Virus record (IMG/VR): IMGVR_UViG_3300030406_000116
Span: 1 to 40,120 of that record
Strand: one strand, 5' to 3'
From: a virus
Length of the DNA stretch: 40,120 nt
Part shown: positions 1 through 40,120 of the stretch, in pieces
Layout of the letters: each line of letters starts with the position of its first letter
How positions within the stretch are numbered: position 1 is the stretch's first letter
Program-made: the position numbers and the translations under genes
The notes under the pieces: generated by a model
The model's input: the letters and a program-made list of their open reading frames with translations, nothing else
What the model was told of the DNA's origin: nothing
The model's database searches: none

Positions 1-149
1 AACCTAAGACCACAGGCTTTTGGTATTGTGATAGAAATGGTGTATCAAATGGGAACATTTGGTGTGTCTAAGTTCAAAAAGTTTCTTTCAGCTCTTAATC
101 AAGAAGAGCCAGACTATGTGGTTGCGTCTAAGGAGATGTTAGACTCACG
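1..149 (+). repeat. Left copy of the end overlap
   Basis: Bases 1-149 match 39972-40120 at every position except 78 (A) against 40049 (G). The mismatch is the third base of a Lys codon in the endolysin (AAA/AAG), so it is silent. This is what a circularised or terminally redundant sequence looks like. It lies inside a gene, so it probably marks where the contig closed on itself rather than the physical ends of the virion DNA. Confidence 0.95.
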
Positions 150-228
150 TTGGGCTAAACAAACGCCTAATAGAGCTAACCGAATGTCTGAAAGAATGGC
201 TGAAATAGCTACCAAACATTTTGGTTAA
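1..228 (+). CDS. Endolysin (GH24 T4-type lysozyme), 3' part
   Basis: This is the C-terminal 75 codons of the peptidoglycan hydrolase that begins at 39735. The reading frame is open from base 1, and bases 1-149 repeat bases 39972-40120 in the same frame, so joining the ends gives one 154-residue protein ending at the TAA of 226-228. This part carries the helical C-terminal lobe typical of GH24 lysozymes. The catalytic residues are in the other piece. The gene looks split only because the window starts inside it; I see no disruption. Confidence 0.9.
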   Translation, partial: NLRPQAFGIVIEMVYQMGTFGVSKFKKFLSALNQEEPDYVVASKEMLDSRWAKQTPNRANRMSERMAEIATKHFG

Positions 229-280
229 AAAATATGAGAGGGTATATCGTACATGACGAGACGGATTTACCCCATTGACA

Positions 281-336
281 GCCGCAAAAATCCATAAAAA
301 CAAGGCTTTTTTACTATATATTCTGCGGTTTTTTTT
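281..336 (+). terminator. Candidate intrinsic terminator after the endolysin
   Basis: GCCGCA (281-286) can pair with TGCGGT (324-329), and T329-336 is an unbroken run of eight T. The loop is long (37 bases) but contains a nested A5/T6 pairing. The position, about 50 bases past the endolysin stop, suits the end of the late transcript. The long loop makes this less certain than the other terminators. Confidence 0.55.
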
Positions 337-346
337 GGTATATAGC

Positions 347-359
347 GGATAATCTATCC
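347..359. promoter_or_regulatory. Small inverted repeat, possible operator
   Basis: GGATA-ATC-TATCC is a perfect 5-bp dyad with a 3-bp spacer, about 77 bases upstream of the first phage-type promoter. The size and symmetry would suit a repressor half-site pair, but I found no second copy, so it may be chance. Confidence 0.2.
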
Positions 360-435
360 TTTGCACACGTTGCGGCGTTTTCTTTTTGTTTGTTTGTGTG
401 CTAGGGTCTATTTTTTTCGGCTTGGTCTTTGTTGG

Positions 436-454
436 TTAAAGTTCCCATTATAGA
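436..454 (+). promoter_or_regulatory. Phage RNA polymerase promoter P1
   Basis: TTAAAGTTCCCATTATAGA matches the 19-bp element found seven times in the genome. The TATAG-like end resembles the initiation end of T7 and SP6 promoters (CACTATAG). It lies 78 bases upstream of the small gene at 532 and reads into the early region, so this region is probably also transcribed by the phage enzyme later in infection. Confidence 0.8.
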
Positions 455-531
455 GATAAGGCTATTACTCTAGCTATATATAAAAGGGACTTACTCACTA
501 ACTTATTAAATAAAGGAAGGAAGCAACACAC

Positions 532-633
532 ATGAACCACTGGGACAAGCTCGGCTTCTTTATTGATGACAACGCAAGAGCAATAACAATAATTCAATTT
601 ATAATTATAATTCTTTTAATATGCTTTCTTTAA
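532..633 (+). CDS. 33-residue single-span membrane protein
   Basis: A short gene downstream of promoter P1, with a good ribosome site (AAGGAAGGAAG) about 8 bases before the ATG. The product starts with a polar segment (MNHWDKLGFFIDDNARA) and ends in about 16 strongly hydrophobic residues rich in Ile and Leu, so it is probably a tail-anchored inner-membrane peptide. I do not recognise a family. Its position at the left edge of the genome suits an early host-takeover or exclusion peptide, but that is only a guess from location. Confidence 0.6.
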   Translation: MNHWDKLGFFIDDNARAITIIQFIIIILLICFL

Positions 634-653
634 TTCATTCTTTATATTAGAAG

Positions 654-687
654 CAGGAACGGCTAACACGCCGCCGCCTGTTTTTTT
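654..687 (+). terminator. Intrinsic terminator after the 33-residue gene
   Basis: CAGG (654-657) pairs with CCTG (677-680), and CGGC (660-663) with GCCG (670-673), giving an interrupted GC-rich hairpin followed at once by seven T (681-687). It lies 21 bases after the stop of the gene at 532 and would end a short transcript from P1. Confidence 0.65.
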
Positions 688-775
688 CAAAAGAGAACAA
701 AACAAGAACGGCTAAGGTGTGGCGTTATGGCACACCCTGTAAAATAAGGCTTTTTAAAAATAATTAATTATTATG

Positions 776-804
776 TTGACTTTAAAAAAACTAGAGTTTA
801 CAAA
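776..804 (+). promoter_or_regulatory. Candidate host sigma-70 promoter
   Basis: TTGACT (776-781, five of six to the -35 consensus) is followed after 17 bases by TACAAA (799-804, four of six to TATAAT), in a very AT-rich stretch. Transcription would start near 811 and produce the structured leader, the first ribozyme and the early genes. T7-like phages need host promoters here because the phage polymerase gene is further downstream. The -10 match is weak. Confidence 0.45.
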
Positions 805-859
805 GGATATATATTAATTGTTTGCAAGTTTTAATTCTACATAAAAAAAACTTAGTGCC

Positions 860-965
860 TCTGGAGAGTGGTTGCGGCAGATACCAGTAACCGCCTAGAT
901 AGTTTCGAACCAGAAGGGAAGCCCACTCAGCCAGAAGGCGGTCACGAAAGTGAAGAAGGTCTGGC
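860..965 (+). ncRNA. Structured RNA element with two exclusive folds
   Basis: Fold A: TCTGG (860-864) pairs with CCAGA (931-935), and AGTGG (867-871) with CCACT (923-927), enclosing a hairpin GCGG (874-877)/CCGC (891-894). Fold B: GCCAGA (930-935) pairs with TCTGGC (960-965), with a symmetric six-by-six purine-rich internal loop (936-941/954-959) and an inner TCAC-GAAA-GTGA tetraloop hairpin. The CCAGA strand is shared, so the folds compete. It sits directly upstream of the first hammerhead. I compared it by eye with several riboswitch classes and found no match. Confidence 0.5.
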
Positions 966-966
966 T

Positions 967-1033
967 CTTGTTGTTTGTCTCAGGGTGTCGCCCTGACTGA
1001 TGAGCCGCAGAACGGCGAAACAAACAAACAAGG
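967..1033 (+). ncRNA. Type III hammerhead self-cleaving ribozyme
   Basis: All core residues are present: CTGATGA at 997-1003, GAAA at 1017-1020 and the GTC cleavage triplet at 977-979 (cut after C979). Stem I is TCAGGG (980-985)/CCCTGA (991-996) with loop TGTCG. Stem II is GCCG (1004-1007)/CGGC (1013-1016) with loop CAGAA. Stem III is open-ended: TTGTTTGT (971-978) pairs with ACAAACAA (1020-1027), and with A1028 bulged it can extend via 966-970 into the ribosome site at 1031-1035. Open stem III makes it type III. The downstream message would start at T980 with a 5'-OH. Confidence 0.9.
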
Positions 1034-1048
1034 AGTAAATAACTATGT
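1013..1048 (+). repeat. Translation-leader cassette, copy 1
   Basis: Bases 1013-1048 match 1655-1690 at 33 of 36 positions. The shared block runs from CGGC through ACAAACAAACAAGGAG to the start codon and one base beyond. Shorter versions (ACAAACAAACAAAGGAGCAA and GAAACAAAGGAGCAA) precede the genes at 2539 and 2843. Copy 1 includes the 3' strand of stems II and III of the type III hammerhead. Confidence 0.85.
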
Positions 1049-1305
1049 CACACTTTTATGGAGTAATAAGCAACTCAGCTAGGAAGACTATTCCAACAGC
1101 TAGAGCACATAAGACAACAGGGCTTGAGGTCAACGCTCAAAGTTGGAGCGGTCAGATTTCAACAACTTTATATTATGACGAAGAAGCGAAAAAAGACGCT
1201 TTTAAAGTTGTTCGAGAGCCTCACGCTTCAAGCGGCGGCGAGTCTATTATATTGGCTCAGGGCTTTTTGGATATGTCACACGTTAAAGAAACAGAGGCGG
1301 CTTAA
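1045..1305 (+). CDS. Small conserved phage early protein
   Basis: An 86-residue soluble protein beginning MSHFYGVIS. The start is fixed by AAGGAG ten bases upstream. I recognise the pattern (MxHFYGxI..., then S/A-SGL..., a Trp-Gly segment and a beta-rich C-terminus) as a small protein common in tailed phages, with no function known to me. It is the first gene after the type III hammerhead, and its ribosome site lies beside the ribozyme's stem III. The next gene starts two bases after the stop, so the two are probably co-translated. Confidence 0.7.
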   Translation: MSHFYGVISNSARKTIPTARAHKTTGLEVNAQSWSGQISTTLYYDEEAKKDAFKVVREPHASSGGESIILAQGFLDMSHVKETEAA

Positions 1306-1307
1306 TT

Positions 1308-1478
1308 ATGGCTAGATTTATACACCCAAAAATTAAGCGACTACAAGAGCAAGAAAGCCGAGAGAAATTCCAAGACGAACAAGACAAAAAAGAATTTTTC
1401 AAGGCTTACAAAAAAGAAAAAGACAAGCGTAAAAAATTAGATATGCTACACGAAGCACACAAAAACGCTTGGATTTAA
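1308..1478 (+). CDS. 56-residue highly charged helical protein
   Basis: It starts two bases after the stop of the previous gene. The product is rich in Lys, Glu, Asp and Gln, with a long predicted helix (about residues 8-50) and a short HKNAWI tail. It has no membrane segment and I recognise no family. The type II hammerhead begins five bases after the stop codon. After cleavage, this gene and the one before it would form a two-gene message ending in the ribozyme's stem III hairpin with a 2',3'-cyclic phosphate. Confidence 0.6.
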   Translation: MARFIHPKIKRLQEQESREKFQDEQDKKEFFKAYKKEKDKRKKLDMLHEAHKNAWI

Positions 1479-1482
1479 CACA

Positions 1483-1542
1483 GAGCGAAACAGGGCGGAG
1501 CGTTCCGCCTTGTCTCTAGGTTATGCCTAGACTGATGAGCTC
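1483..1542 (+). ncRNA. Type II hammerhead ribozyme, copy 1
   Basis: A circular permutation of the hammerhead with stem II open: GAGC (1483-1486) pairs with GCTC (1539-1542). Then GAAA (1487-1490); stem III CAGGGCGG (1491-1498)/CCGCCTTG (1505-1512) with loop AGCGTT; T1513 and cleavage residue C1514; stem I TCTAGG (1515-1520)/CCTAGA (1526-1531) with loop TTATG; and core CTGATGA (1532-1538). No core base deviates. It lies just after the gene at 1308, so cleavage leaves a hairpin as that message's 3' end. Confidence 0.92.
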
Positions 1543-1603
1543 ACAACGTGCCGCCGAGCACTCTTCGAGGGTTTTTTAATCCTAGTGGCAACGGCACGAG
1601 CTC
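1539..1603 (+). ncRNA. Hairpin competing with the type II ribozyme
   Basis: CGTGCCG (1547-1553) pairs with CGGCACG (1592-1598), with an inner CACT/AGTG pairing. Next to it, GAGC (1598-1601) can pair with GCTC (1539-1542), the same four bases that form stem II of the hammerhead with 1483-1486. The hairpin could therefore disrupt the ribozyme once transcribed. Seven T at 1619-1625 follow after a 15-base gap, too far for a standard terminator. Confidence 0.45.
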
Positions 1604-1628
1604 GTACTAAACGGCGTCTTTTTTTATA

Positions 1629-1647
1629 ATAAAGTTCCCATTATAAT
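1629..1647 (+). promoter_or_regulatory. Phage RNA polymerase promoter P2
   Basis: ATAAAGTTCCCATTATAAT is nearly identical to P1, P3 and P4. It lies 40 bases upstream of the gene at 1687, between the type II ribozyme hairpin and the leader cassette. The last bases (TATAAT rather than TATAGA) depart slightly from the other copies. TATAAT could also double as a host -10 element. Confidence 0.75.
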
Positions 1648-1654
1648 GACTAGA

Positions 1655-1690
1655 CGGCAACACAAACAAACAAGGAGCAAATAACTATGT
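1655..1690 (+). repeat. Translation-leader cassette, copy 2
   Basis: The partner of 1013-1048 (33 of 36 identical). The upstream part differs: copy 1 is preceded by a complete hammerhead, copy 2 by a phage promoter and no hammerhead core. This suggests leader duplication followed by replacement or decay of the ribozyme part. Confidence 0.85.
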
Positions 1691-1818
1691 TAGATGTAAT
1701 AAAGTTCATTGGAGCAGTTATTGGCACAGGTGTTTTCTTATTTAGCCTTTGGGCTATGATTTGGGTAGCTTGTGCAATGTCTGACCAATGTTGGTATAGC
1801 TACACAGGTCAACTTTAA
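1687..1818 (+). CDS. 43-residue membrane protein
   Basis: The ATG lies 10 bases after AAGGAG in the repeated leader cassette. The product has one hydrophobic segment over about residues 5-31 (rich in Ile, Val, Phe and Trp, with a GAVIGTGVF glycine pattern) and a short polar tail with two Cys in total. A single-span inner-membrane peptide is likely. The stop overlaps the next start (TAATG), so translation is probably coupled to the 186-residue gene. No family recognised. Confidence 0.6.
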   Translation: MLDVIKFIGAVIGTGVFLFSLWAMIWVACAMSDQCWYSYTGQL

Positions 1819-2378
1819 TGAGTAGCAACGACCACCAAACACGCTATCAACTCTGGCAAGAGCCTTCGACTAGACGGCGTTTTTTATCTGACTCTGAACT
1901 ACACTTTGATAAGACTATATCAAAGAAGCTAGACGGACACTGGCACTTAGGCGAATGTAATTACACCGCCGCAGGTGTCAGCAAGTCTGACTTTGAAAAG
2001 TTTAGAGAGATACGAAGACGCTATCTTGACTGGGAAAGCGGAGTTATGGCTTTCTTGTATAGACAAGACGACAAGTGGAAAGCATTATGCGAAAAGTATA
2101 AGCTGTCTGACTTGCCGTATGACTACAAGGAACAACCAAAGCGTGACAATCGTAAAGAGCTTCAACAGATTATCCTTAAAACCGTAAAGGATAACACATT
2201 GAAGAAGAAGCCATTATTGGCTTTTCTTAGAGCTAATAATCCTGACGTTAATTCGACAGCGATTAATAGACAACTTAACAATCTACTCAAATGTAGAGCT
2301 TTAGATATAGACACTAAGTTCAAGACGAAGCGGTACGTTATTATGGGTGCGTACTTTAGCTCACATTACATTAAGTAG
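1818..2378 (+). CDS. Early protein with possible C-terminal winged helix
   Basis: A 186-residue soluble protein whose start overlaps the upstream stop codon. The first 110 residues are charged and Trp/Tyr-rich. Residues about 115-180 (KELQQIILKTVKDNTLKKKP, then AINRQLNNLLKCRALDIDTK and a KRYVI strand) look like a helix-helix-strand winged-helix domain, the kind found in small DNA-binding regulators. No named family is recognised. An integrase phage needs a lysogeny switch and no classical CI-like repressor is visible, so this is the best regulator candidate by position and fold, but that is inference. A strong terminator follows. Confidence 0.65.
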   Translation: MSSNDHQTRYQLWQEPSTRRRFLSDSELHFDKTISKKLDGHWHLGECNYTAAGVSKSDFEKFREIRRRYLDWESGVMAFLYRQDDKWKALCEKYKLSDLPYDYKEQPKRDNRKELQQIILKTVKDNTLKKKPLLAFLRANNPDVNSTAINRQLNNLLKCRALDIDTKFKTKRYVIMGAYFSSHYIK

Positions 2379-2386
2379 AGACTGGG

Positions 2387-2435
2387 GACGAAGGCGTGAG
2401 ATTAACACAGACAATCACGCCTTTGTCTTTTTTTT
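2387..2435 (+). terminator. Strong intrinsic terminator before the tRNA
   Basis: A 13-bp stem, 2387-2399 (GACGAAGGCGTGA) with 2415-2427 (TCACGCCTTTGTC), including one G-T pair and a 15-base loop, followed by eight T (2428-2435). It ends the transcript of the 1687-2378 genes two bases before the tRNA starts. The tRNA, the gene at 2539 and the integrase then depend on read-through or on another promoter. Confidence 0.9.
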
Positions 2436-2437
2436 AA

Positions 2438-2511
2438 CTCGCAGTGGCGGAATGGCTACGCAATAGGTTGCAACCCTATGTATACTGGTTCGAGTCCAGT
2501 CTGCGAGTCCA
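2438..2511 (+). tRNA. tRNA-Cys (anticodon GCA)
   Basis: A full 74-base cloverleaf with CCA encoded. The acceptor is CTCGCAG (2438-2444)/CTGCGAG (2501-2507); the anticodon stem is ATAGG/CCTAT with loop TTGCAAC, so the anticodon is GCA; the T arm is ACTGG-TTCGAGT-CCAGT. The discriminator base is T (U73 in RNA), a known identity base of bacterial tRNA-Cys. It lies about 330 bases upstream of the tyrosine integrase, so it may serve as attP for integration into the host tRNA-Cys gene, as a working phage tRNA, or both. Pelagiphages of this type are known to integrate at tRNA genes. Confidence 0.9.
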
Positions 2512-2538
2512 ACTAAACAAACAAACAAAGGAGCAACA

Positions 2539-2769
2539 ATGATAAGTTATAACAACGTATCAATTAAAGAAGTAAGGACAAGAGAAGGCGAATATAATCA
2601 CAAAAAGAAAAAGCATGTGAAATTCGCAAAACCTAAAGTTACTAAACGAGAGGTGTGTTTTAGTGAGTGGTCTAGCTTAGAAGAGTTAGCGGCTGATGTA
2701 AGACACCATGTAATAAAAAATCCGTATGACGTAATTGAAGTATCTTTTACGGCAACAATGGAAGTATAG
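2539..2769 (+). CDS. Small early protein, unknown
   Basis: A 76-residue soluble, Lys-rich protein preceded by AAAGGAG in a shortened copy of the leader cassette. The N-terminal half is basic (EYNHKKKKHVKFAKPKVTK); the second half predicts alpha-beta (EWSSLEELAADVRHHVIKNP, then VIEVSFTATMEV). It lies between the tRNA and the integrase, where excisionases or directionality factors are often found. The size and basic character would allow that role but no known excisionase motif is visible. The last base of its TAG stop is the first base of the second type II hammerhead. Confidence 0.6.
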   Translation: MISYNNVSIKEVRTREGEYNHKKKKHVKFAKPKVTKREVCFSEWSSLEELAADVRHHVIKNPYDVIEVSFTATMEV

Positions 2770-2824
2770 AACGAAACGCCCTGCAATATGGGCGTCTATG
2801 GTTTAATACCATACTGATGAGTTC
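2769..2824 (+). ncRNA. Type II hammerhead ribozyme, copy 2
   Basis: Stem II is open: GAAC (2769-2772) with GTTC (2821-2824). Then GAAA (2773-2776); stem III CGCCC (2777-2781)/GGGCG (2790-2794) with an 8-base loop; T2795 and cleavage residue C2796; stem I TATGGT (2797-2802)/ACCATA (2808-2813) with loop TTAAT; and core CTGATGA (2814-2820). The core is perfect. The stems differ in sequence from the first type II copy but keep their pairing, which is compensatory evidence for function. It fills the gap between the stop at 2769 and the integrase start. Confidence 0.93.
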
Positions 2825-2842
2825 AGAAACAAAGGAGCAATT

Positions 2843-3628
2843 ATGAAACTTAAACAAGTATACGACAAGCAAGACTGGGAAAAGTGCCAGTCAAAAAGAG
2901 CTCTAGTTGTTATTGACATTGTAGGTAACATTGAGCCAAAGAAAGTAACTGACAAGCATGTAGAAAAAGTTAATGAAACATTAAAAGCTAAAGGACTAAG
3001 CGGTGCTACTATCAATAGGTATTTAGCGGCGTTAAGTAAACTTTTGAAATATGCACATAAAAGATATGACACTTTTAATATGGAGCGTATGCCTCATATT
3101 GAATGGCATAAAGAAACAAAGGGCAGAGTTAGATACATAACAAAAGAGGAAGAGGCTAAAATGATTGAGCTATTAAAGGACTCAGAATATCTGAGCCTTT
3201 ATCTTTTTCTAATGGACACAGGCATGAGATTGTCTGAGGCTTTGTCTTTTACACAAGAGGACATACAATCAGTAAATGGTAAAACTTATATTACTTTGTA
3301 TGGTACAAAAAATGGTGACACTAGAAGCGTACCATTAACTGAACGTGCAACTAAACTAGGTTCTAAAACTTTCCAACATTTAGACTATTGGAAAGCTGAG
3401 AATACTTGGAAGCAGTTGCGTAAAGACATGGGACTAACGAAAGACAAGCAATTTGTTATCCATGCTTTGCGTCATACTTGTGCGTCAAGACTAGCTCAGT
3501 CAGGTAAGATTGAGTTACATATAATAAAAGAGTTATTAGGTCATAGAAGCTATAATACTACGTTGAGATATAGCCATTTTAAACCTAGTAATTTGTTGGG
3601 TGCTGTTGATGTATTAGACAATATATAA
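2843..3628 (+). CDS. int: Tyrosine recombinase (phage integrase)
   Basis: A 261-residue integrase that would catalyse site-specific recombination between attP and a host attB. The N-terminal SAM-like core-binding region covers about residues 1-95 (KGLSGATINRYLAALSKLLK). The catalytic residues are Arg129 (TGMRLSEAL), Lys156 (GTKNGD), His207 and Arg210 (HALRH), His234 (LLGHRS) and the nucleophile Tyr243 (TLRYSH). Start ATG follows AAAGGAG by 5 bases. The gene is immediately preceded by a self-cleaving ribozyme, so its message would carry a 5'-OH and begin 46 bases upstream of the start codon. Phage promoter P3 starts on the last base of its stop. Confidence 0.95.
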   Translation: MKLKQVYDKQDWEKCQSKRALVVIDIVGNIEPKKVTDKHVEKVNETLKAKGLSGATINRYLAALSKLLKYAHKRYDTFNMERMPHIEWHKETKGRVRYITKEEEAKMIELLKDSEYLSLYLFLMDTGMRLSEALSFTQEDIQSVNGKTYITLYGTKNGDTRSVPLTERATKLGSKTFQHLDYWKAENTWKQLRKDMGLTKDKQFVIHALRHTCASRLAQSGKIELHIIKELLGHRSYNTTLRYSHFKPSNLLGAVDVLDNI

Positions 3629-3646
3629 TAAAGTTCCCATAGTAGA
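3628..3646 (+). promoter_or_regulatory. Phage RNA polymerase promoter P3
   Basis: ATAAAGTTCCCATAGTAGA starts at the last base of the integrase stop and lies 32 bases before the RNA polymerase gene. A phage promoter ahead of the phage polymerase's own gene means positive autoregulation; T7 has a similar arrangement just downstream of its gene 1. It fits the seven-copy consensus fully. Confidence 0.8.
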
Positions 3647-3677
3647 TTAACCACAAACATTAAAGGAGTGTTAATAC

Positions 3678-6128
3678 ATGACTAAACTATTAGAGATAAT
3701 GCCTACTTTCCCTGACCAGAACCAGAACGAAAAAGACATGGCTGAGTTAGGAAAGCAAAGAACAAATAAACGAAGAGTATCTCACGTTGAGCGTGAGGAA
3801 GAGTCAGTGACTAGCTACGGTAAAGTCATGGTAGCTAATACAATACGACCCTTAGCCAAAAGGATAAAAGACTATCTTGAAGATTGTGCGGAGAAATCTA
3901 AAACCGCAGGGCAACCGCCAGTCGCTTTTATGCACCTATCAGGAGTTGACCCTGAAATATCTGCCCTCATTACAGCCAAACACATAATCAATACAATCAC
4001 CCAGTACAAACCATTGACTGCTACTTGTATTAGTTTGGGTGGTAAGATTGAAACTGAAGAGCAACTTAAAAACTTTCAGTATCTAAACCCTGAACTATAC
4101 GAAGTAGTTAAAATGGATTTAGACAAGAGGTCATGGAACTATGCCTACAAAAGACGTAAGCTGAGAGAGACAGCTAAACGAGGTGAGGTTGCGTGGACTG
4201 AATGGACTACACCACAAAAGCTACATGTTGGTATTAGATTAGTTGAGATGATGATTGAAGCTACAGGTTTAATTGAAATTGGAACTGAAACTATCAATCG
4301 TAAGAAAACTAAGATTATAAAACAAACACAGAAAACAAGAGAGTGGATACAAAACAGGAATAGTTTTAATGAACTATTAAATCCTGAGTATCTGCCTTGT
4401 GTCATGCCGCCTAAGCAATGGTCTGGCGTGAGTGGTGGCGGTTATTGGACAAAGGAACTACCTGAGCTTGACTTAGTTAAACAGCGTAATAAAAAGTTTA
4501 AAGTTGAGCTTGAGAGTTTTAAAATGCCTGAAGTTTATAATGCTGTTAATGTTATGCAGAACTCTGCATTTAAAGTTAATCATTATATACTTGGTGTTAT
4601 GCAGGAAGCGTGGGACAAAGGTTTAGCTTTAGGTGGTATGCCGCCAAATGAAAACCATGACATACCTAACAAGCCGCATGACATAGATACAAACAGAGAA
4701 GCAAGAAAAGAGTGGAAGAAAAAAGCTGTTATTGCACACACAGAAAATGCTCGTATGTTTTCTAAGCGTTTACTGTATGCAAAAATATTGTGGGAAGCAG
4801 ACAAGTTTAAATCATACAAAACTATTTACTTTCCATTGCAATTAGATTTCAGAGGACGTGCTTATTGTGTCCCTGCTTTTCTAAACTATCAGAGCATAAG
4901 TGGAGCTAAGGCTTTACTTAAATTCTCTTATGGTAAAGCAATAACAGAAGAAAACAAAGGTGACTTTTGGTTAGCCGTACATGGTGCAAACATGTGGGGT
5001 AAAGACAAACAGTCATTACAAGACAGAGTTAAGTGGGTTCAACAAAACCAAGACATGATTATTAATTGTGCTCTTGACCCATTTACAAATAGACAATGGG
5101 AAGACGCTTCGTCTCCGTTTCAAGCTCTAGCATTTTGTGAAGAGTGGAGACAATTTAAAGAACAAGGTTATGGCTTTGAGTCTAGTATACCAGTGTCTAT
5201 TGACGGTTCGTGTAACGGTTTGCAGTTATACTCATTGATGTTGAGAGATGAACACGCAGGTAAATTAGTTAATGTTGTACCTGCTGATGAGCCTCAAGAC
5301 ATTTATCAATTAGTAGCTGACGCTGTTACAGAGAAACTAAAAGAGGACGCAAAGGCAGACAAACCATACGCACAAAAATGGTTAGACTATGGAGTGAAGC
5401 GTAGTACAACAAAGAGAAGTATTATGACAATCTGTTATGGGTCAACAAGGTACTCATGCACAGACTTTGTAGTTGAAGATTTGACTAAGCGTAAAGACAA
5501 AGGTGAAATGCACCCATTCATAGATGACGTGTTTAGACCTGCAAGTTATTTAGCAGGTGTTATCTGGGATAGCATTGGTGACAATCTTACAAGTGCTAGA
5601 CTAGGCATGGATTACTTACAAAGCATAGCTCGTCTAGTATCAAAGGAACAGTTACCTATTCATTGGATTACACCAATAGGTTTTCCAGTGTATCAAAGCT
5701 ACCCTGAGATGAAGAGTAAGCGTGTCAAAGCAATGTTAATGGGAGAGGTTATTAAACCTCGTATTAATACTGAGACAGACAAGACTGACAAGTTAAGAAT
5801 GTCTAACGGTATTGCACCTAACCTTGTTCATTCAGTAGACTCAGCATGTATGATGAAGACTGTAAACATAGCATACGAAAGAGGTATTAAAAACTTCTGC
5901 AATGTGCATGACAGCTTCGGAACTACTGCGGCTGATGTAGAAACACTGAGTGCTAGTTTGAAAGAAGCATTTATAGAAATCTTTACCAAGCATGATGTCT
6001 TGAAAGATTTTAGAGATGACGTCTTTCATCAACTACCAGAAGCGTTGCGTTCAAAGTTACCTGAAGTACCTGAAAAGGGTAATTTAGATATTGAGCGTTT
6101 AAGAGATTGCGATTTCTTTTTCGCTTAA
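3678..6128 (+). CDS. Single-subunit T7-type RNA polymerase
   Basis: An 816-residue DNA-directed RNA polymerase (T7 enzyme: 883) that would transcribe the middle and late genes from the seven ATAAAG-type promoters. Catalytic Asp509 lies in motif A (IDGSCNGLQ), Lys579 and Tyr587 in motif B (TTKRSIMTICYGS, the same eight-residue spacing as T7 K631/Y639) and Asp745 in motif C (VHDSFGT). It ends in CDFFFA, matching the FAFA-type foot that closes the T7 active site. The start follows AAAGGAG. The region between motifs A and B is shorter than in T7. Its activity could be modulated by the T7-lysozyme-like protein at 7279. Confidence 0.97.
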   Translation: MTKLLEIMPTFPDQNQNEKDMAELGKQRTNKRRVSHVEREEESVTSYGKVMVANTIRPLAKRIKDYLEDCAEKSKTAGQPPVAFMHLSGVDPEISALITAKHIINTITQYKPLTATCISLGGKIETEEQLKNFQYLNPELYEVVKMDLDKRSWNYAYKRRKLRETAKRGEVAWTEWTTPQKLHVGIRLVEMMIEATGLIEIGTETINRKKTKIIKQTQKTREWIQNRNSFNELLNPEYLPCVMPPKQWSGVSGGGYWTKELPELDLVKQRNKKFKVELESFKMPEVYNAVNVMQNSAFKVNHYILGVMQEAWDKGLALGGMPPNENHDIPNKPHDIDTNREARKEWKKKAVIAHTENARMFSKRLLYAKILWEADKFKSYKTIYFPLQLDFRGRAYCVPAFLNYQSISGAKALLKFSYGKAITEENKGDFWLAVHGANMWGKDKQSLQDRVKWVQQNQDMIINCALDPFTNRQWEDASSPFQALAFCEEWRQFKEQGYGFESSIPVSIDGSCNGLQLYSLMLRDEHAGKLVNVVPADEPQDIYQLVADAVTEKLKEDAKADKPYAQKWLDYGVKRSTTKRSIMTICYGSTRYSCTDFVVEDLTKRKDKGEMHPFIDDVFRPASYLAGVIWDSIGDNLTSARLGMDYLQSIARLVSKEQLPIHWITPIGFPVYQSYPEMKSKRVKAMLMGEVIKPRINTETDKTDKLRMSNGIAPNLVHSVDSACMMKTVNIAYERGIKNFCNVHDSFGTTAADVETLSASLKEAFIEIFTKHDVLKDFRDDVFHQLPEALRSKLPEVPEKGNLDIERLRDCDFFFA

Positions 6129-6131
6129 ACA

Positions 6132-6150
6132 ATAAAGTACCCATAATAGA
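6132..6150 (+). promoter_or_regulatory. Phage RNA polymerase promoter P4
   Basis: ATAAAGTACCCATAATAGA lies just after the RNA polymerase stop and 18 bases before the gene at 6168. It would drive the whole DNA-metabolism block. It shares GTACCC with P5 and P6, whereas P1-P3 have GTTCCC. Confidence 0.82.
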
Positions 6151-6167
6151 CAGTAAAGGATAACAAT

Positions 6168-6299
6168 ATGGACGACAATGAAAAACACTACCAACAATTT
6201 GATTACCCATGCCCTTTAGATACGGCAGTTGCGGCAATCGAAAAAGGTTGGATAATTGAAAGACCAATAGAGGAGAACGATAATGGCGAAGAACAATAA
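6168..6299 (+). CDS. 43-residue acidic protein
   Basis: A short gene with AAAGGA eight bases upstream, beginning MDDNEKHYQQFDYPCPLDTA and ending in an acidic tail. It overlaps the start of the ssDNA-binding gene by 17 bases, so the two are probably translationally coupled. It is soluble, with a helix around AVAAIEKGW. I do not recognise a family. Confidence 0.6.
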   Translation: MDDNEKHYQQFDYPCPLDTAVAAIEKGWIIERPIEENDNGEEQ

Positions 6300-6903
6300 T
6301 GTAAAGATTGTATCACCTGTAGGAGTTAGTCAATATGCTTGGCTTACTACACCTGATACACGCTTTGACAGTGACGGACATTTCAAAACTAATTTGATTA
6401 TCCCTGCTGACGAAGCTAAGTCATTGATGAAAAGCATTGATGATGAGATGAAAGAAAGTCTTACTCTTGCTAAAGAGAAGGCTAAGGGCAAGAAGGTAAA
6501 AGAAGGAAACACACCTTATGAAATGGAAACAGATGATGACGGTCAGGAAACTGGCAATGTTATCTTTAAGTTTAAAACGAAAGCTCAAATCATTTCAAAG
6601 GACGGTAAGGTTATACCTAACAAGGTAGCTATCTTTGATAGCAAAGGTAAACCTATGACTGACGTAAACGTATGGTCAGGTTCAGAAATGAAAGTATCTG
6701 CTGAACTAATTAAATACTACACTGCCATTGCAGGTGCAGGTGTATCACTGAGACTTAGAGCAGTGCAAATCACTAAACTTGTAGAAGGTGGAAGTGGTAA
6801 TGCAAAAGGCTATGGCTTTGATGATGTCAAAGACGGCTATGAACACGAGGAGTCGGCAGATGTGGTACAAGAAGAGACTGAGAAACAAGAAACTGACTTC
6901 TAA
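6283..6903 (+). CDS. Single-stranded DNA-binding protein (T7 gp2.5-like)
   Basis: A 206-residue protein (T7 gp2.5: 232) with a lysine-rich OB-fold-like body and a very acidic C-terminal tail ending in Asp-Phe (EETEKQETDF). That acidic tail with terminal Phe is the hallmark by which gp2.5-type proteins contact the DNA polymerase and helicase. It would coat ssDNA at the fork. The start is supported by AGAGGAG. The gene sits in the same order as in T7, before endonuclease I. The assignment rests on tail, size, composition and position. Confidence 0.88.
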   Translation: MAKNNNVKIVSPVGVSQYAWLTTPDTRFDSDGHFKTNLIIPADEAKSLMKSIDDEMKESLTLAKEKAKGKKVKEGNTPYEMETDDDGQETGNVIFKFKTKAQIISKDGKVIPNKVAIFDSKGKPMTDVNVWSGSEMKVSAELIKYYTAIAGAGVSLRLRAVQITKLVEGGSGNAKGYGFDDVKDGYEHEESADVVQEETEKQETDF

Positions 6904-7282
6904 ACAAGTTGGTTTAGCACATGGATTTCGGTCTGGTCTTGAAGAACAGATAGCTGATGAGCTAAGGGGTCTGCGTGTGCAGTATGAGTTTGAAGAAACT
7001 AAATTAAAATATGTTAAACCTACAAAGACACATACTTACACGCCAGATTTCTATTTACCTAAACAAAAAATATATATTGAAACTAAGGGCATGTTTACTT
7101 CTGCTGATAGACAGAAGATGAAACTAATTAAAGAACAACACCCTGACAAAGACATTCGATTTATATTTAGTAATTCAAAATCAAGAATAAGTAAGAAGTC
7201 TAAAACTACTTATGGCATGTGGGCTGATAAGTATGGTTTTAAATGGGCTGATAAACATATACCGAAGGAATGGTTACAATGA
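6860..7282 (+). CDS. Endonuclease I, Holliday junction resolvase (T7 gp3-like)
   Basis: A 140-residue nuclease (T7: 149) that resolves four-way DNA junctions and helps break down host DNA. The catalytic residues align with T7: Glu28 (SGLEEQ), Asp63 (YTPDF), Glu74 and Lys76 (YIETKG). The C-terminal half also matches closely (REQHP-like, IRFIFSNS, YGxxADK, IPKEWL). I chose ATG 6860 because GAGGAG lies 9 bases upstream and the protein then has the family length. Upstream ATGs in the frame would run deep into the ssDNA-binding gene. It overlaps that gene by 44 bases. Confidence 0.95.
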   Translation: MWYKKRLRNKKLTSKQVGLAHGFRSGLEEQIADELRGLRVQYEFEETKLKYVKPTKTHTYTPDFYLPKQKIYIETKGMFTSADRQKMKLIKEQHPDKDIRFIFSNSKSRISKKSKTTYGMWADKYGFKWADKHIPKEWLQ

Positions 7283-7704
7283 GTAATGAAAGAGAAGAAA
7301 CAAAATATATTATAGTACATGCTTCCGATACTCAACCTTCCGAAAATTTAGACGTAGAAGATATTAAAGCAAGAGACCGTAAAGACGGTTGGTTATCCTG
7401 TCGCTTTCATAAAGTAATTACCAGAGAAGGTGATATACAAGACGGAAGAGATATAAAGATAGCAGGAGCTCACATAGAGAATAGCGATAAAGTTTCAAAC
7501 ACCAACTCTATAGGCATTTGTCTTGTTGGTGGGAAAGACACGAATAACAAGCCTGATTGTAACTACACTTTAAAACAATACATAGCTTTAAAAGAGCTTG
7601 TATCTGATTTAAAAAAGGAGTACAAGAAAGCGGTTATCGTGGGTCACAGAGATGTGGCTGACGTCCTGTCTCCACACTTCAACATAGAGGAGTTGTTGAG
7701 ATAG
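7279..7704 (+). CDS. T7 lysozyme-like protein (gp3.5 homologue), amidase site degenerate
   Basis: A 141-residue homologue of T7 gp3.5, which is both an N-acetylmuramoyl-L-alanine amidase and an inhibitor of T7 RNA polymerase. Shared features include IIVHASDT near the N-terminus, GWL..xFHKVI, NSIGICLVGG and GHRDV. Against T7, His17 (here His14) and His122 (His123) are kept, but catalytic Tyr46 is Phe43, catalytic Lys128 is Val129, and zinc ligand Cys130 is Ser131. His133 might supply a ligand but this is not the family pattern. The amidase is probably inactive, leaving polymerase regulation as the likely role. Start ATG 7279 overlaps the endonuclease stop (ATGA); a strong terminator follows. 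Confidence 0.88.
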   Translation: MSNEREETKYIIVHASDTQPSENLDVEDIKARDRKDGWLSCRFHKVITREGDIQDGRDIKIAGAHIENSDKVSNTNSIGICLVGGKDTNNKPDCNYTLKQYIALKELVSDLKKEYKKAVIVGHRDVADVLSPHFNIEELLR

Positions 7705-7714
7705 TTTGTTTGTA

Positions 7715-7745
7715 CCCTGCCAGTAGAAATACTGGTGGGGTTTTT
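7715..7745 (+). terminator. Strong intrinsic terminator
   Basis: An 11-bp stem, CCCTGCCAGTA (7715-7725) with TACTGGTGGGG (7730-7740), including two G-T pairs, closed by a GAAA tetraloop and followed by TTTTT (7741-7745). It lies between the T7-lysozyme-like gene and the primase-helicase, so transcripts from P4 would be attenuated before the replication genes. Confidence 0.92.
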
Positions 7746-7782
7746 ATATACAAATATTTTAGCAAAAAAATTTAGAGAGATT

Positions 7783-9372
7783 ATGGAAAGTCAATTTTTA
7801 TATCATTCGCCCTGTGAAAACTGCGGTTCGTCAGACGCAAATTCTGTTTATGATGACGGACACGCCTATTGTTTTTCATGCGGCACAACAACGAGAGGAC
7901 ATGCTTTGACAACTAATGAATTTGTACCAACAAACTCTGGCTTTGTTCAGGGTGAGATTACACCATTGAATAGTAGAGGATTAGACACAACTACACTACA
8001 AAAGTTTAATTATCAAACAGGACAATACAATGGTAAGCCAGTACAGATTGCAAACTATTACAATAAAGATAGACAATTAGTTGCTCAAAAATTACGACAC
8101 CCTGACAAATCATTTCAATGGATAGGTGACGCCAAAGAGTCTGGGTTGTTCGGTCAACATTTGTGGCGTGACAAAGGTAAGATGTTAATTATAACTGAAG
8201 GCGAGATAGACGCACTATCAGTATCCAAAATAAATCAAAATAAATTTCCAGTAGTAAGTATAAAATCAGGAGCACAAGGTGCTAAGAAAGATATACAGCG
8301 AGAGCTTGAATGGATTGAAGGCTTTGAGTCTGTTGTCTTTATGTTCGACCAAGATGAACAAGGTAAAGCAGGTGCATTAGCGTGTGCTAAATTATTATCA
8401 CCTAACAAAGCAAAGATTTGTACGTTACCTATGAAGGACGCAAATGAAATGCTAGTAACAGGTAAAGTAAAAGAACTTGTTGATTGCATTTGGTCAAGCA
8501 AAGCATACAGACCTGACGGTATTGTATTAGGTTCAGACTTATGGGAAGAAGTAAAAGTTGAAGACAAATACATAAGCGTAAACTATCCGTTTGAATGTAT
8601 GAATGTAAAGACACATGGTCTTCGTAAAGGTGAGCTTGTTACTGTAGCCGCAGGTTCAGGCGTAGGTAAGAGTTCCTTTTGTAGACACATTGCATTAGAT
8701 TTATTAAACAAAAATTTTAAGGTTGGTTACATTGCATTAGAAGAAAGCGTTAAAAGAACGGCTCTTGGTATTATGGGTGTAGCTTTAAAGAAACCACTAC
8801 ACTTAACAAGAGAGGGAATAGATGAGACCAGACTTCAGGAAACCTTTAATGCTACTGTTGGTAATGGCGGCTTTTATTTATACAATCACTTTGGCTCTAC
8901 AGCAAGTGACAATCTAATATCTAAAATTAGATACTTAGCAAAAGCATGTGGTGTAGACTTTGTTGTACTTGACCATTTACACATGGCGTTGTCTTCTGTT
9001 GGTGATGAAACAACAAATGATGAGAGAAAACTTATTGATTATACTGTAAGTAAACTAAGAAGTTTAGTTGAAGAGACAGGTATAGGATTAATATTAGTAT
9101 CACATTTAAGAAGGTCGACTGAAGGTGATAAAGGATTTGAAGACGGTAAGCAGGTAACACTAAGTAGTTTAAGAGGTAGCCAAGCTATAGCTCAGTTATC
9201 AGATTTAGTTATATCTATGAGTCGTGATTTAAAATCAGAAAAAAATATTGCTGATATTTATATTCTTAAAAATAGATTTAGTGGAGAGACAGGTAAAGCA
9301 TGTAGTCTTTACTATGACTTAGAAACTGGTTGTCTATCAGAGGTTAAGAAAGAAGTACAAGATGACTTCTAG
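7783..9372 (+). CDS. DNA primase-helicase (T7 gp4-like)
   Basis: A 529-residue bifunctional replication protein (T7: 566). The N-terminal zinc finger has Cys11, Cys14, Cys30 and Cys33. A TOPRIM region follows (TEGEIDALS, then FDQDEQGKAGA). The RecA-like DnaB-type helicase has Walker A GSGVGKSS with Lys296-Ser297 and a Walker B-like VVLDHLHM, plus a late RGSQAIAQLSDLV motif. I chose ATG 7783 rather than the upstream GTG at 7735, which lies inside the terminator hairpin. The ribosome site is weak (AGAGAGA). It would unwind DNA at the fork and prime lagging-strand synthesis. Confidence 0.95.
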   Translation: MESQFLYHSPCENCGSSDANSVYDDGHAYCFSCGTTTRGHALTTNEFVPTNSGFVQGEITPLNSRGLDTTTLQKFNYQTGQYNGKPVQIANYYNKDRQLVAQKLRHPDKSFQWIGDAKESGLFGQHLWRDKGKMLIITEGEIDALSVSKINQNKFPVVSIKSGAQGAKKDIQRELEWIEGFESVVFMFDQDEQGKAGALACAKLLSPNKAKICTLPMKDANEMLVTGKVKELVDCIWSSKAYRPDGIVLGSDLWEEVKVEDKYISVNYPFECMNVKTHGLRKGELVTVAAGSGVGKSSFCRHIALDLLNKNFKVGYIALEESVKRTALGIMGVALKKPLHLTREGIDETRLQETFNATVGNGGFYLYNHFGSTASDNLISKIRYLAKACGVDFVVLDHLHMALSSVGDETTNDERKLIDYTVSKLRSLVEETGIGLILVSHLRRSTEGDKGFEDGKQVTLSSLRGSQAIAQLSDLVISMSRDLKSEKNIADIYILKNRFSGETGKACSLYYDLETGCLSEVKKEVQDDF

Positions 9373-9568
9373 TAGACGTGCTCTGCAATGGACTACAATA
9401 GTTATGGGTGCTCTTGCAGACGCAAGAAACAACCCTGATAAAATGATTAACATTGAAGTAGCTAAAGAAGAGTCTGCAATGGTAGTTGAACAAGCTATCA
9501 TGGCACTTATGGCTCAAGGAGAAATGGCGGCTTTTAGATTAGTTGTAGATTTAAAAACACTACATTAG
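9362..9568 (+). CDS. Small protein between helicase and polymerase, unknown
   Basis: A 68-residue protein overlapping the end of the helicase gene by 11 bases. It is Ala/Met-rich and mostly helical (TTIVMGALADARN, EEQ-type stretch, EQAIMALMAQGEMAAF), without a clear signal peptide. The small size and overlap suggest a helper in the replication operon, but nothing identifies it. Confidence 0.6.
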   Translation: MTSSRRALQWTTIVMGALADARNNPDKMINIEVAKEESAMVVEQAIMALMAQGEMAAFRLVVDLKTLH

Positions 9569-9575
9569 GAGACAA

Positions 9576-9866
9576 ATGAAAAAAAAGAAAAAGGTAGAGC
9601 TACCTGATATACCTAATTGTGCTGACTTTTATATGGCATGGTGGTTGGATATAAATACAGACAGCTCATGGTTGACACCAGAAAAAGCAAAAGCAACTAA
9701 ACCTACAATCTGTTTGACAACAGGTTGGTTAATATCAACTAAAGATAATTGTCACAGACTAGCGGCAGATTATAATTTTAATGATGACGGCACACTTGGT
9801 GACATAGGTGGCGTTACTACAATTCCAAATAGAAACATAATTAAATTACAAAAGGTAAAACTATAA
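9576..9866 (+). CDS. 96-residue protein, unknown
   Basis: A soluble protein with a Lys-rich start (MKKKKKVELPDIP) and a Trp-rich middle (FYMAWWLDINTDSSWLTPEK), ending basic. AGGAGACAA precedes the ATG. The last base of its stop is the first base of the DNA polymerase start codon, so the two are translationally coupled. I do not recognise the family. Genes at this spot in other T7-like phages are usually accessory replication or nucleotide proteins. Confidence 0.6.
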   Translation: MKKKKKVELPDIPNCADFYMAWWLDINTDSSWLTPEKAKATKPTICLTTGWLISTKDNCHRLAADYNFNDDGTLGDIGGVTTIPNRNIIKLQKVKL

Positions 9867-11563
9867 TGCGATATTGCTTCGACATAGAAACAAATGGATT
9901 TCTTGATGACTGTACTACAGTGCATTGTATTGTCTTAAAAAATATAGACACAAATGAAATTCTAAAACCCACTAATGAAGAAGCTATTAAACTTTTAAGT
10001 GAAGCAGATTTAATTACAGGTCATAACATTATTAAGTTTGACATACCTGTACTAGAGAAATTATTTGGCTTTAAAACTAAAGCACAAATTTTCGATACAA
10101 TCGTAGCAACTCGTTTGTTGTTCCCAGATATAAGGGACAGTGACTTTAAACGAAATGACTTCCCTGCGAATTGTATTGGCAGACACAGCTTGAAAGCGTG
10201 GGGTTATAGGGTGGGTAATTATAAGGAAGCATTTGATACAGATTGGAAAACATTTAGTCCTGCTATGCTAGACTATTGTGTTCAAGATGTAGAAGTCACT
10301 CACAGTTTATTTAAAATGATTGAGAATAGAGGTTACTCTAAACAAGCAATGGAGTTAGAACATGATGTTGCTCAATTAATATACAAACAAGAAAGACATG
10401 GTTTTACTTTTGATAAAGAGAAAGCCGAACAATTATATTCTACATTAAATGCAAGACGATTAGAATTAGAAGATGAGTTTCAAAAAATATTTTTACCTAT
10501 TACTACAAAAAGAATATCACCTAAAACAGGTAAACAATTAAAAGATAAGGTGACTGTATTTAATCCTTCTAGTAGATTACATATAGCAGAAAGATTACAG
10601 AGTAAATATAATTGGAAACCAGAAGAGTTTACTGCTGACGGTAAACCAAAACTAGATGATACAGTATTAAGTCAATTAGATTATCCTGAAGCAAAGTTAC
10701 TTGCTGAACATTTTTTACTAGATAAAAGAATAGGACAGTTAGCTACTGGTGCACAGGCTTGGTTAAAGAATGAACGTAATGGAAAGATACATGGAACTTG
10801 TAATACAAATTCTACCGTCACTGCTAGAGCTTCTCATAGTAATCCAAACTTAGGACAAGTACCGAGTGTATCTGTTCCTTATGGTAAAGATTGTAGAAGT
10901 TTATTTACTGTGCCTAAAGGTAAGAAGCTAGTAGGGATTGATATTTCAGGACTTGAGATAAGAATGTTATGTCATTTTATGTCTAAGTATGATGACGGAG
11001 AATATTCTAAAGTTGTATTAGAAGGTGACATACACACTGAGACACAAAAACTAGCAGGACTAGAAACAAGAGACCAAGCAAAAAGATTTTACTATTGTTT
11101 CTTGTATGGTGGTGGTGTTAGAAAGATAGCATTAGTAACTGGCAAGAAAGTCAGTGAAGCGTCTAAGATAAAACAACGCTTCTTAAATAATTTACCTGCG
11201 TTAAATAAATTAATAACGCAAGTACAATCGGCGGCTGAACGTGGATACTTAATAGGTCTTGATAAACGTAAGATAAAAATTAGGTCTGCACATGCCGCAC
11301 TTAATACTTTACTTCAATCTGGTGGAGCTCTTGTTTGTAAGCAATGGCTTGTCGAGTTTGATAAAGTAGTTAAGAAAATACCTGAAGCACAACAAGTGGT
11401 TTGGGTGCATGATGAAATACAAGTCGAGTGTCTTGAGAAAGACGCTGAGACTATTGGACGGTTAGCTGTCGAAGCCATTAAACGTACTGGCGAACACTTC
11501 CAATTAAGACTTCCTCTTACAGGGGAATACAAGATAGGAGATAATTGGAGTGAAACACACTAG
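9866..11563 (+). CDS. Family A DNA polymerase (T7 gp5-like), no thioredoxin-binding loop
   Basis: A 565-residue replicative polymerase (T7: 704). The 3'-5' exonuclease has Asp6 and Glu8 (CFDIETNG), GHNIIKFD and the YxxxD motif YCVQD. The polymerase has motif A DISGLE with Asp359, motif B around RDQAKRFYYCFLYGGG, and motif C VHDE with Asp516. Before the conserved VFNPSSR there are only about 25 residues where T7 carries its 76-residue thioredoxin-binding insertion, so host thioredoxin is unlikely to be the processivity factor. The gene overlaps its neighbours at both ends. Confidence 0.96.
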   Translation: MRYCFDIETNGFLDDCTTVHCIVLKNIDTNEILKPTNEEAIKLLSEADLITGHNIIKFDIPVLEKLFGFKTKAQIFDTIVATRLLFPDIRDSDFKRNDFPANCIGRHSLKAWGYRVGNYKEAFDTDWKTFSPAMLDYCVQDVEVTHSLFKMIENRGYSKQAMELEHDVAQLIYKQERHGFTFDKEKAEQLYSTLNARRLELEDEFQKIFLPITTKRISPKTGKQLKDKVTVFNPSSRLHIAERLQSKYNWKPEEFTADGKPKLDDTVLSQLDYPEAKLLAEHFLLDKRIGQLATGAQAWLKNERNGKIHGTCNTNSTVTARASHSNPNLGQVPSVSVPYGKDCRSLFTVPKGKKLVGIDISGLEIRMLCHFMSKYDDGEYSKVVLEGDIHTETQKLAGLETRDQAKRFYYCFLYGGGVRKIALVTGKKVSEASKIKQRFLNNLPALNKLITQVQSAAERGYLIGLDKRKIKIRSAHAALNTLLQSGGALVCKQWLVEFDKVVKKIPEAQQVVWVHDEIQVECLEKDAETIGRLAVEAIKRTGEHFQLRLPLTGEYKIGDNWSETH

Positions 11564-11936
11564 CAAATGGGACATTGATTTAAAGTTTGGTAAGAGTGGT
11601 GAAGACAGAGTAGCTAACTTATTAAACGCAGATAAATCAAAAATAGAAGTTAAGACTGAAAGAGATTGGTGGTACAAGACAGGTAACATAGCAATCGAAA
11701 TAGAGTGTAGAGGTAAACCAAGTGGATTATATGCTACTGAAGCAGACTACTGGGTTCATATTCTACACAAAGACGGCAAAGATTTTTGTAAATTATTCTT
11801 TGACGTACCAACACTAAAAGAAATAGCTTTCAAATATATAGATAACACTAAGATGATAGGAGATAACTTTGCTTCTAAGTGTATACTTATACCTTTGAAA
11901 GAATTGTTTAATGTAAAAGAGAGGGTTAAATTATAA
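11550..11936 (+). CDS. PD-(D/E)XK-like nuclease family protein
   Basis: A 128-residue protein overlapping the DNA polymerase gene by 14 bases. SGEDRVANLL, then KIEVKTERDWWYKTGNIAIE, resembles the alpha-beta core of PD-(D/E)XK nucleases: a leading Glu, a strand ending in the ExK of IEVKTE, and a further acidic IEIE strand. The likely role is recombination or degradation of DNA next to the polymerase and the exonuclease, but substrate and activity cannot be read from the sequence. Similar small proteins occur in marine T7-like phages. Confidence 0.65.
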   Translation: MKHTSKWDIDLKFGKSGEDRVANLLNADKSKIEVKTERDWWYKTGNIAIEIECRGKPSGLYATEADYWVHILHKDGKDFCKLFFDVPTLKEIAFKYIDNTKMIGDNFASKCILIPLKELFNVKERVKL

Positions 11937-12676
11937 TGAAACGTAAACTATTGATAGACGGTGACATTCTTATTTATAAGATTGCTACTATGAATGAAGT
12001 AGATACACACTGGGGTAATGGTTTGTGGACTTTACATTGTGATGAGAATATTTGTAAAGCTCAGGTAGATAGTACCATTGAAGATTTACTTACAGACCTT
12101 GAAGCAGATAGCTATGTTGTAGCTCTTACAGATACACATAACTTTCGTAAAGATGTACTACCTTCTTACAAAGACAATCGTAAACAAAAGAGAAAGCCTA
12201 TGGTTCTCAATGCTCTTAGAGATTATGTATTACAAGAACACAACGCTGTAATATATAAAGGGCTAGAAGCTGATGATGTCTTAGGCATTATGGCTACTGA
12301 ACCTAGTAATATGGAAAGAGTTATTGTTTCTATAGATAAAGACCTTAAACAAATACCTTCTTTAATTTCTACTGACGGTAAAACAGTACAGAAAATAGAC
12401 AAGAAACAGGCAGACTATTGGTTTATGGTACAAGCTATGGCAGGTGATAGCACTGACGGATATTCAGGCGTTCCTAACGTAGGTGTCAAAACAGCACAGA
12501 AGTTATTAGGTGATAATAATGTTCCCTTATTAGACCTATGGAAGAAAGTTCTGTCTGCCTATGACAAAGCAGGTTATTCTGCTAAAGAAGCCCTACAACA
12601 AGCTAGGGTTGCACATATACTAACACATAAAGACTATAACAAAAAGACAGGTAAAGTTAAACTATGGCGGATATGA
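11936..12676 (+). CDS. 5'-3' exonuclease (T7 gp6-like, FEN fold)
   Basis: A 246-residue protein of the flap-nuclease/exonuclease family (T7 gp6: 300). Metal-binding acidic clusters appear at LLIDGDIL near the N-terminus, EADDVLGIMA in the middle, VSIDKDLKQI, and AGDSTDGYSGVPNVG. The last precedes the helix-hairpin-helix type GVKTAQKLL that grips DNA. YKDNRKQKRK is the basic arch region. It would remove RNA primers and degrade host DNA to nucleotides. Its start overlaps the previous stop by one base. Confidence 0.93.
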   Translation: MKRKLLIDGDILIYKIATMNEVDTHWGNGLWTLHCDENICKAQVDSTIEDLLTDLEADSYVVALTDTHNFRKDVLPSYKDNRKQKRKPMVLNALRDYVLQEHNAVIYKGLEADDVLGIMATEPSNMERVIVSIDKDLKQIPSLISTDGKTVQKIDKKQADYWFMVQAMAGDSTDGYSGVPNVGVKTAQKLLGDNNVPLLDLWKKVLSAYDKAGYSAKEALQQARVAHILTHKDYNKKTGKVKLWRI

Positions 12677-12945
12677 TAAAAGAACCACCACACTATACCC
12701 AACATGAGATAGAACCTATTGATTTTATTGTAAAAAATAAACTCGATTTCTGTCAGGGTAATGTGGTTAAATATATATGTAGATATAATCTCAAAGGTGG
12801 CATTGATGATTTGTTAAAAGCAAAGCAGTATATTGATTTCATTATTGAAAAAGATAATCCTAAACAACTCAATTTAAAACTAGATGACAAAGCACAAACA
12901 CCTAATGATAAGGGCGGAGATAAGCTCACCCCCAAAGGATACTAG
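12664..12945 (+). CDS. DUF3310 domain protein (T7 gp1.7 C-terminal-like)
   Basis: A 93-residue protein with the DUF3310 pattern: PPHYTQHEIEPIDFIV, then FCQGNVVKYICRYNLKGG and DLLKAKQYIDFII. T7 gp1.7, a nucleotide kinase, carries the same domain at its C-terminus, and stand-alone copies are common in phages. A role in nucleotide metabolism fits the neighbouring ribonucleotide reductase genes. It overlaps the exonuclease gene by 13 bases; ATG 12673, which makes an ATGA overlap with that gene's stop, is an equally possible start. The Lys-rich tail is poorly conserved. Confidence 0.85.
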   Translation: MADMIKEPPHYTQHEIEPIDFIVKNKLDFCQGNVVKYICRYNLKGGIDDLLKAKQYIDFIIEKDNPKQLNLKLDDKAQTPNDKGGDKLTPKGY

Positions 12946-13255
12946 ATATATAAAGAAGTGGGTCAGAAAATTAGTCCACTTAATTAAAATGAAAATGCTA
13001 GGTAAACCTATTGCCTATTACTGTAATAAAGAAGGTAATAGAGGTCTTACCTGTGTGACTGTTATTGAAACATCACATATAGCATTTCATTGTTGGGACG
13101 AATGTAACCCTGCGTTACTGCAACTAGATGTCTATACTTGTTCTGAGTTAGATGAAACTGCAATCTTTAAACACATAGAAACATTCAAACCTACAACAAT
13201 CAAATACAAATATTATGACAGAGAAAACAATTTTAAATTAATTAAGGAGACATAA
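12884..13255 (+). CDS. S-adenosylmethionine decarboxylase-like protein
   Basis: A 123-residue protein resembling bacterial/phage AdoMet decarboxylases, which make decarboxylated AdoMet for spermidine synthesis. The conserved core is GLTCVTVIETSHIAFHCW and LDVYTC. Aligned to the SpeH family, the self-processing Ser is Ser64, the catalytic His is His69 and the catalytic Cys is Cys86. The residue before the processing Ser is Thr63 where the classic site has Glu, so self-cleavage may be altered. I keep the early start because HKHLMIRAE and SSPPKDT look like family N-terminal sequence. It overlaps the previous gene by 62 bases and has no clear ribosome site. Its stop abuts the reductase start. Confidence 0.75.
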   Translation: MTKHKHLMIRAEISSPPKDTRYIKKWVRKLVHLIKMKMLGKPIAYYCNKEGNRGLTCVTVIETSHIAFHCWDECNPALLQLDVYTCSELDETAIFKHIETFKPTTIKYKYYDRENNFKLIKET

Positions 13256-15007
13256 ATGGACTATGCAAGAGACGAACTACTAACCTATTTTGGTAAGACA
13301 ACACTAAAAGACAGATACCTTTTACCGAATGAAGGTTCGCCTCAAGACGCATTTATGAGAGCCGCTAAGGCTTTCTCAGATGATGACGCAATGGCTGAAA
13401 GAATTTATAACTATGCGTCTAAACTCTGGTTTATGTTTGCTACACCTGTATTAACTAATGCAGGTAGTAAAAGAGGTCAGCCTATTTCCTGCTTTCTAAA
13501 TTATGTAGGAGATAGTCGTACAGGTTTAACCGCACACTACACAGAGAACGCATGGTTAGCGTCAGTAGGTGGCGGCATTGGTGGGTACTGGGGACATGTT
13601 CGTTCAGACGGTACACTCACTAGCGGCGGTAGTCAAAGCTCAGGGTCTATTCCTTTTTTGCATGTCGTTGACTCAGAGATACTAGCTTTCTCTCAAGGTA
13701 AAACTAGAAGAGGAAGCTACGCCGCATACATGGATTTATCTCACCCAGAGATAATGGAATTTTTAGACATGCGTAAACCTAGTGGTGGTGACATACATAG
13801 AAAATGTCTTAACCTACATCATGGTGTCAACGTACCTGACAGTTTCATGCAGTTAATTGACAAATGTATTGAAGACCCAAGCTATGATGATAGTTGGAAT
13901 TTAATTGACCCACACACTAAACAAGTAGTACGGACTGTTTCTGCTAAAGAGATATGGCAACGTATCTTAGAAAACAGAGTAGCTACTGGTGAACCCTACC
14001 TTTGCTTTATTGACACAATCAATAATGCTCTTCCCCAAACACAAAAAGATAAACAATTAAAAGTACATCATTCTAATTTATGTACTGAGATTACACTACC
14101 TACTAATGAACAACGTACTGCTGTGTGTTGTTTGTCTAGTGTGAACTTAGAAAAGTTTGATGAATGGAAAGATAACGATAAATTTATACCTGATTTAGTT
14201 AGGTTCTTAGATAATACATTACAATCATTTATTGACAATGCACCAGATGAATTAGCAAAAGCTAAATTTAGTGCACACCAAGAACGTAGTATTGGTTTAG
14301 GAGCTATGGGCTTTCATGCGTATTTACAATCAAAAGGTATTGCCTTTGCGTCTGCTTTAGCTAAAGGACAAAACTTAAAAATATTTAAAAAGATTAAAGA
14401 AGAAGCAGTACAAGAGTCAAAGAACTTAGCATTAGAAAGAGGTGAAGCTCCTGACATGAAAGGTACAGGTATGCGTCATGCACACTTGTTAGCTATTGCA
14501 CCTAATGCTTCTTCATCAATTATTTGTGGGACAACTTCTCCCTCAATAGAACCATACAGAGCCAATGCGTATGTGCAAAAAACTATGTCTGGTTCATTTC
14601 TTGTTAAAAACAAATTCCTTGAAAAGTTATTAGAAAGTAAAGGAATGAATACTGAAGAAGTATGGCAGTCAATACTTCAGGCTAATGGTTCAGTTCTACA
14701 TTTAGATGAATTGAATGATTATGAAAAAGAAATATTTAAAACTGCTATTGAAATAAATCAGCAATGGATAATAGACCATGCGGCTGACCGACAACAATAT
14801 ATTTGTCAAGCTCAGTCTGTAAATGTTTTTGTTCCTGCTGATGTAGACATAAAAGAGCTACATGACATACACATGTTAGCTTGGAAAAAGAAACTAAAAA
14901 CACTTTACTACTGTAGGTCAGAAGCAATTAAACGTGCTGAGTTGGTATCGTTAAAAGTAGAACGAACAATAATACCTGAGTCAGAGTGTTTAGCATGTGA
15001 GGCATAG
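13256..15007 (+). CDS. Class I ribonucleotide reductase, alpha subunit
   Basis: A 583-residue large subunit that reduces ribonucleotides to deoxyribonucleotides for phage DNA. The active-site NxCxE is at Asn274-Cys276-Glu278 (NLCTE). The paired redox cysteines are in SCFLN near the N-terminus and VCCLSS after the active site. The Tyr pair of the radical path is in TLYYCRSEA, and a C-terminal CxxC (ECLACEA) receives reducing power. It is shorter than E. coli NrdA and lacks the N-terminal ATP cone, so dATP inhibition is probably absent. AAGGAG precedes the ATG. The beta subunit follows after one small gene. Confidence 0.95.
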   Translation: MDYARDELLTYFGKTTLKDRYLLPNEGSPQDAFMRAAKAFSDDDAMAERIYNYASKLWFMFATPVLTNAGSKRGQPISCFLNYVGDSRTGLTAHYTENAWLASVGGGIGGYWGHVRSDGTLTSGGSQSSGSIPFLHVVDSEILAFSQGKTRRGSYAAYMDLSHPEIMEFLDMRKPSGGDIHRKCLNLHHGVNVPDSFMQLIDKCIEDPSYDDSWNLIDPHTKQVVRTVSAKEIWQRILENRVATGEPYLCFIDTINNALPQTQKDKQLKVHHSNLCTEITLPTNEQRTAVCCLSSVNLEKFDEWKDNDKFIPDLVRFLDNTLQSFIDNAPDELAKAKFSAHQERSIGLGAMGFHAYLQSKGIAFASALAKGQNLKIFKKIKEEAVQESKNLALERGEAPDMKGTGMRHAHLLAIAPNASSSIICGTTSPSIEPYRANAYVQKTMSGSFLVKNKFLEKLLESKGMNTEEVWQSILQANGSVLHLDELNDYEKEIFKTAIEINQQWIIDHAADRQQYICQAQSVNVFVPADVDIKELHDIHMLAWKKKLKTLYYCRSEAIKRAELVSLKVERTIIPESECLACEA

Positions 15008-15169
15008 ATGACATATACAGAACTATTTAAAGATATTGACAAGCCACGAAAGTGTCAGTGTCAAAAAAAGAAACAAAAACAAACAGTGCTATGGACAGTG
15101 TATCACACTATCTTGGCATTAGAGTTATTAGTAATAATTATTATAGAAGGGATTGAGTTGTTTAGATGA
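15008..15169 (+). CDS. 53-residue membrane protein between reductase subunits
   Basis: It starts directly after the alpha-subunit stop and overlaps the beta-subunit start by four bases (ATGA). The product has a polar N-terminus with a CQC motif (RKCQCQKKKQKQ) followed by a hydrophobic helix (about residues 29-47) rich in Leu, Ile and Val. The Cys pair invites the idea of a redox partner for the reductase, but there is no thioredoxin or glutaredoxin fold in so short a chain. Unknown family. Confidence 0.6.
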   Translation: MTYTELFKDIDKPRKCQCQKKKQKQTVLWTVYHTILALELLVIIIIEGIELFR

Positions 15170-16113
15170 GTTTATTTAAAGAAAGAGTACATTACAAACC
15201 ATTCGAATATGAGTGGGCTTTTAAAGCATACGATATGCAACAGAAAATGCACTGGTTACCGAGTGAAGTACCATTACATGAAGATGTACGAGACTGGAAT
15301 AGTAAACTAACTAAACAAGAAAAAAATCTTATTAATCAAATTTTAAAATTTTTTACACAAGGTGATGTAGATATAGCTCAGGCGTATCTTGATAATTACA
15401 TACCAAAATTTAAACCACCTGAAATAAGAATGATGTTGTCTGCTATTGCAACCAGTGAAGCAAACCATGCACACAGTTACTCATTACTTAATGATACTAT
15501 TGGTTTACCTGAAAGTGATTACAAAGCATTTCAAGAATATAAAGAAATGTCTGACAAACATAATTATTTATTTGAAAGTAAAGGTAAAGGAATATCAGGA
15601 TTAGCTAGAGAGATAGCTTGTTTCTCTGCATTTGGAGAAGGGTTACAACTGTTTGCTTCTTTTGTTATGCTACTTAACTTTCAAAGATTTGGTAAAATGA
15701 AAGGTATGTGTCAGATAGTAACGTGGAGTATTAGAGATGAGACTCACCATGTAGAAAACATGATAAAACTATTTCATGCTTTAATAAAAGAAAATCCTAA
15801 TGTTTGGACTGAAAAATTTAAAGCAAGTATCTATCAAGCATGTAGAGATATGGTAGATTTAGAAGATAGATTTATTGATTTAGCTTTTGAAATGGGTGGC
15901 ATTGAAGGCTTAACACCTGACCAAGTTAAAGAATACATAAGATATATTGCAGATAGAAGACTACTTCAATTAAGTTTAAAACCTAATTATGGAGTAAAAC
16001 GTAACCCTTTGGGTTGGTTAGACTGGGTATTAAATGGTGTTGAACACGCAAATTTCTTTGAAAACAGAGCAACTGAGTATAACAAGGGTACACTCAGTGG
16101 GTCATTATGGTAA
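15166..16113 (+). CDS. Class I ribonucleotide reductase, beta subunit
   Basis: A 315-residue radical-generating small subunit. It is all-helical with the di-metal ligand motifs TSEANHAHSY, the mid-protein Glu of GEGLQLFASF, and RDETHHVENM. Its C-terminus (AFFENRATEY-type, then GTLSGSLW) matches the tail that docks onto the alpha subunit. It is translationally coupled to the small gene upstream. Promoter P5 begins at the last base of its stop. Confidence 0.94.
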   Translation: MSLFKERVHYKPFEYEWAFKAYDMQQKMHWLPSEVPLHEDVRDWNSKLTKQEKNLINQILKFFTQGDVDIAQAYLDNYIPKFKPPEIRMMLSAIATSEANHAHSYSLLNDTIGLPESDYKAFQEYKEMSDKHNYLFESKGKGISGLAREIACFSAFGEGLQLFASFVMLLNFQRFGKMKGMCQIVTWSIRDETHHVENMIKLFHALIKENPNVWTEKFKASIYQACRDMVDLEDRFIDLAFEMGGIEGLTPDQVKEYIRYIADRRLLQLSLKPNYGVKRNPLGWLDWVLNGVEHANFFENRATEYNKGTLSGSLW

Positions 16114-16131
16114 TAAAGTACCCTTTTTAGA
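16113..16131 (+). promoter_or_regulatory. Phage RNA polymerase promoter P5
   Basis: ATAAAGTACCCTTTTTAGA starts on the last base of the beta-subunit stop, 27 bases before the gene at 16140. It opens the virion-gene block and is almost identical to P6, which opens the fibre block. Both have a T-rich stretch where P1-P4 have ATTATAG or ATARTAG, so they may form a late subclass of different strength. Confidence 0.8.
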
Positions 16132-16139
16132 AGGAACAA

Positions 16140-16340
16140 ATGGATAATTTAGAAGATGTTGTCTTACCTACTACGGTAGATGACTTAATTAAAATGCTAA
16201 ATAAAGTATATCCTGAAAAATCACCTGAGCTTTCAGATGATACTAAGACTATATACTTCAAAGCAGGTCAACGTGATGTTGTCAAATTTTTAAATACCTT
16301 AAAGGAGAGGAAAGACGAGAATGTGCTTAGGAACAAGTAA
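16140..16340 (+). CDS. 66-residue protein, unknown
   Basis: The first gene of the structural block, with GAAGGAAC upstream of the ATG. It is acidic and soluble with helices (TVDDLIKMLNKVYPE, DVVKFLNTLKERK). It overlaps the next gene by 20 bases. T7-like marine phages often carry small genes before the portal; I can assign no function. Confidence 0.6.
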   Translation: MDNLEDVVLPTTVDDLIKMLNKVYPEKSPELSDDTKTIYFKAGQRDVVKFLNTLKERKDENVLRNK

Positions 16341-16536
16341 ACCAGTTACATATAAACCAAGAGACGAAAGTCAAGACTATGTAGCAGGAAATGTTTATGA
16401 CCCTAAAGACAATCCGTTTGACAATCCTGAACCTTCTGACATTGATGTCGGTGGTGACATGCCTAAGAAAAAAAAGAAAGATGAATACAATCAGGGTGGA
16501 ATTGAAGGCTCAAACTCTGGTTTAAATATAGTATAA
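16321..16536 (+). CDS. Small pre-portal protein with MC start and SGLNI end
   Basis: A 71-residue low-complexity protein beginning MCLGTSKP, with a Lys run (PKKKKKD) and ending NSGLNIV. The next gene has the same plan (MCGGG start, Lys-rich middle, SSGLNIG end), so the two are probably diverged duplicates. AGGAGAGGAAAG precedes the ATG. Largely disordered; function unknown. The proximity to the portal suggests an assembly or minor virion role. Confidence 0.65.
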   Translation: MCLGTSKPVTYKPRDESQDYVAGNVYDPKDNPFDNPEPSDIDVGGDMPKKKKKDEYNQGGIEGSNSGLNIV

Positions 16537-16551
16537 CAAAGGAGAATAAAT

Positions 16552-16779
16552 ATGTGCGGTGGCGGTTCAAGACCTGCTCCTCAACCTGTTGCTCCAAACC
16601 CAGTTGTGAACGCTTCACCTATCGGTGAGCAATTAGTTCCAACTTTGGAAACAGCAGACGAGTTGTCAGATAAAAAGAAAATTAAAAAGAAAGCTAAAAA
16701 ATCTGGTACAGAAATGTTACAGACTTCTGGCGTAAACACAACTTCTGCTACAACAAGTAGCGGTCTAAATATTGGATAA
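16552..16779 (+). CDS. Small pre-portal protein, probable duplicate
   Basis: A 75-residue protein beginning MCGGGSRPAPQP, with a Lys-rich stretch (DKKKIKKKAKKSG) and a Ser/Thr-rich end finishing SSGLNIG. It shares its plan with the protein at 16321. AAAGGAG precedes the start, and the portal gene begins four bases after the stop. N-terminal Met removal would expose Cys, as also for the internal protein at 24661 (MCGVN). Function unknown. Confidence 0.65.
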   Translation: MCGGGSRPAPQPVAPNPVVNASPIGEQLVPTLETADELSDKKKIKKKAKKSGTEMLQTSGVNTTSATTSSGLNIG

Positions 16780-16782
16780 TAA

Positions 16783-18351
16783 ATGGACTATTATAACGAA
16801 GCAGTAACAAGACAAAATACCGCTAGGGAAAGATACGAAAAGTTAAAAGCGGATAGACAACAGTTCTTGGATAGAGCTCGTGAATGTAGTGAATTAACAA
16901 TACCGTCTCTTATTCCTGACGAAGGTTTTAATTATTCTTCAGATTTATACAGCCCTTTTCAATCTGTTGGAGCTAGGGGTGTCAACAATTTAGCTTCAAA
17001 ACTTTTACTTTTATTACTTCCCCCAAACTCTCCATTTTTTAGACTACAAGTTAGTGGTGACGCTAAAAAAGAAATGGAAGAAAGAACTGAATTAAGAACA
17101 GAAGTTGAAAAATCTTTAGCAGATATTGAAAGAGAAGTTTCTAAAAAGATAGAAGAACTAGCTTTAAGAGTTAGTGTATTTGAAGCATTAAAACATTTAA
17201 TAGTGGGTGGTAATGTACTAACGTATTTACCAAAAAACAAAACAATGAGAGTTTATCCTTTATCTCAATATGTATGTAGACGTGACCCACAAGGTGAATT
17301 AATAGAAATTATTATTAAAGAAAGTATAGCACACGTTGCTCTTGATGATGAAATTAAACAACAAATGCAAGTCAACGGTGATTATAAAGATGATGACAAC
17401 TGTGATATTTATACACATATTTATAAATTAGATAACAAAAAGTTTTATGTATGCCAAGAAGTAATGGGTATTAAAATACCTTCTACTATTGGTACAATCA
17501 TGGCAGACGCTATGCCATATCAAGCACTAAGAATGGTGCGTATAGATAATGAAAATTACGGAAGAAGTTTTGTAGAGGAGTTCTTGGGTGACCTCAAGAG
17601 CTTAGAAGGATTATCGCAATCACTTGTAGAAAGTGCGGCGGCTTCTAGTAAAGTTGTATTTATGGTTAAACCAAATGCAGTTACTAGAAAAAGAGATTTA
17701 GCACAAACAAGAAATGGTGACATTATTACAGGTTCAGAAGGTGATGTTGCTGTACTACAAGCAAACAAACAATATGACTTACAAGTTGTAGAAAGAAGTA
17801 TTCAAAAATTAGAAGAGCGTATGTCTTACGCTTTCTTATTACACACTGCAATACAAAGAGACGCAGAAAGAGTTACAGCACAAGAGATTAGATACATGGC
17901 TGAACAATTAGAAACGTCTATGGGTGGTGTGTATTCTTTATTGTCTCAAGAATTACAATTACCTCTTGTTAGAGTGTTAATGAAAAGAATGAGTCAAACA
18001 AAAGAAATTCCTACTTTACCTAAAGATAGTATTAAACCTACTATTATTACAGGTATTGAGGCTCTTGGTAGAGGTAATGATTTACAGAAACTAAGAGAGT
18101 TTGTGGCAGAAATCGGACAACTGGCACAAATAAATCCACAAGTAGTACAAGCTCTTAACCCTAATGATTTAATAACTAGAATAGCTACAGGGTTAGGCAT
18201 TGATACAGAAGGATTAATTAAAACTCCTGAACAGTTACAAGCTGAACAGGAACAAGTAATGGAGCAACAGCAAATGCAACAAGCAATGGATACAGCACAG
18301 CAAGTCGCTCCTCAAGTAGTAAATAACATGACGAAGGAAATGGGAAACTAA
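16783..18351 (+). CDS. Head-tail connector (portal) protein, T7 gp8-like
   Basis: A 522-residue portal (T7: 536) that forms the dodecameric DNA gate at the capsid vertex and docks the terminase. The family pattern is visible at IPSLIPDEGFNYSSDLYSPFQSVGARG and LLLLLPPNSPFF, the central LEGLSQSLVESAAAS, and ERVTAQEIRYMAEQLE. The C-terminus is Gln-rich (QAEQEQVMEQQQMQ), as often in T7-like portals. It is followed after one base by the scaffold gene. Confidence 0.95.
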   Translation: MDYYNEAVTRQNTARERYEKLKADRQQFLDRARECSELTIPSLIPDEGFNYSSDLYSPFQSVGARGVNNLASKLLLLLLPPNSPFFRLQVSGDAKKEMEERTELRTEVEKSLADIEREVSKKIEELALRVSVFEALKHLIVGGNVLTYLPKNKTMRVYPLSQYVCRRDPQGELIEIIIKESIAHVALDDEIKQQMQVNGDYKDDDNCDIYTHIYKLDNKKFYVCQEVMGIKIPSTIGTIMADAMPYQALRMVRIDNENYGRSFVEEFLGDLKSLEGLSQSLVESAAASSKVVFMVKPNAVTRKRDLAQTRNGDIITGSEGDVAVLQANKQYDLQVVERSIQKLEERMSYAFLLHTAIQRDAERVTAQEIRYMAEQLETSMGGVYSLLSQELQLPLVRVLMKRMSQTKEIPTLPKDSIKPTIITGIEALGRGNDLQKLREFVAEIGQLAQINPQVVQALNPNDLITRIATGLGIDTEGLIKTPEQLQAEQEQVMEQQQMQQAMDTAQQVAPQVVNNMTKEMGN

Positions 18352-18352
18352 A

Positions 18353-19102
18353 ATGGTAGAAGAAGTAACAATAAAAAGTGAAGAGACTACTGCGGAAAAA
18401 CCAGTAGAACAATCACAAGAAACACCAAGACCAGAAGGATTGCCTGAAAAATTTAAGTCTGTAGAAGACATGGCAAAATCTTATTCTGAATTGGAAAGTA
18501 AATTAGGAGCTCAGGATAAACCAACAGAGAACGAAACATCTCAACCAGAACCTAAACAAGAAGCTAAACCTGAAGGTGATTTAGAAATAGCTGAGAAAGC
18601 TGTTTCAGACGCAGGTTTAAATATGGAAACATTGCAACAAGAATATAATGAAAAAGGACAACTTGATGACAAGTCTTACGAGTCACTTGAAAAAGCAGGT
18701 ATTCCTAAATCATACGTTGACGCTTTCATTAATGGACAAGCGGCATTAGCTAAACAACAAGGTGCAGAAGTTAAAGCAGTTGTTGGTGGTGAAGAGTCTT
18801 ATAATAAAATTGCGGCGTGGGCGGCAGAAAACATGACTGAAGGTGAAAAGAAAGCCTACAATGATACTGTTAATGGTAGAGATGTAGAGTCTATTAAACT
18901 TGCAGTCGCAGGATTAAAAGCTAAATATGACATGGCTAATGGTAATGAACCAAATTTAGTTCAAGGTAAAGCTACTCCTACAAATGAAGGTAGTTATGAG
19001 TCTTGGGCTCAAGTAACAGAAGCTATGGCTGACCCTAGATATGCTAAAGATGTTGCATATCAAAATGCAGTTAAAGCTAAACTAGCAAATTCGGATATAT
19101 AA
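18353..19102 (+). CDS. Capsid scaffolding protein (T7 gp9-like)
   Basis: A 249-residue acidic protein with a Glu/Pro-rich N-terminus (TTAEKPVEQSQETPRPEG), then the FKSVEDMAKSYSELESKLG helix common to this family, and a C-terminal helical region rich in Lys and Ala. It would guide capsid assembly and then leave. Position directly after the portal matches T7 order. Length is a little below T7 gp9 (307). Confidence 0.9.
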   Translation: MVEEVTIKSEETTAEKPVEQSQETPRPEGLPEKFKSVEDMAKSYSELESKLGAQDKPTENETSQPEPKQEAKPEGDLEIAEKAVSDAGLNMETLQQEYNEKGQLDDKSYESLEKAGIPKSYVDAFINGQAALAKQQGAEVKAVVGGEESYNKIAAWAAENMTEGEKKAYNDTVNGRDVESIKLAVAGLKAKYDMANGNEPNLVQGKATPTNEGSYESWAQVTEAMADPRYAKDVAYQNAVKAKLANSDI

Positions 19103-19103
19103 T

Positions 19104-19331
19104 ATGTGGCTAACAGTATTAAGAAAATTATATGAAGCTGAACAATCTGAAGCTACAGCAGTTATTGATACTTTTCTACAAAAAAGTGTCGGTGTTGCAG
19201 ACCATGATAATTTTGTCAAAACTTTAAAAACAAACTTTGATAAACTTGTTCATGCAAAACACGCTATTGATGAGCTAGATAATATTATTAAGCAGTCAAC
19301 TAAACCAGAAGAAAAGAAAAAGGAGAAATAA
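19104..19331 (+). CDS. 75-residue helical protein after the scaffold
   Basis: It starts two bases after the scaffold stop. The product is helical and charged, ending KPEEKKKEK. There is no clear ribosome site in the two-base gap, so translation probably depends on the scaffold gene. T7 has no gene here, where capsid gene 10 follows directly. Function unknown; an accessory to head assembly is possible from position. Confidence 0.6.
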   Translation: MWLTVLRKLYEAEQSEATAVIDTFLQKSVGVADHDNFVKTLKTNFDKLVHAKHAIDELDNIIKQSTKPEEKKKEK

Positions 19332-19333
19332 AT

Positions 19334-19459
19334 ATGCCAATGGGAAAAGGAACTTATGGTTCAAAAAAAGGTAGACCAAGTAAAGCGTTAAAAGGTGGTC
19401 AGAAAAAACTACCTATGTCTTTACAAAAGAAAATAATGAAAGCAAAGAAGAAGAAATAG
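19334..19459 (+). CDS. 41-residue very basic protein
   Basis: The first of three consecutive small basic genes between scaffold and capsid. It begins MPMGKGTYGSKKGRPSK and ends in a Lys run; about a third of the residues are Lys or Arg. AAGGAG precedes the start. It has no Cys or membrane segment. A nucleic-acid-binding or head-interior role fits the composition, but there is no direct evidence. Confidence 0.6.
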   Translation: MPMGKGTYGSKKGRPSKALKGGQKKLPMSLQKKIMKAKKKK

Positions 19460-19461
19460 TT

Positions 19462-19611
19462 ATGGCTAAAAAAGGATTATACGCTAACATACATGCTAAA
19501 AGAAAAAGAATTGCGGCAGGTAGTGGCGAAAAAATGAGAAAGAAAGGTGCTAAAGGTGCACCAACAGCCGCTAATTTTAGAAGAGCGGCAAAGACAGCTA
19601 AAAAAAGATAA
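19462..19611 (+). CDS. 49-residue basic conserved marine phage protein
   Basis: The product contains YANIHAKRKRIAAGSGEKMR and KGAPTAANFRRAAKTAKK, a pattern I recognise as recurring in small proteins of marine tailed phages, often near head genes. It starts two bases after the previous stop. It is highly basic and probably disordered until bound. No function is established that I know of. Confidence 0.65.
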   Translation: MAKKGLYANIHAKRKRIAAGSGEKMRKKGAKGAPTAANFRRAAKTAKKR

Positions 19612-19617
19612 ACTTTT

Positions 19618-19857
19618 ATGGTAGCTAAAAAATACCAAAACCCTTCAGGCGGCTTAAATGCCGCAGGAAGAAGGTATTATAACTCTCAGGGCATGAACCT
19701 AAAAGCACCTGTAACAGGTACACCTAAAAAAGGTTCTAAAGCCGCAGGGAGAAAAAAGAGTTTCTGTGCTCGTATGAGCGGAGTTAAGGGAGCAATGAAA
19801 GATAGTAAAGGTAGACCTACAAGAAAGGCTTTAGCTTTACGAAAATGGAATTGCTAA
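19618..19857 (+). CDS. 79-residue basic protein with CARMSG motif
   Basis: The third basic protein of the cluster. It has GGLNAAGRRYYNSQGMNLKAP near the N-terminus, then KKSFCARMSGVKGAMKDSKG and a final ALRKWNC. The CARMSG and C-terminal LRKWxC elements are typical of a small family common in phage genomes and of unknown function. Two Cys lie in these conserved blocks. The start is ATG 19618, with no strong ribosome site. It is followed by the structured 147-base leader of the capsid gene. Confidence 0.7.
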   Translation: MVAKKYQNPSGGLNAAGRRYYNSQGMNLKAPVTGTPKKGSKAAGRKKSFCARMSGVKGAMKDSKGRPTRKALALRKWNC

Positions 19858-20004
19858 TATAGTTGTGCACTCTTTATAGAGGGCAACTGCCTAATCACAT
19901 AGGAAACATAGCTTGACCTACTGCGGTAGACAATCTTGTAAGTGTGACTGAAAGTGTAAGGGCTTTTATTAACAAGCGTAAACAACCTAAAAAGGAGACT
20001 AAAC
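19858..20004 (+). promoter_or_regulatory. Structured leader of the capsid gene
   Basis: Within these 147 bases, AGTTG (19861-19865) can pair with CAACT (19884-19888), with an inner CTC/GAG around TTTATA. CTAC-TGCG-GTAG forms a tetraloop hairpin near 19918-19929. AAAAGGAG gives a strong ribosome site for the capsid. No copy of the seven-copy promoter is present, so the leader may instead stabilise or process capsid mRNA. Confidence 0.4.
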
Positions 20005-20994
20005 ATGGCAAACGCAAGTCCTGTCTCAGTCGGTAGAGTAAATGCAGGTGGTAGTGAAGACGCTCTGTTTCTGAAAGTTTTTGCAGGAGAAGTATTAACT
20101 TCTTTTGATAGAGCTTCAGTTACAGAAGGTGCTGAAATGGTGAGAACTATCAGCAACGGAAAAAGTGCAACATTCCCAGTAATGGGTAGAGTTGCGGCGG
20201 CTTACCACACAGCAGGTAACGAGATTACTGGCTCAGACGTAAATCACAACGAGAAAGTCATTACAATTAATGACCTTCTATTATCTTCTGTATTCTTATC
20301 GAATATTGAAGAGGCAAAAAACCATTGGGACGTAAGAAGTGCATACTCTGGTGAAATTGGTAGAGCTTTGGCTTTCCAAAAAGATAAGCACGTTTTACAA
20401 ACTATTGGTCAAGCGGCTCAGGCTTCAGCAAACGTATCCGACAGTGGATATGCTTCTGGTACTGTATTAACAAACACTTCAATCGCTTCAGCAACGGCGG
20501 CAACTGCGGCTAATGCAATGATTGATGAGTTGTTCAATGCGGCTAAACAGCTTGACGCTAACTATGTTCCTAAAGAAGGCAGAAAAGCCTTTATGAAGTT
20601 AGAGGAATATTACAAACTAGCTAATGCTACTAATGCAGTTAATGTTGACTTTAGTGGTAAGGGTTCAATCGCCGAAGGTAAAGTTCTAAGAATTGCAGGA
20701 ATAGATATTGTTCCTGTGGCTCACTTTGGTGACATTGCGGTAGACAACTCGTCTGCAACTGGTGTTGCAGGTGGTTCAGCTACAGCAGGTGGCTCTAACC
20801 CACAACAAGTAAACTTAGCTAACTATGTATGTCTAGTATCACACCCTTCAGCAGTAGGTACTGTTAAGTTAATGGACTTATCTTCTGAAATGGAATATGA
20901 CATTAGACGTCAAGGTACGCTAATGGTAGCAAAATACGCTATGGGTCATGGAGTTCTAAGACCTGAAGCGGCTGTAGGAATTAAAGAAGCGTAA
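20005..20994 (+). CDS. Major capsid protein (T7 gp10-like)
   Basis: A 329-residue HK97-fold capsid subunit (T7 gp10A: 345). Typical features are the N-terminal GGSEDALFLKVFAGEVLTSF, RTISNGKSATFPVMGRV, the EKVITINDLLLSSVFL segment, and GVLRPEAAV near the C-terminus. It has the strongest ribosome site of the late block, and a hairpin terminator follows, which fits the high expression expected of a capsid. I see no T7-like frameshift extension. Confidence 0.96.
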   Translation: MANASPVSVGRVNAGGSEDALFLKVFAGEVLTSFDRASVTEGAEMVRTISNGKSATFPVMGRVAAAYHTAGNEITGSDVNHNEKVITINDLLLSSVFLSNIEEAKNHWDVRSAYSGEIGRALAFQKDKHVLQTIGQAAQASANVSDSGYASGTVLTNTSIASATAATAANAMIDELFNAAKQLDANYVPKEGRKAFMKLEEYYKLANATNAVNVDFSGKGSIAEGKVLRIAGIDIVPVAHFGDIAVDNSSATGVAGGSATAGGSNPQQVNLANYVCLVSHPSAVGTVKLMDLSSEMEYDIRRQGTLMVAKYAMGHGVLRPEAAVGIKEA

Positions 20995-21021
20995 TCTTTA
21001 CGTTACTTTATACTTATAAGG

Positions 21022-21060
21022 ACTAGGGGACGAGGGAGACTGACTCCCCTAGTTTAAATT
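21022..21060 (+). terminator. Terminator after the capsid gene
   Basis: ACTAGGGGA (21022-21030) pairs perfectly with TCCCCTAGT (21045-21053). An alternative inner hairpin is GGGAG/CTCCC. The tail is TTAAATTT, less T-rich than a canonical terminator. The place is the same as T7 T-phi, the main phage-polymerase terminator just after gene 10, which also relies on a stable hairpin and is leaky. Confidence 0.85.
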
Positions 21061-21076
21061 TAGAAAAAGGAAAAGC

Positions 21077-21673
21077 ATGACAACACAAATTACACCAACA
21101 ACAGAACTTCAAGCTGTTAATATAATGCTTTCCGTAATTGGCGAAGCTCCTGTAAACAGTATAACAGGTACTAACAGTGTTGATGTATCAGTCGCTAAAA
21201 ATATATTAGACGAAACATCTATGTCAATACAAGGTGCAGGACATAACTTTAATCGTCATATAAATTATACAGTGTCTTTAGATACAAATAACAAAATTCC
21301 CCTTCCAACAAACTGCGTTCAAGCAGACGACCATTCTCGGTCATACAACTACACAATCAGAGACGGATTTCTATATGACATAGAAAACCATACTGATGTC
21401 TTTACGTCAGCTCCTAAGCTAGATGTAGTTTTAATTCAACAATTTGAACATATCCCAGAATACGCAAGACGATATATTACAATGAAAGCCGCTAGACGTT
21501 TTGCTTCTAGGTTTATTGGTGACCAAAAAATTACACAATTAATAGGACAAGATGAACAAGAAGCGTTAGTTAGTTTTGAACAAGCAGATACAAGGGAGTC
21601 AGATTTAAACATATTAGAAGGTGACTCAAACACTTATTCAATAATAAATAGACCAACTAGAAGGACATACTAA
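21077..21673 (+). CDS. Tail tubular protein A (T7 gp11-like)
   Basis: A 198-residue adaptor joining the portal to the nozzle (T7 gp11: 196). The family pattern is clear: TELQAVNIMLSVIGEAPVNS at the N-terminus, the middle IPLPTNCVQAD, and YITMKAARRFASRFIGDQ. AAAAAGG precedes the ATG. Its stop overlaps the next start (TAATG). Confidence 0.94.
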   Translation: MTTQITPTTELQAVNIMLSVIGEAPVNSITGTNSVDVSVAKNILDETSMSIQGAGHNFNRHINYTVSLDTNNKIPLPTNCVQADDHSRSYNYTIRDGFLYDIENHTDVFTSAPKLDVVLIQQFEHIPEYARRYITMKAARRFASRFIGDQKITQLIGQDEQEALVSFEQADTRESDLNILEGDSNTYSIINRPTRRTY

Positions 21674-24180
21674 TGGCTGTAGTTTCGCAGAGTATTCCTA
21701 ATTTTATAAATGGAATTAGTCAGCAAACCCCAACGCAAAGAGGTATTAATCAAGGTTCTGACCAAGTAAATTTACAAAACAATATAGTGGACGGTCTTAG
21801 TAAAAGACCACCGTTTGAGTATATCGCTACTGTAGATAGTACAAATGTATATCCCAACACAACTAAAGTGTGGAGTATACAAAGAGATGAACAAAACCAG
21901 TACATTGTAGCTTTATATAATGGTGGTATAAAAGTTTATGATTTAGCAGGTAATGAAAAAACTGTAACAATACAAAGTGGTGCTAGTTATTTAACAAGTA
22001 CAAATCCAAGAGACGATTTTAAATTAGTTAATATAGCTGACTTTACTTTTATTGCTAACAAATCAATAAAACCTACTGCGGACACAAATCAATCTGCGGC
22101 AAAACAAGAAGAATTTTTAATATATGTAAAAGCTACTAACTACGGTAGAGAATACACAGTAACTTTAACACACCCTAATATGCCTTATGGTCATAAAGTT
22201 ATCTTTCAAATGCCGTCAGGTAATGACGCAACAACTGATAGTGAATTTAGAGACTCAGATAAAATTAAAGATATTTTATTGTACGGTACATCTAGTCAAC
22301 ACTGGAATGGTTCAGCGTCACAAATAGGATTTAAAACAGTTAGAACAGATACTAACGCTACTTTGTCTACATCACAAGGTTTAGCAAACTATTCAGGTAT
22401 TACGTCTCATTTTACTTTTGAAAGTTATGACAACGTAATATATGGAAAACCTACAGGCACAGTGTCGTCACCTAATACGTTAGCTGATTATACTGTAAGT
22501 ACGTCAGACGGTGCAGGTAGTACAGCTATGTATCACATAAGAGATACAATACAAGATTTTAGTAAATTACCTTATTATGGTAAAACAGGAGTTATTATTA
22601 AAATAACTGGTGAAGAAGGAGATACACTATCTGATTACTTTGTAAAATTTACAGGTAATGGTGTGTGGTCAGAAACTATTGCACCTGCAACAAGTGTAGG
22701 TGTTACTAATAGCACAATGCCTCATGCGTTAGTTAATAACAATAACGGAACATTTACATTTAAAGAATTAGATTATGGTGATAGAACATGTGGAGATAGT
22801 GATACAAATGCTGACCCTAGTTTTATTGGTAAGACTATACAAAATTTAACATTTTATAAAAATAGATTAGGAATACTGTCAGGTGAAAATTTAATTTTAT
22901 CTGAAAACGCAGGGTTCTTTAACTTTTTTGCAACAACAGTTACACAAGTATTAGACACAGACCCTATTGATATAGCGGCGTCTGGTACACAAGTTAATAC
23001 ATTGAAAAATTCTGTATCATTTAATGAAACATTATTGTTATTTTCTGATACAGCACAATACAAGTTAGACCACGCAGGTGATACAATAAGTCCAACTACA
23101 GCTATACTTAATGAAGTATCTAGTTTTGAGCATGATGACTCTGTTACACCTGTAGCGGCAGGACGTTTTGCTTACTTCTGTCAAAAAAGAAATAACAACA
23201 CAGCAGTTAGAGAATATTATGCTGATGATGATACATTAACAAATGACGGTTTAGATATAACAGTAGCAGTACAAAATTTATTACCTACTAATCCATATCA
23301 AATTATTAGTAACACGATTGAAGATACATTAGTATTTTTACATGCAGACACAAACGACACACAAACTGCACCTTATACTACAGGAACAGCCGCAAATCCG
23401 ACTAATGCAGATACAATGTTTATATACAAATATTTCTTTGATAGAGGAGAAAAAGTACAAACAGCTTGGTCTAAATGGATATTTAATGGTGCTAAAATAA
23501 TAGGTGGTTTATCTGTAGACAGTTATATTTATTTATTAGCTGTAGAAAATACAGATACAAAATTATTTAGAATAGATTTAAGAAATTTAAAAGACCCTAC
23601 ATTAGGGTTTGGCATGTATGTAGACTTGAAAAAAACTGTTACAGGAACTTATGATAGTGCTACAGACTTAACAACTTTAACTTCTCCGTATGGAGCAAAA
23701 ACTGGTTTGACTGCTATAGATAATACAAACGGCACAAACTATACACTTACAAATACTACAGGTTCAACATACACATTAGTAGGTAATCACACAAATGTTA
23801 CTATTGGTGTTCCGTATGAGTCAAAGTATGTTTTAAGTCCACAATACATACGAGAAGATACTGGTAGAGGGTTAGTTGCAGTTACTTCAGGAAGATACCA
23901 AATTAGAAATATATCTTTTGATTATGAAAATTCTGGTTATTTTCAAGTTGAGGTAACACCACAAAATAGAAACACTAACACAACATTTATGACTGGTTAC
24001 GTTATCGGATTTACAGGAGCTCCAAACCAAGTACCTCTTGCAACAGGTACACTAAGAGTTCCTATACAATGTAGAAATACAGATTTTACATTAGAGATAA
24101 AAAGCTCTTCACACTTGCCTATGTATTTAGCTAGTGCTGAAGTAGAAGGTTACTATCATAGACGTTCAAGAAGAATGTAA
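21673..24180 (+). CDS. Tail tubular protein B, nozzle (T7 gp12-like)
   Basis: An 835-residue beta-rich nozzle protein (T7 gp12: 794). The hallmark N-terminus is SIPNFINGISQQTPTQRGIN and DGLSKRPPFEY. A middle block includes FYKNRLGILSGENLILSENA and FNETLLLFSDTAQY. The C-terminus has YFQVEVTPQNRN and ends RRSRRM. It forms the hexameric tube through which DNA leaves and to which the fibres attach. Confidence 0.95.
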   Translation: MAVVSQSIPNFINGISQQTPTQRGINQGSDQVNLQNNIVDGLSKRPPFEYIATVDSTNVYPNTTKVWSIQRDEQNQYIVALYNGGIKVYDLAGNEKTVTIQSGASYLTSTNPRDDFKLVNIADFTFIANKSIKPTADTNQSAAKQEEFLIYVKATNYGREYTVTLTHPNMPYGHKVIFQMPSGNDATTDSEFRDSDKIKDILLYGTSSQHWNGSASQIGFKTVRTDTNATLSTSQGLANYSGITSHFTFESYDNVIYGKPTGTVSSPNTLADYTVSTSDGAGSTAMYHIRDTIQDFSKLPYYGKTGVIIKITGEEGDTLSDYFVKFTGNGVWSETIAPATSVGVTNSTMPHALVNNNNGTFTFKELDYGDRTCGDSDTNADPSFIGKTIQNLTFYKNRLGILSGENLILSENAGFFNFFATTVTQVLDTDPIDIAASGTQVNTLKNSVSFNETLLLFSDTAQYKLDHAGDTISPTTAILNEVSSFEHDDSVTPVAAGRFAYFCQKRNNNTAVREYYADDDTLTNDGLDITVAVQNLLPTNPYQIISNTIEDTLVFLHADTNDTQTAPYTTGTAANPTNADTMFIYKYFFDRGEKVQTAWSKWIFNGAKIIGGLSVDSYIYLLAVENTDTKLFRIDLRNLKDPTLGFGMYVDLKKTVTGTYDSATDLTTLTSPYGAKTGLTAIDNTNGTNYTLTNTTGSTYTLVGNHTNVTIGVPYESKYVLSPQYIREDTGRGLVAVTSGRYQIRNISFDYENSGYFQVEVTPQNRNTNTTFMTGYVIGFTGAPNQVPLATGTLRVPIQCRNTDFTLEIKSSSHLPMYLASAEVEGYYHRRSRRM

Positions 24181-24181
24181 T

Positions 24182-24673
24182 ATGGAAGAAAAAGAAAAGT
24201 ATGTACGACCTGCAATTTTAAAAGACGCATTGGAGTTAGCTCCAAAAATGCGTAAAGAAGACAGAGCTGAAATATTGGCGTCAGATAATATGTCACCATT
24301 ACAAGCTCTTGTTGTTCCTTTTACAATTAAAGGTGCAAAAATATATTCAATTATTGGTACTAAAGAAGAAGGTGTCATAGGTATGTTTGGGTCAACCCCA
24401 AGCAGTGAGCCTGACTTTGGTATCGCTTGGTTATTGTCTGCAAACAATTTAGCAAACAATCACGCTAGGCAATTTTTAAAAGAATGTCCTTATTGGGTAT
24501 CTCAAATGGGTGAAGGTTATAAACACTTATATAATTTTGTAGATAAAAGAAACTGGGTAGCTTTAAAATGGTTACAGCTACTTGGGTTTGAAGTAAAAGA
24601 AGAGTTCCCTACTTATGGACATAAACAAATACCATTTTTATTAATGATGAAGGAGTTAAAATGTGCGGTGTAA
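24182..24673 (+). CDS. GNAT-fold protein at the gp13 position
   Basis: A 163-residue protein in the place of T7 internal virion protein gp13. The sequence has an acetyltransferase-like (GNAT) look: a helix pair KDALELAPKMRKEDRAEIL, a strand block GVIGMFGSTPS, and the C-terminal NFVDKRNWVALKWLQLLGFEV. The usual acetyl-CoA P-loop is not clearly present, so it may be a structural protein built on the fold rather than an enzyme. It overlaps the next gene by 13 bases. Confidence 0.8.
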   Translation: MEEKEKYVRPAILKDALELAPKMRKEDRAEILASDNMSPLQALVVPFTIKGAKIYSIIGTKEEGVIGMFGSTPSSEPDFGIAWLLSANNLANNHARQFLKECPYWVSQMGEGYKHLYNFVDKRNWVALKWLQLLGFEVKEEFPTYGHKQIPFLLMMKELKCAV

Positions 24674-25197
24674 ATGAAGCAATGGCGGCTTTTAAAATAG
24701 TCGGAGCTGTCGCTAGTCACCGAGAAAAGAAACAACAAGCAATAAACAAAGCGGCGGCAGATGAAAGAACAAAGCGTAACGCTGACCAAGCATACTTAAA
24801 TGATTTATCAAAAATAGAAACTGAAAGAGGTATGGCGGCTAGAGAAAAATATATTGCTGAAATGAGAAGTAACTTTGCTAGAAAAGCGGCACAAGCAAAC
24901 GCTCTTAATTTAGGTTTTGGTAACTCAGTTAGGGTAGTACAAAACATAGGAACGGAAGCTGACGCTGAATATAACAACATTATGGCTGATTACATGGGTG
25001 ATATGATTACTCTTAATAATCAACGAAGTGACGCATACGCTAACTTACAACGAACATACAATAGTATTACACCAACATACGAACCTAGCTTTATGAGTCT
25101 TGCATTAGATATTGGTGGTGCAGGAGCAGATTACATGGGTAAACCAAAAGATGAAAGAAGGTTCTTTACAAATTATGGAAATCAAAAAACAGGATAG
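24661..25197 (+). CDS. Internal virion protein B (T7 gp14-like)
   Basis: A 178-residue helical protein (T7 gp14: 196) starting MCGVNEAMAAFKIVGAVASH, followed by Lys/Ala-rich coiled-coil-like helices and a Gly-rich patch (LNLGFGNSVRVVQNIG). In T7 the equivalent is ejected first and forms a pore in the outer membrane. It overlaps the gene upstream, and gp15 begins three bases after the stop. Confidence 0.85.
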   Translation: MCGVNEAMAAFKIVGAVASHREKKQQAINKAAADERTKRNADQAYLNDLSKIETERGMAAREKYIAEMRSNFARKAAQANALNLGFGNSVRVVQNIGTEADAEYNNIMADYMGDMITLNNQRSDAYANLQRTYNSITPTYEPSFMSLALDIGGAGADYMGKPKDERRFFTNYGNQKTG

Positions 25198-25200
25198 CAC

Positions 25201-27171
25201 ATGGCATATAGAAGTAAAATAAGTAGAAATAGATATTATGGCTCTACATTTGCAGGACGTGTCGCTACTACAAGAGAAACACCTTTAACTGACATTGTAG
25301 ACGCTATTAATAGAAACACAGGAAAGCTAGAAAGATTTGCTTCTAATTATGTTGAAGGTAAAAAAGACGCCGCAGATAAATATTTAGAAGGTTACTATGC
25401 TACAGGTGGTACACCAGAAAATTTAAGTAATGAAATATTAAATGGTAAACACCCTGAACTAGAAGGCATATACGCACAAACTGCTATAGATACACACAAC
25501 GGAAGATTTATGGCGGCTAAAGCTATTAATGAAATTGAAAGATTAAAAGATACTTATAAGCCGTTTGACGGTGACGGACAAACATGGAATGAATGGGTAA
25601 GTAGTTTAAGAGATGAAAACGGTCATGCTGTTATTCCTAGCTTAGAAGGCAAATCAAAAGGTTTTAACACAGGGTTTGCTACTGTATTTGGTGAATATAG
25701 AGCTCAGTCTCTTGTTAATGACGCAGAAATGCGTGGTAATTATTGGAACGCTAAAAAACAAGAAGCAGGTATGACTTACATGCACACTGAACTAATGACT
25801 ATGAATAAAGTTGGTGAACAATATTGGGCTCAATTAGAAACTTTAAATACACAATTACCAAATGTATCTGGTTTAACTGGTAAACAATATTATTTTACTA
25901 CAGAAGAAATGAACCAATTAGCTATTAATCATGCTTCTTGGATTTTATCCACAGCAACAACCACAGCAGAATTAGATAAAGCTATGTCTATCTTAAATGC
26001 TGACAGAGGTACTGGTAAAGGTGGTAATCCATTAGGTTCATTAATGAATACAAAAAGAAAAGACGTAGCAGAATTAGTTGAAAGTATAAATAATAAAAAA
26101 ACACAGCTAACTAATCAAGGTAGAGCAGACATAGAGTACCAAGAAAAACAAGACGTAAAAGAAATTTTCAATACTCTTATTAATAGTAATGGTACATTAG
26201 AAGATAGAAATAAAGCTATTAACGCTATTAAACAAGGTAACTTTGGTGAGCCAAGATTAATTGAAGCTGTTAATGATTTCTATAATAAGAATAGATTTAC
26301 TAATACTGACCCTGCGGCAATGGACGATTTCTTTAAAGAAGTGTTGTCAGGTCAATATGAAAGTCCTAAAGATTTAATTGTTGCAATGCTTGATAAAGGT
26401 ATTCCTACAGATAAATTAGGAACAGCTTTATCTTATTGGTCTTATTGGAATAGTGATAATGAACAAGGAAAGAAACCTATTTACTTTACTGATACAACAT
26501 ATACAAAAATGACAACCAATATATTAACTTCAGTTAAAGGTGCGTTTACTGACAGAACTTCAGGATTAGCTATAGACGGACAAGAAGAAGCGGTAATGAA
26601 CGCTAATAATTATATTATTAAATCTATTGTTCAATTTGAAATGGATTTTAAAGCAAAAAATAATGGTCAAGAACCAAGTGATATAGATAGATTAAATTTT
26701 ATGGAAAAACTTGGTAAAACAGTTCAAACAATCTTTCAAGCAGAAAAGACGCCTTACCCTGAAGGATTAAAACCATTTACAGAAATTGAAGTAGATTTAC
26801 AAAAGAAACAACAAGAAGAAGATGAGAAAAATTTAATAATAGAGCAGAATACAAATACGTTAAATGAAAATGTTTCTAACTTCTTACAAACTTTTGATGT
26901 ATCACAAATTCCTACATTTGATTTAGATGAAGATACATCATTCTTTAGAAGTAGAGACGCAGAAAAAGGAATATTTAGAAGAGAGAAATTACTTCCTGCA
27001 TTAACAGAAGCATTACAAAGTTCATTTAATGTAGAAAATCTTGGTGAAATTTTAACTAGATTACCCCAAGAAGATTATAACACTATGATTAACAACTTAG
27101 CTAAGTATCTTAATGTCGAGGCACAAGATATAAAATTAGCTATACAACAAATAGCTGAGGCACAACAATAA
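25201..27171 (+). CDS. Internal virion protein C (T7 gp15-like)
   Basis: A 656-residue mostly helical protein (T7 gp15: 747) in the expected order between gp14 and gp16. The N-terminus is basic (YRSKISRNRYYGSTFAGRVA), and the body has several long amphipathic helices. In T7 it forms, with gp16, the periplasmic DNA-translocation tunnel. The C-terminus is Gln/Glu-rich. Its stop overlaps the gp16 start by one base. The assignment rests on order, size and helical character more than on motifs. Confidence 0.85.
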   Translation: MAYRSKISRNRYYGSTFAGRVATTRETPLTDIVDAINRNTGKLERFASNYVEGKKDAADKYLEGYYATGGTPENLSNEILNGKHPELEGIYAQTAIDTHNGRFMAAKAINEIERLKDTYKPFDGDGQTWNEWVSSLRDENGHAVIPSLEGKSKGFNTGFATVFGEYRAQSLVNDAEMRGNYWNAKKQEAGMTYMHTELMTMNKVGEQYWAQLETLNTQLPNVSGLTGKQYYFTTEEMNQLAINHASWILSTATTTAELDKAMSILNADRGTGKGGNPLGSLMNTKRKDVAELVESINNKKTQLTNQGRADIEYQEKQDVKEIFNTLINSNGTLEDRNKAINAIKQGNFGEPRLIEAVNDFYNKNRFTNTDPAAMDDFFKEVLSGQYESPKDLIVAMLDKGIPTDKLGTALSYWSYWNSDNEQGKKPIYFTDTTYTKMTTNILTSVKGAFTDRTSGLAIDGQEEAVMNANNYIIKSIVQFEMDFKAKNNGQEPSDIDRLNFMEKLGKTVQTIFQAEKTPYPEGLKPFTEIEVDLQKKQQEEDEKNLIIEQNTNTLNENVSNFLQTFDVSQIPTFDLDEDTSFFRSRDAEKGIFRREKLLPALTEALQSSFNVENLGEILTRLPQEDYNTMINNLAKYLNVEAQDIKLAIQQIAEAQQ

Positions 27172-30100
27172 TGGCAGAATGGAAACTAGATACTAGAACC
27201 ACGCCAGAAAAAGTAAGAGATAAAAGAAATAAAAGAAACCAAAAGATAAAATTAAAAAAAGCTGAGTCTGAAGCTGAGGCTTTAGAACAAATACAAACTG
27301 AAGAATTTTATAATGCGGCTGTTTCTTACTACAACTGGCGAGAAGGTACAGATGAATATTCATCATATAGTCACGCCGATATATTAGATAAATTTTATAC
27401 AGACAGGTCATGGAGAAACAACAATACTATCTCTATGGGTAAAGATATGTATGCGGCAATTAATACAGATGACCCAGACCAATTAAATAATTTTGCTTAT
27501 ATATCACAAACGTATGAAGCACTCCCTAGTTTTTGGAACGACCCTAATAGAACTTTTGGTGGTTGGTTAATAGACAACGGTGGAGCTATGTTAGCTGACC
27601 CAGTAAACCTTATAGGTTTTGGTGTTGGTGGACAAGCGGCAAAACAAGCATATAAACAAACATTAAAAGAAGCTCTTAAAGGTAAAGTTGCAAAAGAGAT
27701 TAATGATAGAGTTTTAAAAGAAGCACAAAAACAAGCACAACAAGAAGCACTAGGACAAGCTATTAAAAAAGGTGCATTGTATGAAGGTTTTATTGGTGCA
27801 GGTGTTACAGGTGTGCAAGACACAATGCTACAAACAACTGCGATACAAACAGGCGTACAAGAAGATTTTAGTTTGAAACAATTAGGATTGTCTACTGCCG
27901 CAGGGTTTGGATTTGGTACTGTGTTTGGTGGTTCATTTGCTTATGGTGGTTTTAAATTAACTAACAGAGCTATGAAAAACAGAGCTGTTAAACAGTTAGA
28001 AGACTTACATAATTATGGAAGAGATGACATTACAGGTAAAAGATTATTTACAGATTTAGCAGATAAAAAAGAAAAAAAGTTTTATTATAAAAATCTTAAA
28101 AAAGAAGAAATAGATAAAATAGAACAAGACTCTATTTTAAAAGGAAAAGATTTAGATGAAAAAATACAAAATTTAAGAAACGAAGTTAGAGTATCAGGAC
28201 GAGGCAGACCACCTAAAGAAAAATTAAATTACGATAAATTAGATGAACGTGGTAATACTGGTGCAGTAAAATATATTCAAATTATTGCTAGAGAAAACGC
28301 TAAAGAAATAGGAACAGAAACTATAACTTTTGATGAAATGAAAGTTATTGCAGAAAAATTTGGTGCTGACCCTAAGAAGTTAATGAAGTTAGCAAAATCA
28401 AAAGCAAAAGAAGATAAAGAGTTATTTGGTTTAATGATAGCACATAAAGACTTGTTATTAAAACAAGGTGATGACCAAATGAAATTAGCTAACGACTTTT
28501 TTAGAGAAGGAATTACTGAAGCAGAAAAACAATCTATTAGAGTAGAATTTAAAAAAAGAGCTCAAGTTGCTTTAGAATTAATTAAAGTACAAAAAGAATT
28601 ACAAGAAAACTACGCAAGAGCTACAACAGCAGGTAGAGTCAAAGGTGACGCTGAAAGAGCAACTGAACTTAAAATGTTGCCTGAAGACCCTGAAATGAAA
28701 AAGCTCATGGAGACAGACATAGACGCTTACATAAAAGCAGTGGCGTTATTAGATGACCCTAATCAAGCTATTCTTGCATTACAAAATGTAAGAAAAGTAA
28801 ACAAATGGGATTTAGCGGCAGAGTATGTTAATAATAACTTATTGTCTTCCCCTGATACACACATATTAAACATTATATCAGGTCTTACACAAACACAATG
28901 GAAACCATTTGTAATGTTGTTGAGAGCGGCAAACCTGTCTTTTAGAGATTTTCAGCGTTCTAAAATTGTAGCAAGAGAAGCGTTCCAAACTTACATTTAT
29001 CAATATGTCTATACTGGTTATGCACTGCGAAGAGCAATGAAAGCCTTTTATATGGGAAGACCATTACTTGATAGTGCAAATTTAAAGTATGATAATAATA
29101 TAAGACAAGGACAACTTCAGCGTTGGATAAATGAAACAGGTAAAATATTAACTGAACCGTTAGGTATATTTGGCACTGGAATACAGCGAGGTATTATTAA
29201 TCCAATAGCTCAAATTACTACAGCACCATTAAGAGTATTGTCAGCAGGTGACGAGTTCTTAAAACAGATGATGTTTAAAGGAAGAATGGCGGCAGAAATA
29301 AATTCAAGAATATATAAAGAAACACCTGACATTGGTGTGTTTAGTAATAGACAACAATATGTAAAAAGATTTAGAGAGTTAGAAAAAGATTATATTAGTG
29401 AAACAGGTGCGGCAATAGACTCTGGTGATAAAATAGAAAATATTTTAAATAGTCCTTTACAATACGCAAGAGAAGGTTCGTACACACAATCAGCACGTTC
29501 TTTTAATCCTGTAACTAAGACTTATGAAGGTGGAGTAACTGGTGCAGTTCTATCATTTACTAATAGACATAAATGGTTAAGAGTGTTTGGATTGCACTTT
29601 ATTAATACTCCTTCAAACTTATTACGTTGGAACTTTCAACATTTACCATTCTTAGGTAGATTTCAATTTCAAATGAGACACATGTTAGCTAAAGGTGCAG
29701 ACGGTAAATATCTAAATCCTGAAGCGGCGGCAGAAGCTAATGCTAGAATACAAGCAGGTTGGTTACTGTGGAGTGCGGCAATGCTTATGGCTATTAATGG
29801 TAGAATTACTGGTGGTGGTTCAAGAGACTGGAAAGAAAATGAAGAACGAAAGAAAAACACTGGTTGGCAAGAATACTCATTAAAAATGGACGACGGTAGA
29901 CATATATCTTTAAATAGATTAGACCCTATCTTTATGCCATTTATGATAGCGGCTGACATGGTTGACGCTATTGGTGATTTCTTAAAACACAATGAAGATT
30001 TACCAACAGAAGTAGAAAACCAATATACAGAATTAGCAATGGGTGTTGTAGCTAGTATGACAAGAAATTTAACTTCTAAATTCTATACAAGAAATATTTT

Positions 30101-30887
30101 AGAAACAGCAAACTTTTTATTTAGTGATGACTTTATGAGAAGCAGAGCTCCTGATAGAATTGGTAGTTCAGTATTAGCTAGAGCTATTTACAAAGTAACT
30201 CCATTGTCAGGTGGATTAAGATATTCTAGTAGAATTTCTGACGACCACCAAAGACAATTATTTACATTTAGTGATAGACTAAGACAACTAAATCCATTTA
30301 GTGATAAAGATAGAACTATGCCAAAACGTAACATGTTTGGTCAAAAAATAGATAGACAAAATGGTTGGTTGTTTGGATTAGGTGGTAAAACTGGTTTATG
30401 GTCTTCACCATTTGCTATGACACAATGGAAAGATACAGCAACGGCGGAGTTTTTTAAAGGTAGAGATTTTGAATATAAAGCTCCACCAAAAGTAGATAGA
30501 CGAACAGCTTTAGATTTAAGAACAATAAAAGATGATAAAGGACAAACAGCGTATGATTATATGTTGGAACGAAAACAACATCAAACTTTCACACATAGAG
30601 GTAAAACTTATAAATTACAGCAATATATAGAAGCTCTTATTGCTGATAAAAACAGTGAATTATATCGTATGCCAGACGGAGTGGTAGCAGGTAAAGATTA
30701 CCAACAGTCTTTTATTTTAAGAATAATACATGCGGCAGAAAAAGGAGCTTATGCAGATATGTGGAATAAATATCCTATATTAGCAGAAACTTTAGAAGAG
30801 CGAGGAGTATTTATACAGGAGAAATTTGACGCCGTAGGCAACGCTTCTTCTTATGATAGTATATTAGAGACTATCATCAACAAATAA
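27171..30887 (+). CDS. Internal virion protein D (T7 gp16-like), no transglycosylase domain seen
   Basis: A 1238-residue ejection protein (T7 gp16: 1318). It has a charged N-terminus, a Gly-rich hydrophobic stretch at about residues 135-265 that could insert in membrane (VNLIGFGVGGQ, FIGAGVTGV, AAGFGFGTVFGG), coiled-coil-like middle parts and a conserved-looking aromatic C-terminal half (NTPSNLLRWNFQHLPFLGRF). T7 gp16 begins with a lytic transglycosylase domain; I find no ES...GAxGLMQ-type motif here, so the virion may breach peptidoglycan another way. Promoter P6 overlaps the stop. Confidence 0.88.
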   Translation: MAEWKLDTRTTPEKVRDKRNKRNQKIKLKKAESEAEALEQIQTEEFYNAAVSYYNWREGTDEYSSYSHADILDKFYTDRSWRNNNTISMGKDMYAAINTDDPDQLNNFAYISQTYEALPSFWNDPNRTFGGWLIDNGGAMLADPVNLIGFGVGGQAAKQAYKQTLKEALKGKVAKEINDRVLKEAQKQAQQEALGQAIKKGALYEGFIGAGVTGVQDTMLQTTAIQTGVQEDFSLKQLGLSTAAGFGFGTVFGGSFAYGGFKLTNRAMKNRAVKQLEDLHNYGRDDITGKRLFTDLADKKEKKFYYKNLKKEEIDKIEQDSILKGKDLDEKIQNLRNEVRVSGRGRPPKEKLNYDKLDERGNTGAVKYIQIIARENAKEIGTETITFDEMKVIAEKFGADPKKLMKLAKSKAKEDKELFGLMIAHKDLLLKQGDDQMKLANDFFREGITEAEKQSIRVEFKKRAQVALELIKVQKELQENYARATTAGRVKGDAERATELKMLPEDPEMKKLMETDIDAYIKAVALLDDPNQAILALQNVRKVNKWDLAAEYVNNNLLSSPDTHILNIISGLTQTQWKPFVMLLRAANLSFRDFQRSKIVAREAFQTYIYQYVYTGYALRRAMKAFYMGRPLLDSANLKYDNNIRQGQLQRWINETGKILTEPLGIFGTGIQRGIINPIAQITTAPLRVLSAGDEFLKQMMFKGRMAAEINSRIYKETPDIGVFSNRQQYVKRFRELEKDYISETGAAIDSGDKIENILNSPLQYAREGSYTQSARSFNPVTKTYEGGVTGAVLSFTNRHKWLRVFGLHFINTPSNLLRWNFQHLPFLGRFQFQMRHMLAKGADGKYLNPEAAAEANARIQAGWLLWSAAMLMAINGRITGGGSRDWKENEERKKNTGWQEYSLKMDDGRHISLNRLDPIFMPFMIAADMVDAIGDFLKHNEDLPTEVENQYTELAMGVVASMTRNLTSKFYTRNILETANFLFSDDFMRSRAPDRIGSSVLARAIYKVTPLSGGLRYSSRISDDHQRQLFTFSDRLRQLNPFSDKDRTMPKRNMFGQKIDRQNGWLFGLGGKTGLWSSPFAMTQWKDTATAEFFKGRDFEYKAPPKVDRRTALDLRTIKDDKGQTAYDYMLERKQHQTFTHRGKTYKLQQYIEALIADKNSELYRMPDGVVAGKDYQQSFILRIIHAAEKGAYADMWNKYPILAETLEERGVFIQEKFDAVGNASSYDSILETIINK

Positions 30888-30902
30888 AGTACCCCTTTTA
30901 GA
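30884..30902 (+). promoter_or_regulatory. Phage RNA polymerase promoter P6
   Basis: ATAAAGTACCCCTTTTAGA overlaps the gp16 stop and differs from P5 at one position within the 19 bases. It lies 31 bases before the tail-fibre gene. Fibre genes getting their own promoter matches T7, where gene 17 has a promoter of its own. Confidence 0.8.
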
Positions 30903-30932
30903 AGAAACAAACACAAGAAAAGGTTTAACAAT

Positions 30933-32759
30933 ATGGCAAATAGTTTTGTAAGGTATACTGGTGACGGCAATACGTCAGCATATTCGATACCATTTTCGTA
31001 TCGAAGTACAGCAGACCTTATAGTAACTATTGCAGGTTCAGCAACTACGGCATTTACACTTAACGCCGCAGGAACAACTCTTACGTTTACTAGCCCACCT
31101 GCTTCGGCGGCGGCTATTGAAATTAGACGTAAGACATCTCAAGGCACTAAACTTGTAGATTATGCGTCAGGCTCAGTATTAACAGAGTCAGATTTAGATA
31201 CAGACTCAGACCAAGCGTTCTTTATGTCGCAAGAAGCGATTGATGACGCTAATGATGTTATTAAAGTATCAGCAACAAACTTTCAATGGGACGCAACAAA
31301 CAAAAGAATTATAAATGTAGCTGACCCTGTTAATAATCAGGACGTAGTAACAAAAGCATTTTTATCACCAAATTTAACTAATATAAATACGGTTGCAGGA
31401 ATATCCTCAAATGTAACTACAGTTGCAGGTATTGCTTCAGACGTAACCACTGTTGCTAATGCTAATGCTAACATAGCTACAGTAGCAACTAACATAGCAA
31501 ATGTTAATACAGTGGCAACAGACATTGCCAAAGTAATTACAGTAGCAAATGATTTAAACGAAACCGTTTCAGAAATAGAAACTGCGGCGGCAGATTTACA
31601 AGAAACAACTTCAGAGATAGATACTGTTGCTAATGCAATTACTAATGTTGATACTGTTGGAAACAATATTGCTAACGTCAATACAGTTGCAGGTATATCA
31701 GCTAATGTAACAACCGTAGCAGGAATTTCTGCTGATGTTACTTCAGTGGCAGGTATTTCTTCAGCAGTTTCAGCAGTAAACTCAAACGCAACAAATATTA
31801 ATGCAGTTAATTCAAACGCAACAAATATTAACACCGTAGCAGGAAACAATGCTAACATAACTACAGTATCAGGAATTTCTAGTGATGTAACAAATGTTGC
31901 AAATATTGCTTCAGATGTTTCAGCAGTAGAAAATGTAAAAGCTAATGTTACGACAGTAGCAGGAATTGCAAGTGATGTTACAAGCGTAGCAGGTATATCA
32001 GCTAATGTAACAACAGTAGCAGGAGCAATCACTAATGTTAATAATGTTGGTGGTTCGATAGCAAACGTAAACAGTGTTGCTTCTAATTTATCAGGAGTAA
32101 ACTCTTTTGCAGAAAGATACAGAATTGCAAGTAGTGCTCCAAGTACATCAAATGATGTCGGAGACCTCTACTTTGATACTTCGGCGAATGAACTTAAAGT
32201 TTATAAAACGTCAGGTTGGGCGGCGGCAGGTTCTACCGTAAACGGAACAGCAAACAGATTTGAATATACAGCAACAGCAGGTCAAACAACATTTTCTGGT
32301 GCTGACTCAAATGGCTCAACAATGGCTTATGACGCAGGATTTATTGACGTTTATCTAAACGGAGTAAAACTTGCAAATGCAGATTACACAGCAACTTCAG
32401 GTACAAGTGTTGTACTTGCTAGTGGTGCAAGTGTTAATGATATTTTAATGGTCGTAGCATACGGCACATTTCAATTAGCTAACATATCAATTAAAGATTT
32501 AACAGATACACCTGCAAGTTTTGGAACAGCAGGACAGGCTCTTGCCATGAACTCGGCAGGAAACGCAGTAGAATTTCAGACTATACAAGCGTCTGAATTA
32601 ACAACAGTAGGAAACGTATTTTCAAATTATAATACGGTTTCAACTAATACAACAACAACAACTTCATCAACGAAAAATTCGTTTTTGAAAGGTTTAATTA
32701 GTGTAACAGGAAATGCAGTATGGACTATTGCAGGTAATGGAACACTCGAAATAATATAA
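30933..32759 (+). CDS. Tail fibre protein (T7 gp17 N-terminal domain)
   Basis: A 608-residue fibre. Residues 1-130 match the T7 tail-fibre N-terminal domain that attaches to the nozzle: SFVRYTGDGNTSAYSIPFSY, LTFTSPPASAAAIEIRR, VLTESDLDTDSDQAFFMSQE. Residues about 147-389 are a repeat shaft of roughly 10-residue units around TVAGISAxVT. After that come a GDLYFDTSANELKVYKTSGW module often seen in marine phage fibres and a beta-rich tip. AAGGTTTAACA precedes the ATG. The shaft replaces the T7 receptor-binding part; the two adhesins downstream may complete the fibre. Confidence 0.92.
   Translation: MANSFVRYTGDGNTSAYSIPFSYRSTADLIVTIAGSATTAFTLNAAGTTLTFTSPPASAAAIEIRRKTSQGTKLVDYASGSVLTESDLDTDSDQAFFMSQEAIDDANDVIKVSATNFQWDATNKRIINVADPVNNQDVVTKAFLSPNLTNINTVAGISSNVTTVAGIASDVTTVANANANIATVATNIANVNTVATDIAKVITVANDLNETVSEIETAAADLQETTSEIDTVANAITNVDTVGNNIANVNTVAGISANVTTVAGISADVTSVAGISSAVSAVNSNATNINAVNSNATNINTVAGNNANITTVSGISSDVTNVANIASDVSAVENVKANVTTVAGIASDVTSVAGISANVTTVAGAITNVNNVGGSIANVNSVASNLSGVNSFAERYRIASSAPSTSNDVGDLYFDTSANELKVYKTSGWAAAGSTVNGTANRFEYTATAGQTTFSGADSNGSTMAYDAGFIDVYLNGVKLANADYTATSGTSVVLASGASVNDILMVVAYGTFQLANISIKDLTDTPASFGTAGQALAMNSAGNAVEFQTIQASELTTVGNVFSNYNTVSTNTTTTTSSTKNSFLKGLISVTGNAVWTIAGNGTLEII
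31371..32100 (+). repeat. Tandem ~30-bp repeats in the fibre shaft
   Basis: About 24 degenerate units of roughly 30 bp (10 codons) encode variants of NVTTVAGISA. Units such as TVAGISADVT and NATNINAVNS recur in tandem. Val, Ile and Leu recur with a spacing that fits a trimeric coiled or beta-helical shaft. The repeat also keeps the reverse strand open over 31337-32032, which I regard as an artefact of composition. Confidence 0.85.
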
Positions 32760-32775
32760 AAAGGAGAAAAAGACT

Positions 32776-33582
32776 ATGGCTAGTAAAATAAAAGTAGACC
32801 AAATTGAAGGCTCTACATCAACTACAGTTGCATTGCCCTCAGGTCAAACTTTAGATTTGTCTAGTGGTAGTGTTACTTTACCTAATACTTCAGTAACTAA
32901 TGCACAATTAGCAGGAAGTATTGATTTAACAACAAAAGTAACTGGTACTTTACCAGTTGCACAAGGCGGTACTGGTATAACTTCACTAGGTGCGGCAGGT
33001 ACAGCACTTAAAGTGAACTCAGGCGGTTCAGCTTTAGAGTTTGGTGCAGTTGCTTCAAAATTAATTGGAATGGAAAAAGTATATTTTAGTGACACCGCAG
33101 TATCATTTACAAGCGAAAGTGGAACACAATTAAGTGGTAATACATATTATCCAAACAGTGCAAAAATAAGTGGCACATATAATAAACAACAATCTAGTTC
33201 ACATATTTTAATGCTTATTAAATTTTCAATGGGACACAGTGCTACAAATGTACATGGTTCTTGTGCTTGGATTACAGGACAAGAAGGTTCTTATAGAAAT
33301 ATGGGTTTTGACGCTAGACAATTTGGTTGGTATCATGACGAAAGTTCTGTCGGTTCTTATACAGCAAACCTTGGTGTTTGGTGGAATGGTGCAAGTTCTT
33401 CTGAAGTACAAGGAACAGGAAATAAAACTTTTTGTTTTGCACCTACTGTAAGCGGTACAAGGACACACACTCATATATTAAATTTTAACCCTTATAGTAG
33501 TGGAACTGCTGGTGGAAGCCATACAGACGCACCAAATAGAAACACGCATAGTGAAATAATAATAATGGAGTACGAAGCATAA
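32776..33582 (+). CDS. Fibre/tip protein 2
   Basis: A 268-residue protein with an N-terminal attachment-like module, MASKIKVDQIEGSTSTTVAL and TLPVAQGGTGITSLGAAGTA, of a type frequent in marine phage fibres. A C-terminal beta-rich domain with many Ser, His and Trp follows, and probably binds the receptor or forms a trimeric tip. AAAGGAG precedes it. The next gene overlaps its stop by one base. Confidence 0.8.
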   Translation: MASKIKVDQIEGSTSTTVALPSGQTLDLSSGSVTLPNTSVTNAQLAGSIDLTTKVTGTLPVAQGGTGITSLGAAGTALKVNSGGSALEFGAVASKLIGMEKVYFSDTAVSFTSESGTQLSGNTYYPNSAKISGTYNKQQSSSHILMLIKFSMGHSATNVHGSCAWITGQEGSYRNMGFDARQFGWYHDESSVGSYTANLGVWWNGASSSEVQGTGNKTFCFAPTVSGTRTHTHILNFNPYSSGTAGGSHTDAPNRNTHSEIIIMEYEA

Positions 33583-33890
33583 TGACATACTTAAAAGCAA
33601 TCTTAGAAATAAACCCTAATGCACAAGTTACTATTACTGTGCCACAAGGGGAAACAGAAACTTATGAAATGATTACATGGAATAAGCCTGAAGAACAAAT
33701 AGATAAAGAAACTCTTGACGCTAAAATAACAGAACTAACAACAAGAGACGCACACATTTATCCAAGAAAAAAAGCATACCCAAGTGTTCAAAAACAACTA
33801 GATATGCAATATTGGGATTCCGTAAATGGAACAACAACTTGGGTAGACGCTATTGCAAAAGTGAAAAGCGATTTTCCAAAATCAGAATAA
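33582..33890 (+). CDS. Small fibre-module protein (assembly or accessory)
   Basis: A 102-residue protein with YPSVQKQLDMQYWDSVNGTT near its C-terminus, resembling the YPSIxxQLD segment found in phage tail-associated proteins, and an N-terminal strand region TVPQGETETYEMITW. Placed between two adhesin genes and translationally coupled to the first, it is either a fibre-assembly helper or a small structural part. I cannot choose between these. Confidence 0.65.
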   Translation: MTYLKAILEINPNAQVTITVPQGETETYEMITWNKPEEQIDKETLDAKITELTTRDAHIYPRKKAYPSVQKQLDMQYWDSVNGTTTWVDAIAKVKSDFPKSE

Positions 33891-33919
33891 TAATTACATA
33901 AATTAAGGAGAAGTACGAT

Positions 33920-35584
33920 ATGACTAAAGCTAGGGACATAGCTGACTTTAAATTCGAAGATATAGTCGATACTGGAACAGCAGGTACAAAAGTTGCTTCT
34001 GGTACTACGGCACAGCGTGGCTCTACAACTGGTCAATGGCGATATAATACAACTACAGGATTTTTTGAAGGAAGAAATACAGACGGTTCATTTTCTACAT
34101 TAGAACCTACACCTACAATTATTTCTACAGACGTTACAGATATAGATACACAAGTCAGTGGTAATATTACTATTAGAGTAACTGGAACAAACTTTACTAC
34201 TGGTGGAACAATAAAATTTATTGCTAATGACGCAACTGAAGTTACAGCCACAACATCAACTTTTGTAAATTCTTCAAATTATGATGCTGTTGTAGCAAGA
34301 AGTTCTTTTACAAATGCAAAAGAACCTTATGATGTTAGATTTGTTTCATCTAGTGGATTACAAGCAACTTTAGATAATCATATTAATGTTGACTCTGCAC
34401 CTGTTTGGTCAACTGCCGCAGGTTCATTAGGTAATGTAACTGTTGGTGAAAGTGCAAGTAAGACTGTAACAGCAACAGACGCAGACGGTGATACAATAGC
34501 TTATTCAAAAGTTTCTGGTGGTTTTCCAACTGGCATGAGTTTAAACACAAGTACAGGAGTTATTTCTGGAACTGTAAGTGGTGGTGCATCAACTTATAAT
34601 TTCGATATGAGAGCAACCGCAGGAAGTAAAACTACAGATAGGTCTTTTAGTATTATTTCTATTGTCCCTGCAACTGGTGGTAACTCTATTGTTACTTATA
34701 GTTATGGTGGCGTAACATATAAAATGCACATCTTTACTGGTAACGGCACATTTACACGAGAAAGTATTTCAACTGCTGATGTTTTAGTAGTTGGAGGCGG
34801 AGGCGGTGGCGGTTTCGGTGGAGGTGGTGCAGGTGCTCTTGTATGGGGTACAAGTAAAACTTTATCAGATGCAACTTATGCTGTCACGATTGGTGGTGCA
34901 GGTAGTGGTACAGTTAGTGGTGCAGGACATACAACAAATGGTGCTGATAGTTCATTCGGTTCACTTGTAGTTGCTGAAGGCGGTGGTTCTGGAGGTAGAA
35001 TACAAGGTAAATCAGGTGGAAACTTAAACTCTGGTGACGGTTCTAATGGTGGCTCTGGAGGAGGTGCAGGACACCCTAACACTGGTGACACTTCAAGTGC
35101 TAATGGTGGAAGTGCTATAACTGGAAATTCTACTGGTGGAACTATTTATGGTAACGCAGGTGGTAATGGATATAACTGCTGTAACGGTGGTGGCGGCGGT
35201 GGAGCAGGTGGAGCAGGACAAAATGGTGTCGGCGACCCCGGGTCTGGAGAAAACGTAGGTGGTAATGGTCATTCAACTTTTGTTGGTGACGCCGCTTCAA
35301 CTGCGGCTTTATTATTTGCGGCTGATTTAGGAACTGACGGCTCTGGTAATCCAACAAGTGGATTAAGTTCAAATCCTAACACTTTATATTTAGCAGGTGG
35401 CGGCGGTGGAGCTTATGGCTCTCCTAGAGGTGGCTATGGTGGAGGTGGAACTGGTGGTGTCAGCTCTGGTAACACTTCAGGTGTAACAGCAGGATTAGTT
35501 AATAGTGGTTCTGGCGGAGGTGCTTCTAATGGTCAAGGACAAAATGGAGGAACAGGAGTAGTTCTTGTTAGATATGCAATATAA
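33920..35584 (+). CDS. Glycine-rich adhesin / fibre protein 3
   Basis: A 554-residue modular protein. The N-terminus (MTKARDIADF, then GQWRYNTTTGFFEGRN) looks like a fibre-attachment module. Residues about 65-155 form an IPT/TIG-like beta domain (VTDIDTQVSGNITIRVTGTN). Next is an Ig-like putative cadherin-type (He_PIG) domain (ATDADGDTIAYSKVSGGFPTG ends at Gly-Thr). The C-terminal ~280 residues are a glycine-rich domain opening with FTGNGTFT and VLVVGGGGGG, with many Gly-Gly-Gly runs that probably fold as packed polyglycine-II helices, as in T4-like adhesins. It is probably the host-range determinant. Confidence 0.82.
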   Translation: MTKARDIADFKFEDIVDTGTAGTKVASGTTAQRGSTTGQWRYNTTTGFFEGRNTDGSFSTLEPTPTIISTDVTDIDTQVSGNITIRVTGTNFTTGGTIKFIANDATEVTATTSTFVNSSNYDAVVARSSFTNAKEPYDVRFVSSSGLQATLDNHINVDSAPVWSTAAGSLGNVTVGESASKTVTATDADGDTIAYSKVSGGFPTGMSLNTSTGVISGTVSGGASTYNFDMRATAGSKTTDRSFSIISIVPATGGNSIVTYSYGGVTYKMHIFTGNGTFTRESISTADVLVVGGGGGGGFGGGGAGALVWGTSKTLSDATYAVTIGGAGSGTVSGAGHTTNGADSSFGSLVVAEGGGSGGRIQGKSGGNLNSGDGSNGGSGGGAGHPNTGDTSSANGGSAITGNSTGGTIYGNAGGNGYNCCNGGGGGGAGGAGQNGVGDPGSGENVGGNGHSTFVGDAASTAALLFAADLGTDGSGNPTSGLSSNPNTLYLAGGGGGAYGSPRGGYGGGGTGGVSSGNTSGVTAGLVNSGSGGGASNGQGQNGGTGVVLVRYAI

Positions 35585-35673
35585 TGAAAAATTTTATAAA
35601 TAAACTTGGAAAATTATTAGGAGTCGAACATTGTCTTTTTTGTAAATTAAAAAGATTGTTTAACAAAACATAA
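35584..35673 (+). CDS. 29-residue peptide with CxxC
   Basis: A short coding sequence joined at both ends by TAATG overlaps, which argues that it is translated. The product, MKNFINKLGKLLGVEHCLFC and a basic tail, has one CxxC and an amphipathic helix. The AT-rich composition makes short ORFs easy to find by chance, so confidence rests mainly on the stop-start coupling with both neighbours. Confidence 0.45.
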   Translation: MKNFINKLGKLLGVEHCLFCKLKRLFNKT

Positions 35674-35876
35674 TGAAAGATACAAACGAATTAAATTTAG
35701 AAATAGAAAAGATTAAAGGTGATATTAAACTTATTAATCAGTCGCTAGATACAATTAAAAATAATCATTTATGGCATTTAGAAACTAAGGTAAATACACT
35801 CAACAAAGTAATGTGGACTGTAGGTATCATGGTGTTTGGACAGCTATTATTAGTTGTTAGAGAGTTTATAGTATAA
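35673..35876 (+). CDS. Coiled-coil membrane-anchored protein
   Basis: A 67-residue protein with a charged coiled-coil-like N-terminal region (LNLEIEKIKGDIKLINQSLDTI) and one membrane helix at about residues 48-65 (MWTVGIMVFGQLLLVV). It overlaps genes at both ends by one base. In the lysis module this plan fits a holin-associated or spanin-like small protein, but no lipobox or export signal is present to settle it. Confidence 0.6.
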   Translation: MKDTNELNLEIEKIKGDIKLINQSLDTIKNNHLWHLETKVNTLNKVMWTVGIMVFGQLLLVVREFIV

Positions 35877-36097
35877 TGTTTAAAATACTAGCAACCGTAT
35901 GTTTTCTTTCGGTTGGCATAGGTGAACAAAATTTATGTATGCAAGGTTGGTTACCAATGACACAACCTATAGAAACAATCCAAGCCTGTAATCAATCAAT
36001 TACTGAAATATCAGAATATATAGACGAAGATTTTAAACAAAGAAGAATATCAATTTATTTACAATGTGTGAGGGAAAATGGCACTACCAATATTTAA
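35876..36097 (+). CDS. Small secreted Cys-containing protein
   Basis: A 73-residue protein with an N-terminal hydrophobic segment (FKILATVCFLSVGIG) that looks like a signal peptide, then a polar domain with three further Cys that could form disulfides in the periplasm. It overlaps the next gene by 20 bases. I recognise no family. A periplasmic role during lysis or superinfection exclusion would fit the location. Confidence 0.6.
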   Translation: MFKILATVCFLSVGIGEQNLCMQGWLPMTQPIETIQACNQSITEISEYIDEDFKQRRISIYLQCVRENGTTNI

Positions 36098-36464
36098 ACT
36101 GCTCAGTTTCGGCGTAAAAACTGCGGCTGACATATATCAAACAAAAAAAGAAACAAAACAACTTGAAGCATTAGCAGAGAGAAATCATGTAGAAAGAATG
36201 GTAAAAGGTGAAGTTGAATATAAGAAAGCTGTTATCGCAAGTAACGATAATGGTTGGAAAGACGAGTTCGTCTTGGTTCTTATATCCATTCCTATTTTGC
36301 TATTGGGTTATTCTGTTATCTCTGACGACCCTAACATTCGTGCTAAACTAGACGTGTTTTTTGACTACTTCGGCAACATGCCGTTTTGGTATCAAGGACT
36401 TTTTATAGGTGTAGTGGGCTCGATTTATGGACTCAAGGGTGTTGACTTAATGAAGAGGAAATAA
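36078..36464 (+). CDS. Two-span membrane protein, holin candidate
   Basis: A 128-residue protein with a helical cytoplasmic N-terminal half (TAADIYQTKKETKQLEALAE) and two membrane helices, FVLVLISIPILLLGYSVI (about 76-93) and FWYQGLFIGVVGSIYGL (about 106-122), ending in a basic VDLMKRK. Two hydrophobic helices plus a basic tail, in a block that ends with two cell-wall hydrolases, make it the best holin candidate. No lysis protein can be proved by sequence alone here. Confidence 0.65.
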   Translation: MALPIFKLLSFGVKTAADIYQTKKETKQLEALAERNHVERMVKGEVEYKKAVIASNDNGWKDEFVLVLISIPILLLGYSVISDDPNIRAKLDVFFDYFGNMPFWYQGLFIGVVGSIYGLKGVDLMKRK

Positions 36465-36862
36465 TGAAAATATCAGAAAACACACCTGTCTCTATGCCAA
36501 TGAAAAATTTACTTAGCATAGTTTCAGCATGTTTAGTTGGTGCGTGGTTTGCTTTTACAGTAGTTGAAAGACTTAATGTAATTGAAACTGAGCAAAAGCT
36601 AATGTTGTCTGATTTAGAAGCGGCAAATGAATTTATTGTAGGTGTACCTAAAGGAAATATGGTGTCACCCCAAATACAAGAATTATTTATGCTTGTAGAA
36701 TTTGTTTCAAAAAATCAAGATAAATTAAAAGAAAACGTAGAAAAAGAATTACCAAATGTAAATGCTCTTCAATTAAGAGTAGAATTTTTAGAAGACCGAT
36801 TAAAGAAAGCCGAAACTTTAATTGATAAATTAAGAAACAACGGCACACATTTAGGAGAATAA
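36464..36862 (+). CDS. Membrane-anchored coiled-coil protein
   Basis: A 132-residue protein with one membrane helix near the N-terminus (NLLSIVSACLVGAWFAFTVV, about 15-34) and a long periplasmic-type coiled coil with Leu and Glu repeats to the end (LRVEFLEDRLKKAETLIDKL). The VGAWFAFTVVERLN segment recurs in marine phages as I recall. The topology resembles inner-membrane spanins (Rz-like), which would fit a gene before the hydrolases. Start overlaps the previous stop (TAATG). Confidence 0.65.
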   Translation: MKISENTPVSMPMKNLLSIVSACLVGAWFAFTVVERLNVIETEQKLMLSDLEAANEFIVGVPKGNMVSPQIQELFMLVEFVSKNQDKLKENVEKELPNVNALQLRVEFLEDRLKKAETLIDKLRNNGTHLGE

Positions 36863-36865
36863 TAA

Positions 36866-37090
36866 ATGAAGACAGCGTTAGTAATTGCATTGCTTATGTT
36901 TACACAAGATAGTGGCGATAAGCCGTATGAGTTTATGATTACTGACTCGATAGGAAACTGTCTTGAGCTCAAGCGTGAAGCTGAGAGAAATACAAACCCT
37001 GACAGAATACGTTGGAGTTGTAAAGAAGTTATGGCTGAACTAGAGATAGTTCATGGTAAACTACACATCAATAAAATAATAGAGGAATAA
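36866..37090 (+). CDS. Small secreted protein with two Cys
   Basis: A 74-residue protein. The N-terminus (MKTALVIALLMFTQ) is a short hydrophobic signal-like segment, followed by a polar domain with Cys at DSIGNCLELKREAE and RWSCKEV. The pattern of a signal, then ...C...KREAE...SC..V, is one I recall from small proteins of marine phages. It starts three bases after the previous stop. It could be an outer-membrane or periplasmic partner of the spanin-like protein upstream, but there is no lipobox. Confidence 0.6.
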   Translation: MKTALVIALLMFTQDSGDKPYEFMITDSIGNCLELKREAERNTNPDRIRWSCKEVMAELEIVHGKLHINKIIEE

Positions 37091-37091
37091 A

Positions 37092-37211
37092 ATGATTATA
37101 TACGGAAAAACACCGAGTGACTGGAAAAATGAGTTGATGTTTCAAATGAAACAAAACAAATACAAAGTTATTGCATTTATCATTTACTCAGCAATCTTAA
37201 TTGCAATCTAA
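37092..37211 (+). CDS. 39-residue membrane peptide
   Basis: A short gene between secreted proteins and terminase. The N-terminal half is polar and basic (MIIYGKTPSDWKNELMFQMK); the C-terminal half is a hydrophobic helix (VIAFIIYSAILIAI). AGAGGAAT precedes the ATG, and the stop overlaps the next start (TAATG). Single-span tail-anchored; function unknown. Confidence 0.55.
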   Translation: MIIYGKTPSDWKNELMFQMKQNKYKVIAFIIYSAILIAI

Positions 37212-37360
37212 TGGCAAAAGCACCTAAGTATGGTGCTGTTGTACTTTACGAAAAAACATACAAAGGGACGTCCATAGGTCGTAGACCAAACACATCAAGC
37301 ATGAATAAAAACAGGAGACGACAAGGTGGAGCAAAAAAATACAGAGGACAAGGCAGATAA
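37211..37360 (+). CDS. 49-residue basic conserved phage protein
   Basis: The product has YGAVVLYEKTYKGTSIGRRP, NTSSMNKNRRRQ and a closing KKYRGQGR, a pattern I recall from small proteins next to terminase genes in marine phages. It is strongly basic and likely binds nucleic acid. It overlaps the small terminase start by 35 bases. Function not established. Confidence 0.7.
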   Translation: MAKAPKYGAVVLYEKTYKGTSIGRRPNTSSMNKNRRRQGGAKKYRGQGR

Positions 37361-37553
37361 TATAGAAACTATATTAGATGAATTACCTAAACTCTTAGTT
37401 AAACAAGCATACAAAAAATTAAAATCAGGTGAAGACTTAACTGCTTCAGAAATGAAAGTATGTTTAGATGTATGTAAAGCATACAGTACAGACGCACTTA
37501 ACAAAAAACCTGATAACATTTTAGATAGTGTACCATTCGATACAAATGGATAA
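37326..37553 (+). CDS. Terminase small subunit (T7 gp18-like)
   Basis: A 75-residue protein (T7 gp18: 89) starting at GTG with AGGAGAC about nine bases upstream. It is acidic at the N-terminus, then has a helical block KLLVKQAYKKLKSGEDLTAS and VCLDVCKAYST. It would recognise concatemer DNA and load the large terminase. It overlaps the basic gene upstream by 35 bases and the large subunit downstream by 8, the tight coupling usual for a terminase pair. The call is mostly from size and position. Confidence 0.8.
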   Translation: MEQKNTEDKADNIETILDELPKLLVKQAYKKLKSGEDLTASEMKVCLDVCKAYSTDALNKKPDNILDSVPFDTNG

Positions 37554-39186
37554 ACGATTAAAAAATTTTAAAAACTTTTTGTATCTCTGTTGGCAACACT
37601 TAAATTTACCAGAACCAACAAAGGTTCAATACGATATTGCAGATTATTTACAATCAGACGAGAAGCGTCTGGTTATACAGGCGTTCAGAGGCGTAGGAAA
37701 ATCTTGGATTACTTCCGCTTTTGTATGTCACCAATTACTTTTAAATCCACAAAGGAATATATTAGTTGTATCAGCAAGTAAAAGCAGAGCAGACGATTTT
37801 AGTACGTTTACACAACGTCTTATTGCTGAAATGCCTTTACTTCAGCACTTACAGCCCAGAGACAATCAACGTCATAGTAAGGTTAGTTTTGATGTTGCAC
37901 CTGCTCTTGCCAGTCATGCTCCAAGTGTTAAGTCAATGGGTATAACTGGTCAGCTAACAGGGTCTCGTGCAGACATTATTATTGCTGATGACGTAGAGTC
38001 AGCTAATAACTCTCAGACACAATTAATGAGAGATAGGCTTAGTGAGACTGTAAAAGAATTTGACGCTATTATAAAACCTAATGTAGGTCGTATTATCTTT
38101 TTAGGTACACCACAGACAGAAATGTCTTTGTATAATAACCTAGAAGAACGTGGTTTTAGAACTAAAATATGGACTGCTTTATATCCTAACAAACAACAAA
38201 CTATAGGATATGGTAATAAACTAGCTAATATTATATCAAAGGTTACTGATAAAGAAGGTAAACCTACAGACCCAGATAGATTTAATGAGATAGACCTCAT
38301 GGAACGATTAAGTTCTTATGGTCGCTCAGGGTTTAACTTACAGTTTATGTTAGACACTACTATGTCTGACGCTAACAGATACCCACTAAAGCTCAATGAT
38401 TTAATTGTGGTATCTGGTTGTTCTACTTGGAAAGAAGCTCCTGCTAAAATACAATGGGCTTCAGGACAAGACCAGATAAAAGCGTTAGACCCAGAGTTAC
38501 CTAACGTAGGATTAAAGGGTGATTACTTTACTTCACCATTATACATGTCTAAAGAGTTTACACCGTTTGAAGGCACTATTATGTCTATAGACCCTAGTGG
38601 TCGTGGTGCTGATAAAACAGCTTATGCTGTTCTTAAAATGTTACATGGTGTGCTTTATTTAACAGATATAGGTGCGTTAGACGGTGGTTACAGTGATGAT
38701 ACACTAGCTAGATTGTCTAATATAGCTAAAAGACACAATGTTAATTATGTCTCTATAGAGTCAAACTTTGGTGACGGTATGGCTACAGCGTTGTTAAAAC
38801 CTGTTATGGCTAAGATACACCCATGTGAAATAGAAGAAGTAAGACATAGTATACAAAAAGAAAAAAGAATTATAGATACCTTAGAGCCTATTATGAATAC
38901 ACATAGGCTTGTGGTGGACGAAAAGCTAATTAAAGATGATTTTAAGCTAGAACCTGACCACCAGTTATTCAGACAAATGACTAGGATAACTAGGGATAAA
39001 GGTGCATTACGGCATGATGACCAAATAGACGCATTAGCCATAGCGGCTAACGCATGGGTTGAACGTATGGATAGAGACCAAACTTTATCTTATAATCAAC
39101 ACAAAGAAGATAAATTGAACGCAGAGTTAGAGCGTTTCATGGAGACATCAATAGGGCGTATACCTACAAAGGATAGTTGGATATAG
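37546..39186 (+). CDS. Terminase large subunit (T7 gp19-like)
   Basis: A 546-residue packaging motor (T7 gp19: 586). The ATPase has Walker A in QAFRGVGKSW and Walker B IIIADDVES, followed by the FLGTPQTE coupling motif. The C-terminal nuclease has catalytic acids in MSIDPSGRGADKTA, NYVSIESNFGDG and HDDQIDALAIA. I chose ATG 37546, which overlaps the small subunit stop (ATGGATAA), over the ATG at 37528. Promoter P7 overlaps the stop. Confidence 0.96.
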   Translation: MDKRLKNFKNFLYLCWQHLNLPEPTKVQYDIADYLQSDEKRLVIQAFRGVGKSWITSAFVCHQLLLNPQRNILVVSASKSRADDFSTFTQRLIAEMPLLQHLQPRDNQRHSKVSFDVAPALASHAPSVKSMGITGQLTGSRADIIIADDVESANNSQTQLMRDRLSETVKEFDAIIKPNVGRIIFLGTPQTEMSLYNNLEERGFRTKIWTALYPNKQQTIGYGNKLANIISKVTDKEGKPTDPDRFNEIDLMERLSSYGRSGFNLQFMLDTTMSDANRYPLKLNDLIVVSGCSTWKEAPAKIQWASGQDQIKALDPELPNVGLKGDYFTSPLYMSKEFTPFEGTIMSIDPSGRGADKTAYAVLKMLHGVLYLTDIGALDGGYSDDTLARLSNIAKRHNVNYVSIESNFGDGMATALLKPVMAKIHPCEIEEVRHSIQKEKRIIDTLEPIMNTHRLVVDEKLIKDDFKLEPDHQLFRQMTRITRDKGALRHDDQIDALAIAANAWVERMDRDQTLSYNQHKEDKLNAELERFMETSIGRIPTKDSWI

Positions 39187-39199
39187 TCCCCATAGTAGA
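39181..39199 (+). promoter_or_regulatory. Phage RNA polymerase promoter P7 (diverged)
   Basis: ATATAGTCCCCATAGTAGA overlaps the terminase stop and has CCCATAGTAGA in common with P3. The ATAAAG box is ATATAG and GTTCCC is GTCCCC, so it is the least typical copy and may be weak. It lies 18 bases before the cell-wall hydrolase gene and would drive the lysis pair. Confidence 0.65.
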
Positions 39200-39216
39200 C
39201 AACATGAAAGGATTTG

Positions 39217-39735
39217 ATGAAGCACAAAGGAGCAATAGTAGCGTTTTTCATAGTATATTTACTAGCTAGTTGTTTTGCTAATACAGCTAAGGCTGACAAT
39301 TATCAAGAAGAGTTTATTAGTTCTATAAAAGGGTGTTTAAACGCCCATACAAAGCCCTCAGAGGCTATTGTACCTACAGACCTAGTAGTTGCTCAGGCTA
39401 TAATTGAAAGCAACTGGGGTAGAAGTAGATTTGCTACAGAAGGTAACGCTTTGTTTGGAATGAGAACATTTGATTTATCAGTTCCACACATGAAACCAAA
39501 AGACAACCCTGACGTTAGGTGGGGTGTAAAGAAGTATAAAACAAAATGTGACTCAGTAGATGATTACATTTTTCTACTTTCTAATTCACACCACTACAAG
39601 GAATTTAGAGAGTTATTAAAGAATGGTGGAGACTATATACAGTTAGCTAATTCTTTAAAACCATATAGTGAAAACCAAGAATATTCTAAGCTACTGATTA
39701 AAGTAATTAGATTTGTAATGATGAGGAATACATAA
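39217..39735 (+). CDS. Secreted glucosaminidase-type peptidoglycan hydrolase
   Basis: A 172-residue protein with a signal peptide (GAIVAFFIVYLLASCFANTA then KADN) and a domain of the glucosaminidase/FlgJ/Bax type: VVAQAIIESNWGRSRFATEGN, ALFGMRTF, then KKYKTKCDSVDDYIFLLSNS and a C-terminal YSKLLIKVI. The Glu in AIIESNWG is the expected catalytic acid. I prefer ATG 39217 to the in-frame TTG at 39214 because AAAGGA lies only 5 bases upstream. Being exported, it could act from outside the membrane and complement the endolysin. Its stop overlaps the endolysin start. Confidence 0.88.
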   Translation: MKHKGAIVAFFIVYLLASCFANTAKADNYQEEFISSIKGCLNAHTKPSEAIVPTDLVVAQAIIESNWGRSRFATEGNALFGMRTFDLSVPHMKPKDNPDVRWGVKKYKTKCDSVDDYIFLLSNSHHYKEFRELLKNGGDYIQLANSLKPYSENQEYSKLLIKVIRFVMMRNT

Positions 39736-40120
39736 TGAAACCACAATGGGAAGAATATCACGAAGAGATAACTAAAGCACACGTTAAATCTGAAGAAGGA
39801 TACAGAGAAGATACTTATAAATGTACCGAAGGACACCTAACAGGTGGCTACGGACATAAGATGTTAGACGGAGAAGTAGCTCCTACCACAAGAGAAGGTT
39901 GGGAAGCTATCTTTAACAAAGACTTTAACACAGCTAAAATAGGTGCAACAGAGCTCGTAGGTAGTAGTCAGAACCTAAGACCACAGGCTTTTGGTATTGT
40001 GATAGAAATGGTGTATCAAATGGGAACATTTGGTGTGTCTAAGTTCAAGAAGTTTCTTTCAGCTCTTAATCAAGAAGAGCCAGACTATGTGGTTGCGTCT
40101 AAGGAGATGTTAGACTCACG
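39735..40120 (+). CDS. Endolysin (GH24 T4-type lysozyme), 5' part
   Basis: The first 128 codons of a 154-residue lysozyme whose end is at bases 1-228. The GH24 signature is present: SEEGYREDTYKCTEGH then LTGGYGH. Aligned to T4 lysozyme, the catalytic Glu11 is Glu21, Thr26 is Thr36, and Asp20 is Cys30. Cys at this position is found in natural phage lysozymes and is tolerated in T4 (D20C), so activity is expected. There is no signal peptide, so release would depend on a holin. Start overlaps the hydrolase stop (TAATG). Confidence 0.93.
   Translation, partial: MKPQWEEYHEEITKAHVKSEEGYREDTYKCTEGHLTGGYGHKMLDGEVAPTTREGWEAIFNKDFNTAKIGATELVGSSQNLRPQAFGIVIEMVYQMGTFGVSKFKKFLSALNQEEPDYVVASKEMLDS
39972..40120 (+). 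repeat. Right copy of the end overlap
   Basis: This is the second copy of bases 1-149, differing only at 40049 (G where position 78 has A). See the left copy. The two alleles of the same silent site suggest that the assembled reads came from more than one genome variant, or one read error. Confidence 0.95.

Follow-up and report, generated by a model that had tools for sequence, protein, structure and literature searches.

A stop-codon-fused type II hammerhead and the early-region placement of hammerhead ribozymes in T7-like SAR11 phages

Why would a self-cleaving ribozyme begin on the last base of one gene's stop codon and end just short of the start codon of a tyrosine integrase gene? The preliminary description of this locus held that the element gates the integrase and so could set the choice between lysis and lysogeny. 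We weigh that reading against the fold of the element, the placement of hammerheads across related phages, and the integrase loci of close relatives.

The window—the whole 40,120-nt stretch analyzed, IMG/VR record IMGVR_UViG_3300030406_000116—is a T7-like temperate SAR11 phage, with HTVC109P (Autographiviridae, Pelagivirus) as the closest isolate. A 149-nt direct repeat (148/149 identical) lies at the ends of the record, which therefore probably represents a complete genome. Its three hammerheads are all upstream of the RNA polymerase (RNAP) gene and on the same strand (Table 1); here and in relatives, two or more hammerheads flank genes on one transcript strand, the arrangement of clustered hammerheads.

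Table 1. Features of the window discussed in the text
Feature	Position	Strand	Basis or remark
Terminal direct repeat	1–149 and 39972–40120		Sequence comparison of the two ends
Type III hammerhead, leader of ORF 1045–1305	971–1027	+	Rfam RF00008, 45.5 bits; own scanner; cleavage predicted after C979
Type II hammerhead, second copy	1483–1542	+	Own scanner; missed by Rfam; cleavage predicted after C1514
Terminator-like hairpin AAGGCGTGA/TCACGCCTT with T run, 5′ of the cassette	2390–2432	+	Read from the sequence
tRNA-Cys (GCA), first part of the cassette	2438–2511	+	Absent from relatives lacking the cassette
76-aa ORF with the ribozyme at its 3′ end	2539–2769	+	Sequence; no assigned function
TAG stop codon of the 76-aa ORF	2767–2769	+	G2769 is also ribozyme base 1
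Type II hammerhead ribozyme	2769–2824	+	Sequence reading, three-topology scanner, Rfam, folding
Predicted self-cleavage site, C2796/U2797	2796–2797	+	Inferred from the hammerhead core
Integrase leader AGAAACAAAGGAGCAATT with Shine–Dalgarno sequence	2825–2842	+	Sequence
Tyrosine integrase	2843–3628	+	Pfam PF00589, E 3e-21; phrog_1
Phage single-subunit RNAP	3678–6128	+	PF00940; phrog_414

Fold and covariation of the type II hammerhead

Read as RNA, 2769–2824 is GAAC-GAA-ACGCCC(UGCAAUAU)GGGCGU-C^-UAUGGU(UUAAU)ACCAUA-CUGAUGA-GUUC. Stem II (4 bp, 2769–2772/2821–2824), stem III (6 bp, 2776–2781/2790–2795), and stem I (6 bp, 2797–2802/2808–2813) surround a core (GAA 2773–2775, C17 = C2796, CUGAUGA 2814–2820) with every base at consensus. 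Loops close stems I and III while stem II is open, and the element has the CUGANGA...GAA core, the A15.1–U16.1 pair, and an H17 other than G that characterize type II. Its fusion to a stop codon, as first described, is exact, with G2769 serving as the final base of the TAG. The 18-nt spacing to the ATG at 2843 likewise stands, with the motif ending at 2824 and not at 2842, which is the base before the ATG.

Searched against 3.1 kb, Rfam model RF02276 matches the element at 31.8 bits (E 8e-4), short of the 37 bits set as its gathering score. That threshold is a curator's cut-off rather than a structural feature of the family, and it is conservative for the pelagiphage group because the perfect-core copy at 1483–1542 goes unmatched altogether. 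Our own scanner, which covers all three hammerhead topologies, gives a score of 41, whereas 100 dinucleotide-shuffled versions of the full 40-kb sequence returned 10 weak matches with a maximum of 26.

The minimum-energy structure predicted for the 56 nt alone is exactly the hammerhead fold. With longer flanks, stems I and III are predicted to be stable and the 4-bp stem II is rivaled by a CUGA/UCAG hairpin; examined as a possible post-cleavage refolding element, UCAG follows the type II core in 21/79 clusters, only a modest bias. Watson–Crick pseudoknots of at least 4 bp between loop I and the 3′ tail are not above chance (4/71 type II clusters versus 9% of shuffled pairs), and the only such pairing in the window copy, GUUU/AAAC, requires the end pairs of stem I to open. 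Cleavage could be slow, given a stem II predicted to be disfavored in context and no loop I/tail pseudoknot above chance. Overall, the element is well formed and unremarkable among the clustered phage hammerheads, a class already known.

Two base preferences accompany the fold. In 51/71 type II clusters a U-G pair at stem I position 7 closes a short loop (GGU...GCC), and in 47/79 stem II is followed directly by an A. Together they possibly mark a tertiary contact that replaces the pseudoknot.

The preliminary description drew selection on the fold from the window's two type II copies, whose stems were said to share no sequence while keeping perfect pairing. The second copy does exist; its stems I and III differ from those at 2769 in sequence and length, but stem II differs by a single pair (GAGC versus GAAC), and two paralogous copies by themselves are weak evidence for selection. 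The conclusion itself is borne out among relatives. Across 72 type II clusters, stem positions are 80–100% paired, against about 40–50% for reshuffled partners at the most variable positions, with at least four pair types per position and a stem II that ends at exactly 4 bp in nearly all members of the set. Since the scanner requires four pairs in stem I, two in stem II, and three in stem III, only the outer pairs count as selection-free evidence: stem III pairs 4–8 are kept at 80–93%, stem I pairs 5–6 at 99–100%, and stem II pairs 3–4 at 97–100%. A comparison of orthologs gives the same answer: the copies at 1483 of the window and 968 of L042, which share the same 3′ sequence, differ by two fully compensated stem I pairs, pointing to compensatory change among type II relatives.

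Placement of hammerheads in the early region

Thirteen complete pelagiphages carry 24 hammerheads of three types, all on the coding strand and all in the early region. In a sample of 80 RNAP-anchored contigs plus isolates, 128 hammerheads fall within the 231 kb that lie at most 5.5 kb ahead of the RNAP gene; the remaining 1,097 kb contain 3, each a leader directly ahead of gp1 at the end of a record. Pelagiphages have about three hammerheads each, and at least one occurs in 38/44 loci for which 2.5 kb or more of sequence precedes RNAP. Some relatives (HTVC120P, Bylgja, L082, L091, L093) have none, so hammerheads are not essential. An Rfam search (E 0.5) for other known ribozymes in hammerhead-free phages returned none in the HTVC120P early region, Bylgja, HTVC121P, or HTVC105P. 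HTVC121P (L005) has a decayed type III remnant at about 640–760, with stems and CTGAAGA kept and the GAAA part broken. A genome scan for SAR11 prophages with the element gave one contig, filed as a Neomarinimicrobiota MAG.

Position between genes depends on topology. Type III hammerheads end 10–26 nt ahead of a start codon, with a median distance of 18 nt and 17/19 clusters at 30 nt or less; no type III cluster has a stop codon 15 nt or less away. Types I and II begin at stop codons, type I often at −4 to +2 and type II at −1 to +13, with medians of 0 and +3. With near-duplicates merged, the association between topology and position has Mann–Whitney p values of 5e-7 to 2e-5; gene models outside annotated phages came from our own simple caller script.

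The same placement recurs in 91 clusters that were not used to notice the rule, drawn from viral contigs by two pattern scans that selected on stem sequence and not on position. Type III lies 7–29 nt 5′ of a start in this second set, type II is commonest at −1 or 0 from a stop, and the exact fusion found in the window, with the last base of the stop as the first base of the ribozyme, appears at least 12 times. Only seven of these clusters are type I, so the type I rule rests mainly on the first set. Order along the operon is also regular: type III precedes types I and II in 56/56 mixed pairs (order permutation p ≤ 1e-4). A strict III–II–I order was rejected, types I and II being interchangeable behind a leading type III. 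In unrelated viral contigs (L177, L181, and L176/L197), 7–10 type II copies each are found, many between a stop and the next start. Open-licence literature on phage ribozymes, polycistronic processing, and pelagiphage transcription yielded no report of pelagiphage hammerheads or of the topology–position rule.

Early RNase III sites in T7 cut the polycistronic early transcript between genes and leave hairpins at mRNA 3′ ends. The location of pelagiphage hammerheads between genes upstream of RNAP, with their predicted cuts, agrees with the position of such T7-type early processing sites; T7 relies on a host protein and has late-region sites as well, whereas pelagiphage hammerheads are early only. 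Taken with the early-only distribution, the hairpin placement fits a model in which the early operon transcript processes itself into mRNAs with capped ends. Ribozymes would fold and cut themselves during transcription, dividing the early RNA into short mRNAs without a host nuclease. A type III cut would make two hairpins the 5′ end of the downstream gene, and a type I cut would leave two hairpins and a cyclic phosphate just past the stop codon of the upstream gene. After a type II cut at a stop, the upstream mRNA would end in a 3′ hairpin, and the downstream one would start with a flush hairpin bearing a 5′-OH. For the copy at 2769, the predicted products match those first described, with stem III as the terminal hairpin of the 5′ product and stem I as the opening hairpin of the 3′ product, the integrase message. 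Each topology would be placed so that the hairpin side of the cut remains with the adjacent gene, and observed positions mostly do set the hairpin beside the gene that the ribozyme touches. Flush hairpins, 5′-OH, and cyclic phosphate should let these ends withstand exonucleases and 5′-end-dependent RNase E; with cleavage and stabilization in the cell, the ribozymes would be functionally equivalent to the T7 early sites.

On this evidence we consider it probable that the hammerhead at 2769–2824 belongs to a self-cleaving set that, in T7-like SAR11 phages, punctuates the polycistronic early RNA. The more specific proposal is an end-capping code, on which we are evenly balanced: position would select topology (III before starts, I/II at stops, III first in the operon) and the folded half would be kept gene-side, giving hairpin-capped mRNAs with 5′-OH/2′,3′-cyclic-phosphate ends made without host nucleases. 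Because HTVC022P (MH598798) has a type I hammerhead at 2297–2359, with its cut predicted between 2353 and 2354, its public RNA-seq can test cleavage; the RNAP, MarR, and integrase genes of that phage belong to a contiguous block of early-expressed genes, with the integrase expressed at 1–2 h (PMC12753301).

Known systems share parts of this picture. The type II family RF02276 (Perreault et al. 2011, PMC3088659) matches the window copy in its permuted fold, catalytic core, and site of cleavage and is likewise phage-borne, often near integrases, and clustered around small genes; the differences are the sub-gathering score here and the near-uniform 4-bp stem II of the pelagiphage set. Clustered phage hammerheads cleave in vitro and in E. 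coli (PMC3088659). Prophage clusters, such as the Agrobacterium, Azorhizobium, and Clostridium scindens triple arrays, likewise combine mixed types around single genes or short blocks, and processing into gene-length mRNAs has been proposed for them (PMC3088659); here the hosts of the elements are T7-like SAR11 phages, the early region alone is occupied, and the topology–position rule was not found stated in that paper. A variant hammerhead in haloviruses HF1/HF2 lies 13 nt before a helicase start in the early section of a lytic virus genome, the place that type III takes in pelagiphages, although that virus is archaeal and the core is a variant (PMC3088659).

A separate motif, AAAGTTCCCATNNTA, occurs at window positions 438, 1631, 3630, and 6134, with weaker matches at 12518, 16115, 30886, and 39183; these plus-strand copies lie ahead of several later genes as well as of early genes and the gene for RNAP. 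Matches number 10 in all versus 1.5 expected, including two minus-strand ones within the terminal repeat. We regard it as a candidate promoter of the phage RNAP.

The early pattern could also reflect recombination. Hammerheads would then be short conserved border sequences at which early-gene cassettes are swapped, with catalysis secondary or lost. Phages that share a hammerhead are often alike on one flank only (191 one-sided pairs among hammerheads at least 80% identical), a lead toward such swapping. Around the copy at 1483, the window resembles L046 and L048 upstream (0.85 and 0.82) and not downstream (0.49), and L019 downstream (0.79) and not upstream (0.58); the integrase-side copy arrived with a cassette. 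Joints of this kind would need conserved sequence, but the stems vary while their pairing stays, and neither topology-specific placement nor restriction to the coding strand of the early region would be explained. We judge joints as the primary role unlikely. A hammerhead may nonetheless serve as a cassette-exchange joint alongside punctuation, both being true together, and the topology and early-region pattern could arise partly from hammerheads merely marking such joints.

The integrase-side copy and its cassette

Apart from the window, only L008, a near-identical contig, has a hammerhead directly before the integrase. None is found before an integrase 100% identical to that of the window (L007) or before those at 92–93% (L010–L012) and 85–86% (L014–L019) identity; phages with the same integrase and no ribozyme, one half of what the preliminary description itself named as telling against gating (the other half being unchanged expression or integration), therefore exist. 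Clean empty sites in L014, L015, and L018 lack the tRNA-Cys, the 76-aa ORF, and the ribozyme alike, and the terminator T-run there abuts AAACAAAGGAGCAATTATG of the integrase leader. Because the terminator joins the leader directly in these three contigs, the tRNA-Cys, ORF, and ribozyme read as a single insertion or deletion of about 390 nt. The hairpin at 2390–2432 is known from reading the sequence and was not among the matches of a pattern scan. The 76-aa ORF has no Pfam family above cut-off and no PHROG; close relatives occur only in L008/L024, with 45% identity in L025 and L026.

Stop fusion is not tied to this gene pair. In HTVC109P the same stem family is joined to the TAG of an unrelated ORF and is not before the integrase; no homology was found between the TAG-fused ORFs of the window and HTVC109P, which makes stop fusion a recurring placement rather than one inherited gene. 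The integrase-less phages HTVC168P, HTVC031P, HTVC142P, and Eistla carry 2–4 hammerheads each. The copy at 2769 thus arrived as part of a cassette with the tRNA-Cys and the 76-aa ORF; in the explanation that we favor, with better-than-even confidence, it fixes where the integrase message begins only as a by-product.

The tRNA-Cys is intact, and L046 also has one, at 1442–1515. It may be the attachment site, by analogy with the related HTVC022P, which integrates at the host tRNA-Cys (PMC12753301).

Could the hammerhead still regulate the integrase, its cut at 2796 setting integrase mRNA stability and hence integration frequency? In the window and L008 it does lie directly 5′ of the integrase leader, and the predicted integrase message would open with a flush 6-bp hairpin. 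Cleavage hardly changes the predicted accessibility of the Shine–Dalgarno sequence (0.77 before, 0.81 after), so any effect on the integrase would act through stability rather than translation. The unaccompanied identical and near-identical integrases, the empty sites, and the hammerheads of phages without an integrase all argue against such a role, as does HTVC022P, whose integrase is expressed early with MarR and RNAP and has no adjoining hammerhead. We reject integrase gating as a general role on the empty sites and the integrase-less carriers, and the lysis–lysogeny claim is likewise not supported; regulation of the integrase by this hammerhead is doubtful indeed, a local effect in the window phage alone being possible.

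Two further readings fare worse. A chance or vestigial, inactive motif could account for the score below the gathering cut-off, and decayed core-like remnants do occur in HTVC121P; the shuffle maximum, the covariation, and the consensus core throughout make it very improbable. RNA ligases that join 5′-OH and 2′,3′-cyclic-phosphate ends exist, the predicted end chemistry would suit them, and several genomes have type III upstream and type I downstream. That paired cuts release such segments for ligation into circular or spliced messages is nevertheless the faintest of the possibilities, spliced or circular products of clustered hammerheads having been sought and none found (Perreault 2011, PMC3088659).

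Clustered phage hammerheads were already known, and the part worth pursuing here is the regularity of placement by topology. A ribozyme beside an integrase should not be read as a lysogeny switch. Ever since hammerheads turned up in large numbers in bacteria and phages, their role has been described as open (PMC3088659, PMC6155905); if true, the end-capping code would be a concrete function for three natural hammerhead topologies in phages. The topology–place rule occurs in some of the ocean's most abundant phages, so that existing RNA-seq (PRJNA1253180) can be used to test the processing idea.
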